A stretch of 64,000 nucleotides of DNA, taken from contig JAAWDG010000014.1 of the NCBI GenBank assembly GCA_022793655.1, positions 98,636-162,635 of the forward strand, in the 5' to 3' direction. The notes under the pieces were generated by a model. That model was not told the origin of the DNA. It made no database searches and was given only the letters and a program-made list of their open reading frames with translations. Shown one piece after another: positions 1 through 64,000 of this stretch (positions are counted from its first letter, which is position 1; each line of letters starts with the position of its first letter). Made by a program: the position numbers and the translations under genes. This DNA is from Clostridiales bacterium (GTDB lineage Bacteria > Bacillota > Clostridia > Oscillospirales > CAG-272).

Positions 1-2
1 CG

Positions 3-146
3 TTTGCCAAAAATGCCGCTTCTTGCAAAGTGCTTGAAAAAGCGGGCTTTGTCTTGGAGGGTACCCTGCGAAAAAATGTAGTCAAAAACGGGAGCGTGCT
101 GGATACAAGGATGTATTCTTTGCTAAGAACAGACAGAGAGTCGTAG
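3..146 (+). CDS. GNAT-family acetyltransferase, C-terminal fragment (5' end outside window)
   Basis: Open frame from window edge: FAKNAASCKVLEKAGFVLEGTLRKNVVKNGSVLDTRMYSLLRTDRES*, the typical RimJ/RimL-like GNAT C-terminus (N..S..VLEK.GF..EG..R). Confidence 0.75.
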   Translation, partial: FAKNAASCKVLEKAGFVLEGTLRKNVVKNGSVLDTRMYSLLRTDRES

Positions 147-241
147 CAAAGCGAAGCGCCAAACATCGGCAACCTTACAAAATGGTAAGAATGGGGAGCA
201 AAGTGTAAGCTATTTCGATAGTTTTGCATTTTGCTTTTTAG

Positions 242-329
242 TATAATACAAGAAAGCTTACAGCTATCTTGAAAAGTTTACCGTTTTTTGTTAAGCAAAA
301 TTCCGGCAGGGACAGAATCGTTAAACTTT
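242..329 (+). promoter_or_regulatory. TATAAT plus structured leader element (copy F of a dispersed family)
   Basis: TATAAT 242-247, hairpin 249-271 (CAAGAaAGC/GCTaTCTTG), AAAGTTTA (from 273) pairing with TTAAACTTT (321-329), with an internal ATTCCGG..CAGAA segment shared with the copies near 51.1 and 52.9 kb. Confidence 0.6.
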
Positions 330-432
330 CAGCGAAGCAACCTATCGAAATCTTTTTGGTGGTGAAAATGGTTAAGCACACGGTTTGCAAAGTTTGCAAA
401 CGGCAGCATACGAAAGAAAGGATGTTTGGCCT

Positions 433-1197
433 ATGGCAATCTTGGAAGTAAGAGATGTAAAGAAAATTTATACCACCCGTTTTGGGGGCGATAAGGTGCA
501 GGCCCTGCGCCGGGTTACCTTTGAGGTGGAAAAGGGCGAGTATGTGGCGATCATGGGTGAGTCAGGTTCGGGAAAAACAACCCTGCTCAACATTTTGGCC
601 GCTTTAGATAAGCCCACCAGCGGCGAGGTGATCTTAGACGGCAGGAGCCTTGGCAAAATTAAAGAGTCTGAAATGTCGGTTTTCCGGCGGGAGAATTTGG
701 GTTTTGTTTTTCAGGAATTTAATTTGTTGGATACTTTTACCTTAGAAGATAATATTTATCTGCCGCTTGTCTTGGCCGGTGAAAAGTATTTAGCTATGAG
801 GGAGCGCCTAAATCCGATTGCTGAAAAATTAGGTCTTACCGCTCTGTTAAAAAAATATCCCTATGAGGTCTCGGGCGGTCAAAAACAGCGGGCCGCTGTG
901 GCCCGGGCCATTATATCAAACCCCAATTTGATTTTGGCCGATGAACCGACCGGCGCCCTGGATTCAAAATCGACCGATGAACTTCTTCGGTTGTTTGAAA
1001 AAATCAACCAAGAGGGACAGACGATCGTTATGGTCACTCACTCGACCAAAGCGGCCAGCCATGCCGGCCGAGTTTTGTTTATTAAAGATGGCGAAGTGTT
1101 CCATCAAATCTATCGGGGTCAGGCGACAGAGGAAGAGATGTATCAGAAAATTTCAGATACGCTAACCCTGCTTGCAACAGGCGGTGATCGCGCATGA
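433..1197 (+). CDS. ABC transporter ATP-binding protein (BceA/VraD-like)
   Basis: Walker A GESGSGKTT, signature SGGQKQR, Walker B LILADEPTGALD; start MAILEV preferred over the ORF-track start at 385. Confidence 0.9.
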   Translation: MAILEVRDVKKIYTTRFGGDKVQALRRVTFEVEKGEYVAIMGESGSGKTTLLNILAALDKPTSGEVILDGRSLGKIKESEMSVFRRENLGFVFQEFNLLDTFTLEDNIYLPLVLAGEKYLAMRERLNPIAEKLGLTALLKKYPYEVSGGQKQRAAVARAIISNPNLILADEPTGALDSKSTDELLRLFEKINQEGQTIVMVTHSTKAASHAGRVLFIKDGEVFHQIYRGQATEEEMYQKISDTLTLLATGGDRA

Positions 1198-3230
1198 AAC
1201 GTGGCTTTTATCCAAAACTCGCCTTTTCGGGCATAGCGAAAAATAAGAAAATCTATGTGCCGTATCTGCTTACCTGTATCGGCATGGTGATGATGTATTA
1301 TATCATTTGCTTTTTGAGCACCAACGAAAATGTGGCCGGGGTGCGCGGCGGCGATATGATGCAGATGATTTTGTCCTTGGGCATCGGCGTTATTGGCGTT
1401 TTTGCGGCGGTTTTTCTGTTCTATACGAATTCATTTTTGATGCGTAACCGCAAAAAAGAATTTGGTCTTTATAATATTTTGGGCATGGGCAAGTGGAATA
1501 TCATGCGCATGCTGATTTGGGAAAGTCTTATTTTATGGGCTATTTCTATTGTGGGGGGCCTTGCCTTGGGTATTCTGTTTTCAAAGGCGGCCGAGCTGAT
1601 TATGGTGCGCACATTGGGCGCCAAGGCGACCTTTACATTTTCCATAGGCGCTGACGCAGTGGTATCCTCGATTTTCGTATTTGCGGCCATCTTCTTTGTC
1701 ATTTTACTGCGCGCTGTCTGGCAGATTCATTTATCCAAACCTGTGGAGCTGCTTAAAGGAGACCAAGTGGGCGAAAAACCGCCTAAAGCAAATTTTGTGC
1801 TTGCTTTTCTTGGCATAGCTGTGCTGGCTGGCGCCTATTATTTGGCGCTGACCATACAAAACGCGGTAGATGCCCTGACCCTATTTTTTGTGGCGGTGAT
1901 TATGGTCATTATCGCTACCTATATCCTGTTTATTGCAGGTTCGGTGGTGTTTTGCCGACTGCTGCAAAAAAACAAGAAATATTACTATAAAACCAATCAT
2001 TTTATCTCGGTTTCTTCCATGACATACCGGATGAAACGCAATGGGGCGGGGCTTGCTTCGATTTGTATTTTATCAACTATGGTGCTTGTCATGCTCTCCT
2101 CTACTTCGTGCCTGTGGGTGGGCAGTGAAGATAGTCTGGGGCGGCGGTATCCGCGCGATATTATCATCAATACCCAAACCATCGACGAAAGTGCGCTTAG
2201 CGTGGTAGACGAAGTGGTGGAGCAGACGCTGGCAGAGCAAGGTCTTGCCAAAGAAAACGTTTTGCGGTATCGTTATTTGAATCTGACCGGGTTTATGGCA
2301 GATGACAGCGTCGTGTTCGACCAAGATAAGATAGAGCGTTTTTCGATTGCCGATTCAGGCCGTATCAGACAGATTATTTTTGTGCCCATTGAAGATTATA
2401 ATCGCATGCTTGGTGACAACATATCTTTAAAAGAAGATGAAGTTATGCTTTACCACGCTTCCGACAATGAGCAATATACGTATAGCTATTTAGAGCTTGA
2501 AGGGTTAGGCCCTATGAGGGTGGCCGGAAGCGTGACGTATTTTGTCGAGAATGGTACCTCAGCTGCTATGGTGGTACCGTCCATTTATGTGTTTGTGAAA
2601 GATGTGTCGATCATTGAACATATGTATGCGTATCAGCAGGAACTTTTTGGTGAGTTCCAGTCTTTTACGCATGATTATTATGGTTTTGATCTAAGTACTG
2701 ATGACGAGGCAAAACTGCAGCTCGAAGAAACGCTGCGCGCCGCCCTTCGTGAAATCGGTATACAAAATAAGAACGCGCCTTCTATTCGTATTGAAGGCTT
2801 GGTTTCAGAGAGAGGGTCTTTTTACGCCTTAAACGCGGGCATCTTTTTCTTAGGCATCCTGCTTGGGATTGTCTTTATCGCCGGCGCGGTTTTAATTATG
2901 TATTACAAGCAGGTCACCGAAGGCTATGAGGACAAAGATAAATTTGAGATATTAAAAAAGGTAGGTATGCGGCGGGGAGAAATCAAAAAGAGTATCAATT
3001 CACAGGTGCTTACGGTCTTTTTCATGCCGCTCATTGCCGCGGGCATTCACACGGCGTTTGCTTTTCCGTTAGTGCGCCAGCTGCTCATGCTGTTTCAACT
3101 TTATAATACCAAACTGTTTTTGTTTGTGACCTTGGCTTCTTTCATCCTCTTTGCCGTGTTCTATACTATTGTCTATTTGCTGACGTCCAAGGTGTATTAC
3201 AGTATTGTGTCGGGCAGCAAAAAGGAGTAA
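1194..3230 (+). CDS. FtsX-like ABC transporter permease (BceB-like)
   Basis: 678 aa multi-TM protein, overlaps the upstream ATPase by 4 nt; N-terminal MKRGFYPKLAFSGIAKNKKIYVPYLLTCI is typical of BceB-type permeases. Confidence 0.88.
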   Translation: MKRGFYPKLAFSGIAKNKKIYVPYLLTCIGMVMMYYIICFLSTNENVAGVRGGDMMQMILSLGIGVIGVFAAVFLFYTNSFLMRNRKKEFGLYNILGMGKWNIMRMLIWESLILWAISIVGGLALGILFSKAAELIMVRTLGAKATFTFSIGADAVVSSIFVFAAIFFVILLRAVWQIHLSKPVELLKGDQVGEKPPKANFVLAFLGIAVLAGAYYLALTIQNAVDALTLFFVAVIMVIIATYILFIAGSVVFCRLLQKNKKYYYKTNHFISVSSMTYRMKRNGAGLASICILSTMVLVMLSSTSCLWVGSEDSLGRRYPRDIIINTQTIDESALSVVDEVVEQTLAEQGLAKENVLRYRYLNLTGFMADDSVVFDQDKIERFSIADSGRIRQIIFVPIEDYNRMLGDNISLKEDEVMLYHASDNEQYTYSYLELEGLGPMRVAGSVTYFVENGTSAAMVVPSIYVFVKDVSIIEHMYAYQQELFGEFQSFTHDYYGFDLSTDDEAKLQLEETLRAALREIGIQNKNAPSIRIEGLVSERGSFYALNAGIFFLGILLGIVFIAGAVLIMYYKQVTEGYEDKDKFEILKKVGMRRGEIKKSINSQVLTVFFMPLIAAGIHTAFAFPLVRQLLMLFQLYNTKLFLFVTLASFILFAVFYTIVYLLTSKVYYSIVSGSKKE

Positions 3231-3358
3231 AATGTAAAGTGACATAATTGTCATTTGCCTGTCATGTGAAAGTCACCTGGGCGTGATATAATAAAAGCAA
3301 GTTAAAAGCTTGCTTTTATTTTTTGCATAGAGAGATCAGGGAGGAATCAAGCGTGGAA

Positions 3359-4036
3359 ATGATCAGGGTGGAAAATTTATTTAAAGTGTATGGCAGAGGC
3401 GAAAACGAGGTGCATGCCTTAGATGGGATTTCGTTTTCAGTAGAAAAAGGCGAGTTTGTGTCGATTATCGGGCCGTCTGGTTCGGGCAAGTCGACCCTGC
3501 TTCATATTTTAGGCGGGGTTGACCGACCGACCTCCGGTCATGTCTATATTAACGGGCAGGATGTCTATGCGCAGGACGATGACCATTTGGCCGTGTTCCG
3601 CCGGCGTGAGGTAGGGCTGATTTATCAGTTCTATAACCTGATTCCAGTTTTGAATGTGACAGAGAATATTACACTGCCGGTGCTGATTGACGGGCGCAAA
3701 GTGAACGAAGAGCGTTTAGAAGAACTTTTAAATATTCTGCGCTTAAAGGGCAGAGAGGAGCATTTGCCAAATCAGCTTTCGGGCGGTCAGCAGCAGCGAG
3801 TTTCCATCGGCCGGGCGCTGATGAACGCGCCCGCCGTCGTTTTGGCTGATGAACCGACCGGTAACTTGGATTCAAAAAATAGTCAAGAGATTGTTGAACT
3901 GTTAAAAGCGTCGAACAAAAAATATGAGCAGACATTGATTGTCATTACACACGATGAAAATATCGCGCTGCAAGCCGACCGGGTTATTGCCTTAGAAGAT
4001 GGCAAAATTGTTCGTGACGAGGTGACCTTCTCATGA
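3359..4036 (+). CDS. ABC transporter ATP-binding protein (MacB/LolD type)
   Basis: GPSGSGKST, LSGGQQQR, VVLADEPTGNLD; SD gggagg at about 3339; GTG at 3353 is an alternative start. Confidence 0.9.
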   Translation: MIRVENLFKVYGRGENEVHALDGISFSVEKGEFVSIIGPSGSGKSTLLHILGGVDRPTSGHVYINGQDVYAQDDDHLAVFRRREVGLIYQFYNLIPVLNVTENITLPVLIDGRKVNEERLEELLNILRLKGREEHLPNQLSGGQQQRVSIGRALMNAPAVVLADEPTGNLDSKNSQEIVELLKASNKKYEQTLIVITHDENIALQADRVIALEDGKIVRDEVTFS

Positions 4037-6717
4037 ATGTGCTTAGCAAAGTGACCCTTAGCACCATGAAAAAGAATCGCACCCGCACCGTCGTGACGAT
4101 TATTGGTGTGATCATTTCAGCGGCTATGTTTACCGCGATTCTTTCTCTTTGCACTAGTATTCTATTTTTCATGGAGAGAAGTTATATCTATAAATGCGGC
4201 GATTACCATTTTTCGGCTTTGCAGACAGAGGGTGCGTTTGCCGAAAAGCTAATGGCCGATAAACGGGTGGCCTCGGCCGGTTCGCTGCGTTATATTGGCT
4301 ATGCCAAGTCAGAAAGCCAAAATGAGAGCAAGCCGTATGTGTATGTTTCGGCTTATGATCAGGCTTTTATTGATTCCATGCCGGTGCACCTGACCGAAGG
4401 CTCGCTGCCGGCGAATGATACGGAAATTTTGGTGCCGGCGCACTTGGCGATAAACGGCAAGGTGCATTATCAGATTGGCGACACCCTTGAACTTGCTTTA
4501 GGCGATCGTACCTGGGCGGAGGGCCGGTTTTATCAAAAGACTCCTTATGGTGAGGAAGAAGAAACCTTTGTGCCGCGTGAAACGGTGCGCTATACCGTTT
4601 GCGGCTTCTATGAGCGTCCTGATTTTGAGAGCTATTATGCGCCGGGCTATACCCTGCTGACAAAACAAGAGAGCACGAAAGAGGATACAGGCGTTTATGA
4701 TTTGTATTTTCATATGAAAAATCCCAAAAAAGATATGGATGCCTTTATCTCCGAGTATGGTCTTGAGCAAGTGGATTTTAACTGGAATCGGCTCATGTTT
4801 TACGGCATGTCCCTTTATGCCAATTTTGGCAGCGTGATCTATGGCTTGGCCGGCATCTTTATCTTTTTAATCTTATTAGGTTCGGTTTCCATGATTTACA
4901 GCGCGTTCTCGATCTCCATCGGAGAGAGAACCAAGCAGTTTGGCCTGTTATCGTCGGTGGGCGCTACCAAAAAGCAGATTCGCAAAATGGTTCGTTTTGA
5001 AGCGCTCACAGTCAGTGCCGCCGGGATTCCGGCCGGTGTGCTGGTCGGCATTTTTGGCATGGGGGTCACTCTTCATTTTGTTGGCGATAAGTTCCGGCAT
5101 TTAATGGCCTCGCCGTTTCGGGTATCGCTGCATCTTTCGCCGGTTGTTTTGGCGATCGGGGCGGCCATTGCGTTTGTCACGGTGATGATTTCGGTTTTCA
5201 TTCCGGCAAAAAGGGCGTCGTCGGTCAGCGCGATTGAAGCCATTCGGCAAAATCAGGACATTGCGAAAAAAGGCCGCCCTGTCAAAACATCCCGATTGGT
5301 TTATAAAATGTTTGGGTTAGAGGGCCTCTTGGCGAAAAAATATTTTAAACGGGCCAGACGCAAATACAGAACAACGGTCGTATCCCTTGTGATGAGCGTG
5401 GTTTTGTTTATTTCTTCCAGCGTGTTCTGTATGTATTTGAGAGAGTCAGTGCAGGTGGGCTTATATACCGCCAATTATGACGTGGGCTATATGGGCCTTG
5501 ATACCGACACCGATATCGACGGCTTGGTTTCCACGCTTGCTGTGCAGCCGGGTGTGCAGGCGGTGGCCTGCAGCACGATGGATCAGCGAGAAGCAAGTTT
5601 CGACGAATCGACGTTAGACCCTTCCTATAAACAATATTTTGAAGATGTAGAAGGGAGCGGCAGAGAACTCTCCCAGGACGCCATCTTCTATTATTTGGAT
5701 AAACAATCATACGAGGCATTGATTCGGAACAATGGGTTGGATGAAAAAACCTATCTTAGTACCGAAAATCCACCGGCTGTGTTACTAAACCGGAGCAGCT
5801 TTACGGCCGAGTACTATATTGATGGCAAGCTTCGCCGCATGAGTTATGACCTTAAATTCATGAAAGATGGTGTAAGTGAGCTTCGTGTTGTCAAACCGGC
5901 TGCCCCGCGCGAAGGGTATTATAGCATGCTGCATACCGAGCAAACAAACGCCGGCAGAGAAACGGTCTATTATTATATCAAAAACGAGGAAAGGCCCGTA
6001 TTTGATGAAAATAATGTCGTGCAAAATGGCATTCGAGTGCCGGCCGAGTATGAGAGCGTTTCGCTTGGCGACCGCATCGAAACCGCACCGCTTGGTATTC
6101 CGAATGTATCTAATCGGCCGGTGCTTATCTATCCCTATAGCGCGTGGAACAGTCAGGAGCTTCCCATTGGCCAGATTTATCTGAAAACCAGCGACTATCC
6201 CGTGATGATGGATAGCATAAAGAGTGCCTTAAAACAGCAGGGATTTTCCGATTCTGAGGGCAGCTTTGATGACCGCATTGCCGATGACAAAGAAAATAAA
6301 GACCTGATTACGCTGATTAACGTATTAGCTTACGGTTTTATTATTCTGATTTCACTCATGGCCGCCGCCAATGTGTTTAATACGGTTTCTACGAATATTG
6401 CTCTGCGCCGGCGTGATTTTGCCATGATTCGTTCGGTGGGCCTTACCGGCCGCGGCTTGCATCGCATGATGAATTATGAGTGCATTTTGTATGGTACGCG
6501 CGCCTTATTCTTTGGCTTGCCTTTGTCGGTGCTTATGTCGTATTTAACCTATCGTGTGGTGAGACAAGGCGCTTATTTGATTTTCCGCATTCCAGCCTCG
6601 GCCGTTGTCATTGCGGTGTGCAGTGTGTTTGCCGTTGTCTTTGCCACCATGCTGTATGCGATGCAGAAAATCAAGAAAGACAATCTAATGGACGCGCTAA
6701 AGAACGAGAACTTGTAA
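4033..6717 (+). CDS. FtsX-like ABC transporter permease (MacB/FtsX type, 894 aa)
   Basis: 4-nt overlap with the ATPase; two FtsX modules, each with the GATKKQIRKM / GLTGRGLHRM cytoplasmic loop. Confidence 0.88.
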   Translation: MNVLSKVTLSTMKKNRTRTVVTIIGVIISAAMFTAILSLCTSILFFMERSYIYKCGDYHFSALQTEGAFAEKLMADKRVASAGSLRYIGYAKSESQNESKPYVYVSAYDQAFIDSMPVHLTEGSLPANDTEILVPAHLAINGKVHYQIGDTLELALGDRTWAEGRFYQKTPYGEEEETFVPRETVRYTVCGFYERPDFESYYAPGYTLLTKQESTKEDTGVYDLYFHMKNPKKDMDAFISEYGLEQVDFNWNRLMFYGMSLYANFGSVIYGLAGIFIFLILLGSVSMIYSAFSISIGERTKQFGLLSSVGATKKQIRKMVRFEALTVSAAGIPAGVLVGIFGMGVTLHFVGDKFRHLMASPFRVSLHLSPVVLAIGAAIAFVTVMISVFIPAKRASSVSAIEAIRQNQDIAKKGRPVKTSRLVYKMFGLEGLLAKKYFKRARRKYRTTVVSLVMSVVLFISSSVFCMYLRESVQVGLYTANYDVGYMGLDTDTDIDGLVSTLAVQPGVQAVACSTMDQREASFDESTLDPSYKQYFEDVEGSGRELSQDAIFYYLDKQSYEALIRNNGLDEKTYLSTENPPAVLLNRSSFTAEYYIDGKLRRMSYDLKFMKDGVSELRVVKPAAPREGYYSMLHTEQTNAGRETVYYYIKNEERPVFDENNVVQNGIRVPAEYESVSLGDRIETAPLGIPNVSNRPVLIYPYSAWNSQELPIGQIYLKTSDYPVMMDSIKSALKQQGFSDSEGSFDDRIADDKENKDLITLINVLAYGFIILISLMAAANVFNTVSTNIALRRRDFAMIRSVGLTGRGLHRMMNYECILYGTRALFFGLPLSVLMSYLTYRVVRQGAYLIFRIPASAVVIAVCSVFAVVFATMLYAMQKIKKDNLMDALKNENL

Positions 6718-6776
6718 ATAAGCCTTTACTAAACTCATAGGCTCTAAAACATAAATGCTGCGATAAATAAAAGACG

Positions 6777-6817
6777 GTCGGCTGTGTTTTTTCAGCCGGC
6801 TGCTTTTTATTTTTATG
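6777..6817 (+). terminator. Rho-independent terminator
   Basis: gtcggctg-loop-cagccggc followed by tgctttttattttt. Confidence 0.7.
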
Positions 6818-6897
6818 ATTCATAGTTTTTTTGATTGAATTCCCGTTTTATTTATGTTACACTGTATTTGTCCCAGAGTGAATCTAACATTAAAGAG

Positions 6898-7656
6898 ATG
6901 AATATGAAAAAGTTATCAATTGTTATTCCCATGTATAATGAATCAATGTTAATTGCCGAAACAGTGGCTGCGCTGGTTCAGTATTGCAGCGGCCTTTCTT
7001 GCGAATGGGAACTCATTTTTTCAGATGACGGCAGTGTCGATGGCTGCGCTGAACCCATCAGGCAAGCTGCTGGGAGAGACGCGCGTATAAAGCTTATTCG
7101 TTCAGAGGTTAATCTTGGAAAAGGGGCCGCTGTGCGAAGAGGTATTTTGGCCTCATTGGGCGATACGGTGCTGTTTACCGATTGTGACCTTGCTTATGGT
7201 ATCGAACAAATGGACGCTCTGCTTTGGTATCATGTAAATAGTGGAGATGATATTACACTTGGCTCGCGTTCGCTGCATGCGGCAGGATACAGCGGCTATT
7301 CTTTGACAAGACGGATGATGTCTCGTGTTTATCGACGGTTTCTTTCCCTTTATACGGGCTGTCCGCTTTTTGATTCGCAAACAGGGTTAAAATGTTTTAA
7401 GGGTGACACGGCCCGAAAGTTGTTTTCTGTTTGCAAGACTGATGGTTTTGCGTTTGATTTAGAGGTGATCTTGCTTGCATGTGCGTTGGGGTTTACATTG
7501 ACCGAATTCCCCGTGAAAGTGCTTCCGCTGCCAAGCGACGCCGTGCGCAAAAGCCGGGTGCGGATCTGGCGGGATGCATGGCATATGCTTGGGGATATCC
7601 ACAAAATGAAAAAAAGGGTAAAAGAAATTGGATATAAAAACGATCAAAGAGTATAA
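6898..7656 (+). CDS. Glycosyltransferase family 2 (dolichyl-phosphate sugar synthase-like)
   Basis: MNMKKLSIVIPMYNESMLIAETV..., FSDDGSVDG, LGKGAAVRRGIL, FTDCDLAY motifs. Confidence 0.85.
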   Translation: MNMKKLSIVIPMYNESMLIAETVAALVQYCSGLSCEWELIFSDDGSVDGCAEPIRQAAGRDARIKLIRSEVNLGKGAAVRRGILASLGDTVLFTDCDLAYGIEQMDALLWYHVNSGDDITLGSRSLHAAGYSGYSLTRRMMSRVYRRFLSLYTGCPLFDSQTGLKCFKGDTARKLFSVCKTDGFAFDLEVILLACALGFTLTEFPVKVLPLPSDAVRKSRVRIWRDAWHMLGDIHKMKKRVKEIGYKNDQRV

Positions 7657-8506
7657 CCGCAAGGCGCTGACCCTGTTTAGCGCCTTTTTGAATTTGTGTC
7701 CAGATGAGATGGACGGCGCCGATGTAAAAGAGATTGCGCAAAGCTGTTCAGTATCAGAGGATTATGCATATGCTGTTTTGTTAGCCGCTTTTTGCGGTTT
7801 GGTGGCAGAGGGAAAGGACAAAGTCTTTTTTGACGGCTGGTTTGTCCCTGCTATTCGTAAGAGGGATCCAGACGTATTCTTGCAGGATCCGTATTATCAA
7901 TCGATTTGCGTTCCGGAAATGAAAACCGATCGATGGCAGTTCAAAATGATGGAAATAAAGTCGTACGAGGCATTTGTATGCGGCGATTTAAAGTGTTTGG
8001 CCGATGGCAAAATACAGCCGCAGCTTGGCTTTTTTGAAAAGCCGTTTCGCTATCCCGCTGTTTTAGAGAACGGCAGAGAGTGGATGACCATTACACCGAA
8101 CGAAATTGTTACCATGGCAAAACCCGTGAAAGAAGCGAGCGGACGAGTGTTGACCTTCGGCCTTGGGCTTGGTTATTTTGCCTATATGACCGCCAGAAAG
8201 AGCACGGTTGATTCGGTGACGATTGTGGAAAAAGATCAAGAGGTCATTGATTTATTCGAGCGATTCATTCTGCCGCAGTTTGAAACACCTGAGAAAATCA
8301 AGATTGTTCATGCCGATGCCTTTCAATATGCAAAAGATGAAATGCAAAAGGGGTCTTTTAATTTTGTGTTTACTGATATTTGGCATGATCCGTCAGACGG
8401 CGTGGACGCTTATATGCAAATGAAAAAGTTCGAGACTAAACTGCCAGCCGCGTCGTTTTCTTATTGGATTGAAGAGACGCTAAAATGTTATCTTGCGTCG
8501 CTTTGA
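7628..8506 (+). CDS. SAM-dependent methyltransferase-like protein (spermidine synthase-like fold)
   Basis: GRVLTFGLGLGYFAYMTA motif I, VTIVEKDQEVIDLF, VFTDIWHDP; TTG start overlapping the GT2 stop. Confidence 0.65.
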   Translation: MDIKTIKEYNRKALTLFSAFLNLCPDEMDGADVKEIAQSCSVSEDYAYAVLLAAFCGLVAEGKDKVFFDGWFVPAIRKRDPDVFLQDPYYQSICVPEMKTDRWQFKMMEIKSYEAFVCGDLKCLADGKIQPQLGFFEKPFRYPAVLENGREWMTITPNEIVTMAKPVKEASGRVLTFGLGLGYFAYMTARKSTVDSVTIVEKDQEVIDLFERFILPQFETPEKIKIVHADAFQYAKDEMQKGSFNFVFTDIWHDPSDGVDAYMQMKKFETKLPAASFSYWIEETLKCYLASL

Positions 8507-8556
8507 ATCAGGTAAAAAGGTTTGGCGATGCTGTCATAGAATGTTTCAGAAACAAA

Positions 8557-8610
8557 TTGACATCCGTATCGCTGTATGGTAAAATGAAGCAAATCAAAGA
8601 TTTACTTTGC
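8557..8610 (+). promoter_or_regulatory. Promoter followed directly by a leader hairpin, upstream of murQ (partial copy D)
   Basis: TTGACA 8557-8562, 17-nt spacer, TAAAAT 8580-8585, then AAGcAAATC-aaa-GATTTaCTT. Confidence 0.55.
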
Positions 8611-8785
8611 GATTGGCAATTGGAATATACGGCGGGATTCAACCATGTATGTAATGAGGTTATATTCGATTAAAAAAGGGTGAGTTATGTTCAGTTTGAA
8701 TGGAACTGAGCTTACTGCCTTTTTCTTGTTTCATGATATAAATTGTTATTTTTTGTGGTCATGGCTCGCTATGGGAGGTTAACAC

Positions 8786-9679
8786 ATGGAATGGAATAAA
8801 ATGAAAACCGAAATGCGCAATGAAAATACAGCCAAGATTGATACATTGCCTACATTGGAAATGATCCGCTTGATCAATGAGGAGGATAAGAAAGTCGCCT
8901 TGGCGGTGGAAAAAGAACTGGGTAAAATTGCCGACGCAGTTGATTTAATCGCTGCAAAGCTCAAAGAAGGCGGCCGGCTGATTTATGTTGGCTGCGGTAC
9001 TTCGGGGCGTTTGGGGATATTAGACGCGGCCGAATGTCCGCCCACTTATTCCACGGAACCGGACCAGGTGATGGGCATTATGGCTGGTGGTCATGCAGCC
9101 ATGTTTCAGGCGGCTGAAGGGGCGGAGGATCATGAAGAAGCCGGCGCAGACGATTTGAAAAAAATCGCTTTGTGTGCTAAGGATGTAGTCGTAGGCATTG
9201 CAGCCTCAGGCAGAACGCCCTATGTGCTGGGCGCTATGGCCTATGCAAAATCGGTCGGGGCGGGTGTGTTAAGTATTACATGCTGTCCGGACTCTCCCGT
9301 AGAGGCAGCTGCTGAAATTGCCATTGTGCCGGCGCCCGGCCCGGAAGTCGTAACCGGTTCTACACGAATGAAAAGCGGAACAGCGCAAAAAATGGTATTG
9401 AATATGCTTTCCACCGGCGCCATGATTAAGCTTGGCAAAGTGTATGGCAACTTAATGGTGGATGTAAAACCGTCCAATGAAAAGTTGATTATTCGTTGTC
9501 AGAGAATTGTATGTGAGGCCACCGGTGCCGATGAGGCGGCGGCAAAAGCCGCGTTAGAACAATGTGACCACCATCCCAAAACGGCGATCGTGATGCTGCT
9601 TCTTGGGGTTGATGCTAAGCAGGCAAAGGGGTTGCTTGCCGAACATGACGGCCGCATTGCCGATGTGTTAAATCAATAA
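8786..9679 (+). CDS. murQ: N-acetylmuramic acid 6-phosphate etherase
   Basis: IYVGCGTSGRLGILDAAECPPTY, GSTRMKSGTAQKMVLNM(L)STG, SIS-domain etherase hallmark motifs. Confidence 0.96.
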   Translation: MEWNKMKTEMRNENTAKIDTLPTLEMIRLINEEDKKVALAVEKELGKIADAVDLIAAKLKEGGRLIYVGCGTSGRLGILDAAECPPTYSTEPDQVMGIMAGGHAAMFQAAEGAEDHEEAGADDLKKIALCAKDVVVGIAASGRTPYVLGAMAYAKSVGAGVLSITCCPDSPVEAAAEIAIVPAPGPEVVTGSTRMKSGTAQKMVLNMLSTGAMIKLGKVYGNLMVDVKPSNEKLIIRCQRIVCEATGADEAAAKAALEQCDHHPKTAIVMLLLGVDAKQAKGLLAEHDGRIADVLNQ

Positions 9680-9713
9680 TATAAAATAAGATATATTAGA
9701 GGAGACAAGTTAT

Positions 9714-10853
9714 ATGGTTACTTATGGCATTGATCATATTGATCAATATAAACATCTTTTGGCCGATGGCCGTGTTGCATTGCTGACGTCTATTACGGGA
9801 CGAAGCAGTGCGAACAAATCGACGATTACTTTGCTTGAAGAGGTTTGCCATTTAACGGCTCTGTTTGAGCCGGAGCATGGCCTGCGCGGTGCCCATGCGG
9901 CAGGGGATATGACACAAGATTCGATTGATCCGGAAACGGGGCTGCCTGTTTATAGTTTATATAGTGCGAACAGCAAACATTTAAGCCCGCAAATGTTAGA
10001 TGCATTTGATATTTTAGTGTATGATATACAGGATGTTGGTTTACGTTTTTATACGTTTTTAACCAGTCTTTGTTATATGTTAGAGGACTGTGCTGCCGCC
10101 GGCAAACGGCTCGTTGTATTAGACCGCCCGAATCCGCTGGGCGGAGAGCGAGTGGAGGGCGGACTTCTTGGGGAGAAATTTCAAAGTTTTGTTGGCTGTC
10201 GGCCGATTCCGATTCGCTATGCGCTTACTTTAGGTGAGTTTGCGGTGATGATCAACGAAAAAGAGTCCTTAGGCTGTGATTTACATATTGTACCATGTGA
10301 CTGGCATGGAGAGGCTTTTCCGAACTGGGGCAAGATTTGGCAAATGCCGAGTTTAAACCTGCCTGCTTTTGAAAATACAGCCCTATATGCGGGCACTTGT
10401 TTGTTTGAGGGGACGCTGCTTTCTGAAGGACGCGGCACCGCAGCGCCGTTTCGTATCATTGGCGGCCCGAATATCGATTCAGAGAAAATGGTGCAGGCTT
10501 TCTCGGAACGCAAGTTGCCGGGTGTGGCGGCCACACCCGTCTATTTTACTCCCACCACCTCGAAGCATCAGGGCACGCCCTGCGGCGGCCTTATGCTGCA
10601 TGTGACGGATTTTGAGGCACTGCGCCCGGTGGAGTTGGGTGTAGAATTAGTTGATTTGTTTCAGCAGATGTATCCTGAACAATCACAATTTATTGCCAAG
10701 GCTTCGCCAACTGATTTGGCTTCCATATCGAGATTAACCGGCTGTGATGATTTTGTACCAGGATGGAATAAAACAGTCGTTTTAGATCGTTGGCGGCAGG
10801 AGAGCGAACTCTTTGCCAAAGAAAAAACGCAATATCATATTTATGAAAGGTAG
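9714..10853 (+). CDS. DUF1343 protein, NamZ-like exo-beta-N-acetylmuramidase
   Basis: LFEPEHGLRG, DILVYDIQDVGLRFYTF, VLDRPNPLGG motifs; flanked by murQ and nagZ. Confidence 0.85.
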   Translation: MVTYGIDHIDQYKHLLADGRVALLTSITGRSSANKSTITLLEEVCHLTALFEPEHGLRGAHAAGDMTQDSIDPETGLPVYSLYSANSKHLSPQMLDAFDILVYDIQDVGLRFYTFLTSLCYMLEDCAAAGKRLVVLDRPNPLGGERVEGGLLGEKFQSFVGCRPIPIRYALTLGEFAVMINEKESLGCDLHIVPCDWHGEAFPNWGKIWQMPSLNLPAFENTALYAGTCLFEGTLLSEGRGTAAPFRIIGGPNIDSEKMVQAFSERKLPGVAATPVYFTPTTSKHQGTPCGGLMLHVTDFEALRPVELGVELVDLFQQMYPEQSQFIAKASPTDLASISRLTGCDDFVPGWNKTVVLDRWRQESELFAKEKTQYHIYER

Positions 10854-10865
10854 TTTGTTTGAACG

Positions 10866-12407
10866 ATGAATATGACGATTCAGCAGAAAATTGGTCAGCG
10901 ATTGGTGGGCGGATTTCCGGGAACAACCATGAGCGAAGAGTTTATCCAGTTAGTGCGGCAGTATAAGATTGCCAATGTCATTTTATTTCGGCGCAATATA
11001 GAAAGCAATACACAGCTTGAACAATTGTGCCGTTCCATTCAAACCCTTGTGCGCGAGGAAACCGGACACGATGCCTTTATTGCCATCGATCAGGAGGGGG
11101 GCATGGTGAATCGCTTGTCGCCGGACGGCGTTAACCTGCCGGGTGCCATGGCCTTGGCGGCTACCAATGAGCCAGAGAATGCATATCAAGCGGCTCTTTT
11201 AACCGCAGGGGAGCTGCGTGCTTTGGGTGTCAATTTTAACTTGGCGCCTGTGGCCGATATCAATAATAATCCCGATAATCCTGTTATTGGTGCGCGCAGT
11301 TATGGCGATACACCGGATACCGTCGAGCGGTTTGCATCTGCGGCAATGCGCGGTTATTTAGACGGCGGTGTCATGGCGGCCGCTAAGCACTTTCCCGGTC
11401 ACGGCGACACTGCCATGGATTCACATGTCAGTTTGCCTATGGTAGATAAACCGCGCGAAGTGTTAGAAGCATGTGAGCTTAGGCCTTTTAAGGCCTTGTC
11501 TGATGCGGGTTGTCCAGCCATCATGACCACTCATATTTTATTCCCTGCGTTAGAACCAGAACGAGTGCCCGCTACCATGTCACGGGCGATTGTCACTGGT
11601 CTTTTAAAAGAAAAAATGGGTTTTAAAGGTCTTGTGGTGAGCGACTGTATGGAAATGCAGGCCATTCAAAAGGATTATGGTACGGCAAAGGGAGTCAGCG
11701 CCGCTATTGCGGCCGGTGTCGATTTGGTTTTTGTCTGTCATACAGCCAGCCGAATCGAGGAAGCGGCGAGGACGATCCGTGAAGGATTAGAAAGCGACGT
11801 GCTCTCTATAGAAGAAATGGATCAGTCGGTCGAAAAAATTTTGGCTTACAAAGAAAAATATTGTTTGCCGCCGGTTGGCGTGCCAGCTGCACCGGCCGTA
11901 AAAGAAGCGGCGAATGCCCTGCGTACACGTACCATTACGCTGGTGCAAGGGAAGATGCCGCCGCTTGGCAATTCGCCCTTTTTCTGTGGCTGTGCCGATT
12001 ATCGCATGACCGGTGTTCAGAACGAAGAAAGCAATATAGAATCGTTCGCCGGCTTTATGGCATCACGTCTTAGCGGCACGGCTTGTGTTGTTTCTCATAC
12101 ACCATCCGAAGAAGAAATAGCCGCTGCTGTAGAAGCCGCTAAGGGACACAGCGCCCTTGTGGTAAATACCTACAACAGCCATTTGTTCGCAGGGCAGCAG
12201 GCGCTTGTGAAAGCACTGTCTGCGCTGGATATTCCTATGGTGGTGGTGGCATTGGCCAGCCCTTATGATTTGCAGCATCTCGCGCAGGATATAACCGCAG
12301 TTGCCGCTTGGGATTATACAACAGAAACATTAGAGGCTTTGATTCCTGTTCTATCGGGCAGAGTGATAGCACCAGGAAAATTGCCCATTACGTTCGGTGA
12401 ATCATGA
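10866..12407 (+). CDS. nagZ: Glycoside hydrolase family 3 beta-N-acetylglucosaminidase
   Basis: IAIDQEGGMVNRL, AAKHFPGHGDTAMDSH, VVSDCMEM (NagZ-type His/Asp motif). Confidence 0.92.
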   Translation: MNMTIQQKIGQRLVGGFPGTTMSEEFIQLVRQYKIANVILFRRNIESNTQLEQLCRSIQTLVREETGHDAFIAIDQEGGMVNRLSPDGVNLPGAMALAATNEPENAYQAALLTAGELRALGVNFNLAPVADINNNPDNPVIGARSYGDTPDTVERFASAAMRGYLDGGVMAAAKHFPGHGDTAMDSHVSLPMVDKPREVLEACELRPFKALSDAGCPAIMTTHILFPALEPERVPATMSRAIVTGLLKEKMGFKGLVVSDCMEMQAIQKDYGTAKGVSAAIAAGVDLVFVCHTASRIEEAARTIREGLESDVLSIEEMDQSVEKILAYKEKYCLPPVGVPAAPAVKEAANALRTRTITLVQGKMPPLGNSPFFCGCADYRMTGVQNEESNIESFAGFMASRLSGTACVVSHTPSEEEIAAAVEAAKGHSALVVNTYNSHLFAGQQALVKALSALDIPMVVVALASPYDLQHLAQDITAVAAWDYTTETLEALIPVLSGRVIAPGKLPITFGES

Positions 12408-13294
12408 AATTTATAGCAGGTATAGATGGCGGCGGCACGAAAACGATGATCGAGTGCCGCGATGTAACAGGAAAAGTGCTGAACCGGAAGCGTTTTGGGG
12501 CCTTTAATATCAATAGCATTGGCGAAGAAGGCTTTGCCGCCTTAATGAAAGAGATCATTTTATTTTTACAATCGATGGGTGAATGTGTTTCGCTTTGCAT
12601 TGGCGCGGCGGGTATTAGCAATCCTAAAATGAAAGGGCAGGTAGAGGCGGCGCTTGCCGCCTCGAACATTCGTAGTTGGCAGTTGGTGGGTGATCATGAA
12701 ATCGCCTTGTATGGCGCTTTGTCGGGCAAGCCGGGCTGTGCCCTTATTTCGGGTACAGGCTCAATTTGTTTTGGCAGGAATGAAAAGGGAGAGACCGCGC
12801 GCAGCGGTGGATGGGGCCACTTGATTGACGATGGCGGCAGCGGCTATGCGCTGGGCCGAGATGCGTTGGCGGCGGCCGTCAGACAATGGGATGGCCGGGG
12901 AGAAGAAACCTGCCTTTCCCAAATGATTTTAGATACGCTTGGCGTCGAGACCAGAGAAGAACTGATCGCCTATATATACAGCGGTGATAAAAGCCGAATC
13001 GCGGCGTTCGCCTCTTTGCTGGATGAAGCATGGCAGGCGGGCGACCATGTAGCCACCCAAATTTTACAAAGAGAGTCTGCGGCTTTGTGTGAACTTGTGT
13101 GCGCGGTGGTGAAGCAGTTGCGTTTCGACCAGTGTGAAGTGGCGTTGCTTGGCGGGCTGCTGGCACATGATACACCTATGCGGACTATGTTGATTGCTCA
13201 TCTGGCTAAGCAGTGTCCGGAGGTGGATTGTGTTTCGCCATATGAAGACGCGGCCGCCGGTGCGGCGCTTATGGCAGCTGCTCAGCTGTCATAA
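12404..13294 (+). CDS. BadF/BadG/BcrA/BcrD-family sugar kinase (MurNAc/GlcNAc kinase, MurK-like)
   Basis: IAGIDGGGTKTMIECRD, LISGTGSICFGRN, GWGHLIDDGGSGYALGRDAL; 4-nt overlap with nagZ. Confidence 0.85.
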   Translation: MKFIAGIDGGGTKTMIECRDVTGKVLNRKRFGAFNINSIGEEGFAALMKEIILFLQSMGECVSLCIGAAGISNPKMKGQVEAALAASNIRSWQLVGDHEIALYGALSGKPGCALISGTGSICFGRNEKGETARSGGWGHLIDDGGSGYALGRDALAAAVRQWDGRGEETCLSQMILDTLGVETREELIAYIYSGDKSRIAAFASLLDEAWQAGDHVATQILQRESAALCELVCAVVKQLRFDQCEVALLGGLLAHDTPMRTMLIAHLAKQCPEVDCVSPYEDAAAGAALMAAAQLS

Positions 13295-13365
13295 TACAAC
13301 GCCGAAAGTATGTATACAAGAAACACATCTTGATTGATGGCATGTATAATAGAGAGGAAAAATAA

Positions 13366-14598
13366 ATGCAGCCTTTAGCGGATAAAATGAGACCACAGCA
13401 GTTTGACGATATCGTGGGACAAACCCATTTGTTTGGCAAAAATGGGGCGATTCGCCGTATGCTGGACCAGCATTATATGACGAATATGATCTTTTATGGT
13501 CCGCCTGGTACAGGCAAGACAACGGCGGCCAAATTAATTGCTGGGGCCTCGGATATGGAGTTATACATGCTTAACGCAACATCGGCTACGCTGGCCGATG
13601 TCAAAGAGGTGATTATGAGCACCTCAACAATATTTGGTCAGAACGGCGTGCTGCTGTATTTAGATGAGATTCAGTATTTTAACAAAAAACAGCAGCAAAG
13701 CTTGCTCGAATATATGGAGGATGGGCGTATTACGCTCATCACTTCCACGACCGAAAATCCGTATATATATATATATAATGCGATTATTTCCAGATCGGCT
13801 GTGTTTGAGTTTTTTCCGGTCGGCGAAAAGGCGATTCAGGACGTGTTGCAAAAAGGCTTACAGAGCTTAAATGAGCAGAATGACAGGGAAAAAACAATCG
13901 AGCAAGAGGCGCTCTCTTATCTTGCCGGAGCGGCGGCCGGTGATGTGAGGCGTTCGCTCATGTTGTTAGAAAGTGCCTATTTTGCTTGTGAAGAGGTGAT
14001 TCGCAAAGAAGAAATTTTAGCGTTTTCACCGAAAGTCATTGGCTCTTTTGATAAAAGCGGCACTGTGCATTACGATATGCTCTCCGCTTTGCAAAAATCC
14101 ATTCGCGGGTCAGACCCCGACGCGGCGATTTTTTATTTGTGCAAAATATTAGAAGGGGGCGATTTGCCTGGGGCCTGTCGTCGACTGCAGGTAATCGCCA
14201 GTGAGGATATTGGCTTAGCCTATCCGCAAGCCGCGGCGATTGTGCGCGCTTGTGTCGAATCAGCGAAAGACCTTGGCATGCCCGAGGCCGCCAATCCTTT
14301 GGCCCATGCAGCCATTCTGTTAGCGACAGCGCCAAAGTCAAACAAAGCCCATATTGCCTATGCCAAGGCGAAAGCGGCGGTGGACGCCGGTAAAGGGCAA
14401 ACGGTGCCTTCTTGTTTGCGTCCTTCAAACAAATATGCAGGCTACCTTTACCCGCATGATTATCCAGGGGCGTATGTTTCTCAGCAGTATTTGCCGGATG
14501 ATCTAAAAAACGAGACGTTTTACGAATTCGGCGAAAATAAGTTAGAGCAGCAGGCCAAGCAGTATTGGGCGCAAAAAAAGGGAAAAGACATGCATTAA
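13366..14598 (+). CDS. rarA: Replication-associated recombination protein A (AAA+ ATPase)
   Basis: LADKMRPQQFDDIVGQTHLFG, GPPGTGKTT, LYLDEI, TTENPY, C-terminal PHDYPGAYVSQQYLPD. Confidence 0.93.
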   Translation: MQPLADKMRPQQFDDIVGQTHLFGKNGAIRRMLDQHYMTNMIFYGPPGTGKTTAAKLIAGASDMELYMLNATSATLADVKEVIMSTSTIFGQNGVLLYLDEIQYFNKKQQQSLLEYMEDGRITLITSTTENPYIYIYNAIISRSAVFEFFPVGEKAIQDVLQKGLQSLNEQNDREKTIEQEALSYLAGAAAGDVRRSLMLLESAYFACEEVIRKEEILAFSPKVIGSFDKSGTVHYDMLSALQKSIRGSDPDAAIFYLCKILEGGDLPGACRRLQVIASEDIGLAYPQAAAIVRACVESAKDLGMPEAANPLAHAAILLATAPKSNKAHIAYAKAKAAVDAGKGQTVPSCLRPSNKYAGYLYPHDYPGAYVSQQYLPDDLKNETFYEFGENKLEQQAKQYWAQKKGKDMH

Positions 14599-14691
14599 AA
14601 GCGAATAGAACAAAAAACGGCAGCGGGTGAAGCTGCTGTTTGTACGTTATATAAATGAAATAATGTTTGATGGAAAGGATTAGGTTTCGAT

Positions 14692-16470
14692 ATGAAAAGC
14701 AGAGGCCTTATCAGGCGTTTTTTGCCTTATTATAAAAAATATACGAAAACACTGGTGTTTGACCTGCTTTGCGCGGCGTTTACCACCGTGTGTGAGTTGG
14801 TGCTGCCTATGATTGTGCGATCGGTCACCAATGCGGCCGCCTATGATCCGGCGTCACTGACTGTTTCTTTTGTGATGCATGTGGGCGTGTTTTACCTTGT
14901 ATTGCGCATTATCGATGCTGCCGCCTATTATTATATGGCTTCGGTAGGCCATATTATGGGATCTAAGATGGAAACGGACATGCGGCGGGATTTATTTGCA
15001 CATTTGCAAAAGCTGTCGTTCCGCTATTATGATAATACTAAAATAGGCACGTTAATGTCCCGCATAACCAGTGATCTTTTTGATGTGACTGAGTTTGCGC
15101 ACCACTGCCCGGAGGAATTTTTTATTGCGTTTGTCAAAATTGCCGTATCGTTTGTGTTGTTATGCACAGTTCATGTTCCGCTGACGCTGATTGTGTTTGT
15201 TATTGTTCCGATTATGTTGACTGTGTTGATGTATTTTAACCGCAAAATGCGGGCGGGATTCAGAGAACAGCGGCATAAAATTGCGATTTTAAATGCACAG
15301 GTAGAAGATAGCTTGCTTGGCGTTCGTGTCGTTCGTTCTTTTACAGGCGAAGCTATTGAAGAAGAAAAATTTGCAAAAGGCAATGAAGACTTTTTGCGGA
15401 TTAAAAGCCATGTCTATCGCTTCATGGGCCAGTTTCAGTCGGCCAACCGTTTTTTTGAAGGCTTTATGTATATTGTCGTGGTGGTGGCCGGCGCGCTGTT
15501 CCTTATTTATGGCCGGATTGACGCGGGCGATTTGGTAGCTTATTTGCTGTATGTAACCACGCTTTTAAATTCCATTCGCAAAATTGTCGATTTTGCCGAG
15601 CAGTTTCAGCGGGGTATGACAGGTGTAGAACGTTTCTTTGAGATCATGGACGAGGTGCCGGATATTGTTGACGAGCAAGGTGCGCGTGCTTTAGCTAAGG
15701 TCATAGGCGATATCGAGTTTAAACAGGTTGATTTTTCCTATAACGATGGTGAAAAAAGAGTTCTAAATCATATTAATCTAAGCATTCACGCAGGTGAGAA
15801 ATTTGCTTTGGTTGGCCCCTCTGGCGGGGGAAAGACCACTCTTTGCTCCTTGATTCCCCGTTTTTATGATATTAGCGCAGGTTCTATTTTAATTGATGGT
15901 GTCGATATCAGAGAATTTACCATTGCCTCTTTGCGAGAAAAAATTGGCGTGGTGCAGCAGGATGTTTATCTGTTCTCTGGCAGTGTGCGTGAAAATATTG
16001 AATATGGTCGTCCCGGGGCCAGCGATGCTGAAATCGAAGCGGCCGCCAAACAAGCCGGTGCGCATGATTTTATTATGGGGCTGCCCGAGGGGTATGATAC
16101 CTACGTGGGCGAGCGGGGCGTCAAGCTCTCGGGCGGACAAAAACAGCGCATCTCGATTGCACGGGTCTTTTTGAAAAATCCACCTATATTAATTTTAGAT
16201 GAGGCGACCAGCGCTTTAGATAACGAGAGCGAGCAAATTGTGCAGCAGTCGCTTGAAAAGTTGGCTCTTGGCCGGACGACCATTATTGTGGCCCATCGAC
16301 TTAGCACCATTCGGTCGGCCGATAAAATCGCATTGATTACAGAAAATGGCGTAGAAGAGGAGGGCACTCATCAAGAATTGCTCGCCGCGAACGGCGCCTA
16401 TACACGACTTTATCAAGCTTCGCTTGGGGCTTCGCTTGGGGCTTCGCTTGGGGAAACTTCACTTGAATAA
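14692..16470 (+). CDS. ABC transporter, fused permease/ATP-binding exporter
   Basis: TM domain plus GPSGGGKTTLCSLIPRFYD, LSGGQKQRISIARVFLKNPPILILDEATSALD. Confidence 0.93.
   Translation: MKSRGLIRRFLPYYKKYTKTLVFDLLCAAFTTVCELVLPMIVRSVTNAAAYDPASLTVSFVMHVGVFYLVLRIIDAAAYYYMASVGHIMGSKMETDMRRDLFAHLQKLSFRYYDNTKIGTLMSRITSDLFDVTEFAHHCPEEFFIAFVKIAVSFVLLCTVHVPLTLIVFVIVPIMLTVLMYFNRKMRAGFREQRHKIAILNAQVEDSLLGVRVVRSFTGEAIEEEKFAKGNEDFLRIKSHVYRFMGQFQSANRFFEGFMYIVVVVAGALFLIYGRIDAGDLVAYLLYVTTLLNSIRKIVDFAEQFQRGMTGVERFFEIMDEVPDIVDEQGARALAKVIGDIEFKQVDFSYNDGEKRVLNHINLSIHAGEKFALVGPSGGGKTTLCSLIPRFYDISAGSILIDGVDIREFTIASLREKIGVVQQDVYLFSGSVRENIEYGRPGASDAEIEAAAKQAGAHDFIMGLPEGYDTYVGERGVKLSGGQKQRISIARVFLKNPPILILDEATSALDNESEQIVQQSLEKLALGRTTIIVAHRLSTIRSADKIALITENGVEEEGTHQELLAANGAYTRLYQASLGASLGASLGETSLE
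16415..16452 (+). repeat. Short tandem repeat (gcttcgcttggg)n at the 3' end of the ABC exporter gene
   Basis: three consecutive gcttcgcttggg units, encoding (ASLG)n. Confidence 0.9.
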
Positions 16471-16485
16471 GCGGCTGTCATATAT

Positions 16486-16526
16486 CAAATAAAAAAAGCA
16501 TCCCTCGGGCGCTCTCCGTAAGGAAG
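16486..16526 (+). repeat. Left imperfect inverted repeat flanking the CPBP gene
   Basis: caaataaaaaaagcatccctcgggcgctctccgtaaggaag; near-complement of 17603-17646. Confidence 0.7.
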
Positions 16527-16615
16527 TGCAATACCTGCTGGGAAACAATTGCTTCACAGCAGGTATTGTGTTATGATGAACTGGCTGATAAATAGGTAGT
16601 TATAGGTGAGAAGTA

Positions 16616-17458
16616 ATGAAAACGAAATTAGATAAAAAGCCAATAGAAACTTGCGTATTTATTTTTCTGTTATGTAGTGCGGTTAGAATGATAGAGTATT
16701 TTGCAATTAGAACAGATGAAACAGTTTTGGCAGAAAATTTTTTACATAAGATTTTCGGAATAGTTATACTTGCTATAACGCTTAGGCGTGTAAAGATTTC
16801 TTGGGATAGTATTGGATTTAAAAAAGTAAATATCGTACAAAATATTTTAAAAGGCTTTGCGTTTGCAACAGTATGTTTTTCAGTTGCTTATTTTATAGAA
16901 TGCATATCGCTTTATTGCATGAATGGGAGTGTGAAGCTTTCTGTATATATAAGCGGATTCTCATTAAACGGCGAGATGATTAAGCAAAATGGGATTATAT
17001 TTGTAATTCTTTGTATTGGATTTAATGTCATAAATGTTTGGATGGAAGAAGGAATCTTTCGAGGTTTATTCTCTAAATTGCTTATATCCAAAATGAAATT
17101 TGGCGTTACAATATTTTTTATTGCATTACTATTTGGAATTTGGCATTGGGTTATGCCACTAAGGGATTTTATTGAGGGGCGTTCATCTGTTGCAAATCTA
17201 CTTGTAATGGGCATTGGATACACTGTTTTAGCTGGAATTATGAGTATAAAATGGTCAATCTTGTATAAAGTGTCCGGTTCATTGTGGATAGGGCTGGGGG
17301 ATCATTTATTTAATAATGTTATAGTTACGAATCTTTTGCATGTAATATCTAATAATGATGCAGATAGTATGAAAATTGTGAGAATTATGATAGGACAACT
17401 AATATCTTTCTTGCTGGTAATGATTTATTATAGAAAAACAATTGATAATAATGAGTAG
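16616..17458 (+). CDS. CPBP-family intramembrane metalloprotease
   Basis: EEGIFRGLFSKL (EExxxR) and FGIWHW motifs in a multi-TM protein; coding region visibly more AT-rich than neighbours. Confidence 0.85.
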   Translation: MKTKLDKKPIETCVFIFLLCSAVRMIEYFAIRTDETVLAENFLHKIFGIVILAITLRRVKISWDSIGFKKVNIVQNILKGFAFATVCFSVAYFIECISLYCMNGSVKLSVYISGFSLNGEMIKQNGIIFVILCIGFNVINVWMEEGIFRGLFSKLLISKMKFGVTIFFIALLFGIWHWVMPLRDFIEGRSSVANLLVMGIGYTVLAGIMSIKWSILYKVSGSLWIGLGDHLFNNVIVTNLLHVISNNDADSMKIVRIMIGQLISFLLVMIYYRKTIDNNE

Positions 17459-17602
17459 ATTTGAGACAAGTTTATAATCAAGCCCAACTTCCGACTTATT
17501 CAGCTTTCCTGCTGTCATCTTTCAGCACCGGTTGAAAGTGTCATAGTGGGTTATACGATAGAAAAGGAGCAAGACAGTCATAATGATTTGCCTTGCTCCT
17601 AA

Positions 17603-17646
17603 CTTCTTTACGGAGTGTCTCCCCTGATGGGATGCTTTTTTATTTG
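17603..17646 (-). repeat. Right imperfect inverted repeat flanking the CPBP gene
   Basis: cttctttacggagtgtctcccctgatgggatgcttttttatttg; near-complement of 16486-16526. Confidence 0.7.
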
Positions 17647-17648
17647 TA

Positions 17649-18554
17649 TTATTCCGCTAACGCGCATACAGTACCGTCGGCGGCCGCGGTTGTCAGTTGT
17701 CTGACCGCTTTTGTACGGCAGTCGCCAGCGGCGTATATGCCGTCTATATTCGTGCGGCCGTCTTCTGCAGCAATGATATAGCCGTAATCATCAAGCGACA
17801 CAAGTCCTTTACAGATTTCATTGTTGGGGATATGGCCGATATAGATAAACAAACCGTCCAGTGCCAGCGTCCGCTTTTCCTTGGTGTCCGTGTGGGAGAC
17901 GATAACGCCGGTTAAAGCGTTGTCTCCTTCAATTTGTTCAATAGTGCTTTTTAAAACAAATTCAATATTTGGAATTTGTTTTAGTTCATTTGCTAATCTT
18001 TGTTCCCCGCGAAATTCATCTCGACGGTGAATCAAGTACACCTTTTGGCATAGGCCCGACAGCAATTTTGCACTTTGCAGTGCAGAACTGCCACCGCCGA
18101 CAACAGCCACAGTTTTATTCTTGAAAAAGGGGCCGTCGCAGACAGCGCAATAGCTCACGCCGCGGCCAATCAGTTTCTCTTCATTGTCAAGGCCTAACAT
18201 GCGGTGCTTCTGCCCGGTGGCAATGATGATTTTACGGCAGCTGCGTTTGATTTCGCCCGCTTCCGAATATACGCTTTTCGTTCCGTCTGGGTTGACCTCA
18301 ATGCGGGTTGCCTCTTCAATCACAATGGTAACGCCGAGGGCCAACGCTTGCTCATAGAGTTTATCAGAGAGTTCTGATCCGCTGATCTTTTCAAATCCCG
18401 GATAGTTTTCAACTAAAGGCGAAAGACTGATTTGTCCGCCAATACCGGCCGATTCAAGCACTAACACGCTTTTTTCGTTTCTGGCTGTGTAAATAGCAGC
18501 AGTGAGGCCGGCAGGACCGGCCCCAATAATGATAGTATCATAAAAATCGATCAT
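17649..18554 (-). CDS. trxB: Thioredoxin reductase
   Basis: IIGAGPAGLTAAIYTARN, GVSYCAVCDGPFF (CAVC redox motif), GIYAAGDC. Confidence 0.95.
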   Translation of the reverse strand: MIDFYDTIIIGAGPAGLTAAIYTARNEKSVLVLESAGIGGQISLSPLVENYPGFEKISGSELSDKLYEQALALGVTIVIEEATRIEVNPDGTKSVYSEAGEIKRSCRKIIIATGQKHRMLGLDNEEKLIGRGVSYCAVCDGPFFKNKTVAVVGGGSSALQSAKLLSGLCQKVYLIHRRDEFRGEQRLANELKQIPNIEFVLKSTIEQIEGDNALTGVIVSHTDTKEKRTLALDGLFIYIGHIPNNEICKGLVSLDDYGYIIAAEDGRTNIDGIYAAGDCRTKAVRQLTTAAADGTVCALAE

Positions 18555-20932
18555 GAAACAACTGCACTTTCTGTGAATTTTTTGATGTTAGAGGCACCTG
18601 CATAAGCGGTGAAATCCTCACCGTTTGCAACCACCAAAGTAGGCGCTTGACGGATGTCAAACTGTTCGGCGAGCGCTGCGTTTTCATTGGCGTCGATGAT
18701 TTGATAATCAACCCCTGCCTTATCTAAGAAGCCTTTAGCTATTTTGCAGTTTGGACAGGTGGCGGTGGTAAACAGCAAAATATCGCCGCTTGTGATTTCT
18801 GCGCTGCTGCATTCGTCAGCTTCTTTTTGTGCGCAAGCATCTTTTGCCTTTAGAACAGAACGCTCAATATTGTAAATTTTACGGTCTTTATATTCTTGTG
18901 CTTTACCGTCGTTCCAGTTTTGTACAGGACGGTAATAACCAGTAATACGGCTGTAAACCTCTGCTTTTTGGCCGCAGTGCGGGCATTCAAAATGCTCACC
19001 GACTAAATAGCCATGGGTGCGGCAAACCGAATAAGTCGGTGAAAGGGTATAATAAGGCAGTTTATAATTTTCTGCAATTTTGCGTACTAAAGAGGCGGCC
19101 GCCTGCCATGTTGGCAGTTTTTCACCTAAGAAGGCATGGAATACTGTGCCCGAGGTGTAAAGAGTCTGCAGTTCATCCTGAATATCAAGGGCAGAGAAAA
19201 TATCTTCTGTATAGCCAACTGGCAAGTGCGAACTGTTGGTGTAGTATGGGGTATCATCGGCTGTGCGTGCCGCGGTGATGATATCGGGATAACGCTTCAC
19301 ATCGTTTTTCGCTAAACGATAGGTGGTCGATTCAGCCGGCGTTGCCTCTAAGTTGTAAAGGTCACCATACTGTTCTTGATAGTCAGAGAGACGCTCGCGC
19401 ATATGGTTTAATACATTTTGAGTGAACTGTTGTGCTTTTTCGTCGGTCAGGTTCTTCTGAATCCATTTCGCATTGAGGCAAGCTTCGTTCATGCCGACAA
19501 GACCAATCGTAGAGAAGTGGTTGTTAAAGGTGCCAAGATAACGCTTGGTATAAGGATAGAGTCCTTCATCCAACAACTTTGTCACAATGGTTCGTTTCAC
19601 TTTGAGCGACCGTGCCGAAATATCCATCATGTGGTCAAGCTTTTGATAAAATTCCTCTTCGGTTGCCGAGGTATAAGCGAGTCTTGGCATGTTAATGGTA
19701 ACCACGCCGACTGAGCCGGTGCTTTCGCCGCTGCCAAAGAAACCGCCCGACTTTTTGCGCAGTTCGCGTAGGTCTAAACGAAGTCGGCAGCACATAGAAC
19801 GCACATCGCTTGGTTCCATATCGCTGTTGATATAGTTCGAGAAATAGGGCGTGCCGTATTTTGAAGTCATTTCAAAGAGAAGACGGTTGTTTTCAGTGTC
19901 CGACCAATCAAAATCGCTGGTGATAGAATAAGTAGGAATCGGATATTGGAAACCGCGGCCATTTGCGTCCCCTTCAACCATAATCTCAATGAACGCTTTA
20001 TTGATCATGTCCATTTCCCGCTTGCAGTCTTTGTATTTATAGTTCTGCGGTTTTCCGCCTACAATACAGTCAAGCTCTGCTAAGTCGTTCGGGACAGTCC
20101 AGTCTAATGTGATGTTAGTAAAGGGAGATTGTGTGCCCCATCGACTGGGTGTGTTGACGCCGTATACAAAAGACTGAATGCATTGTTTTACTTCTTTATA
20201 GGTCAAATTGTCGGCCTTGACAAAGGGGGCAAGATAGGTATCAAAAGAAGAGAATGCCTGTGCGCCTGCCCACTCGTTCTGCATAATACCGAGGAAGTTT
20301 ACCATTTGATTACACAGGGTAGAAAGGTGAGAAGCAGGGGCGGAAGTGATTTTTCCCGGAATACCGCCGAGCCCTTCTTCAATTAGCTGTTTAAGCGACC
20401 AGCCGGCGCAATAACCGGTCAGCATAGAGAGGTCATGAATGTGAATGTCAGCCTCTCGGTGTGCATTAGCGATTTCTTCATCATAGATTTCAGAGAGCCA
20501 GTAGTTGGCCGTGATAGCACCTGAGTTGGAGAGAATCAAACCACCTACCGAGTAAGTAACGGTTGAGTTTTCTTTCACCCGCCAGTCAATATTTTTTACA
20601 TAGCTGTCTACAATATCCTTGTAGTCAAGCACAGTCGATTTCATATTACGGATTTTTTCTCTTTGCTTCCGATACAAAATATAGCTTTTGGCAACATCGC
20701 CATAGCCGGCGGCAATGAGAACCGATTCTACACTGTCTTGAATATCCTCAACAGTGACGGTACCGTCTTTAATTTTATTTTCATAATCAGCCGTTACTTT
20801 TAAAGAAAGCAGGTCGATGATATCGGGATTAAATTGTTTTTTCTGTGATTCAAAGGCCTTGGTAATAGCCGAACTGATTTTAGAAATATTGAAGTCTACA
20901 ATTTTTCCATCTCTTTTTACTACTTGATACAT
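18551..20932 (-). CDS. nrdD: Anaerobic (class III) ribonucleoside-triphosphate reductase with C-terminal redoxin domain
   Basis: ATP-cone N-terminus (YQVVKRDGKIVDFNISKI), NrdD core, C-terminal Cys pairs, then LLFTTATCPNCKIAKGFLDKAGVDYQIIDA (CPNC redoxin); 4-nt overlap with trxB. Confidence 0.95.
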   Translation of the reverse strand: MYQVVKRDGKIVDFNISKISSAITKAFESQKKQFNPDIIDLLSLKVTADYENKIKDGTVTVEDIQDSVESVLIAAGYGDVAKSYILYRKQREKIRNMKSTVLDYKDIVDSYVKNIDWRVKENSTVTYSVGGLILSNSGAITANYWLSEIYDEEIANAHREADIHIHDLSMLTGYCAGWSLKQLIEEGLGGIPGKITSAPASHLSTLCNQMVNFLGIMQNEWAGAQAFSSFDTYLAPFVKADNLTYKEVKQCIQSFVYGVNTPSRWGTQSPFTNITLDWTVPNDLAELDCIVGGKPQNYKYKDCKREMDMINKAFIEIMVEGDANGRGFQYPIPTYSITSDFDWSDTENNRLLFEMTSKYGTPYFSNYINSDMEPSDVRSMCCRLRLDLRELRKKSGGFFGSGESTGSVGVVTINMPRLAYTSATEEEFYQKLDHMMDISARSLKVKRTIVTKLLDEGLYPYTKRYLGTFNNHFSTIGLVGMNEACLNAKWIQKNLTDEKAQQFTQNVLNHMRERLSDYQEQYGDLYNLEATPAESTTYRLAKNDVKRYPDIITAARTADDTPYYTNSSHLPVGYTEDIFSALDIQDELQTLYTSGTVFHAFLGEKLPTWQAAASLVRKIAENYKLPYYTLSPTYSVCRTHGYLVGEHFECPHCGQKAEVYSRITGYYRPVQNWNDGKAQEYKDRKIYNIERSVLKAKDACAQKEADECSSAEITSGDILLFTTATCPNCKIAKGFLDKAGVDYQIIDANENAALAEQFDIRQAPTLVVANGEDFTAYAGASNIKKFTESAVVS

Positions 20933-20980
20933 TTGTTTTTTCCACCTTTAGTTCTATGTCTATTGAGATATTGTATTCTT

Positions 20981-21031
20981 ATTATACACGATATTGTGAT
21001 TTTGTCAATAGCAAAACACAAGATATTGTAT
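20981..21031 (-). promoter_or_regulatory. nrdD promoter with two NrdR-like boxes
   Basis: Minus strand TTGACA (21003-21008), 16-nt spacer, TATAAT (20981-20986); ATACAATATCTTGTGT (21016-21031) and TCACAATATCGTGTAT (20984-20999), 32 nt apart. Confidence 0.7.
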
Positions 21032-21087
21032 TTATTTTTTATATTTCTTTTTATCGTATTTTGCCTGTAAATGGCATGTTTATGGAT

Positions 21088-21786
21088 TTATTCAATTTCT
21101 CTAAGGGCTGCTGTCGGAATATAGCGGGCAGCAATCTGGCGAAATTTTTCCAAATCTTCTTTGGCATACGCAGAAAGTCCCTTGCAGAGCGTGTCGCCCG
21201 AATCGACAAAAGATTGCAAAAAATATTGTTTAGCGCCTTGCAGCCACCGGCCAATATCGTGAAAATCTTGTTCGTCATGAAGTTCTTTCACCACAGTGGT
21301 GCGAAATTCATAAGGAAAATTTCCGTTTATAAGAAATTTTGCGCTTTTTTCCACTTCCTCGATGTTAAAATGGGGTAGACCTACGGTAAGCGGATATTTG
21401 GCAGGCGCATTTTTGATGTCCATGGCCACATAGTCGATTAACTGACGTTCGATGAGCGAAACAAGCATGTCATATTGCTGTCCATTGGTGTCAAGCTTAA
21501 TGCTGAAACCGAGTTCTTTGATGGCAGAGAGAAAGGGGACAAGTTCTTCTTCTTTTTGCAAAAGCGGCTCGCCGCCGGTGATACAAACACCGTCTAACAA
21601 TCCCTTTCTTGTTTGTAAGAAACTTAGCACTTGCGCGTCGGAAATGCCATCGTGGTCGATATGTGTGACAAGTGAGGCGTTGTGGCAAAATGGACAACGG
21701 AAGTTACAGCCGGCTAAAAAAAGAGTCGCGGCAATTTTGCCGGGATAATCAATCAGTGTTAATTTTTGCATTCCATGAATTTTCAT
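21088..21786 (-). CDS. nrdG: Anaerobic RNR activating protein (radical SAM)
   Basis: LTLIDYPGKIAATLFLAGCNFRCPFCHNA (CxxxCxxC), CITGGEPLL. Confidence 0.9.
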   Translation of the reverse strand: MKIHGMQKLTLIDYPGKIAATLFLAGCNFRCPFCHNASLVTHIDHDGISDAQVLSFLQTRKGLLDGVCITGGEPLLQKEEELVPFLSAIKELGFSIKLDTNGQQYDMLVSLIERQLIDYVAMDIKNAPAKYPLTVGLPHFNIEEVEKSAKFLINGNFPYEFRTTVVKELHDEQDFHDIGRWLQGAKQYFLQSFVDSGDTLCKGLSAYAKEDLEKFRQIAARYIPTAALREIE

Positions 21787-21961
21787 AAGTAAGTGGCGCC
21801 TTTCAAAGGAAAAGAATAGATGGCAGCAAATCTATGATTTGCTGCTAATATCATATCATATGTTTAGGTGGAATGCAAATTAAAAAGTCAGGTCAAAATA
21901 AGTGAAAGTAAGCGATACATGCAATAAAAATATATTTTTCTATATAATAATTGAAAGGAAA

Positions 21962-23899
21962 ATGAAGATGGCAGTAACACAAAAAAACAGACTCGCCGGC
22001 GAAAGTTCGCCTTATCTTTTGCAGCATGCAAATAATCCGATTGATTGGTATCCATGGTGTGACGAAGTATTTAAAAGAGCACGCAGAGAACAAAAAGTAA
22101 TCTTTTTGTCCATTGGCTATTCTTCATGTCATTGGTGTCATGTGATGGCGCATGAAGTATTTGAAAATGAGGAGGCCGCGGCTCTTTTAAATGAGCATTT
22201 TATCTGTGTGAAAGTAGATCGTGAAGAACGGCCAGATGTGGACCATCTGTACATGGAGGCCTGCGTAGCCCTCACGGGGTCGGGGGGCTGGCCGTTAAGC
22301 CTTTTTTTAACGCCAGAGGGGTATCCGTTTTTTGCAGGCAGTTATTTTCCTCTGTCTTCTTTCTTAAATTTGGCCAGCAAAGTGGCAAGACTTTGGCAGG
22401 ACCGGCGAACCGATGTAATGCAGGCCTCTGGCCAGGTGCTAAGTGCGCTAAATCGCTCCATTAAGAAAGATGCTTGGCAGGAATCACTGCCTAAGAGAAC
22501 CTTTGAGGCGCTGCAAGCAATTTTTGATGCAGAAAACGGCGGATTTGGCCCGGCACCTAAATTTCCTTCGCCGCAAACGCTTCTTTTTCTGATGCGTTTT
22601 GGCGTGTGCTGTCAAAATCAGACAGCGAAAGATATGGTAAATCGAACGCTTGACAAAATGGCTCTTGGCGGATTGTTTGACCATATAGGCGGCGGTTTTT
22701 TTCGCTATGCAACCGATGAGAAATTTTTAATTCCTCATTTTGAAAAAATGTTATACGATAACGCAATGCTGCTGCTGGTTTATGCTTGGGCCGGCCGGCT
22801 GCCTGTTGCAAAACGTGTGTATGATTTTTGCGTGCGGTCGCTCATGAGTCCCGAAGGTGCTTTTTATACTTCGCTCGATGCCGACAGCGAAGGAGCGGAG
22901 GGTAGCTATTATTTGTTCTCGTATGAAGAGGTACAGCAGACGTTAGGCGACGATACGGAATCCTTTTGCCAGTGGTATGGCATTACGCCAAGCGGGAATT
23001 TTGAGGGAAAAAATCATTTGAATCTTTTGTCACACGGCCCGCTTCGTGAAGAAGAGGAACCGATAGCGTCTTGCGACAGAGAAAAATTGTTTGCCGTGCA
23101 GGCCAAGCGGGTGCCGCCTGCCAGAGATGACAAAATTCTTTTGTCATCCAATGGTTTGATGTTGGCGGCGTTATCGGTGTATGGTTCTGTCACCGGCCAT
23201 GAGACAGTCATCCGACAAGCAGAGCGATTGGCCGACTTTTTGTGTGTACAAATGAGAGAAAAGGACCGGTATTATGCGTCTTTTTGTAAAAGTCTCGGTA
23301 CACATCCGGCCACCAGTGAGGATTATGTGTATCTTGCTTTTGGCTTGCTGCGTCTGCATCAAGCTACGTTAGAAAAACGATGGCTTCACGCGTGCTGTTC
23401 GGTTTGCGAAGAACTCATCATCCTGTTTGCGGATACGGATGGCCTTTTGTTTATGGCCGGTCGGGATGTAAAAGATATTCCTATCCGAACAAAGGATACG
23501 TATGACGGAGCGCTGCCTTCTGGCAATTCGCTCGCCGCCGAGGTTTTTTATAGTTTGTATCTGTTGACCGGAGAAGAGGCCTATCGACAAGCTTTTGATC
23601 AAATCAAACAAGCGCTGAGCGGTCAGGCGAAAGCGCATCCAACTGCATATACGGCCCTGATGTCGGCTGTTTTGTTTGCGCAAAAAAGCATACGGGTGGA
23701 ACTTTCAAAAGATTGTTTTAGCTCGCTGCATGGCTTTTATTCATTTGTTTGCTTTGCCGAGTCAGATGCATCCCACGGCGTTCGCATTTGCCAGGCCGAC
23801 CGTTGTTTTGCTTCAATGACCGGGCCTGCTGAATTAGAAGATATCTTGCAAGTGTACGAACAAACCGGCCGCCTGCGTATAGAGCCTATGGCAGAATGA
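21962..23899 (+). CDS. DUF255/YyaL-type thioredoxin-domain protein (SSP411/spermatogenesis-associated protein 20-like)
   Basis: [56 protein letters not shown]. Confidence 0.93.
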
Positions 23900-24887
23900 T
23901 TGGTCTGTTTTCCGGAAAATAACGGGTAAGGCGATCAAGAAAGAAGCTTTCTGCTTGGCGGCGCAGCTCTTTTCGATATCGATAAAATTGCTGTCCAGTC
24001 ATGGTCGATGGATCAAGTATGTCAATGGCGCCGGGAAATGCAATGAACCTTAGTTGCTCTTGTGTGGGATAATAGGTTAAAAAACGGACCGAAAAGGATA
24101 CCGTTTGGCGTGCTTTGAAAGAGAGCATAGCAGCCAATTGCTCCAAAAAATGATCGTAGAGAGATTGCCAACCATCGATTAAAAGAATAGGCGCGATGCA
24201 AAGTTCCGTCGGGTAGTCCGCTTCACACAGTTTGTTGACTGCCTCGATTCTTTCTGCTAAATGAGAGGTACCGAATTCGGTTTGCCATATGAGTTCATCT
24301 GGGTTTATATTCATCTGGGGAATGACCCGCCCTTGGTGGGGCAGGGGTAACAGCGGATCGATTTGACAAAATCGTGTCGCAAAGCATAAACGGCCTTTGG
24401 GCTGTGCGCAAAATTCTCGGATGGTGCAGGATAAATTGTCGGTTATCGTATTTTCAATTACTAAATCGCTGTCTTGGCCGATATCAAAAACACTTTCGCT
24501 TGGTAAGCCCGCGGCTCTTTGCAACAGTTTTCCCATGATTTCTTCTCGATTGACAAACAGCTGCAAAAAGGCAGAAGAGCAGTCGGTTTGTAGAAGCGGA
24601 CAGGTTAAGCAAAGTGCCGGACAGCCGGAGGAGGTGTGCGAGACGTGAAAAGAGCCGGTGCGGCGGCTTGGTTTAAGATAATGAATATGACGTATGCGCA
24701 GCGAAAGGCTGCGCTTTTTTTCTTTATAGTTGGCTATATCTTGTTTTAGCATAGTTAGGTTGGCATGTGCCGTGATTGCTTCCATTGGAATTTTTTGGGG
24801 AAGGTAGGTTTCTATGAGCTGTTTTCCAAGAGGAAAGGATAAAGCGGCGGGCTCATAAAAAATTTTTTCAGGTATAAATTCTTTCAA
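23886..24887 (-). CDS. splB: Spore photoproduct lyase homologue (radical SAM)
   Basis: [35 protein letters not shown] (CxxxCxxC aligned with SplB CMGHCHYCYLQT), [28 protein letters not shown]. Confidence 0.8.
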
Positions 24888-25281
24888 GTTGGCTTCTCTC
24901 CTTGGCTTTTTATTATTATTCGAGCCATAGGCCAGACAATACCTGAAAACGCAAATTAATGTATGTTCTAAAAGAAATTTCAGCCGTGATCAAACGACGT
25001 TTTATCATCGATTTTGCAGTAATTCTGAATTTAAAATAAAAAAGTGAAATAATTAGCCATAATGAGCATTTTTTTGCGGCGCCTGCTTGACAGATGTGAT
25101 AAACGCGTTTACAATGAAAATAAACCTGCACAAAAAGGGTAAGCGTTTCATATATTGATGAAAAGCGCCAAGACAAGCGTTGCCCCGCAATTGCTTTGGT
25201 GCTTGCAAGAAATAAAAAAGGTAAGGAAATAAAAAATGAAACGAAAACAAAAAAGCCCCTTGCTTCTAAAGGAGTGTGGCT

Positions 25282-26097
25282 ATGAGTAACTATCCTTTTG
25301 TGGACTTCACGCAAATTTCGCCGAACCGGACCAGTCCGCGCAAAAATGCAGTGAAAAAGATTACCATTCATCATATGGCGGGCATGCTAACAGTCGAGCA
25401 ATGCGGCGCTGGTTTTGCTTCACCGCAAAGACAGGCCAGTGCAAACTATGGCGTAGATGCGGATGGGCGCGTCGGCATGTATGTGGAGGAAAGCGACCGC
25501 GCTTGGACGAGTTCAAGTGCTGAAAATGACAACCAAGCGGTTACGATTGAGGCGGCCAATGATGAAATGGGCGGACAGTGGCATGTGAGCGACCAAACGA
25601 TTGAAAAGCTCATTGCGCTGTGTGTGGATATTTGCCGCCGCAATGGCATTGAAAGACTAAATTATACAGGTGATAAAACAGGCAATTTGACCATGCATAA
25701 AATGTTTGCCGCTACGGCCTGCCCCGGACCGTATTTAGAAAGCAAATTTCCGTATATAGCGGAGCAGGTCAATCAACGATTAGAAGAGGGAGAACCAATG
25801 ACAAAGGAAGAAAAAGCCGCCTTTGATAAACTGGCAGCTAAAGTAGATATACTGGAAAAAGAAAATAAAGAACTCACAGAACGCTTGGGCAAATATGACA
25901 AGATGGGCGTTTATGAGAATGTAGCCATTAAGTGGGCCTATAACGATGGCAATTTGCCTTCTTGGGCACGGGATACCGTGAAAAAGCTGACCGATAAAGG
26001 ATATTTATATGGAAATGATAAAAACTCGCTTGAACTTTCTTATTTAATGCTGCGTCTGCTGGTTATTCTTGACCGGGCGGGCAGTTTTGGCGAATAA
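25282..26097 (+). CDS. N-acetylmuramoyl-L-alanine amidase (Amidase_2/PGRP fold)
   Basis: ITIHHMAG, NYGVDADGRVGMYVEE, HKMFAATACPGPYLESKF zinc-amidase motifs; SD aaaggag at 25268-25274. Confidence 0.88.
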   Translation: MSNYPFVDFTQISPNRTSPRKNAVKKITIHHMAGMLTVEQCGAGFASPQRQASANYGVDADGRVGMYVEESDRAWTSSSAENDNQAVTIEAANDEMGGQWHVSDQTIEKLIALCVDICRRNGIERLNYTGDKTGNLTMHKMFAATACPGPYLESKFPYIAEQVNQRLEEGEPMTKEEKAAFDKLAAKVDILEKENKELTERLGKYDKMGVYENVAIKWAYNDGNLPSWARDTVKKLTDKGYLYGNDKNSLELSYLMLRLLVILDRAGSFGE

Positions 26098-26111
26098 CGC
26101 GAGCATCAAAA

Positions 26112-26146
26112 AAAGCCTGCGGCCATTGGCTGCAGGCTTTTTTGCT
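26112..26146. terminator. Bidirectional Rho-independent terminator between convergent genes
   Basis: aaagcctgc-ggccattggct-gcaggcttttttgc. Confidence 0.8.
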
Positions 26147-26166
26147 TACATACGTGTGCAAAGAGA

Positions 26167-26978
26167 TTAGTAGTCAGTAAAGAAATTGTCAACACCCGCG
26201 AACTGCGCGTCTAATTCGACTACCGTTTTGTCTGGGTCAATGGTAAAGTCTTTGAGCGTGCCGTCTTCGTTGTATACAAGGTCAAATTGGTAGTCGTAAT
26301 GGTTGCTGTTCCAATAAAATTCTTCTTTTTCTTGTTGAATAATTTCGTCTATTATGGCTCTGTCAGGCTGAAAGAGCTGAATAATTCGGAACATGCTGAT
26401 TTTTTGATGAAATTCAACCTCTGTTTCGACGTCTGTTTTTTCTTCATCTGATTTTGCAATAATTTCTTGTATGTTATGGTATTTGTTGATAAGGTTTGTT
26501 TTAACCCGGTGAAAACTTTCCTGTTTATTATGTGTTATTTGTCTTTTCTCTACATCTCGATAATAGGCTTCGATGGCCTCCATATCATCCGAGTATAGAA
26601 GGTCAATGTTGTGTAAGCTGTCCCATCGGCTATTGCAGTATTCTTCAAAGGTTTCCCGCGGAATTTGAAAATAGTCGATAAATGTTTTCATGTTTTTTTC
26701 AGAGTATGGGCAGTCGCTTTCAATGTCACGGCTTGCTTCTGTGGTTCTCTTTGACCAATTCTGAAATTCTTCTTGATCCAAAAGATCGGTTAAACTGGCA
26801 GACAACAGATGATACTGTTCGTCATGCACTTCGCAGTGCCCTGTACCGCCTGTGGCAACAGACGGTTCGGTGTTTTCGGTCATAACCGGTGGGTCGTTCT
26901 GTTGGGGCGCTTGCTGACAAGCCGTGCAGCAAGCGAATAGCAGGCAGATGCCGAGGATCAAAATCCATATTTTTTCAT
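26167..26978 (-). CDS. Predicted lipoprotein; start region carries an apparent -1 frameshift at an A6 tract
   Basis: ORF track 26167-26961 (TTG start) has lipobox FACCTAC; SD-preceded ATG at 26978 is out of frame by one base at the A6 tract (26970-26975). Confidence 0.55.
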
Positions 26979-27460
26979 AGTTGGTTACTTCCTTTCTTAG
27001 TCGATGTAAATACGCGGGTCCATATAATATTTTCGATTAGCGTCTGATGCGGCGGTTGAAAATGCGTCAACCTACTATCCATATAATAACATGAAACCCA
27101 TATATTATAAATAGCAATATATGACGAAAAGAAGATTATATTATGTACAAAAGCACCAAATCGAATCGGCAATTGAATAAGAAATTGTTATATAATTTCA
27201 TTTTTAACAGATTATAACAATAGCTTCTAAGTTTTCATTTTGCAAACAATCCGAATATCTTTCATGTGCGGCAATTGTCTTCCTTTTTGAGTTAAATTAT
27301 TGTTCGTATTAATATAAAATATTGACATAAATATAATTTTATATATAATAAAACTGATATCAATATGACTTTTATTGGTCCAATCTTTATTGGTTTCTAT
27401 CTTTTATATAGTTTTCTAAAACAATCTAAAGGGGCGCTTTGAGAAGAAAGGAGATTTTGC

Positions 27461-28657
27461 ATGAAGAAAACATTTGTACTTGGGTGTCATACTCATCCTT
27501 TTGCGGGCATTGCCTGCATCTTAGCAGTTTTGGTGCTGTTTTCAAGCTGTAAAAATCAGAAAAGTACAGATGATAGCGAATCCACCGATGCAATAGAGAC
27601 CGAAATCAGTACGATGGCTTCGGCCCCTTCGGTGGGCGCAACCGAAACCACGCTCTTTTTTGACCCCACGCCGTATGTGATAAAGACCGACGCGCCGGCG
27701 GTCATCCTTGCTGCCGAATATGAAAAACAAGCGGTGGACGTCTTAAATGGTGGTTCGTTTAATTTTGTGCATCAAATTTCGATTCCCGCGTTAGATTCGG
27801 ATAAGCCGGGGGCAAAGGCGCTGAATGCAAAGATTTTTGAGCAGCACAGCACGCATATCGAGGAACTCAAAACAGATGCCGAGGATAATCGTCTGTATCA
27901 TATTTTTTATTCTTCAAGCAAACTTGGCAGCATGGTGTTTATTAACGTACAGACAACAGTTGGCTGGCAGTATTCTGAGATGGGTTTTGCTAACTACTAC
28001 TATTATTATGATGCAGCCGCCGATCGCGAGGTCAGTGCGGAAGAATATCTTGCGTATTTCGGATTGGAGGCGGATACGCTTGCTAAAGAGGCTGCGCTGA
28101 GCGATGCCTATCTGCGCGCGGTGGATACACAACATTTTTACTATGGACAAATTGAGGACGAAGAACTCCGCGGTTTGATGAGTGCCGCATCGGCCGTGCC
28201 CGAGGCCTATGAAGTGACGGCAGAAGTCATTCACGTGTGGATGCGCACGGTAGAGGATTATATTGACTGCAGTTTTATCTGTGATATTGACACCGAAAAC
28301 GGCATGCCATGCAATCCTTCCTATGCCTTCAAGGCAAAGGAGTTTATCCCCGATGCAGACAGCAATGGCATTGTATTTGATTTTTCCGACCGAACGCTGC
28401 GGGGTGTAAAGGCTGCGCCCGAGGTTTGCTCTGTCATTCAGAGTGCGTATGTCACCAGTGCATATGTGGCGCTTGTCTGCACGGCCGCATTGCCGGATCC
28501 ATACGGATACGGTGTAGAGGTTCAAGTAAATGGGAATCCAGTTGGCGCCGGCAGTGCTCAATACGGGCAAAATTTTCATGTTTACGCCTATATGATCAAA
28601 GAGTATACGCCGCTTAAGGATTTGAAAACAATTGAAATGGTAATTTCGACAGAGTAA
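27461..28657 (+). CDS. Predicted lipoprotein of unknown function
   Basis: Signal peptide ending LVLFSSCKNQ (lipobox), good SD (aaaggag); no family recognised. Confidence 0.7.
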   Translation: MKKTFVLGCHTHPFAGIACILAVLVLFSSCKNQKSTDDSESTDAIETEISTMASAPSVGATETTLFFDPTPYVIKTDAPAVILAAEYEKQAVDVLNGGSFNFVHQISIPALDSDKPGAKALNAKIFEQHSTHIEELKTDAEDNRLYHIFYSSSKLGSMVFINVQTTVGWQYSEMGFANYYYYYDAAADREVSAEEYLAYFGLEADTLAKEAALSDAYLRAVDTQHFYYGQIEDEELRGLMSAASAVPEAYEVTAEVIHVWMRTVEDYIDCSFICDIDTENGMPCNPSYAFKAKEFIPDADSNGIVFDFSDRTLRGVKAAPEVCSVIQSAYVTSAYVALVCTAALPDPYGYGVEVQVNGNPVGAGSAQYGQNFHVYAYMIKEYTPLKDLKTIEMVISTE

Positions 28658-28808
28658 AAGCAAGCGGCCCTGTTTGCATTAAATTTAGTGAAGCAAGGGT
28701 TATAAAAACGATACAATAGCAGCATCATACTCTATTTCTCTAAAACTAGCAAAAAATATCGAAACACAGCTTTAAGCAAACTGTATAAAAATGGTAAGCA
28801 AAATGAAA

Positions 28809-28852
28809 AAGCCGCCACGAAATTGCTCTCGTGGCGGCTTACATTTATTTTA
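28809..28852 (+). terminator. Terminator-like hairpin
   Basis: aagccgccacga-aattgctc-tcgtggcggctt followed by acatttatttt. Confidence 0.65.
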
Positions 28853-29078
28853 TAAAAATATAAAAAGGCTGAAAATGCTCATTTGATAAAACTTTCTTAC
28901 TTGTCTAAGGATATAAAAGAGATATTTTCGACGGTTGAATTTGAACCCTTGCATCTCGCAAAAAGCTGGCAGCAAGCCGAAGCGTTGTGAGCGCGCTTGC
29001 GAGCGAACAGCGTAGGCACAGCGTGACTTTTTGGGAAAAAGGAGGAGCAGTGGAGCGGGTGACAGATTATTATAAAAT

Positions 29079-29110
29079 AAAAAATCGGAACGAGTGTAAC
29101 CCGTTCCGAC
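29079..29110 (-). terminator. Terminator downstream of tRNA-Ser(GCT)
   Basis: Minus strand cggaacgggttacactcgttccgattttttatttt. Confidence 0.75.
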
Positions 29111-29111
29111 G

Positions 29112-29204
29112 TGGCGGAGAAGGAGAGATTTGAACTCTCGCGCCGGTTACCCGACCTACACCCTTAGCAGGGGCGCCTCTTCGGCCAACTTGAGTACTTC
29201 TCCG
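29112..29204 (-). tRNA. tRNA-Ser (anticodon GCT), CCA encoded
   Basis: Minus strand cggagaagtactcaag...ctgctaagg...gagttcaaatctctccttctccgcca; long variable arm (class II), matching acceptor stem. Confidence 0.93.
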
Positions 29205-29299
29205 AATCATAAATAATATAAAAGCTGAAATCATGCTATAATCAAACAAGCTTTCACTTATCTGATTATAGCATATCATTTCACAATTTGCAAGTCTTT

Positions 29300-29623
29300 T
29301 TAATCGACAAAAATGTCATAACCAATGTTTTCTTCACCAAAGACATGGTTTGATGAATTAAAATCATTCATAAAATCATTTGGATTTTGGTCATCTTGAT
29401 TGTCTTGATTAGAGGAGGATGGATTCTGATCGTCCGCTGTAGAAGCGTCGTCCGTTATCTCATACGACAGGTCATCCGATCTTGTCATGGCGGGAAAAGC
29501 CACCATAAGGCTGACTGTCAAGCAAATTAGTGTGACAGCACCGCATAGCATGGGAACGATAGCTGGCAGATCTTTACTTCCTTCTTTGTCTAAAATCAAT
29601 TCTTTTTCTTTTTTTCGTTTCAT
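29300..29623 (-). CDS. Small single-TM hypothetical protein with Asn/Asp-rich tail
   Basis: Basic N-terminus, one hydrophobic segment, low-complexity DQNPSSSNQDNQDDQNP tail. Confidence 0.5.
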   Translation of the reverse strand: MKRKKEKELILDKEGSKDLPAIVPMLCGAVTLICLTVSLMVAFPAMTRSDDLSYEITDDASTADDQNPSSSNQDNQDDQNPNDFMNDFNSSNHVFGEENIGYDIFVD

Positions 29624-29711
29624 AGGCAGATTATATCATTTTTTTTCAATTAAATCAAGCTATATCTTTTTGCTACTAAAATTTAGTGATCAGCAAAGAA
29701 ACGTGTGTGGT

Positions 29712-32585
<2,874 letters not shown>

Positions 32586-32695
32586 TTACACGATTTCTCC
32601 CTTTTTTATTTTTCTGATTCTATCATGAATAGAACACAAAGTCAATGCACAAAAATTTTGTATCGAGGCGCGGCGAATCAAGTGTTTATAAAATA

Positions 32696-32725
32696 AACTG
32701 CAAGTGATTTTTCACTTGCAGTTTA
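32696..32725. terminator. Terminator-like hairpin downstream of the TIM-barrel/AMP-ligase gene
   Basis: aaactgcaagtga-tttt-tcacttgcagttt, perfect stem. Confidence 0.55.
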
Positions 32726-32747
32726 GATACATTGATAGAGAAAAAGT

Positions 32748-35258
32748 CTACTGACAGTATTTGGCGGTTGCTTCTTCTCTCATTTTGTATTTTAGAATTT
32801 TGCCGGCTGCATTCATGGGGAAAGCTTTGACAAAATCTACATATCTTGGCACTTTGTGCTTGGCCATGCTGGCTCTGACAAAGTCTTTCATTTCTTGCTC
32901 GGTCATGCTTTCACCATCTTTTAAAATGATGCAGGCGCATATTTCTTCGCCGTACTGTTTGTCTGGAACGCCAATGACCTGCACGTCCTTCACCTTAGGA
33001 TTCGTATAGATAAATTCTTCGATTTCCTTGGGATAAATGTTTTCACCGCCTCGGATAATCATATCCTTAAGCCGGCCGGTAATCTTATAGTTGCCTTCAG
33101 GCGTGCGGCAGGCCAGGTCACCGGTGTGCAGCCAACCGTCTTTGTCAATCGCAGTCGCGGTGGCTTCGGGCATTTTGTAATAGCCTTTCATTAAGTTATA
33201 GCCGCGGGCGACCATTTCACCATTGACATTATCGGGACAGTCCTCGCCGGTATCGGGATCAATGACTTTGCACTCGACATGGGGCAGGGCATAGCCCACC
33301 GTCTCGCACCGTTCATCCAACGGGTCATCGAGTTCGCTTTGGGTAATACCGGGGGAGGATTCGGTTTGGCCATAAACCGAGAGAATGCCGGTCATATGCA
33401 TTTCATCTGGCTGGGCAGCCCGTTTCATCAGTTCGGCCGGACAGCCAGAGCCAGCCATAATGCCGGTGCGCATATAGGAGAAGTTGGTTTTGCGGTAATC
33501 CTCATGATTCATCATGGCGATGTACATGGTTGGCACGCCGTGCATGACCGTGATTCTTTCCTGATTGATACAGGCAAGTGAGTTTTTCGCTGAAAAATAA
33601 GGCATAGGGCACATGGTAGAACCGTGGGTCGAGCAGGCGGTCATGGCTAATACCATGCCGAAACAATGGAACATGGGTACATGAATCAGCATGCGGTCGG
33701 CCGTAGAAAGATCCATGCGGTCGCCAATGCACTTACCGTTGTTCACCACACTGAAATGGGTCAGCATAACGCCTTTGGGGAAACCAGTCGTTCCTGAGGT
33801 ATACTGCATATTGCAGACATCGTGCGGGCTGACGGCCGCGGCCATGCGCTTGACTTGCTCGATTGGCACCGCATCGGCACGGGCCATGGCCTCTTCCCAT
33901 GTTAAACAGCCTTTCTGCCGATAACCCACCGTAATGACGTTTCTTAAGAAGGGCAGACGGCGGCAGTGTAGGGGTTTGCCTGGTTTGGTGTCAGCCAGTT
34001 CGGGGCACAGCTCGTCAATAATTTCAGCGTAGTTAGAATCTTGGCAAGATTCAATCATCACTAACGTGTGGGTGTCCGACTGTTTCAGCAGATATTCAGC
34101 CTCGTGTATTTTATAAGCTGTGTTCACCGTAACTAAAATCGCGCCGATTTTTGTGGCCGCCCAGAAAGTGATATACCAAGCGGGCACGTTGGTTGCCCAA
34201 ATAGCCACCTTGCTGCCGGCTTTTACACCCATCGAAATGAGCGTGCGTGCAAAGGTATCAACCTCATCGCGGAATTCCGCGTAGGTGCGGGTATAATCAA
34301 GCGTGGTATACTTGAACATGTATTGATCGGGAAATTCCTCTGCCATGCGATCGAGCACGTCGGAGAAGGTGCAGTTAATCAGGCTTTCCTTGGGCCACAC
34401 ATAATTTCCGGTGTGAATTTTATTGGTGTAGAGAAATTTTTTCTCTTCCTTTTTATCATAGCGGTTCATAAAGTTGACAAAGTGAGGGAAAATCACCGAC
34501 ATGTCTTGCAGCTCTTCGAGCCAAGCGGGGTCCCACTCTAATGATAAAAATCCATCGTAGCTGACTGAATCTAACGCGTTCATCAGTTCATCCAAAGGCA
34601 GGCTGCCTTCACCAATTAAGCAAAATTCAGTCTTGCCGTCCACGATTTCAGAATCTCGGATATGGACGTGCTTGATATAAGCGCCTAAGTTGGTAATGGA
34701 ATCCTGCGGACTTTCGCCGTTTTCGCGATAGGGATATTGAAAATCCCATAATACAGCTAAGTAGTCGGACGCATAGTCGTTGAGCAGATTGCGCAGCCGC
34801 TCGGTGTTAGCGTAAAATCCCATGGTCTCCATCAACAGCACAATATTGTTTTCTTCGGCCGTGGGCAGAACGGCGTCGATGATTTGTTTTATGATGCGGT
34901 CTTTTTCTTCTTCCGAACTAGTCAAGTCTTGTCCAATGGCATGCAGACGGATATAGGGAACTTTTAGGTTTTTCGCTGTGGTTAAACATGTTTGAATTTC
35001 TTGGCACTTTTCTTCTTCAGTCTGAGAAGAAAGCAAATCAGTAATCGAATTGATACAGGGAATGGTCAGCTTTTTACCCCACAGATCACGATAAGTTGCC
35101 GCCGCGGCAGCGGGGTCGGCCGGTCCTCTTTTTTTAGAAAAGGCCGGTGTATGTATATTGTGAATTTCAATACCAGAAAAGCCCATGTCCTGTGCGGCAA
35201 AGACAAATTCTTCCCAGCTGACATTGTGCCATCCTTTCGTCGAAAATGATAATTTCAT
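32748..35258 (-). CDS. Two-domain fusion: sugar phosphate isomerase/epimerase-like TIM barrel + AMP-dependent acyl-CoA synthetase
   Basis: N-term MKLSFSTKGWHNVSWEEFVFAAQDMGFSGIEIHN... ETMGFYANTERL... HIRD... LSLEWDP (AP_endonuc_2-like); C-term MQYTSGTTGFPKGVMLTH, YGQTESSP, GWLHTGDLA, KDMIIRGGENIYPKEIE. Confidence 0.9.
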   Translation of the reverse strand: MKLSFSTKGWHNVSWEEFVFAAQDMGFSGIEIHNIHTPAFSKKRGPADPAAAAATYRDLWGKKLTIPCINSITDLLSSQTEEEKCQEIQTCLTTAKNLKVPYIRLHAIGQDLTSSEEEKDRIIKQIIDAVLPTAEENNIVLLMETMGFYANTERLRNLLNDYASDYLAVLWDFQYPYRENGESPQDSITNLGAYIKHVHIRDSEIVDGKTEFCLIGEGSLPLDELMNALDSVSYDGFLSLEWDPAWLEELQDMSVIFPHFVNFMNRYDKKEEKKFLYTNKIHTGNYVWPKESLINCTFSDVLDRMAEEFPDQYMFKYTTLDYTRTYAEFRDEVDTFARTLISMGVKAGSKVAIWATNVPAWYITFWAATKIGAILVTVNTAYKIHEAEYLLKQSDTHTLVMIESCQDSNYAEIIDELCPELADTKPGKPLHCRRLPFLRNVITVGYRQKGCLTWEEAMARADAVPIEQVKRMAAAVSPHDVCNMQYTSGTTGFPKGVMLTHFSVVNNGKCIGDRMDLSTADRMLIHVPMFHCFGMVLAMTACSTHGSTMCPMPYFSAKNSLACINQERITVMHGVPTMYIAMMNHEDYRKTNFSYMRTGIMAGSGCPAELMKRAAQPDEMHMTGILSVYGQTESSPGITQSELDDPLDERCETVGYALPHVECKVIDPDTGEDCPDNVNGEMVARGYNLMKGYYKMPEATATAIDKDGWLHTGDLACRTPEGNYKITGRLKDMIIRGGENIYPKEIEEFIYTNPKVKDVQVIGVPDKQYGEEICACIILKDGESMTEQEMKDFVRASMAKHKVPRYVDFVKAFPMNAAGKILKYKMREEATAKYCQ

Positions 35259-35344
35259 CTTGTGAATATCCTTTCTATAAAACATTAAACCGAGAAATAC
35301 GAATCTTTCTGGTTCATTAAAGTGCAATCGTTAGTATCGGCCAT

Positions 35345-36754
35345 TTAATTGTTGCTTTCATATACAATCTTATTAATGGCGGCAATGTAAGCGCGAATGG
35401 CGGCGCCGATAATATCGGTGGAAATGCCGCTGCCTGAATACAGTCTGCCTTCATAACGCAGTTTGACAATGGCGCTGCCCACCGCTTCTTTACCTTCTGT
35501 GACGGCACGGATTTGGAAATCGTCGAGTTCATAATAACTACCGGCCACCTCTTCAATGGCATTGAAAGCGGCGTCAATCGGTCCGTCACCGGCGGATATG
35601 CCCGTTAGCATTTCACCATTTTTCTCAATTTTTATATGCGCCGTTGCGCTGATGATATTACCGGTGTTAATCACGTAACTTTCTAATTTGTAGGTTGGCG
35701 GCACTTGCAGAGCGGTGGAGGCGACAATGGCGTCTATTTCTTTAATGCCAATTGGTTTTTTGGCAGCCACACGCAAAAATTCTTCGTATACTTTGGCGCA
35801 CTCTTCTTCTGCCAAGTCATAGCCCAAGGTCTGAATGGCCGAAGAAATCGCGGTGATGTCATCATTTGCATCGTAAACAATATGTTCGTCATCTGGGTTG
35901 TCCCCTTCGTGGCCGGCTACGGTGTTCATTGCGCTTTGTGTATTGGTAAAACGCAGAATTTGTTTCATCGTGCGGTTCAGTTCGGTGGCCTTAATCGTAG
36001 CATAAATACCGAGTGAATCACCCCGTTGCGAAAGAATATTCGAGAGGGTTACAATCTGCGGCGCGTCGCTGCTGTCAAAGGTTGCTTTAATGCCGGCCGC
36101 ACCAACGCCGACGGCCGTGATGGAAGAAGCGGCCGCCAAGCCTAAAGCGTCGTTGCATAGCACCTTGAGAAAAATATTTTTAAGCGAGGGGATATGGTCG
36201 TATAATTTTTGTACAAAAGCGGCGAATTCTTCGGGCAGCATGATGCCGGCCGTATCGCAAATGGTGATGCTGGCAGCGCCAGCTGTGATTGCCGTTTCGA
36301 TGGCTTTTACTAAAAATTCAAATTCAGCGCGGGTGGCATCCTCGGCGCAAAATTCCACATCTTGACATAAGGACGCGCATTTACGGGTGAGCTTATCAAT
36401 CGTCTCAACCATAGCGGCCGGCTTTTTGCGAGCTATGAACTCCATCTGCACACTGGAGACAGGCAGGCTCACCACCAACCGGGGCCGTACTGCACCGCTT
36501 ACGGCTGACCATGCAAGTTCCGCCTCGCTCTCGCTCATGCCGACCGGCAGAGATACAGCTGCGTTTTTAACGGCAGAGGCAATGGTTTTAATCAGCAAAA
36601 GATCTGTTTTTTGATTGGTAATGGGTGAAAGCTCAATGGCACTGACATTCAGCCGGTCTAATGCCTTGGCGATTTCAATTTTTTCTTTGAAACTAAGGGA
36701 GCCGTTTTCGGCGGCTTTCCGAATGGTGACGTCGGTTATGCTTACCTTTTTCAT
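35345..36754 (-). CDS. 2-isopropylmalate synthase-like protein (HMGL-like + LeuA regulatory domain) with degenerate active-site motifs
   Basis: HMGL-like barrel plus LeuA-dimer-like C-terminus (GDGPIDAAFNAIEEV, DFQIRAVTEGKEAVGSAIVKLRYEGRLYSGSGISTDIIGAAIRAYIAAINKI); RDG and HxH motifs absent. Confidence 0.8.
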   Translation of the reverse strand: MKKVSITDVTIRKAAENGSLSFKEKIEIAKALDRLNVSAIELSPITNQKTDLLLIKTIASAVKNAAVSLPVGMSESEAELAWSAVSGAVRPRLVVSLPVSSVQMEFIARKKPAAMVETIDKLTRKCASLCQDVEFCAEDATRAEFEFLVKAIETAITAGAASITICDTAGIMLPEEFAAFVQKLYDHIPSLKNIFLKVLCNDALGLAAASSITAVGVGAAGIKATFDSSDAPQIVTLSNILSQRGDSLGIYATIKATELNRTMKQILRFTNTQSAMNTVAGHEGDNPDDEHIVYDANDDITAISSAIQTLGYDLAEEECAKVYEEFLRVAAKKPIGIKEIDAIVASTALQVPPTYKLESYVINTGNIISATAHIKIEKNGEMLTGISAGDGPIDAAFNAIEEVAGSYYELDDFQIRAVTEGKEAVGSAIVKLRYEGRLYSGSGISTDIIGAAIRAYIAAINKIVYESNN

Positions 36755-36834
36755 GATGAGTTGTCGTTCCTTTCTAACAGACAGCGATTGTGAAAAATCG
36801 CGGTATTAAATGAATGTTTGAAACGCAAATGAAT

Positions 36835-37094
36835 AAAAAAATCCCTGAGGCTTGATAGCCTCAGGGACGAATCAATCGCGGTACCACCCTGATTACTGCA
36901 AGTATGCAGTCACTCTTTGGATTCAATCAAATCCATAGCCATGATAACGGGGCATCCGTAACCCTCTACTGCGCTTTCAAGGGTTATGCTCAGAAGTGAG
37001 AGCGCTTTACAATCAAACCACCGATTCTCACCTGCCATCGGCTCTCTTTCGATTTGCGGCTGCAAAGCTTAGCTTCTTCAATGCATTTCAATTT
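36835..37094 (-). promoter_or_regulatory. T-box leader, predicted Leu (CUC specifier)
   Basis: Minus strand: T-box sequence AGGGTGGTACCGCG, terminator TCCCTGAGGctatcaaGCCTCAGGGATTTTTTT, stem I AGAAG..GCTTT/AAAGC..CTTCT with internal loop gctCTCa. Confidence 0.9.
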
Positions 37095-37100
37095 TTGATT

Positions 37101-37129
37101 ATCATAGCACAATAAAATCGGCTTGTCAA
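37101..37129 (-). promoter_or_regulatory. Promoter of the T-box operon
   Basis: Minus strand TTGACA (37124-37129), 17 nt, TATGAT (37101-37106). Confidence 0.75.
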
Positions 37130-37232
37130 GGCTTTTTTTGCATTTACTTTGGTAAAAAGTTCTTGACAAAAAGCGAAAACGGTAATAACATATATGGGTA
37201 AGATAAAATGATGATATTTTGATTATTGTTAT

Positions 37233-37321
37233 TTAAGAATCGTGTAATGTTGTAGAGTTCTTAAACCGAACAGAACTACGATAAATAATTTGAGAGCCGT
37301 GTAATTTTGTAGAGGGCTTTT
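37233..37321 (+). ncRNA. Two tandem hairpins with shared loop sequence in the degV-fakA 5' region
   Basis: ttaagaa-tcGTGTAATgTTGTAGAG-ttcttaa (37233-37264) and gagagcc-GTGTAATtTTGTAGAG-ggctttt (about 37291-37321); preceded by TTGACA at 37163. Confidence 0.45.
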
Positions 37322-37488
37322 TAAAGCAAGCAGGTCGGCGGAAAACAAACGAAAAAAGGACTAAGTATATCACTTGTTCTCATAGAAATAGGTATAGACG
37401 ACTGTTTGGCTATGTTTTTTTGTATTTTGTATGAGAAAATATACCAGGCAGAGTTTTGCTGTATAATCATCAGTATGGAGGATTTTTT

Positions 37489-38349
37489 ATGGTGAATGAT
37501 TTTGTGATCTACGCGGATACCGCGTCAGATATTGATGAAAAACGTGCGGAGGCGTATGATGTGCAATTAATCAAACTGCCGCTGACGATGGATGGTTCGC
37601 CATTAGATGATCATTTTGATACAAAAGTTTTTTATGATAAACTGCGTGACGGCGCCGTGGCTTCGACCTCGGCAGCCAATACGGCTACTTTGACCGATTT
37701 ATTTGAAAAAGAACTGGCAGCGGGAAAAGACGTGCTTTATATTGCCTTTTCATCGGGTTTGTCTGTGACTTATGGCTGCGCTGTTTTGGCTAAAGAAGAA
37801 TTAGAAACGCGTTTTCCTGAACGAAAAATCTGTGTGGTCGATTCGCTCGCGGCTTCCAGCGGATATGGACTTTTAGTATATTATGCGTCTAAAATGAAAA
37901 AAGATGGAAACAGTATAGATGAGATCGAGCAGTTTATTACCGAAAACCGGCTGCATTTGTGTCATCAGTTTACGGTGGATGATTTGTTTTTCTTAAAGCG
38001 TGGCGGGCGTATTTCGGCCGCAACGGCTCTTGCCGGCAGTATGCTCAACATTAAACCGGTTTTGCATGTGGATGACGAAGGCCATTTGATTAATATTGGC
38101 AAAGCCCGCGGAAGACTTGCTTCTATCAAAGCGCTTGCCGATAAAATGGTTGACACCGTGATCAATCCTTTAGAGCAAAAGGTTATGATTGGCCATGGCG
38201 ACTGCGAAAAAGATGCGCAGCTTTTGGCCGAAATGATTCGGAAGCAAATGGGCATTACCGATATAGAGATTTATTATATAGGGCCTGTCATCGGCGCCCA
38301 TTCAGGACCGGGTACCCTTGCTCTGTTTTATTTAGGAACACAGAGATAA
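37489..38349 (+). CDS. DegV-family fatty-acid-binding protein (FakB-like)
   Basis: VIYADTASDIDEKRAEAYDVQLIKLPL, FSSGLSVTYGCAV, GPVIGAHSGPGTLALFYLG; SD tggagg. Confidence 0.9.
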   Translation: MVNDFVIYADTASDIDEKRAEAYDVQLIKLPLTMDGSPLDDHFDTKVFYDKLRDGAVASTSAANTATLTDLFEKELAAGKDVLYIAFSSGLSVTYGCAVLAKEELETRFPERKICVVDSLAASSGYGLLVYYASKMKKDGNSIDEIEQFITENRLHLCHQFTVDDLFFLKRGGRISAATALAGSMLNIKPVLHVDDEGHLINIGKARGRLASIKALADKMVDTVINPLEQKVMIGHGDCEKDAQLLAEMIRKQMGITDIEIYYIGPVIGAHSGPGTLALFYLGTQR

Positions 38350-38373
38350 AACGAATATAAAGAGAGAGTAGAT

Positions 38374-40014
38374 ATGAAGATTAACGGAGATATTTTTCGC
38401 GACATGGTCATCAGCGCAGCGAACGCGCTTGACAATCATAAAGAAGAAATCAATAATTTGAATGTTTTTCCTGTGCCGGATGGAGATACGGGCATTAATA
38501 TGAGCCTTACGATGAGTCAGTGCCGAACCGATCTTAGTGACTTTGACGGCACACTTTCCGACTGTGCTGAAAAAATCGCGGGGCTCATGCTGCGCGGCGC
38601 AAGAGGAAATTCAGGGGTTATCTTATCGGTCTTTTTCAGAGGCATGGCCAAGAGCCTCAAGGATAAAACAGAGGCCGATGCAATTGATATGGCCAAAGCC
38701 ATGAGCAAGGGCGTTGAGGACGCCTATAAAGCGGTCATGACCCCGACTGAAGGCACCATTTTGACGGTGATGCGCGTATGCGCTGAACAGGCAATGGCGG
38801 TGGCCGAGTCTACTTATAAAGAAGACGCCGTTGGTTTCTTTCAGTATTTGTTGTCAGTCGCGGTGGATACGCTTGGCAAAACGCCGGATATGCTGCCCGT
38901 TTTAAAACAGGCGAATGTTGTCGATTCAGGCGGGCAGGGTTTTGTAACGATTCTCGAGGGCATGCTTGCCTCGCTTGAGGGCAAACCGGTCGTATGCAAT
39001 GGTCCGGCCGAAGACGCCGCGCCGGTGAGCGCATCGACTGCTAATTTTGATCAGTTTAATACAGAGAATATCAAATTCTCCTATTGTACCGAGTGCATTG
39101 TAACCAAGAGCGAAAAATATTTTGGCGAAGAAAAAGCAGGCCGCCTTCATAAGTATATTATGGGCATGGGCGACAGCGTTGTGTTTATTGAAAATGCAGA
39201 TATGATTAAGCTGCATGTCCATACGAACGCACCGGGCAAAGTGCTGACAGAGGCATTGAAATATGGTTCTCTGTTTACGGTAAAAATTGAGAATATGCGC
39301 AATCAGCATACAGCGTTAGTAAAAGAAAAACCGGTCGAGAAGCCGGCGGAAAAACCGAAAAAGTACGGCTTTGTCACCGTGTGCATGGGCGATGGTCTCA
39401 AAGCTTGTTTTGAAGATTTAGGGGTAGATTTTATTGTATATGGCGGTCAGACAATGAATCCGTCCACCGATGATTTGCTGCATGCAGTAAGTCAGGTGAA
39501 TGCAGAAAATGTGTTTATTCTGCCTAATAACAAAAATATCTATATGGTTGCTAAGCAAGCCGAAGAACTTTCAACTGATAAGAAAGTCATGGTGATTCCA
39601 ACTAGAAGCGTGCCGCAGGGTCTTAGCGCTTTGATGGCCTTTGATGAAAATGTAAACGCCGATAAAAATATGGATGCGATGCTCGATGCCATCGGTCTTG
39701 TCAAAACATTCTCGGTTACCTATGCGGTGCGGGACTCTGTGATAGGGGAGAACACCATTAGTGAAGGGGCCGTGCTTGGCCTTGCCGAAGGAAAAATTGC
39801 CTGCGTGGCTGACAATGATCTTGAGTGCGTAAAAGCTATGACAGAGCGTATGAAAGACGCGTCTATGATTACGCTGTTTTATGGTGAAGATGTCTCAGAA
39901 GAAGAGGCCGCCAAAGCGGGCGATCTCTTGCGGGAAGCGGCAGGCGACTATTGTGAAGTGGTTGTGCTGAGCGGCGGTCAGCCTCTCTATCACTATATTA
40001 TTTCTGTGGAATGA
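38374..40014 (+). CDS. fakA: DAK2-domain fatty acid kinase
   Basis: NNLNVFPVPDGDTGINMSLTM, RGARGNSGVILSVFFRGM, VDSGGQGFVTILEGM; flanked by DegV genes. Confidence 0.93.
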   Translation: MKINGDIFRDMVISAANALDNHKEEINNLNVFPVPDGDTGINMSLTMSQCRTDLSDFDGTLSDCAEKIAGLMLRGARGNSGVILSVFFRGMAKSLKDKTEADAIDMAKAMSKGVEDAYKAVMTPTEGTILTVMRVCAEQAMAVAESTYKEDAVGFFQYLLSVAVDTLGKTPDMLPVLKQANVVDSGGQGFVTILEGMLASLEGKPVVCNGPAEDAAPVSASTANFDQFNTENIKFSYCTECIVTKSEKYFGEEKAGRLHKYIMGMGDSVVFIENADMIKLHVHTNAPGKVLTEALKYGSLFTVKIENMRNQHTALVKEKPVEKPAEKPKKYGFVTVCMGDGLKACFEDLGVDFIVYGGQTMNPSTDDLLHAVSQVNAENVFILPNNKNIYMVAKQAEELSTDKKVMVIPTRSVPQGLSALMAFDENVNADKNMDAMLDAIGLVKTFSVTYAVRDSVIGENTISEGAVLGLAEGKIACVADNDLECVKAMTERMKDASMITLFYGEDVSEEEAAKAGDLLREAAGDYCEVVVLSGGQPLYHYIISVE

Positions 40015-40080
40015 GAAGACGGGGCTTTGCTCCGTCCTTTTCGTTACAGGCATTTTGTTTATAAGAAGGGAATTATTGTT

Positions 40081-40968
40081 ATGTCATATAAAATTCTTAC
40101 TGATTCGGCCAGCAATTTGACCCCGCAGGATGCGGAACAATACAAGATAGAGGTTGTCCCGTTTACGTTCAGCATGGGCGGCCGAGATTTTAAGTGTTAT
40201 GCGCCCGGTGTGGATCAGGCCGATGAACTGGCCCGATTTTATGAATTAATGCGGGTAAAGGCGGATGTAAAAACATCTATGGTGAACGCTGACCGTATGT
40301 TAAATGCGATTGAATCGATTTTTTTGAGTGGTGAAGATGTGCTTTTTATTGGCATTTCCGGACAGATTTCGGGCACTATGCAGGCGGCGCGTGCGGCGGC
40401 TGAAGAAGCGATGGAGCGTTATCCTGAGCGAAACTGCGTTATCGTTGATTCACTTTCTGCTTCGCTTGGAGAGGGCTTGCTTGCGATTCGTGCCTCAGAA
40501 ATGCAGCAACAGGGGTTCACGATTTATGAAACCGCCACGGCCATTGAGGCGCTGAAAATGAAGTTGTGCCAGCAATTTACCGTGGACGATCTCTATTTTT
40601 TAAAACGCAGCGGCCGGGTGAGTTCTCTTTCGGCTTTTGCGGGCAGTATGATGGGCATAAAACCCATGCTGTATGGATCTGACGCGGGGCGCATCGAGTT
40701 GTCAGGCAAGATTCGGGGTCGCGCGAAAGCGATGGCCGCTTTGGCTGATTCGTTGGCGGCGCATTGTCAATCAAAAGATGATTTAATTGGCATCACGCAT
40801 GGCGATTGTGAAGAAGATGCGCTTTTACTTCGCGATATGATTATGAGCCGCACGGGCGCTGAACATTTTATGATTCGCTGTTTTGATCTTTGCACAGGTG
40901 CGCATGCTGGGCCGGGGGCGTTGGCGGTATTTTATATTTCCAAAACAGGCCGCCGTGTTTTGCCGTGA
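40081..40968 (+). CDS. DegV-family fatty-acid-binding protein (FakB-like), second copy
   Basis: YKILTDSASNLTPQDAEQYKIEVVPFTF, GISGQISGTMQAARAA, GAHAGPGALAVFYI. Confidence 0.9.
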   Translation: MSYKILTDSASNLTPQDAEQYKIEVVPFTFSMGGRDFKCYAPGVDQADELARFYELMRVKADVKTSMVNADRMLNAIESIFLSGEDVLFIGISGQISGTMQAARAAAEEAMERYPERNCVIVDSLSASLGEGLLAIRASEMQQQGFTIYETATAIEALKMKLCQQFTVDDLYFLKRSGRVSSLSAFAGSMMGIKPMLYGSDAGRIELSGKIRGRAKAMAALADSLAAHCQSKDDLIGITHGDCEEDALLLRDMIMSRTGAEHFMIRCFDLCTGAHAGPGALAVFYISKTGRRVLP

Positions 40969-41549
40969 TTATTTGGCTGAACGGCGCGTTTGGCTCAGGA
41001 AAAACACACACGGCGTATGAATTGCAGCGGCGGCTGCCCGACGCTTATGTGTATGATCCTGAAAATATCGGATATTTTATACGCAAGAATCTGCCGTTGT
41101 CTATGTATGAGGACGATTTTCAGGATTATCCCATGTGGCGGGCAGGTAATTTTGCTATGCTGGATTACATAGCGGCGCACTATGACGGAGATATTATCGT
41201 GCCGATGACGATTACGAATCCGGTCTATTATACAGAAATGATTGGTGCGTTGGCAGAGAAATACCCGCTTAAGCATTTTATTTTGTATGCAGATAAAGAA
41301 ACATTGTTAAAAAGATTAGCTTCGAGGATGGAGGGCAAACATTCTTGGGCGGCGCTGCAAATTGATCGGTGCATCAAGGCGTTTGATGAAACAATCACCG
41401 GGTGCCGTATTGATACAAATGGCAAAACACTAGTTGAAGTGGTGGAGGAAGTCGCGGCGCGCTCGGACAAAATATTAATCAAAGACAGCCGCTGTCGGCC
41501 GCGTCGATTTTTTGACCGCTTATCCATTCGCCTGAAACACATAAGGTAA
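40965..41549 (+). CDS. tmrB: TmrB-like P-loop ATPase (tunicamycin resistance family)
   Basis: GTG start overlapping the degV stop; VIIWLNGAFGSGKTHTAYELQRRLPDAYVYDPENIGYFIRKNLP..DDFQDYPMWRA..IIVPMTITNPVYY..KETLLKRLASRMEGKHSWAALQIDRC. Confidence 0.85.
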   Translation: MIIWLNGAFGSGKTHTAYELQRRLPDAYVYDPENIGYFIRKNLPLSMYEDDFQDYPMWRAGNFAMLDYIAAHYDGDIIVPMTITNPVYYTEMIGALAEKYPLKHFILYADKETLLKRLASRMEGKHSWAALQIDRCIKAFDETITGCRIDTNGKTLVEVVEEVAARSDKILIKDSRCRPRRFFDRLSIRLKHIR

Positions 41550-41829
41550 TCTTAGGAGGATCACTTGGGGATTCACTGGCTGTGTGCGGATGGCACGGCC
41601 TGTTAGCAGTGATAGTACTGTAAAAATTCTCGGTTGCTAAAAATTTGTGGTATATGAAAAGGTATGCTTACACAGGGCAGTCGAAAGCCCCAAATCCATT
41701 TGTTTGCGTTTTGTAAAATGAGAGCAAAAGCGGATTTTTTCACTCGATCTGTTTGTACTTTGACTTGACAGATTTGTTTTTATATGGTAATATAATACAC
41801 GGCGCTTCGGCAATCTGGGATTAATAAAC

Positions 41830-41918
41830 GGAGGGGTATCGAAGTGGTCATAACGAGGCGGTCTTGAAAACCGTTTGGGCTCACGCCCACGAGGGTTCGA
41901 ATCCCTCCCCCTCCGCCA
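41830..41918 (+). tRNA. tRNA-Ser (anticodon TGA), CCA encoded
   Basis: GGAGGGGtatcgaagtgg...gtctTGAaaacc...gagggttcgaatccctCCCCTCCgCCA; long variable arm. Confidence 0.95.
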
Positions 41919-41958
41919 AAATAACCGTTTTGTACGAATGTACAAAACGGTTATTTTT
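41919..41958 (+). terminator. Terminator immediately after tRNA-Ser(TGA)
   Basis: aaataaccgttttgtac-gaat-gtacaaaacggttattttt, 17-bp perfect stem. Confidence 0.85.
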
Positions 41959-42000
41959 TAATTCCCACTCAATATTATAAAGGTTAAAGGGGGACATTTC

Positions 42001-43149
42001 ATGTACGACATTGAATCGGCAAAAGAGCAATTTGGTCGACTGTTAATCAAACATTTAGAAAGAGCAGAAAGAATCAAAAACGATAATGGGGCGACCGATT
42101 ATCAGTCGCTTGATACCATTGTGATCGGTGCCTTAGGCGGAGACGGCATTGGCCCGGCTATCACAAATCAGGCTGTGCGGGTGATGAAACACGTGCTGAA
42201 AAAAGAGATTGAGAGCGGCAAGGTTGAGATTCGGATGATTGATGGCCTCACGATCGAGAAACGGGTCGAGGAAAACAGAGCGATTCCGGCGGCTGTGTTA
42301 GATGAAATCAAAAAATGTCATGTTGTGCTGAAAGGGCCTACCACTACGCCGCGCAAAGGCGATCCATGGCCGAATATTGAATCGGCCAATGTGGCTATGC
42401 GTAAAGAATTGGATTTGTTTGCCAATGTTCGCCCTGTTTCAGTACCCGAAGAGGGCATTGATTGGACTTTCTTCCGTGAAAATACTGAGGGCGGTTATGC
42501 AGCCGGTAAGGAAGGAGTCATTGCCAGCGAAGATGTGAGCATTGATTTCACAATTGCGACCACGCCCGGCTGTGAGCGTATTATTAGAGCGGCTTTTGCC
42601 TTTGCTAAAGCGAATGGCAAAAAGAGGGTGACCGCTGTTACTAAGGCCAATATTATCAAAGCAACAGACGGTAAGTTCTTGGATATTTTCTATCAAATTG
42701 CAAAGGAGTATCCGGAAATTGCGGCCGATGACTGGTATATTGATATTATGACTGCGAAATTGATTGACACAAAGCGCCGTTCTGAATTTGAGGTGTTTGT
42801 ACTGCCGAATTTGTATGGCGATATTTTAACCGATGAAGCAGCCGAACTGCAAGGCGGCGTTGGCACGGCCGGCAGTGCCAATTTAGGTTCGCGCTATGCG
42901 ATGTTTGAGGCCATTCATGGTTCGGCCCCCCGTATGGTACAAGAGGGCAGAGAAATATACGCTGATCCGAGCAGTGTGATTCGCGCCGCCGCTATGCTGC
43001 TTCGCCATATTGGCTATATACAAGAAGCGGCTGCGATTGATCAGGCACTGGTGGCTCTTTCTGGGGCTGATTGTCCGGTAAAGATTACCGGCCGGGATAC
43101 TGGTTCCACCAGTGAAGCGTATACCGATTATCTCATTTCTAAACTTTAA
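42001..43149 (+). CDS. Isocitrate/isopropylmalate dehydrogenase family protein (isocitrate dehydrogenase-like)
   Basis: GALGGDGIGPAITNQA, FRENTEGGYAAG, VLPNLYGDILTDEAAELQGGVGTAGSANLG, FEAIHGSAP. Confidence 0.88.
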   Translation: MYDIESAKEQFGRLLIKHLERAERIKNDNGATDYQSLDTIVIGALGGDGIGPAITNQAVRVMKHVLKKEIESGKVEIRMIDGLTIEKRVEENRAIPAAVLDEIKKCHVVLKGPTTTPRKGDPWPNIESANVAMRKELDLFANVRPVSVPEEGIDWTFFRENTEGGYAAGKEGVIASEDVSIDFTIATTPGCERIIRAAFAFAKANGKKRVTAVTKANIIKATDGKFLDIFYQIAKEYPEIAADDWYIDIMTAKLIDTKRRSEFEVFVLPNLYGDILTDEAAELQGGVGTAGSANLGSRYAMFEAIHGSAPRMVQEGREIYADPSSVIRAAAMLLRHIGYIQEAAAIDQALVALSGADCPVKITGRDTGSTSEAYTDYLISKL

Positions 43150-43263
43150 GTGGATCAAAATTTGATATAAAGCAAATAGCATCTTAAATGTTTGTATATA
43201 ATAAACAACGACAGCGGTTTTTATCATCGGGCATTCTATTTTAACTTGGTAAGGGAGATTCAA

Positions 43264-43587
43264 ATGGAAGTATTTGAAATTGTAGGTGATGTGTTGCCGG
43301 AAGAGGTTGAAACCTCGGCCGTCACGTTAATTGATTTTTATGCAGACTGGTGCGGGCCATGTAAAATGATGGCTCCAGTGATTGAGTCCATTGCGGCGGC
43401 AGAAGAGACCACGGCCATGATCTGTAAGTGCAATGTCGATCAAAATCCAGAAATTGCGTCTGCCTATGGCGTCATGAGCATTCCCACTTTGGTTATTTTA
43501 AAAGAAGGCGAAGAATATAGCCGTATGGTTGGTGTGCAAAAACAAAGTGCGTTGACCGACGCTTTGAAAAAAGCGCAAGCAGAGTAA
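43264..43587 (+). CDS. trxA: Thioredoxin
   Basis: TLIDFYADWCGPCKMMAPV, YGVMSIPTLVILKEGEE. Confidence 0.93.
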   Translation: MEVFEIVGDVLPEEVETSAVTLIDFYADWCGPCKMMAPVIESIAAAEETTAMICKCNVDQNPEIASAYGVMSIPTLVILKEGEEYSRMVGVQKQSALTDALKKAQAE

Positions 43588-43613
43588 TTGCATACGGCCT
43601 ATGTAAGCGATCA

Positions 43614-43650
43614 AAAAAAGGCGAACCTTTTAAGGTTTGCTTTTTTTTCG
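43614..43650 (+). terminator. Rho-independent terminator
   Basis: aaaaaaaggcgaaccttttaaggtttgctttttttt. Confidence 0.75.
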
Positions 43651-43788
43651 TTGCTTTCGTTTATCATTTGCAGATGTACATAAGTTGTATGATTGCCTGA
43701 AAGACAGGCGATACTATAACGAGATAATTTATTTTACGATATGCTTATCGACTGATATTGAAATCAGAAAGGAATAGGATGAATAGTG

Positions 43789-45243
43789 ATGAAGAGCGAA
43801 TCAATTTGGCAAAAGACGGCGAAACGATCCCCCACAGCTTCGTTGCAAGAATCAATTTCTTGTGAAGCGTGTGTGATTGGCGGCGGTATGGCAGGTGTGC
43901 TGACAGCTTATTTTTTAACGCAAAAGGGTGTGGACACCGTTTTGGTAGAGGCTTCTTCGATTGGCAGCGGGCAAACGAAGAACACAACGGCTAAAATTAC
44001 CGCGCAGCATGGTCTTAAATACGCGCATCTGACACACGAATTTGGCATAGAAGCGGCAAAGCAGTATGCCTCTATCAATCAAGGGGCCATTTCAGATTAT
44101 GAGCGTATCATAGAAAAACACAAAATCGAGTGTGATTTTGAGAAATGTTCGTCTTATTTATATACATTGGAGGAAGAGGAACGAGTCAAGGCGGAATATC
44201 ATGCCGCGAAAGATGCTGGCCTTGCGACCTATTTGACCGATGAAACGCCGCTGCCTTTTCCGGTGAAACTGGCGATGGTATTTACCGATCAGGCGCAGTT
44301 TCATCCATTAAAATTTTTGTATGCGTTAGCCGATACCATCCGCGTGTATGAAAATTCACGTGTGTTGACGGTAGATGAGCATATAGTGAAAACTGAAAAA
44401 GGAGAAATTCGGGCCGATCATATCGTGTTTGCTTGTCATTATCCGTTTATTAACGTACCGGGATTTTATTTCGCCAAACAGCATCAGGCGCGCAGCTATG
44501 CGATTGCTTTGGCACAGGCCCCTGCGCTTGACGGCGTTTTCTTTAGTGCCGATCAAAATGGCTTTTCGTTTCGCAATTATAAAGATTTTCTTTTGCTGGG
44601 TGGCGGTGGTCACCGAACAGGCGAAAATGAAGATGGGGGCCGTTATGCGTTGTTAGAAGCGAAAGCAGAAACTTGGTTTCCCGGATGTCAACTTGCGGCC
44701 CGCTGGTCTGCACAGGATTGTATGCCAGTGGGTGCTGTGCCTTATATAGGGCGCTATGCCGAAAGCCGGCCTTATTGGTACGTGGCAACCGGTTTTGGCA
44801 AATGGGGGATGACTTCATCTATGTGCGCGGCCCGTGTTATAACCGGGTTGATTCTTGAAAAAGAGGAGGAGCGTGGCGCGGTTTTTGCTATCAGCAGAGC
44901 TAAGATTTCTTTTGCAGATGATTATGCGGCAGAGAGCTTTCAGGCAGTCAAAAATCTTTCTAAAGAACTTTTTTCGATACCAGAGACATACACGAATGAT
45001 CTCAAAAAAGGTGAAAGCGGCGTCTTTATTTATAACGGTGTGAAGGCAGGCGTTTATCGGGATGAAAATGGTGATTTGTTTGCCATTGATACGAAATGCC
45101 CGCACATGGGATGCCAACTGACCTGGAATGCCGACGAAAAAAGTTGGGATTGTCCCTGTCATGGATCCCGGTTTACCTATAAGGGTGAATTGATTGACGG
45201 CCCGGCGCAGGCCGATTTATTGGCCGCGCAGGAGCAGGAATAA
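43789..45243 (+). CDS. FAD-dependent oxidoreductase (DAO family) with C-terminal Rieske [2Fe-2S] domain
   Basis: CVIGGGMAGVLTAYFLTQKGVDTVLVEA, and CPHMGCQLTWNADEKSWDCPCHGSRF (CxH...CxxH). Confidence 0.92.
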   Translation: MKSESIWQKTAKRSPTASLQESISCEACVIGGGMAGVLTAYFLTQKGVDTVLVEASSIGSGQTKNTTAKITAQHGLKYAHLTHEFGIEAAKQYASINQGAISDYERIIEKHKIECDFEKCSSYLYTLEEEERVKAEYHAAKDAGLATYLTDETPLPFPVKLAMVFTDQAQFHPLKFLYALADTIRVYENSRVLTVDEHIVKTEKGEIRADHIVFACHYPFINVPGFYFAKQHQARSYAIALAQAPALDGVFFSADQNGFSFRNYKDFLLLGGGGHRTGENEDGGRYALLEAKAETWFPGCQLAARWSAQDCMPVGAVPYIGRYAESRPYWYVATGFGKWGMTSSMCAARVITGLILEKEEERGAVFAISRAKISFADDYAAESFQAVKNLSKELFSIPETYTNDLKKGESGVFIYNGVKAGVYRDENGDLFAIDTKCPHMGCQLTWNADEKSWDCPCHGSRFTYKGELIDGPAQADLLAAQEQE

Positions 45244-45280
45244 AGTGGTTATCAAACAGGAAATAAATTCCAGTCACGGC

Positions 45281-45390
45281 TTGAAAATGAATGGGACGGA
45301 TGGTATAATAGAAACAAATCAGAGATTTGTTTCTAAAGTTTATTTTGTCACCTATAGGTCGTACTGCAAGCGTATAAAGGTTTAAAGGCC
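45281..45390 (+). promoter_or_regulatory. Promoter plus leader element (copy A) upstream of the flavodiiron gene
   Basis: TTGAAA 45281-45286, 17 nt, TATAAT 45304-45309, then AGAAACAAATC-aga-GATTTGTTTCT (11-bp perfect stem, 45310-45334), AAAGTTTATTTTG and ACCTATAGGT. Confidence 0.6.
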
Positions 45391-45441
45391 AAAAAATAAA
45401 TTGATGCGTTTTATAAAGGAAACAGAAGGGAGAGGATTATT

Positions 45442-47277
45442 ATGTATTGTACAAGAAAAGTTACCCATGATTTGACGTGGGTTGGTGGTAATGATCGCCG
45501 GTTGGCTATGTTTGAAGGGGTTTATTCTGTTCCTGGTGGAGTTTCTTATAATTCCTATTTGTTAATAGATGATAAGACCGTTCTTTTTGATACGGTAGAC
45601 CGGGCTGTCGGCGATGTGTTTTTAGAGAATATTGCCCATGTGCTTGCCGGACGCAAGTTAGATTATGTAGTGGTGCAGCATATGGAGCCTGATCACTCGG
45701 CATTGCTTATGGATTTAGTGCTGCGCTATCCCGAACTGACCATTGTGTGCAACGACAAGATCGTGCGCATGATTAAACAGTTCTTTGATTTTGACATTGA
45801 TTCTCGTGTGCAAGTGGTTGGCGAAGGGGATGTTTTAACAACCGGACGGCATTCGTTTACTTTTGTTATGGCGCCTATGGTTCACTGGCCTGAGGTCATG
45901 GTGACCTATGACCAAACCGATAAAATTTTATTCTCGGCTGATGCTTTCGGTACGTTTGGCGCGCTGAATGGTGCGCTCTTTGCCGATGAAGTTAATTTTG
46001 AAAGAGATTATTTAGATGAGGCCCGCCGGTATTATTGCAATATTGTCGGCAAATATGGTCCCCAGGTGCAGACGCTGCTGAAGAAAGCGTCAGCGCTTGA
46101 CATTCAAATGATTTGCCCGCTGCATGGTTTTGTTTGGCGGGAGAACATTGCAGATTATGTACAAAAATATGCACTGTGGAGCAGCTATACACCCGAAGAA
46201 AACGGGGTAATGATTGCGTATGCATCGGTTTATGGCAATACCGAAAGAGCCGCCGAGATTGTAGCTTGCCGGCTGCGGGAGGCAGGCGTGAAAACGGTAA
46301 TGTTTGATGTTTCGGTGACCGCTGCTTCTGAAATCATCGCGGCTGCATTCCGGTGGAGCCATCTGCTGTTTGCGTCTACTACTTACAATGCTGGCGTTTT
46401 TGTTAGTATGGACGAGCTGCTGCGTGATTTGGCGGCCCATAATATTCAAAATCGTACCGTGGCCTTTATCGAAAATGGTTCTTGGGCGCCGACAAGCGGC
46501 ACCCAAATGCGAAAGATTTTAGAAGGCTGTAAGAATTTGACCTTTATTGAGCCTGCCTTGTCGCTGAAATCCTCTTTAAAGACCGCGCAAGCCGATGAAT
46601 TGTCAGCCTTTGTATCGGCGGTTGCCGAAAGTGTGGCAAAAGAGCCGGAAAAAGAAGCAGTTCTTTCGGATCAGCAGGCACTATTTAACTTGACTTATGG
46701 CTTGTTTGTTTTAAGCGCGAAAGAGGGCGATAAAGATAATGGCTGTATCATTAATACTGCTGCGCAAGTGACCGACGCACCGCAGCGTATTTCGGTTACA
46801 ATCAGTAAAGATACCTATACGCATGCGATGATCGAGCGTACTGGCGTGTTTAATCTTTCGATTCTTTCCGATCAGGTTCCTTTTGATGTATTTGAAAAGT
46901 TTGGCTTCCAGTCGGGAAAAGAGAAGGAAAAGTTCGACGGCTCAGTGCAAACAGCCCGGGCTAAGAACGGCGTGCTTTATCTGACTGAATATGCGAATAC
47001 GTTTATTTCGGGCAAGGTTGTACAGGTGATCGACTGTGGCACGCATAGTTTGTTTATAGCCGACATAACCGAAAAGAAGGTGTTAGATGCGGACAAGTCA
47101 GTCACCTATGCCGATTATTTTGATCATATCAAACCGCCTCGCGCACCGGAAAGCGAAAAAAAGAAAGGCTTTGTCTGCAAAGTGTGCGGCTATGTGTATG
47201 AGGGAGATGTATTGCCGGATGATTTCATCTGTCCTATCTGTAAACATGGGGCAGAGGATTTTGAACCGCTTGCATAA
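45442..47277 (+). CDS. Flavodiiron protein with flavin reductase-like and C-terminal rubredoxin domains
   Basis: VVQHMEPDHSALL (diiron ligands), VMIAYASVYGNTERAAE (flavodoxin), flavin-reductase-like region, KGFVCKVCGYVYEGDVLPDDFICPICKHGAEDFE (rubredoxin). Confidence 0.93.
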   Translation: MYCTRKVTHDLTWVGGNDRRLAMFEGVYSVPGGVSYNSYLLIDDKTVLFDTVDRAVGDVFLENIAHVLAGRKLDYVVVQHMEPDHSALLMDLVLRYPELTIVCNDKIVRMIKQFFDFDIDSRVQVVGEGDVLTTGRHSFTFVMAPMVHWPEVMVTYDQTDKILFSADAFGTFGALNGALFADEVNFERDYLDEARRYYCNIVGKYGPQVQTLLKKASALDIQMICPLHGFVWRENIADYVQKYALWSSYTPEENGVMIAYASVYGNTERAAEIVACRLREAGVKTVMFDVSVTAASEIIAAAFRWSHLLFASTTYNAGVFVSMDELLRDLAAHNIQNRTVAFIENGSWAPTSGTQMRKILEGCKNLTFIEPALSLKSSLKTAQADELSAFVSAVAESVAKEPEKEAVLSDQQALFNLTYGLFVLSAKEGDKDNGCIINTAAQVTDAPQRISVTISKDTYTHAMIERTGVFNLSILSDQVPFDVFEKFGFQSGKEKEKFDGSVQTARAKNGVLYLTEYANTFISGKVVQVIDCGTHSLFIADITEKKVLDADKSVTYADYFDHIKPPRAPESEKKKGFVCKVCGYVYEGDVLPDDFICPICKHGAEDFEPLA

Positions 47278-47312
47278 ATTGAAATAAAAATTCAGAAAGG
47301 ACGGAAATCAAG

Positions 47313-47471
47313 ATGAAATATGTTTGTGATGTCTGCGGATGGGAATATGATGAGAGCGTAGGCAGTGAAGAAAACGGAATTGCACCTGGCACGAAGTGGG
47401 AAGATCTGCCTGATGATTTTGTATGCCCGCTATGCGGCGTAGGCAAAGATTCATTTTCCAAAGCGGAGTAA
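47313..47471 (+). CDS. Rubredoxin (52 aa; absent from the ORF track)
   Basis: [52 protein letters not shown], two CxxCG knuckles; SD gaaagga upstream. Confidence 0.95.
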
Positions 47472-47481
47472 GTGCAACGAT

Positions 47482-47524
47482 AAAAAATCCTGCGAAAGAA
47501 AATTCTTTCGCAGGATTTTTTTGA
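47482..47524 (+). terminator. Rho-independent terminator
   Basis: aatcctgcgaaagaaaattctttcgcaggattttttt. Confidence 0.85.
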
Positions 47525-47599
47525 TAGTTTTGACCATGCTGGCTTATACTAATAAAGTCTGCAGTTTTTATCAAAGACAATCAAAAACGGGGTGGCAAA

Positions 47600-48196
47600 A
47601 TGGACAACATTATACAAGCAATAACACAATTTCTCTTTCTTTGTGATCAACCGCAAAAGGCGGATGTGATTATGGTTGCCGGCGGTTCATCGCCCGAATT
47701 ACCTGAGTATGCCGCAATCCTTTATCACCAAGGGGTTGCCCCTCTGATTATGATTGGCGGCGCCTATAGTATCGAGCGGGGTTCTTTTCAAGGGCCAACG
47801 AAAAAAATCGATGTGTACAAAGGCCCTTATCAAACCGAATACGATTTTTATGCCGATGTGTTGGTGAAAAAGAATGTTCCGGCACAAGCGGTTATCGGTG
47901 AAAAGAGCTCTATGTTTACAAAGCAAAACGCTGCATTTGCCAAAGAGACAGCTATAGAAAAAGGCCTTTTTTTCCAAAAGGCCGTTTTGGTTTGCCGTCC
48001 CTATCATGCCAGACGATGTTCCATGTATTACCGATTGTTTTTTCCCGAAACACACTTTTTTGTTGCGCCGCCTGTCTGTTCCCCTAACCGTGATGATTGG
48101 TATAAAACAGCCGATGGCACGGCGTTGGTATTCGGTGAATTGACGCGTATTGGTCAGCAATTTGATTATGCCGACATCAAAAAGTTTGATTCATAG
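47600..48196 (+). CDS. YdcF/DUF218-family protein
   Basis: ADVIMVAGGSSPELPEYAAILYHQGVAPLIMIGG, E.SSMFTKQNAAFAKE, VCRPYHARRCSMYYRLFFP. Confidence 0.75.
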   Translation: MDNIIQAITQFLFLCDQPQKADVIMVAGGSSPELPEYAAILYHQGVAPLIMIGGAYSIERGSFQGPTKKIDVYKGPYQTEYDFYADVLVKKNVPAQAVIGEKSSMFTKQNAAFAKETAIEKGLFFQKAVLVCRPYHARRCSMYYRLFFPETHFFVAPPVCSPNRDDWYKTADGTALVFGELTRIGQQFDYADIKKFDS

Positions 48197-48233
48197 AAAA
48201 TCGATGTGTTGGTATCGTAAGCGGGGGCGTTGT

Positions 48234-48944
48234 TCAGTTTAGTTTGGTTTGTACGAATGCCTCCATTTCGTCAAAAGTTCCTTTGTTCTTGGCGAAGGCG
48301 GTATCGCCTGAAGCATACTCGGTAATTAAAAAGGATTCGATGCCAAGCGCCTGAGCCGGCACAATGTCCTCGGTTACGCTGTTGCCGATCATGATGCATT
48401 CATCCGGCGAAAGGCCGATGCGTTTAAGAATATCCTCATAGTAGTGAACAGAGGGTTTGCAATAGCGAGAGTTTTCATAGGTAGTGACCAATTCAAAATC
48501 ATCGAGAGTAAGGTTAATCCATCCTAAACGGGTCTGCACTGCGCAGGCAGGAAACAAAGGATTTGTCGCTAAAATGATGCGAACATTTTGTTTTTTTAGA
48601 TTCTCAATAAAGGTCTTTGCCCAAGGATTGGGTTTGGTAATGCCTTTGGTCAGATGAAAATCGCCTTGCCTGTAAAAATCATCAAACTTCGTTTCATGCG
48701 TTAACACTTCCGGGCCAAGTATTGAAGAAAAAGTTTGCCAAAAGGTATCGTGATTGTTTTGCGTGCCATCGCTTCTGGTCAGTGCGTCTACCCCTTTCCA
48801 CATGGCAGAGATCATTTCTTCCCCATTATAACCAAGCGGTGCCATCACGCGGCACAAACGGGATAAATAGTCATTGATAAAATCTTTTTCGTCCATTCTT
48901 AACAGTGTTCCGTCTAAATCGCATAATACTGCTTTAATCTTCAT
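48234..48944 (-). CDS. HAD-superfamily hydrolase
   Basis: MKIKAVLCDLDGTLLRMDE, ILATNPLFP, CIMIGNSVTEDI; overlaps the end of the upstream Dabb gene. Confidence 0.88.
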   Translation of the reverse strand: MKIKAVLCDLDGTLLRMDEKDFINDYLSRLCRVMAPLGYNGEEMISAMWKGVDALTRSDGTQNNHDTFWQTFSSILGPEVLTHETKFDDFYRQGDFHLTKGITKPNPWAKTFIENLKKQNVRIILATNPLFPACAVQTRLGWINLTLDDFELVTTYENSRYCKPSVHYYEDILKRIGLSPDECIMIGNSVTEDIVPAQALGIESFLITEYASGDTAFAKNKGTFDEMEAFVQTKLN

Positions 48945-49224
48945 AATCAAAACTGCACCTTTCTTGTAAATAAGGATTGTATTTTTCGCTGATCGCTTGA
49001 TGTGCAGGGTGTGTTAAATACTGCTCAAGCACGTTTGGATTTGTTAGTGTTAGTTCGATGAGCAAATCCATACCCCGGCCCGCCAAACATTTTTCTCTGA
49101 TAACATAAGAAAGAAGGATATCCGGCAGGTCGTGCTTGATTTTTCGATAGGTGTTTTCGATTTCCTCTTTAACTCGAATGTTATAGGCATTCGGTTGAAA
49201 TTTCATGAGTACTAAATGTTTCAT
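48934..49224 (-). CDS. Dabb (stress-responsive A/B barrel) domain protein
   Basis: MKHLVLMKFQPNAYN...DLLIELTLTNPNVLEQYLTHPAHQAISEKYNPYLQERCSFDYED. Confidence 0.85.
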   Translation of the reverse strand: MKHLVLMKFQPNAYNIRVKEEIENTYRKIKHDLPDILLSYVIREKCLAGRGMDLLIELTLTNPNVLEQYLTHPAHQAISEKYNPYLQERCSFDYED

Positions 49225-49305
49225 GATGGTGTTCTCCTGCATTTTTAACAAATGAAAAGCAGTAAGAGCTTTGTTGCTTTCACTGCTTTCCACGCTATAC
49301 TTACA

Positions 49306-50955
49306 TTATAATATTTTAATCATTGAAGAATCCCACATAGCAGGCGCTTGATAACCGAGCAGGTTGACCGTGGTGGCCGCTACATTGGAAAGCCCATAGT
49401 GACCTTCAAATAAAATTGTGTAATTATCTTTATAGAAATTATCATAAATGATAAAGGGGACGGCATTCAGCGTGTGACTTGTTTTGGCCTTAGGGCCGCC
49501 TTGTTCGTTGGTTTTGATATTTCCTTTTTTATCTAACTCAAACATTTCATCGGCGTTGCCGTGGTCGGCGGTAATAATCGCAACCCCTTTGTATTTGTCG
49601 ACGGCTTCCAAAATGCGCGCCAGCTGCAAATCAAGTGCTTCTACCGAAATCTCTGTGGCGTCAATGTTGCCGGTATGGCCGACCATGTCGCCATTCGGGA
49701 AATTAACCCGCAAATACTGATAATCGCCAGAGGCTAAAAATTCCAACAGCTTGTCGGTAATTTCAGCGCATTTCATCCAAGGACGCTGTTCAAAAGGCAC
49801 TACGTCCGAAGGTACTTCAAAATAGGTCTCTAATTCATCTGAAAATTTACCGCTTTTGTTGCCGTTCCAGAAATAAGTCACATGGCCATATTTTTGAGTT
49901 TCAGATATAGCGGCTTGTTTGATGCCCGTATTTACAAGGTATTCGCTTTGTGTATTGGTGATTTCCGGCGGGTTTACTAAATAGCGATTGGGAATGTGCA
50001 AGTCGCCATCGTATTCCAGCATGCCAGCATATAATACTTTGGGCCGGCGCACACGGTCAAAGTGATCAAAGTCAGCTGCGTCAAAGCATTTGGAAATCTC
50101 AATGGCTCTGTCCCCTCTGAAATTAAAGAAGATAACGCTGTCGCCGTCTTGGATAGTGCCAATTGGTTTACCGTCCTTGCCAATAACAAAAGCCGGCAAA
50201 TCTTGGTCAATTACATGCAGTTCGTTGCGGTAGGTGACAATTGCCTCCTCTGCGCTTTCAAACTGACGGCCCATCCCTAACACATGTGTTTGCCAGCCGC
50301 GTTCGACCATGGGCCAGTTGGCTTCATAACGGTCCATTGTGATGGACATGCGGCCGCCGCCGGAGGCAATTTTGGCGTCAAATGCAGCGCTGTTTAATTC
50401 CTCCAAAAAGGTCTCGAAAGGAAGTACATAATCAAGCGCAGAGGTTTCACCCACGTCGCGTCCATCTAACAGGATGTGAATGCGAACAGTCGCGATTCCT
50501 TCTTTTTTGGCTTGTTTGATCATCTCTTTTAAATGATCAATATGGCTGTGCACATTGCCGTCTGAGAAAAGTCCGATAAAGTGCATGGTTGATTGATTTT
50601 CTAAACAGTTGGCGCTTAACTCTTTCCAAGAGTCAGAGGCAAAGATTTTACCCGACTCAATGGATTCTGAAACTAATTTGGCCCCTTGGCTGAATACTTG
50701 TCCGGCGCCAAGCGCGTTATGGCCCACTTCCGAGTTGCCCATATCATCGTCGGTGGGCAAACCAACGGCCGTGCCGTGTGCTTTTAGCTGCAGGCAGGGA
50801 TATTTTTTCATCAGCATATCGAGTGTGGGTGTGTTGGCTTTTGCAACCGCGTTGCCATCGCTTGCAGCGGCAAGGCCGATACCGTCCATAACAATCGTAA
50901 CAACAGGACCTTTCACACCATTAAATTGAGGTAATTTTTCTAATTGTTTGTTCAT
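49306..50955 (-). CDS. gpmI: 2,3-bisphosphoglycerate-independent phosphoglycerate mutase
   Basis: IVMDGIGLA, DDDMGNSEVGHNALGAGQVF, FSDGNVHSHIDHL, ITADHGNADEM, KTSHTLNAVPFI. Confidence 0.95.
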   Translation of the reverse strand: MNKQLEKLPQFNGVKGPVVTIVMDGIGLAAASDGNAVAKANTPTLDMLMKKYPCLQLKAHGTAVGLPTDDDMGNSEVGHNALGAGQVFSQGAKLVSESIESGKIFASDSWKELSANCLENQSTMHFIGLFSDGNVHSHIDHLKEMIKQAKKEGIATVRIHILLDGRDVGETSALDYVLPFETFLEELNSAAFDAKIASGGGRMSITMDRYEANWPMVERGWQTHVLGMGRQFESAEEAIVTYRNELHVIDQDLPAFVIGKDGKPIGTIQDGDSVIFFNFRGDRAIEISKCFDAADFDHFDRVRRPKVLYAGMLEYDGDLHIPNRYLVNPPEITNTQSEYLVNTGIKQAAISETQKYGHVTYFWNGNKSGKFSDELETYFEVPSDVVPFEQRPWMKCAEITDKLLEFLASGDYQYLRVNFPNGDMVGHTGNIDATEISVEALDLQLARILEAVDKYKGVAIITADHGNADEMFELDKKGNIKTNEQGGPKAKTSHTLNAVPFIIYDNFYKDNYTILFEGHYGLSNVAATTVNLLGYQAPAMWDSSMIKIL

Positions 50956-51076
50956 TGATATTCTCCTATATTTATCAAAAAGATATATGAATTAGAAACA
51001 TGAGCTATGTTTACATAGGCAGTTGATTTTTTAAAAAAACGTAGAGTTGTTTATGTTATAAATATTTCCACAATCC

Positions 51077-51194
51077 ATTATACCACAAAGTTTCCGTTGC
51101 CTGAAAGTTTGTCGGTTCTGGCTCGGCCGGAATATCACCCCTTTCGGGTGACAAGATAAACTTTGGGAACAAATCTCCGATTTGTTCCATTATA
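51077..51194 (-). promoter_or_regulatory. Promoter plus structured leader element (copy B) upstream of gpmI
   Basis: Minus strand TATAAT (51189-51194), stem GAACAAATC/GATTTGTTC (51167-51187), AAAGTTTATC (51155-51164) with GACAAACTTT (51104-51113), inner hairpins 51135-51151 and 51116-51132, second TATAAT at 51077-51082. Confidence 0.65.
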
Positions 51195-51278
51195 CCACAA
51201 AAAGGAAGTGTGCACAAGAAAAAAGGCTTGAAAATTGTTTGTTTCAATGGTACAATTCTTGTCAAAGAGGTTACGAAT

Positions 51279-52004
51279 ATGTCGGAAAGAATTTATAAAA
51301 ACGAAGATAGTGAACTGCACAAAAAGCATCGGCAAAGGGTAAAGGAAAAATTCAGAAAGACCGGTTTTGAAAGTTTTTCTGAAATTGAGATTTTGGAAAT
51401 GGCTCTCTTTTTCGCCAAACCGCAGGGAGATACCAATCCGCTTGCCCATCAGCTTATCAATCGGTTTGGGTCCCTTTCGGCCGTTTTTGACGCAAGCTAT
51501 AATCAGTTAAGAGAGGTGCCTGGCATTGGGGAAAATGCGGCTACTTTTCTGATGAGTATTGTAGCGTTTTGCAGAGCATATCGGTTAGATAAAATCATGG
51601 ATGACAATGTGTTTGAGAGCGAAGAAAAAATCGGCCGATATCTGATGGCTTATTTCATGGGCGAGCATACCGAAAAAACAGTCATTTTGTGCTTTGATCG
51701 CAGACGCAGATTATTAGGCTGTGAAACTGTGTTTGCCGAGGGGATGGATAATATGTCATCGGCTAAAATCCGGCGGGTCGCCGAGTTGGCGCTGGCGCAC
51801 AAGGCTGCGGCGGTTGTGATGGCGCATAACCATCCAAGCGGTATTGTCGAGCCATCTGAGTTTGATATGGCAAGTACCAATGGCCTAAAGGCCTCCTTGA
51901 GCGGGGTGGGCATCCACTTTATTGAGCATTATGTGGTGACCAATGAGGATTATTTGGGTATTATTAAATATATGGAAGATTTCGGTTATGGCACAAGCTT
52001 ATAA
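51279..52004 (+). CDS. radC: RadC-family (JAB/MPN) protein
   Basis: Helix-hairpin-helix region REVPGIGENAATFL; VVMAHNHPSGIVEPSEFDMASTNGLKASLSGVGI (JAMM-type motif). Confidence 0.92.
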   Translation: MSERIYKNEDSELHKKHRQRVKEKFRKTGFESFSEIEILEMALFFAKPQGDTNPLAHQLINRFGSLSAVFDASYNQLREVPGIGENAATFLMSIVAFCRAYRLDKIMDDNVFESEEKIGRYLMAYFMGEHTEKTVILCFDRRRRLLGCETVFAEGMDNMSSAKIRRVAELALAHKAAAVVMAHNHPSGIVEPSEFDMASTNGLKASLSGVGIHFIEHYVVTNEDYLGIIKYMEDFGYGTSL

Positions 52005-52015
52005 AGACCACTTGT

Positions 52016-52819
52016 TTAGTCCATTTGTTCAAGCGGCGTGTATCTGAATTCGGCTTCTACACCGATATTGCCATCCGGCAGAATGGTTCGGAAATAAGAA
52101 AGATCGGCAAATGAGTTTTCATATACTTTAAAGGTCACACCGTCAGGGGCTTCATGCAAATAATTGATGGATACCGAACGCACCTGCTTGTCTGTATGAT
52201 CATTTACGAAACCGAACAGCATGTCAGGGTAAACTGTATTGTTCATGTGTCGGTTTAGATCAACATCTGCATACATAACCGTGCGTTCGCCCACTAAATG
52301 CAAAGGCAACTCTTTTGGAATGCGAACTTTTAAAGGCAGCTCTGGCTGAAGCGCCGGTTCGGTGCCGAAATCAAAAGATACATCGGCAACGCGCAGAATG
52401 GCTCCGTTTTCGGCGTCGAGCAGGGCCCAGGCAGAGGAAAGCGCTGCGCAAAGTTCGCCATTTCGTTCAATTTTGCTGCAGCGGTTAAAGATAGCCCCTT
52501 TGCTTTCACAGCCCCAAGTGCTGACGTCAATTTCGTCCCAGCTGTATAGGGGTTGATAAATAGTGAAAGAAATTTTAGAAGCTACAAAATAGCGGTTTTC
52601 TGCACGCAAATCGTCCGACGATGGTTTTGAAACCGAGAGCTGCAGATTGGCGGCCTCCTGCATATATTTTAATACGGCAGAGGGCTTGACCATGCCGCGT
52701 GCGTCGGTATCGTGCGAATTGATAATAGTGTGGTAAGTATACTGGTGATTCAAAGTGGCGGGTCCTTTCCTGAGTGAATCTTTTTGATGTATTGTATATC
52801 GCAATTCGTCGGATTGCAA
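52016..52819 (-). CDS. Acyl-[acyl-carrier-protein] thioesterase (true start may be internal)
   Basis: HQYTYHTIINSHDTDARGMVKPSAVLKYMQEAANLQ, ADVDLNRHMNNTVYPDM double hot-dog; possible TTG start near 52753 behind an SD-like aggaaagg. Confidence 0.85.
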   Translation of the reverse strand: MQSDELRYTIHQKDSLRKGPATLNHQYTYHTIINSHDTDARGMVKPSAVLKYMQEAANLQLSVSKPSSDDLRAENRYFVASKISFTIYQPLYSWDEIDVSTWGCESKGAIFNRCSKIERNGELCAALSSAWALLDAENGAILRVADVSFDFGTEPALQPELPLKVRIPKELPLHLVGERTVMYADVDLNRHMNNTVYPDMLFGFVNDHTDKQVRSVSINYLHEAPDGVTFKVYENSFADLSYFRTILPDGNIGVEAEFRYTPLEQMD

Positions 52820-52905
52820 CAGAGCGTTTTTAAAAAGAATGTGTATGAAATATAAACAGATAGCATGAAAAAAATTAGATATTACAATTGCTTACAATCG
52901 TTGGC

Positions 52906-53020
52906 TATGGTACAATAAGAACAAGCCGCATGGCTTGTTCTTAAAAAGTTCATCTTGCAGCCTATCAGGCAGCATTCCAGCGGAGCTGGAAACGATGAAC
53001 TTTGAGGTAGCTGTAAACTT
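52906..53020 (+). promoter_or_regulatory. Promoter plus structured leader element, tandem unit 1 (copy C1)
   Basis: TACAAT 52911-52916; AAGAACAAGCC-gcat-GGCTTGTTCTT (52917-52942); AAAGTTCATC (52945-52954) perfectly pairing GATGAACTTT (52994-53003); inner hairpins GCCTatcAGGC and TTCCAGC-gga-GCTGGAA. Confidence 0.7.
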
Positions 53021-53110
53021 TATGGTACAATAAAAGCAAGCCGCATGGCTTGTTCTTAGAAAGTTTATCTTGCAGTCTATCGGGCTGCATTCCGGCAAGG
53101 CTGAATGTTG
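53021..53110 (+). promoter_or_regulatory. Promoter plus leader element, tandem unit 2 (copy C2)
   Basis: TATGGTACAAT repeated 115 bp after unit 1; AAGCAAGCC-gcat-GGCTTGTTC; AAAGTTTATCTTGCAG; ATTCCGGCaagGCTGAAT. Confidence 0.65.
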
Positions 53111-53173
53111 GATTTTGAGACAGAGAAAGATTTATAACAAAATATGAAAAAGTGTTTAGGAGGTAAGCACCAA

Positions 53174-55087
53174 ATGATATTAACAATCGCAAATGGCGGG
53201 CGTCCCGCGATTGCAAAAGAAGATGGAACGATTCTTTTCCACTCGATTTACATGGGCAACCGGTATTGGGGCGACATGTATAATGTGTTAAAGGACTATA
53301 ACGGAAAAACGTGGAGCATCCGCGAATGCACGCTAAAGGAAATAGCAGAGGATGGTAAGGATTTTTCGATTCTGCATCAGCCCCGCTGCTTTATCGCCGA
53401 GTGTGAAAATGGACGTTTGCTTGCTGCTTTAGATGATCATAACGCTTTGCTTAAAACCGAGGTGAAAAATGAAGGCAATATCGGTGGCGCCGGAGCGGAT
53501 AAGGAGCCTTTGCATGTAATTGCTCTTGGTGGTATGCATGCCGAGCGGCTGGACCGGGCTATGTATAATGGGTTTACCACCTATAACGGCCTGAATCAGT
53601 TAGATATGAACGCAAGAGTTGATATCAAAATTTTTGCTGAAAATGAATATTGTGAAAGTGCCGTACATATGCCTTTGATTGATAAGGCTGGCAAGGCTTA
53701 TCATTTCGGCTTTGTTTCGTTTGAACAATATTTCACGAGCATATTTGCCTGTGAAGGCGGCACGATGGAATATCGTCTTTTCATGGACGGCCGCAATATT
53801 AAACCGGATAGCACCATTGTTTCGGACTGGATGTTGTTTACGCCGATGGCGGATACCGTCAGCGAACTTCCTGACTATACGCGGTTTATACGTGATTTTA
53901 ATCAATTCCAGAAACCCAAGCGTGAGATTCCGGTTGGCTTTAGTTCTTGGTACTATTACATGGGCAATATCAATGAACGCATGGTTTATGAAAACTTAGA
54001 GGCGATTGATAAAATCAAAGACCGGGTGCCGTTCAAGGTTTTCCAGATTGACGCAGGTTGGGCCGATGGTAATCATCAGGGCGAACCGCATGCCGATCGC
54101 TTCCCGAAGGGCATGAAATTCTATGCCGATCTGATTCGTGAACATGGCCTGATACCGGGTATTTGGCTTAATCCTTTCCGTTTTGATCCGGGCGACGCGG
54201 TTTTAGAGGAGCATCCTGATTGGTTTGTGAAAAACGACGCTGGTGAAGATATGACGCATGAGGGCTGTCATATGCTGGATGTGACCCATCCGGAAGCGAA
54301 GCAGTATGTACGTGATTTGTATCATAAATTGACCTATGATTGGGGTTATCGATATTTAAAAATTGATATGGTGAGTGATTTTATCGCTGCCGGACATCAT
54401 CATGATCCTTCGGCAGGCGCGCTTCAAAATCTGCGTGAATATTTCCGGTTAGTCAGAGAGTCCTGCCATCCGGATACCTATATTTTATCCTGCACCTGCC
54501 CGATGTTTGAGGTTTCTGAATTTGTGGACGGCAGCCGTATCTCGGTTGATATTTTTGAGCGCTGGGAATCACTTGTCAAAATGTTCAACCGGGTGCTCAA
54601 ACGGTATTATATGAACGAGAATTTGTATATTGCCGACCCTGATTGTCTCATGATCCGCAAAAAGGAGAATGAAGATGACGACTGCCGGCGGTATTGCTCG
54701 CGTAATGATGATGAAATCCGCACTTTCCTCACCGCTATGTATGCAACTGGCGGCGCGCTGCTTATATCAGATAAGCTGCCGCTGATGAGTGAAGAACAGA
54801 TCGGCTTATATGAAAAGCTGTTCCCGCTGCCTGGCCGTACTGCCAAGCCGCTTGATTTGATGGAATCTTATATCCCGGGTCTCTTGGATCTCGGCTATAA
54901 AGACGATATTCGCACCATCGCCTTCATCAACTGGGGGGAAAGAGAACGTACTTATACTGTTGAGATTGAGGGCGCTCATGAGGCAACCGAACATTGGACA
55001 GACGAGAATTTGGGCGAGGTAAGCGGCGCTTATACCGTAACGCTGAAACCGCACTGCTCTACACTGATTCATTTCAAAAAGAAATGA
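53174..55087 (+). CDS. Glycoside hydrolase family 36 (alpha-galactosidase-like)
   Basis: PVGFSSWYYYMGNI, FQIDAGWADGNHQGEP, GLIPGIWLNPF, YRYLKIDMVSDF; SD aggaggt. Confidence 0.9.
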   Translation: MILTIANGGRPAIAKEDGTILFHSIYMGNRYWGDMYNVLKDYNGKTWSIRECTLKEIAEDGKDFSILHQPRCFIAECENGRLLAALDDHNALLKTEVKNEGNIGGAGADKEPLHVIALGGMHAERLDRAMYNGFTTYNGLNQLDMNARVDIKIFAENEYCESAVHMPLIDKAGKAYHFGFVSFEQYFTSIFACEGGTMEYRLFMDGRNIKPDSTIVSDWMLFTPMADTVSELPDYTRFIRDFNQFQKPKREIPVGFSSWYYYMGNINERMVYENLEAIDKIKDRVPFKVFQIDAGWADGNHQGEPHADRFPKGMKFYADLIREHGLIPGIWLNPFRFDPGDAVLEEHPDWFVKNDAGEDMTHEGCHMLDVTHPEAKQYVRDLYHKLTYDWGYRYLKIDMVSDFIAAGHHHDPSAGALQNLREYFRLVRESCHPDTYILSCTCPMFEVSEFVDGSRISVDIFERWESLVKMFNRVLKRYYMNENLYIADPDCLMIRKKENEDDDCRRYCSRNDDEIRTFLTAMYATGGALLISDKLPLMSEEQIGLYEKLFPLPGRTAKPLDLMESYIPGLLDLGYKDDIRTIAFINWGERERTYTVEIEGAHEATEHWTDENLGEVSGAYTVTLKPHCSTLIHFKKK

Positions 55088-55148
55088 TAAGATTAACCCT
55101 GACGGTTTCATCTTAGGATAGTGAAAACTTTATAATAGATTATAAACT

Positions 55149-55187
55149 AAAACCCAGAGAGAATTTCTCTGGGTTTTATTTTTTTTG
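55149..55187 (+). terminator. Rho-independent terminator
   Basis: aaaacccagagagaatttctctgggttttattttttttg. Confidence 0.85.
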
Positions 55188-55204
55188 AAGAGCATGTTGT
55201 CCAT

Positions 55205-56131
55205 TTATACTAACTTTGTTTTTTTGATAAATGACTTTTGTGCGCCTTGTATTATGGTGTCTTCAGGTTGTAGAGTCCCTAAAAGTAAAGGGGAAGCAGG
55301 GGCATGATATTGATAATTTTCAAATGCTTTATGGGGATTTTTGTTGGCATAGCAATATTTGCATCCATTCATACAGGTATCGTAAGCACCTATATCTCGG
55401 CTTTCGATACAATGACAGCCCCGTCTTGTTCCTTTGTGTTTTAAATGTTTGAATACGATGCCGTTTGCCTCACCTAAAATATCCAGCGTCATGCAGCCGG
55501 AGGCATGAATGCCGTAGCGGGTGTAATCGCCATTGGTGCCGCAGGTTTGAATATGTATGCCGTATTGGCCGGCAATGCGGCCGAATCCTTGCGCTAATAT
55601 GTTCATATCCTGCAAAGACAGTGGAATGAGTTCAGGCATGTTGGTTTGCAGTTTTTTATAGATTTCCACAAAACTGAAAATGCAGCGATCGATATAAGGG
55701 GACAGAACCTTGGCCATGTGTTCAAAAGTATCCAAATGGCGCTGCATGGTATAATTTTTAGTCAATAAAACGGGGTCGTAGCGCCAGGAGACCCGTTTGG
55801 CGCCAACTAATTTAGACAGTTCGATCAAAGTTTCTATGCTCTGCTCGATCGAGGGGACACCGGGCTCAATATCCTTGCCGTAGGCAGTAATCGTGTAGTG
55901 AAAGTATGTATGAAAATGGTCGGTGATTTCATGGATTCTGTGCAAAATAGGCTTGTAATTTTTAGAGCAAAATACCACGCAGTCTACCTTGTCCGGCGTC
56001 AACTCATAACGTGTTACTTTGTTCGGAAATAATGGATTGCGCGAGTAAACATAACCTTCTGCAAATCGGTTTAGCAGCCACTCTGTGTAGTATTGTACCG
56101 TATCGGTTCGCCCGCCTGTATTGATGATCAT
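55205..56131 (-). CDS. DUF1848 family protein
   Basis: MIINTGGRTDTVQYYTEWLLNRFAEGYVYSRNPLFPNKVTRYEL... DIGAYDTCMNGCKYCYANKNPHKAFENYQYHAPASPLLLG. Confidence 0.88.
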   Translation of the reverse strand: MIINTGGRTDTVQYYTEWLLNRFAEGYVYSRNPLFPNKVTRYELTPDKVDCVVFCSKNYKPILHRIHEITDHFHTYFHYTITAYGKDIEPGVPSIEQSIETLIELSKLVGAKRVSWRYDPVLLTKNYTMQRHLDTFEHMAKVLSPYIDRCIFSFVEIYKKLQTNMPELIPLSLQDMNILAQGFGRIAGQYGIHIQTCGTNGDYTRYGIHASGCMTLDILGEANGIVFKHLKHKGTRRGCHCIESRDIGAYDTCMNGCKYCYANKNPHKAFENYQYHAPASPLLLGTLQPEDTIIQGAQKSFIKKTKLV

Positions 56132-56512
56132 GCTAATACCTCCTTTGTTTTCACATTCATGTTTTTATCTTACTATATTTTTTGACTTTCTGCAAGGCCG
56201 AACCAGCTGCGCAAAGCAAATCAGTGCGTTTGGGCGCATGCTTTTTCCAGTTCTGTTAGGACAAGACTCGTTTTACATAAAATGATTTTCGAAAACAGTT
56301 CTGTGGCATGGTGCATTTAAGACAAAATTTATATTATCGATTGTTTTTTAATTGTTTGTGCACATCGCTTGTGATATTATTAACAAATAACAGGAGGAAA
56401 TAGCAGAAAAAATAGATATTTTTCATAAATTCGACATAATTATACAAAAACGAAAATTTACATATGATATCATTACAATGAGAAAGTATATTTAAGAAAG
56501 GAGCACGCACAC

Positions 56513-57295
56513 ATGAAAAAAATCACATATCTTGCTCTATTGCTTGCAGTTGCTTGTTTGACGACGAGCCTAATTAGCTGCGGCATCAAGTCGAAAGGGG
56601 GAGAAGAGGTGTTGAACACAGATATATGGGCCGATGTATGGGCCGCAGAGCCAACCGAAACACAGACCGAACCTGCGACCGAAGCGCCCACCGAGGCCCC
56701 GACAGAGGCTCCAACTGAACCGTCGACCGAAGCGCCTACCGAGGCGCCAACAGAGACCCCCACTGAACCCGAGGTAGAAATTACCATCAAGGCCAGAGAC
56801 ACTATGCTGGAGGGCACAGCAGTTGGATTTAATGTGGGGTATAAAACAATTCGTAATTTTCCCAAAAACACCAAATACACAAATCCGAACGCTGGCTTGC
56901 TTCCCTATATCACCGTGCCGATTCAAGACGGTATAGAGGGAGAGGATCATCGTTCCATCTGTGTACTGGTTGTTCGCTCTGTCAACGAATTTCACGAAGC
57001 AGTATCTATTTTTGAAGAGAAAAACTGGCTGTCTGAATATGAGCGATATGACGAGTCGTATTTTCAAAATAATATTTTGTTAGTGTTATATGGCCATGAG
57101 CCGTATTGGCAGATCAAAACGCTCAAAAAAGACGGAACTGAGTTATGTCTTGGCTTTGACGATGCTGTGTTATTGCCGGGGAATTACCGTCCAACTGATG
57201 TTACTTTTGTTCAGTTGGGTATCGAGATCAGTCGAGTTGATTTGGAGGGCGTAGACACCATCAGCATCTTTGACCGGGCAATTAATACAAAATAA
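56513..57295 (+). CDS. Lipoprotein with (TEAP/PTE) low-complexity linker, unknown function
   Basis: Signal peptide with lipobox TSLISCGIK; TEPATEAPTEAPTEAPTEPSTEAPTEAPTETPTEPE linker. Confidence 0.75.
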   Translation: MKKITYLALLLAVACLTTSLISCGIKSKGGEEVLNTDIWADVWAAEPTETQTEPATEAPTEAPTEAPTEPSTEAPTEAPTETPTEPEVEITIKARDTMLEGTAVGFNVGYKTIRNFPKNTKYTNPNAGLLPYITVPIQDGIEGEDHRSICVLVVRSVNEFHEAVSIFEEKNWLSEYERYDESYFQNNILLVLYGHEPYWQIKTLKKDGTELCLGFDDAVLLPGNYRPTDVTFVQLGIEISRVDLEGVDTISIFDRAINTK

Positions 57296-57334
57296 CAATA
57301 AACTTGTGAAAAAGAAAGAAATGGAAAGACAAGA

Positions 57335-60300
57335 ATGAAGAGAATCATATCGCTCATCATCGCGGTTGGCTTAGTATTGATGGCCAATACAACCGTCATG
57401 ATATGGGCCGAAGATAACGACACCCTTTCGGATAAAATTATTTGTCAGGCCACCTTAGAAGATCATTTTACTGATGATTGTGTAGTGGTGGTCATTGACA
57501 AGAACAATAGCGGTGTCAATAAATTTTTCTCCAAGGAAAAATTTAAGGGCATTGACCTGACAAGCGTTGAAGATTTAACAGAGATTGAGGGAGATCCCGA
57601 TACAAAATTGTATTTGGATCAAGAGAATTTTAAACAGGTACTCAAGCTAAGCTTAGTCAAGACCGGTAAAAAAGAGGTCTTAAAGGCCATTCGCAAATTA
57701 GAAAAGCTGGATTTTGTCTATTCGGCCAGTCCTAATTACTGTTACACGATCGATGAAGCAGAGCCTTTACCCGTTGGTGGGACAGAGGAGGACCTTGGGG
57801 CCGAGATCAAGGCAGAAGACCCACAAACAGGGGAAAAGTCTGAACCAGACGATGGAGAGACAGTACAAGAAGAATCGACAGAATCGACCGCGCCGGGCGC
57901 AGAAGACGGGGTACAGCCTCTGGCGGCGACACCGAATGATCCTAAATATAGCAGCCAATGGGGACTAAGCGCGATCAAAGCGCCCCAGGCGTGGGATATC
58001 ACAACCGGCGATGCTGCGTCAACCCCTATGTCAAAGCGAGTTATGGTGGGCGTAATTGATACAGGCGTGGCTGATCACCCTGATCTTAGAGACAATGTCT
58101 ATTGGGACATGGCGCAGGATTTTTATCATGATACGGCCGGAAAATCAGCGGTAAGTGATGATACAGATGGCCACGGAACAATGGTTGCCAGCGTAATCGG
58201 GGCGAAAGGCAACAATGGTATCGGTGTTTCGGGTATATGTTGGAATGTCGCGATTGTGCCTATGCAGACATGTGATGATGGAGGGAGACTTTTGGATGGA
58301 AATGCAATTCGAAAAGCCTTTACCTATGCCATAAATAACGATATTCCTATTTTGAACTGCAGCTACGGAGGATTATCAGAAGACGAATCAGCTGCTTCAT
58401 TTATGAAAAACTATAAGGGGTTGATTGTTTGTTCAGCAGGAAATGATGGCAAAAATACAGATGTTAATCCACATATGCCCTCCTGTTTGCCGTTGGATAA
58501 TATCATTTCTGTTGCTGCTACCAAAGCAAACAGTGTGTATTTAGCTACCTCAGATGATTGGAAATTTGGTTCCAACTACGGTGTCTCAACGGTGGATATC
58601 GCTGCGCCGGGGACGGGAATTTATACGGTGAAAGCCGATGGCGGATATGACGAAAAGTTTTGTGGCACATCTTCAGCCGCGCCGCATGTAGCGGGCGTGG
58701 CGGCGCTGATCTTAAGCAAACGGCCGGGGCTCACGGGCACGCACTTGAAATATCTGCTGACCGCTTATGCCAGCGGCATGGGAGAATTAAAGGGCAAGGT
58801 TGCAAACGGAGCCTTTTTGAACGCGGCGTCAGCTGTAAACGGAGCAATGAACGACACTGTGAAAGTGACCTTCAATACCAACGGCGGTGCCTGTGAGGAT
58901 TCATATCGGTATTATGTGAAGGGACAGAAATATTGGGATTTACCCAAAGTGACCCGAACCCAATGTGCGTTTGATGGCTGGTACCAGAATAACACCAAGA
59001 TCACAGAGACAAGCACAGTGCCAAGCAGCAATGTTACTTTATATGCAAACTGGAAAGCAAACATTTATTATCGTAATTTGGGCGTATTGGAAGGCAGCGA
59101 AGAAATTTCATTTGGCCAAAGCGGTATGTTAAAGATAAGCAAAACGCTGACCAAGACAGGATACAAGTTTAAAGGCTGGCAATATAAAGGCGTAACCTAT
59201 CTGCCAGGTGAGTCTATAAAAATTCAAGAAAGTGCTACCTTAGAAGCCCAGTGGGAAGAACTATATAGCGTGATCACCTATGCCACCCGGTATTTTTCGC
59301 CCAAGTGGACCCAGCAAATCAGTTATGCAAGCGCCGTCAAGAACGGGGACAAGGTTCAAATACCATGTTCGCTGTTGGAAAGCCCCAGTGTGGGATTGTA
59401 TGTCTTTAAAGGGTGGAACATCAAAAATGGCGATAACACACTCTATACCCCGGGCGGCACCGGGAACCTGCCGGCGTTTAAAAGCTATATATTAGAAGAT
59501 GTGGCGGATCGAAGAGCAAAAGGCGATGTTTCGTTTGATGCCAACGGCGGTAAAAACCCGCCACAGGCACAAACGTTTTATTATGATGATATTACGATTA
59601 TCATTCCGAAACAAGAGCCGACAAGACAGGGTTATAGTTTCTTAGGATGGTCGGAATCGGCGGAGGGCGATGCTAATTTTGCGCCCGGTTCTTATTACAG
59701 TGTGCCTTTTAGCACCACCTTGTATGCAAAATGGGTGTCTGATGGGTTTGTGATTCGTTTTGACACCGGCACCAATACGAGCGACGAGGTGCAGGCATAT
59801 GACCCGCCGCTATCTGTAACCTATGCGGTGGGCGGCCAAAACACGGGCGTTACACTGCCTTCTCAGATTCCAGTGCGTTCGGGTTATACGTTCAAGGGCT
59901 GGTCGTATACTTATAATGGCAAGACTACTGTATATAACAAAGAACAAAATTTCAAATTGCCGGCCGCTGTCTTGGCAGGGTTCAATGCGGAAGGCGGCAA
60001 TGTCGTTACACTGAGCGCCGTATGGGAGCGATATCCCGAAGAACAGCTGATGGCGTTTGTAGATCTCACAAAATATGGCGGTCAAACAAATCAGGTGTAT
60101 TTGCGCAATGTGACGCGGGGCGGCACTTATGGTAATGCTTATGAGCCCGACGACGCGTCGAAAACGGCTGCTTTTCCCACGCCCGCTGCGCGCACTGGCT
60201 ATTATTTCGATGGCTGGGCCGATGTCAATGGCCGTGCGGTCACTGCCCAGACGCCGGTTAGCAAAGAGGGATTCCACATTGTTTATGCCCGCTGGATTAA

Positions 60301-61603
60301 AGCGGCAAGCTATGATGATGTTTCGTCGAGCAATCCTCTTGCATCTTATATTTCAAAGTGCAATGCCTATGGTTATATGGTGGGCACAGATACCAGTCAA
60401 TTTTCTCCCGAAGATCGAGTTACCCGCGGGATGGCTGCGGTTGTGATTCATCGCATGGAGGGATCGCCGGTTTGCGGGAACAATTCGTTCTATGATGTGA
60501 AGACGAAAACAGCAAGCGGTACGTCGAATAAGACCAGCGAAGCCATCACATGGATGTATGAAAACGGTATTGCCTCAGGAATGTCTGCCCATTATTTTGG
60601 ACAGGAAGAAGAGGTTACTCGTGAACAGCTTATGATCATGCTGTATCGCTATGTCAAATATCGGGGCGGTTACGAAGAAGGAGATATAAAAGCGGGCTGT
60701 CTTGATGTATATAGTGACAAAGACGAGATCGCATCTTCGGCGTTGGCGGCCATGCAATGGGCGGTGTCACAAAAAATAATGAGCGGTGTTTCAGCCACGT
60801 CGCTTTCGCCTAAGGGTACAGTGACGCGCGGACAGATGGCCGCCTTTATTATGCGGACAAGGCAGCTGTTCGTGGAGAGATGTAAAATTGTAGAAATGAA
60901 AACAAATGGAGCGGCTGTCAACTATGCAGCGGATCGAGTGGGCCTTGTGCACCAAGCACTCCAAGATAATGCATGGGAGCAAATCAGTGCGGCTTCACAG
61001 GCGGGTATCGCCGATCTGTTATGGCGTGTGGGCGATGAAAAGGAAGTGGAGCTTTCGTATGGCGAAAAGCTGACTTTGCAAATCTATGGGTTTAATCATG
61101 ATAACCTCACTGAAGGGGGCAAAGCGGGCATAACATTTGGCCTTAAGGATATCATGCAGGATGCACGTGAGATGGATAGTGTCAATTCAAACGAGGGCAG
61201 CTTTACAGCAACTTCGATGCATGAATGGCTGAACGGGAATGTTTATCGGTCGCTACCGTCCGACTTGCAGGAAAGCATCAAGGCCGCTGATAAGAAAACT
61301 TCGGTCGGCGGAGGAAGCTCGCAGATTCGAACCGATAGTATGAAAATTTTCTTATTCTCGGAAGTTGAATGTTTTGGTACAACCTACCATTCAGCAGATG
61401 GGGAAGGCAAACAATATGCTATATTTACCGATGATGCAAGCCGTATTAAAGTGTTAGAAGGCCCGGATATTTTTGAATGGTGGGAACGTAGCCCAAGACT
61501 TGCTGATACGGCTGCTTTCTGTTTGGTTCATGCCACTGGACATGCAGGCTATGGCGAGGCCGGCTGGCCTTATGCGGGTGTTAATTTCGGATTCTGTATT
61601 TAG
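57335..61603 (+). CDS. Secreted S8 subtilisin-like protease with Listeria-Bacteroides-type repeats, SLH domains and a DUF6273-like C-terminus
   Basis: VMVGVIDTGVADHPDL, DGHGTMVASVIGAKG, FCGTSSAAPHVAGVAAL; repeats VTFNTNGG...FDGWYQNNTKI; SLH-like YDDVSSSNPLASYI..; C-term EWWERSPRLADTAAFCLVHATGHAG...NFGFCI. Confidence 0.9.
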   Translation: MKRIISLIIAVGLVLMANTTVMIWAEDNDTLSDKIICQATLEDHFTDDCVVVVIDKNNSGVNKFFSKEKFKGIDLTSVEDLTEIEGDPDTKLYLDQENFKQVLKLSLVKTGKKEVLKAIRKLEKLDFVYSASPNYCYTIDEAEPLPVGGTEEDLGAEIKAEDPQTGEKSEPDDGETVQEESTESTAPGAEDGVQPLAATPNDPKYSSQWGLSAIKAPQAWDITTGDAASTPMSKRVMVGVIDTGVADHPDLRDNVYWDMAQDFYHDTAGKSAVSDDTDGHGTMVASVIGAKGNNGIGVSGICWNVAIVPMQTCDDGGRLLDGNAIRKAFTYAINNDIPILNCSYGGLSEDESAASFMKNYKGLIVCSAGNDGKNTDVNPHMPSCLPLDNIISVAATKANSVYLATSDDWKFGSNYGVSTVDIAAPGTGIYTVKADGGYDEKFCGTSSAAPHVAGVAALILSKRPGLTGTHLKYLLTAYASGMGELKGKVANGAFLNAASAVNGAMNDTVKVTFNTNGGACEDSYRYYVKGQKYWDLPKVTRTQCAFDGWYQNNTKITETSTVPSSNVTLYANWKANIYYRNLGVLEGSEEISFGQSGMLKISKTLTKTGYKFKGWQYKGVTYLPGESIKIQESATLEAQWEELYSVITYATRYFSPKWTQQISYASAVKNGDKVQIPCSLLESPSVGLYVFKGWNIKNGDNTLYTPGGTGNLPAFKSYILEDVADRRAKGDVSFDANGGKNPPQAQTFYYDDITIIIPKQEPTRQGYSFLGWSESAEGDANFAPGSYYSVPFSTTLYAKWVSDGFVIRFDTGTNTSDEVQAYDPPLSVTYAVGGQNTGVTLPSQIPVRSGYTFKGWSYTYNGKTTVYNKEQNFKLPAAVLAGFNAEGGNVVTLSAVWERYPEEQLMAFVDLTKYGGQTNQVYLRNVTRGGTYGNAYEPDDASKTAAFPTPAARTGYYFDGWADVNGRAVTAQTPVSKEGFHIVYARWIKAASYDDVSSSNPLASYISKCNAYGYMVGTDTSQFSPEDRVTRGMAAVVIHRMEGSPVCGNNSFYDVKTKTASGTSNKTSEAITWMYENGIASGMSAHYFGQEEEVTREQLMIMLYRYVKYRGGYEEGDIKAGCLDVYSDKDEIASSALAAMQWAVSQKIMSGVSATSLSPKGTVTRGQMAAFIMRTRQLFVERCKIVEMKTNGAAVNYAADRVGLVHQALQDNAWEQISAASQAGIADLLWRVGDEKEVELSYGEKLTLQIYGFNHDNLTEGGKAGITFGLKDIMQDAREMDSVNSNEGSFTATSMHEWLNGNVYRSLPSDLQESIKAADKKTSVGGGSSQIRTDSMKIFLFSEVECFGTTYHSADGEGKQYAIFTDDASRIKVLEGPDIFEWWERSPRLADTAAFCLVHATGHAGYGEAGWPYAGVNFGFCI

Positions 61604-61705
61604 TATACAGCGTGAAGGGGGCTCTTCTTGGATTAGAACGGCTTCATATAGTAAACGAAAAAATATTGACAGAAATAACCCCCTATATCGAGTAAATGCA
61701 AATAA

Positions 61706-61750
61706 AAAACTCTATGTGTTTTCGGAATGATTCACATAGAGTTTTTATTT
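61706..61750 (+). terminator. Rho-independent terminator
   Basis: aaaaactctatgtg-ttttcggaatgatt-cacatagagtttttattt. Confidence 0.8.
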
Positions 61751-62062
61751 ATGGCAAGCAGTGATATGATCATATAATTAGCTGCTTGTTCTTGATAAGA
61801 AAATATACATTTCATGAGAAAAATTCAAAAACTTGGATAAGAATATAGATAGAGAGTATCATTGATAAATGAATGATTTTATGGTATAATCTATAGTCAG
61901 GTTTTTTATGTTCTTTATCTCGTTCGCACTGTTTGCCAAACGGATAAAAGTGGCTCGCTTTGCCAAGCAGCATCATCGTTCTTGTATGAAAAATATGCAG
62001 GTGCTTTCCTGCATTCTTACCCTGCATTAACGATAACAACGATTCAAAAAGGAGGTTTTGCA

Positions 62063-64000
62063 GTGGATCATTTTGAATTAGTGGCCCCGTATAAGCCCAT
62101 GGGCGATCAGCCGCAGGCAATCGATGAGTTAGTCAAAGGACTGCATCGCGGCGATCGCGGACAAACGCTTTTGGGTGTAACCGGCTCGGGAAAAACCTTT
62201 ACAATGGCCAATATTATTGCCAAGTTGAACCGGCCAACGCTGGTTTTGGCTCATAATAAGACATTGGCGGCTCAGCTTTGCAGTGAATTTCGTGAATTTT
62301 TTCCGAACAATGCGGTGGAATACTTTGTCTCCTACTATGACTATTATCAGCCAGAGGCGTATATACCGGGCAAAGATATTTATATTGAAAAAGATTCCAG
62401 CGTGAATGATGATATTGATAAACTTCGTCACAGTGCGACCAGCGCACTGTTTGAGCGTCGGGATGTGATTATTGTGGCGAGCGTTTCCTGCATTTATTCG
62501 TTGGGTTCGCCCGAGGACTATCAGTCCATGACGGTGTCGGTGCGAAGGGGACAGCAGTTAGATCGAGAAACTTTTATGGAGCGGTTGATCAGCATTCAGT
62601 ATGATCGCAACGATATTTCCTTTGAGCGCAATAAATTTAGAGTCAGGGGAGATACAGTCGAGGTATTTCCTGCCTCCAGCGACAACAAGGCAATACGCGT
62701 TGAATTTTTCGGCGATGAAGTGGACCGCATTAGCGAAATCCAGGTGTTGACCGGTGAATTGTTAGGACAGCTTAATTACGCGGCTATTTTCCCGGCGACG
62801 CATTATGCGGTATCACCCGAGAAAAAGGACGAGGCGCTCACTGAGATTTATGAAGAAATGGTTGAAAGAGCCGCCTTTTTTAAAAGCCAAAATAAACTCA
62901 TTGAGGCGCAGCGTATTGAAGAGCGCACCAAGTATGATTTAGAGATGCTTTCAGAGGTTGGCTTCTGTTCAGGTGTCGAGAACTATTCGAGAGTGTTATC
63001 CCGCCGGCCGCCGGGTTCTACCCCATATACGCTGCTCGATTATTTTCCGGATGATTATATCATGTTTATTGACGAGAGTCATGTCACCCTGCCGCAGGTG
63101 CGGGGCATGAGCGGAGGGGACAGAGCACGTAAAACCAATTTGGTAGAATATGGCTTTCGCCTGCCTTCCGCTATGGATAACCGTCCCCTGTTTTTTGAAG
63201 AATTTGAGAAAAAAACCAATCAGGTGGTGTATGTAAGCGCAACGCCTGCCGCTTATGAAAAAGAGCATAGCACGCACATTGCAGAACAACTGATTCGTCC
63301 GACGGGCCTTCTTGATCCTGAAATTGATGTACGGCCCATCGAAGGACAGGTGGACGACGTCATGGGCGAGGTCAAAGCAAGGGCCGCAAAGGGAGAGCGG
63401 ACTCTGATTACCACCCTGACGACCAAGATGGCAGAGGATTTAACCGAATATTTTGAAACGAACGGCATTCATGTGAAATATATTCATCATAAAGTAGACA
63501 CGTTAGAGCGCATGGAAATCATCCGCGATCTGCGTCTTGGCGTTTTTGACTGTTTGGTGGGTATTAACCTGCTTCGCGAGGGGCTTGATATACCCGAGGT
63601 GTCTTTGGTGGCTATCTTAGATGCGGACAAAGAGGGCTTCTTGCGCAGCGAAACCTCTTTGATTCAAACAGTAGGGCGTGCCGCCCGTAATGCCAAGGGC
63701 AAGGTGATTATGTATGCCGATACAATCACAGCTTCAATGAATGCCGCGATTACCGAGACAAACCGCCGGCGCAAGGTGCAGATGGAATATAATGAAGCAC
63801 ATGGGATCAAACCGCAAACCATTGTCAAAGGAGTGCGTGATTTGATTGAAATCGGCGTGCCAGATCCTTCGGGCAAGGCGGAACTGAAAAAACGCAGACT
63901 TTCTAAGACCGAAAAAGAAAAGACGATTGAGCGTATGAAGCAGGAGATGAAAGAAGCCGCTCGTTTGTTAGAGTTTGAAAAAGCGGCGTTCTTGCGAGAT
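62063..64000 (+). CDS. uvrB: Excinuclease ABC subunit B, 3' truncated by window edge
   Basis: GTG start after aaggagg; [83 protein letters not shown]; not in the ORF track because no stop falls in the window. Confidence 0.96.

Follow-up and report, generated by a model that had tools for sequence, protein, structure and literature searches.

In LeuA (2-isopropylmalate synthase, IPMS) and in CimA, LeuA_dimer is the domain to which the amino acid made by the pathway binds. In the mycobacterial LeuA, the leucine pocket lies at the dimer interface of this regulatory domain, and a change in an adjacent loop has been reported to disrupt feedback (PMC11057210). The protein analyzed here, which we named psLeuA, resembles LeuA type 1 (TIGR00973/PRK00915) in having an HMGL barrel and a LeuA_dimer domain, and LeuA type 1 is also its nearest branch in the tree. 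It differs from LeuA type 1 in that the metal site, a conserved catalytic arginine and the GERAGN motif are absent, NAFAHESGIHQHG is deleted, every equivalog cut-off is missed, and the gene is coupled to an acyl-CoA ligase instead of leuBCD.

A retired enzyme in a regulatory position is known from histidine biosynthesis, where HisZ, a histidyl-tRNA-synthetase-like protein, has the proven function of regulatory subunit of the short ATP phosphoribosyltransferase HisG (PMC10795190). By analogy, psLeuA in its proposed role would likewise be a retired enzyme paralogue serving an amino-acid biosynthetic enzyme as a regulatory subunit. The two proteins have unrelated folds, and whereas the role of HisZ is proven, that of psLeuA is inferred. 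Two HisZ-like criteria are met by psLeuA, namely a conserved fold with lost catalytic residues and a constant partner enzyme.

Leucine formation from isovalerate by carboxylation and amination in rumen bacteria goes back to Allison et al. (1962, 1966), as cited in PMC7356843. The route needs a ligase, a 2-ketoisovalerate-type ferredoxin oxidoreductase and a branched-chain aminotransferase, and the genes found here are of these kinds, stand under leucine control and take the place of the LeuA route. For the isovalerate-to-leucine route, neither assigned genes nor a regulator were found in the open-licence literature; a leucine T-box operon that includes a LeuA-derived protein is proposed here. 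Among the ligases, Staphylococcus aureus MbcS accepts 2-methylbutyrate and isobutyrate, and isovalerate poorly (PMC10026030). Nothing pertinent to a LeuA pseudoenzyme, or to a T-box/acyl-CoA-synthetase/Vor leucine operon, was found in the open-licence PMC literature, which is weak evidence of novelty; as the literature coverage is partial, the novelty is provisional.

The psLeuA gene and its upstream region

The window, that is, the whole stretch of 64,000 nucleotides that was analyzed, carries psLeuA together with the features listed in Table 1.

Table 1. Positions of the psLeuA locus features in the window.
Feature	Positions	Strand	Details
Sigma-70-like promoter, TTGACA-17-TATGAT, extended -10	37101..37129	-	11/12 consensus matches; consensus only
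T-box leader, RF00230	36860..37090	-	Score 122 bits against a gathering cut-off of 93; Leu specifier CTC at 37000-36998
Intrinsic terminator of the T-box	36841..36868	-	12-bp stem, then T run
psLeuA, catalytically dead LeuA homologue (predicted)	35345..36754	-	469 aa
HMGL-like TIM barrel of psLeuA	36071..36754	-	Residues 1-228; active site eroded
LeuA_dimer regulatory domain of psLeuA	35366..35743	-	Residues 338-463; high conservation, with the GDGPIDA and GSGISTDI motifs intact
Xylose-isomerase-like TIM domain fused to AMP-forming acyl-CoA ligase (partner)	32748..35258	-	836 aa
AP_endonuc_2/xylose-isomerase-like TIM domain of the ligase	34419..35258	-	

Both Pfam domains of LeuA were recognized in psLeuA above their cut-offs, PF00682 (HMGL-like) with 119 bits at residues 4-225 and PF08502 (LeuA_dimer) with 105 bits at residues 338-463, in agreement with the initial annotation, according to which the HMGL fold and the LeuA regulatory domain had been kept. 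All NCBIfam LeuA equivalogs also match the protein, at about half of their cut-off or less (the best with 282 versus 532, TIGR00973 with 264 versus 599), and among solved structures IPMS barrels come closest (E ~1e-25 to 1e-29). The same annotation had considered the catalytic and metal motifs lost. The three sequences that it quoted are present and align with the motifs of LeuA proteins from the same order: D8-VTIRKAAENGS with DTTLRDGEQ, VLCNDALGLA (198-207) with HCHNDLG, and ATFDSSDAPQIV (225-236) with GIGERAGN. The metal-ligand positions of HxHND are occupied by L199 and N201.

The suggested position of the gene behind a Leu T-box could be substantiated by the covariance model score, the leucine specifier and the terminator hairpin (Table 1). 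T-boxes were recognized upstream of 68 of 81 psLeuA loci, and the specifiers that could be read at a fixed geometry were leucine codons in 66 of 66 cases (61 CUC and 5 CUG, CTC and CTG in the DNA). The points that go beyond the initial annotation are the deletion of NAFAHESGIHQHG, the family-wide extent of the losses, the fused acyl-CoA ligase downstream and the absence of LeuA elsewhere in the genome.

Two other gene groups of the window were also recorded. A 942-aa beta-galactosidase-like (GH2-type) ORF at 29712-32540 lies after the operon in the same orientation; it is also present in locus L002 and is probably unrelated. A divergent cluster at 37456-40968, with two DegV-like ORFs around a DAK2-like ORF, lies beside psLeuA elsewhere in L002 only.

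Active site and regulatory domain in the psLeuA family

One genome scan yielded 152 confirmed psLeuA relatives, of which 80 were kept. They originate mostly from metagenome-assembled genomes (MAGs) of rumen and gut Clostridia, with the cultured Bittarella and Neobittarella massiliensis in addition, and they encode full-length proteins of 457-513 aa without stops. For the analysis of the active site, 61 non-redundant members were aligned with 11 LeuA or LeuA-like proteins from the order in which all motifs are complete. Eight positions that are fixed in the 11 references (D13, G14, Q16, H103, E138, H199, H201 and D203) are not kept in the psLeuA family, and R12, also fixed in the references, is retained in only 18/61 members. 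The GGERAGN loop is deleted or variable, and the NAFAHESGIHQHG catalytic segment is deleted, in all 61. Still conserved in the barrel are D8, T10, E41, D139, R142 and D167.

Column 199 contains Q, K, S or L and column 201 contains S, N, D or R; both vary freely, and no compensating conserved His/Asp set was found in the alignment of the 61 members. There is therefore no support for other metal ligands in the active site, which would have refuted the pseudoenzyme reading. With catalytic elements variable or deleted in 61 homologues and the amino-acid-binding domain as the most conserved part, the description of the protein as a LeuA-like pseudoenzyme gains support. On this sequence evidence, which is strong, IPMS chemistry has almost certainly been lost in psLeuA.

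The mean pairwise identity in the psLeuA family is 70% for the LeuA_dimer domain and 46% for the barrel, the reverse of what can be observed in seven true LeuA proteins (46% and 58%, respectively), and the regulatory-domain motifs GDGPIDA, VTEG and GISTDI are kept. Comparison of the window gene with that of L002 (protein 91% identical) gave a dN of 0.048 and a dS of 1.17; the resulting dN/dS of ~0.04 indicates that purifying selection is strong. A maximum-likelihood tree with a limited LeuA sample groups the family into a single clade (100/100) with a long branch, on the LeuA side and apart from the LeuA-like 530-aa paralogues. A divergent psLeuA group with FRAKNE in place of HxH was noticed in genus g130 (L146:7553-8992, L147:5177-6598); it occurs beside canonical LeuA in 2/3 genomes and is a possible intermediate.

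The AlphaFold2 model of psLeuA has a pLDDT of 91.8, with very low confidence solely at residues 277-290, the site of the missing catalytic segment, and Foldseek pairs its barrel with the IPMS structures 3EWB, 3EEG and 3RMJ. When the C-terminal domain was modeled alone (pLDDT 88), 12/12 PDB matches at E<=0.001 were LeuA or CimA regulatory structures, including the leucine-bound 3FIG and the isoleucine-bound 3F6G/H. Leucine and isoleucine binding by psLeuA are not distinguishable from this predicted fold.

Partner ligase, neighboring genes and co-occurrence

Directly after psLeuA and in the same orientation, 92/92 loci carry a gene for a TIM-acyl-CoA-ligase fusion (TIM-ligase, ~840 aa), and in 87 of these the gap between the two genes is only -4 to +5 nt. 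In the window the distance from psLeuA to the ligase ATG at 35258 is larger (86 nt), with the ORF open from a TTG at 35327. The solved relatives nearest to the TIM-ligase are general fatty-acyl/aryl-CoA ligases. An exclusive tie of the ligase to psLeuA was rejected, as genomes with LeuA can also have stand-alone TIM-ligases preceded by Leu T-boxes; psLeuA is thus not required for ligase function. Examples of such T-boxes are L113:9739-9991, L117:2701-2936 and L120:8203-8439, all without psLeuA and most with LeuA in the genome. We also observed that the E-D-H-E metal site of the ligase TIM domain is intact in 10/10 fusions of psLeuA-free genomes and eroded in many psLeuA-associated fusions (D172 47/93, H199 72/93, E241 41/93).

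Many psLeuA loci add VorABC, ferredoxin (Fd), a small P-loop ATPase, IlvE and an amidohydrolase, Vor being linked to psLeuA in part of the loci only. The order is ATPase-Fd-VorA-VorB-VorC-IlvE-psLeuA-ligase in one gene run of L149, and in L148 a Leu T-box is followed by psLeuA-ligase-IlvE-ATPase-Fd-VorA-VorB. A TatD-like/amidohydrolase-type protein (~269 aa) is a frequent neighbor of the psLeuA-ligase pair (L009:3189-3998 and 32 other loci).

In the genome from which the window derives, VorABC, ferredoxin and IlvE are encoded in an operon on another contig (L137:642-10452; C15 of G000, ~130640-140450), which consists of an Ile T-box, two XRE-HTH/cupin/MbcS-like AMP-forming ligases as first genes, a P-loop ATPase, ferredoxin, VorABC and IlvE. 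The T-box scores 89.8 bits (E 2e-20), just below the gathering threshold of 93, with the specifier AUC (Ile) at the same geometry. VorA exceeds the cut-off of the NCBIfam model "3-methyl-2-oxobutanoate dehydrogenase subunit VorB", as does IlvE those of two branched-chain aminotransferase equivalogs. MbcS (NF047394) is the best match of the one ligase tested, which differs from it in scoring 441 versus a cut-off of 850, in its HTH and cupin domains and in its position behind an Ile T-box. This operon is likely a 2-methylbutyrate/isobutyrate route to isoleucine and valine. A search of the same genome (94% complete) for the separate canonical leuA whose presence had remained to be checked gave no match, and neither did searches for LeuB and IlvC; a second HMGL protein (contig C10) was rejected as LeuA, its 72 bits being too weak.

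Co-occurrence was analyzed in 117 genomes of the order, 24 of them with the psLeuA family; score and coverage were the basis for assigning LeuA proteins to type 2. The TIM-ligase is present in 24/24 psLeuA genomes and the Vor beta subunit in 22/24. psLeuA and LeuA overlap in a single genome (G110), as compared to ~17 expected (Fisher p ~4e-15). LeuB over the cut-off was found in 1/24 psLeuA genomes versus 68/93 others, and IlvC in 3/24 versus 51/93. At the class level (291 genomes), 32 strict psLeuA members and 91 type-1 LeuA genomes show an overlap of 0 where 10 would be expected (p ~3e-6). Relatedness of the genomes inflates these p values; the pattern nevertheless recurs across many families, and genus g146 contains both psLeuA-type and LeuA-type genomes. 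Across the 117 genomes of the order, psLeuA nearly excludes true LeuA.

Proposed role of psLeuA and alternative explanations

The explanation that we favor, although with reservations, is that psLeuA is a LeuA-derived pseudoenzyme that serves as a leucine-sensing subunit and exerts feedback regulation on an isovalerate:CoA ligase; leucine binding, the substrate and the interaction are inferred. psLeuA would be a retired 2-isopropylmalate synthase that has retained a folded barrel and, most notably, its LeuA_dimer domain, and it would be co-produced with the TIM-ligase under the leucine T-box, so that both appear when charged tRNA-Leu is low. The ligase would most likely turn exogenous isovalerate into isovaleryl-CoA, VorABC with ferredoxin would carboxylate isovaleryl-CoA to 2-ketoisocaproate, and IlvE would aminate the latter to leucine, with psLeuA as the putative leucine-responsive regulatory subunit of the first enzyme of this new route. 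The evidence for the leucine/isovalerate pathway is good and we regard the pathway as likely, with isovalerate as an inferred substrate. For regulation of the TIM-ligase by psLeuA the evidence is moderate; it is somewhat more probable than its absence, and in the absence of biochemistry both the physical interaction and the sign of regulation are inferences. Because the genome has its own MbcS-like ligases behind an Ile T-box, and because MbcS is poor on isovalerate, isovalerate would be left for the leucine-controlled ligase. The simplest inference is a division of labor, with MbcS-like ligases for isoleucine and valine and the leucine-controlled TIM-ligase for isovalerate. Several observations count against the explanation of psLeuA as a leucine-sensing subunit of the ligase: a few genomes keep both systems (G110, and g130 with its divergent psLeuA), TIM-ligases exist without psLeuA, conserved barrel residues may still bind a ligand, the fold leaves open whether leucine or isoleucine is bound, and in the window's genome the gap to the ligase is larger and Vor and IlvE lie on another contig.

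The initial annotation had offered a leucine sensor or regulatory subunit, or else an enzyme with a different chemistry. The coupled ligase, the Leu T-box, the presence of Vor and IlvE and the mutual exclusion with LeuA favor the sensor over new chemistry, the sensor role itself being an inference. An unlikely alternative is that psLeuA catalyzes a different, metal-independent reaction of the same leucine pathway. The barrel residues D8, T10, K25, E41, S100, M104, D139, R142 and D167 are invariant or near-invariant, a conservation beyond the need of a pure scaffold, and owing to such residues psLeuA may retain ligand binding or some other activity. However, no further step is needed in the ligase-Vor-IlvE route, the barrel is less conserved than the dimer domain (46% versus 70%), and the metal, arginine and CoA-segment positions vary freely without any new conserved set in their place.

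It is similarly doubtful that psLeuA senses leucine and acts on another partner (the Vor complex, a transporter or a regulator), or serves as a leucine buffer, rather than acting on the ligase. The intact regulatory domain and the presence of Vor and IlvE in the same operons would be compatible with this, but the TIM-ligase is the only invariant neighbor, mostly overlapping or abutting in the 92 loci, and Vor is linked in only part of them. Despite its clear LeuA homology in both fold and sequence, it is very improbable that psLeuA has remained a 2-isopropylmalate synthase that works with unusual ligands in its active site. The two His ligands and the Arg, together with the GERAGN motif and the NAFAHESGIHQHG segment, are unconserved or gone in the 61 members, and with LeuB and IlvC missing from the genome there is no downstream pathway for IPMS. 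A pseudogene on its way out, as the loss of catalytic motifs might suggest, was rejected as next to impossible in view of the low dN/dS, the full-length ORFs in more than 90 loci, the conserved T-box and operon, and the deep clade.

In a more far-reaching reading, these clostridia would have exchanged the pyruvate route to leucine for the carboxylation of scavenged isovalerate, kept the old first enzyme for its leucine sensor only and attached it to the first enzyme of the new route, an unrelated acyl-CoA ligase. Allosteric pseudo-subunits derived from LeuA would then form a class of their own and be a marker of bacteria that make leucine from isovalerate; the odds of this reading are evenly balanced in our judgment. 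In genome-scale metabolic models psLeuA is easily misread as leuA, by which a pyruvate-based leucine pathway would be wrongly credited. If the proposal is true, allosteric feedback has been moved between unrelated enzymes through a dead paralogue. It would also provide a genetic signature for the isovalerate-to-leucine pathway, known since the 1960s mainly via feeding experiments, and would help to explain from genomes the requirement of some gut bacteria for branched-chain fatty acids.

Follow-up and report, generated by a model that had tools for sequence, protein, structure and literature searches.

The BOX repeats of Streptococcus pneumoniae are modular intergenic stem-loop arrays, with about 125 per genome, which are distributed patchily across related species and have been read as parasitic (PMC3049150). 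Like the RUP and SPRITE repeats, they are enriched between convergent genes (PMC3049150). RUP of S. pneumoniae is 107 bp in length and is present in 108 copies at intergenic, TA-containing target sites (PMC2229807). The Correia (NEMIS) elements of Neisseria are small mobile repeats of 107–155 bp that lie ahead of genes and contain promoters and RNA hairpins (PMC2229807, PMC10969869). The repeat described here was found in a window, a stretch of 64,000 nucleotides, of a Clostridiales bacterium. It is likely that this repeat represents a family of small mobile, array-forming intergenic repeats of the BOX/Correia kind, which are oriented with transcription and lie behind host -10 boxes. The family is novel in its junction core, in having no terminal inverted repeats that could be recognised, and in its insertion behind -10 boxes.

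Each unit consists of a 12-bp hairpin (stem1) followed by a 10-bp helix (P1), which encloses the helices P2 and P3 in the form of a three-way junction. A single T separates P1 from P2, P2 and P3 are separated by 0 nt, and 2 nt, mostly AC or CC, precede the 3′ arm of P1. The repeat length of about 105–115 bp is made up of stem1, the junction palindrome (P1-T-P2-P3-2 nt-P1′), and a spacer of about 20 nt. The features of the window are collected in Table 1.

Table 1. Repeat units and neighbouring features in the 64-kb window.
Feature	Position	Strand	Evidence or remark
GH36 host promoter: TTGCTT 52888-52893, 17 bp, TACAAT 52911-52916, TG 52908-52909	52888-52916	+	sequence
GH36 unit 1, stem1: TAAGAACAAGCC-GCAT-GGCTTGTTCTTA	52916-52943	+	sequence, R1, folding
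GH36 unit 1, three-way junction	52945-53003	+	R1, folding, covariation
GH36 unit 1, P1	52945-52954/52994-53003		
GH36 unit 1, P2	52956-52963/52967-52974		
GH36 unit 1, P3	52975-52981/52985-52991		
GH36 spacer with second -10 box TACAAT 53026-53031	53004-53031	+	sequence
GH36 array, unit 2; decay in P3 and P1 3′ arm	53031-53116	+	R1, 56.3 bits
Gene downstream of GH36 array: melibiase-like, Pfam PF02065	53144-55087	+	
Unit upstream of phosphoglycerate mutase gene (gpmI)	51104-51190	-	R1, 59.6 bits
TATAAT 243-248 and unit 249-329; ABC transporter gene downstream	243-329	+	R1, 35.9 bits
TATAAT, intact stem1 (45309-45335), decayed three-way junction; flavodiiron gene downstream	45304-45404	+	
TAAAAT and solo stem1 (8586-8608) ahead of murQ	8580-8608	+	sister species: two-unit array at same spot
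TATAAT and solo hairpin	3287-3318	+	sister species: unit at same spot

The array that served as the starting point lies upstream of a melibiase-like (GH36) gene, the start of which is probably at 53174, behind AGGAGG. The 115-bp direct repeat comprises 52906-52988 and 53021-53103, with an identity of 87%, and TATGGTACAATA in the spacer is identical to 52906-52917. RNA folding of 52916-53003 gave the stem and the three-way junction exactly as described, with an MFE of -44.3 kcal/mol (z = -8.5). A first-pass annotation had read this site as a tandem pair and had named four further copies, and all the pieces it listed were located where it had put them by sequence, the covariance model R1 (see below), and folding. 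Both units of the pair are present, the second in the decayed state given in Table 1. The copies at gpmI and at 249-329 agree with the first description, that at 45309-45404 is decayed (R1 score of 20.9 bits), and that at 8586-8608 is stem1 alone. The solo hairpin at 3287-3318 is possibly a terminator. On the minus strand at about 21820-21850, a -10-like box precedes a single isolated palindrome, GCAGCAAATC-ATA-GATTTGCTGC, which lies upstream of an ORF at 21088-21786 (minus strand) and is probably a solo stem1.

When the GH36 pair was used as a DNA query, 49 matches were obtained in the genome. Alignment A1 contains 25 complete units of this genome, and R1 was built from 25 genomic copies; unit 1 of the GH36 array (52916-53003, 97.6 bits) is a seed of the model, whereas the other four window copies are not. 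R1 gave 142 raw matches in the 1.84-Mb genome, partly antisense echoes of the palindromes. After removal of these echoes, 105 units remained, forming 73 arrays with one to three members each, which bears out the dispersed recurrence proposed in the first-pass annotation; all genomes compared are draft assemblies, and since many contigs end or begin inside arrays, the repeats break short-read assemblies and these copy numbers are minimum values. Such contig ends were noted in this genome (G000; C11, C23, and C24) and in the sister species G001 (C2, C17, C26, C38, C45, C61, C66, and C85). The latter, the MAG Clostridiales bacterium isolate ABMPRH_136_2, yielded 110 raw R1 matches, and its DNA identity around the GH36 gene is about 84–86%.

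Every helix covaries in A1, as had been claimed from the few window copies: both sides change in 24 of the 37 pairs, and 94.6% of the cells pair. This pairing was matched by none of 500 shuffles, and no slid version came close either. Within subfamilies, the variation is 4.7% at paired positions and 19.2% at unpaired ones, a fourfold difference, and 126 of the 301 paired substitutions are compensated; base pairing is therefore really maintained. Together with the location at promoters and the sense bias of 53:5 (see below), this constraint would suit a 5′ leader RNA selected by the host, in which the hairpin and the junction stabilise the 5′ end of the mRNA or regulate the gene and which has spread because it is useful. 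The type of pairing speaks against such a leader. A selected sense RNA is expected to favour G·U over A·C. Single changes within subfamilies comprise 50 G·U and 63 A·C pairs (p = 0.26), and all robust pairs comprise 110 G·U and 99 A·C, against 37 G·U and 0 A·C in tRNAs from the same stretches of DNA around copies, a figure subject to the caveat that tRNA detection in itself favours paired positions. Since G·U is no commoner than A·C, the pairing looks like DNA palindromy and not like selected sense RNA. An apparent A·C excess in the sister species was dismissed, as it is gone in robustly paired columns. In alignment A3, which holds the stem1 copies of the sister species, an A·G mismatch recurs at the same position (columns 6 and 41) in 30 of the 82 copies, as if it were part of the site.

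The position of the arrays relative to promoters is well defined. Of 120 first units, 82 begin at a -10 box, compared with 6% of shifted control positions, and 57 have in addition a correctly spaced -35 (less than 1% of controls); these statistics are consensus matches to predicted promoters. Among the 66 internal units, a -10 was found in 28 and a -35 in only five. It had been suggested that the P1 3′ arm supplies a -35-like hexamer to the next unit and so builds tandem promoters. The hexamer is present in the GH36 copy, but the low number of internal -35 boxes does not allow a general rule, and the tandem -10 boxes resemble a duplicated target instead. The -35 and -10 ahead of an array appear to be mostly the property of the host gene and not, as first proposed, of the element, being conserved in the sister species without the junction. 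Stem1 does adjoin the -10, as originally described, but it begins at the -10 end and not at about +1. If the usual distance between -10 and +1 applies, transcription would start within the 5′ arm of a stem1 that begins at the end of the -10, and an mRNA start predicted inside the hairpin is a further argument against a selected leader.

Between co-directional genes, 53 arrays are in the sense and five in the antisense orientation (p = 3.5e-11), so that the claim of a sense orientation for all copies holds for most of them only; seven arrays lie between convergent genes and 36 between divergent genes, with a few of these contexts possibly wrong, as they come from simple ORF calling. The possibility that stem1 loops are equal in both orientations was ruled out (TTGC in 17 cases, GCAA in one). 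The downstream genes are unrelated and include those of formate-THF ligase, SAM synthetase, fumarase, esterase, aldehyde dehydrogenase, and others. In about 18 of the 124 arrays, no more than 12 nt separate the array start from a stop codon upstream. At L148 (about 4200-4640), a unit lies about 10 nt behind the stop codon of a gene reading as collagen-like Gly-X-Thr repeats, and the sister species has no unit there.

When orthologous sites are compared, the host promoter can be aligned in both species up to the -10, and the array begins there. At the GH36 site of the sister species (L061), the promoter is at the same place, and there is no full unit. Both species have arrays with different units at L110/L088, L125/L083, L116/L103, and L150/L099. 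Only the promoter and a hairpin are present in one species at the GH36, gpmI, and murQ sites, and one species is free of any unit at L115/L094 (between two genes, at a stop codon), L132/L086:10363, L086:8797/L132:3262, and window 249/L082; sharing is over-counted in this comparison, since the G001 stretches were picked around its own copies. The turnover of copies between the sister species, the unrelated downstream genes, and the lack of wobble preference argue against a cis-regulatory RNA, and the absence of a G·U preference, of related associated genes, and of units at sister orthologues likewise sets the repeat apart from riboswitches. The host-selected leader, which also conflicts with the unrelated genes and with the junction-free promoters of the same genes in the sister species, is in our opinion unlikely. 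From the options offered in the first-pass annotation, a BOX-like intergenic repeat comes closest, and a cis-regulatory RNA is disfavoured.

Stem1 is locus-specific. Its identity is 0.79 within arrays and 0.63 between them in this genome, and 0.84 and 0.58, respectively, in the sister species. The junction shows no locus specificity in this genome, its identity being 0.64 (0.639) within arrays and 0.63 (0.628) between them, and a partial one in the sister species (0.72 and 0.61). The locus-specific stem1 could point to a history without transposition, in which replication slippage, together with gene conversion between copies, lengthens and shortens ancestral promoter–hairpin sites; arrays or hairpins are indeed present in both sister species at several orthologous sites, and BOX arrays are likewise variable in length (PMC3049150). 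We find this distinctly improbable, because in this genome the junction types of one array are as different from each other as those of separate loci, some orthologous sites, including L115/L094 at the stop codon, are unit-free in one species, and no units are detectable in two congeners. Alternatively, stem1 might be an operator that overlaps the start site and is bound by a DNA-binding regulator, the remainder of the unit being incidental. A palindrome fixed in place next to the -10 and DNA-type pairing are what an operator would show; yet stem1 differs widely between loci (mean identity 0.58–0.63) and is alike mainly within arrays, a shared stem1 motif beyond palindromy is largely absent, the junction is conserved too, and the downstream genes are unrelated, all of which makes an operator very improbable.

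The similarity of the left and right -10 regions is 9.07 in this genome, against 8.19 when permuted (sd 0.13), and 8.14 against 7.68 (sd 0.19) in the sister species; the likeness beyond permutation is that of single-unit arrays and is of variable length, the excess in multi-unit arrays not being significant. Clear examples are L151 (TTTTTACGTTATAATA / TTTTTACGCTATAATA), L110 (GATACGATATAATAAGAACAAGC twice), and gpmI, where TTTGTGGTATAATGGA is common to the -10 boxes on both sides (51194-51189 and 51082-51077). In addition, the first and internal units of one array have several bases upstream of stem1 in common. Judging by these likenesses, a target that includes the -10 box is probably duplicated, and tandem -10 boxes would arise in this way. 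No target duplication of constant length was found among the arrays compared, and no terminal inverted repeats were recognised, stem1 forming one end and a non-palindromic spacer the other. A long target duplication comprising the -10 and stem1 was rejected, as most arrays lack a terminal hairpin (stem1).

We propose that a unit would insert just behind a -10 box, duplicating a stretch that includes the -10. The gene would retain a -10 behind the insert, where the next unit could land, and tandem arrays would result; recombination would shrink the arrays and leave solo stem1 hairpins. Palindromy is probably required for mobility at the DNA level, or may be restored by template switching. Any consequence for the mRNA, for instance a folded 5′ leader, would be a by-product, and the repeats may incidentally affect expression. 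A bolder version would be an element in the form of a single-stranded DNA hairpin, which enters the melted -10 of transcribing promoters with strand and orientation specificity and copies the -10 each time, so building the next target. It would occur with unrelated sequences in several bacterial families, and an enzyme or host process not belonging to the transposase families searched would move it; we consider this rather unlikely.

The distribution in relatives is patchy. R1 gave no matches in two other congeners, an absence that depends on this single model, which misses diverged relatives. Of 57 other family and order genomes, all but two likewise lacked R1 matches. An order-wide scan was insensitive, with only 11 candidates scored per genome. 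G046, from another family of the order, has weak R1 matches, but also its own amplified repeat (49 DNA matches) of the same design and other sequence: TATAAT-AAGAACAGC-AAG-CTGTTCTT, then P1, P2, and P3. In G335, from a third family, there are few copies, and one of them lies directly behind a stop codon without a promoter. G035, from the same family as this genome, has a promoter-less 175-bp tandem version. These versions may be either homologous to the repeat of this genome or convergent with it. The promoter-less three-way junction array of G035 occupies L109:194-804 and L108:4839-4925, with a tRNA gene adjoining at L109:42-123. In G046 (L159, L161, L162, L167, and L171), the units are interspersed with another repeat of greater length (AAGCCTTGCATAGCAAGACTTTGTGGCTTTGCC...), which likewise ends in CATGGTATAATA; the -10 box thus seems to be a joint common to different repeats.

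Searches of Rfam at the curated threshold gave no match over the window element or in 12 copy-bearing loci from this genome, the sister species, G046, G035, and G335. A known Rfam RNA is ruled out by this lack of match, in agreement with the initial statement that no named riboswitch was recognised. Elsewhere in the window, a T-box leader (RF00230, 122 bits) was identified at 36860-37090 on the minus strand. The search for a mobilising enzyme covered four families: Y1, IS630-type DDE, IS256, and reverse transcriptase. REP/RAYT was rejected, since the Y1 transposase is absent from the genus; an IS630-type TA-target element, since there is no DDE_3 in this genome or the sister species; IS256 (Transposase_mut), since it is absent from both and present only in the element-free congener G003; and retro-mobilisation, since neither encodes RVT_1 (reverse transcriptase). 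A phage or plasmid origin was also rejected, as viral contigs contained no exact stem1 and BLAST against phage and plasmid records gave no match. Like MITEs, the repeat is short, non-coding, and of high copy number, with filled and empty orthologous sites; unlike them, it has no recognised terminal inverted repeats. Literature searches in open-access text found no description of this repeat family.

Among small bacterial repeats, it would be unusual for the targeting rule to be settlement directly behind the -10 in a fixed orientation and with apparent duplication of the -10. In each genome, about 70 places would thereby acquire tandem -10 boxes and structured leaders. For RNA discovery, this is a warning that strong covariation without a wobble excess may stem from mobile DNA palindromes, which can be mistaken for a riboswitch.

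BOX of S. pneumoniae is the system most readily compared, being modular, array-forming, intergenic, patchy, folded into stem-loops, and variable in array length (PMC3049150). It is set apart by its description, which gives boxA, boxB, and boxC modules, terminal inverted repeats, and target duplications (PMC3049150), and Rfam found no BOX match at the copies studied here, which have instead a three-way-junction core and a sense-oriented insertion directly behind -10 boxes. RUP resembles the repeats in size, copy number, intergenic location, and TA-containing target sites, but here no terminal inverted repeats were recognised, and there is no IS630-type transposase. REP/BIME sequences with RAYT transposases are also palindromic, extragenic, and arranged in arrays, whereas the genus studied here has no Y1 transposase. 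Correia elements are likewise small and lie upstream of genes; by description they differ in having their own promoters, while in the repeats reported here the -35 and the first -10 are those of the host and the second -10 is seemingly duplicated.
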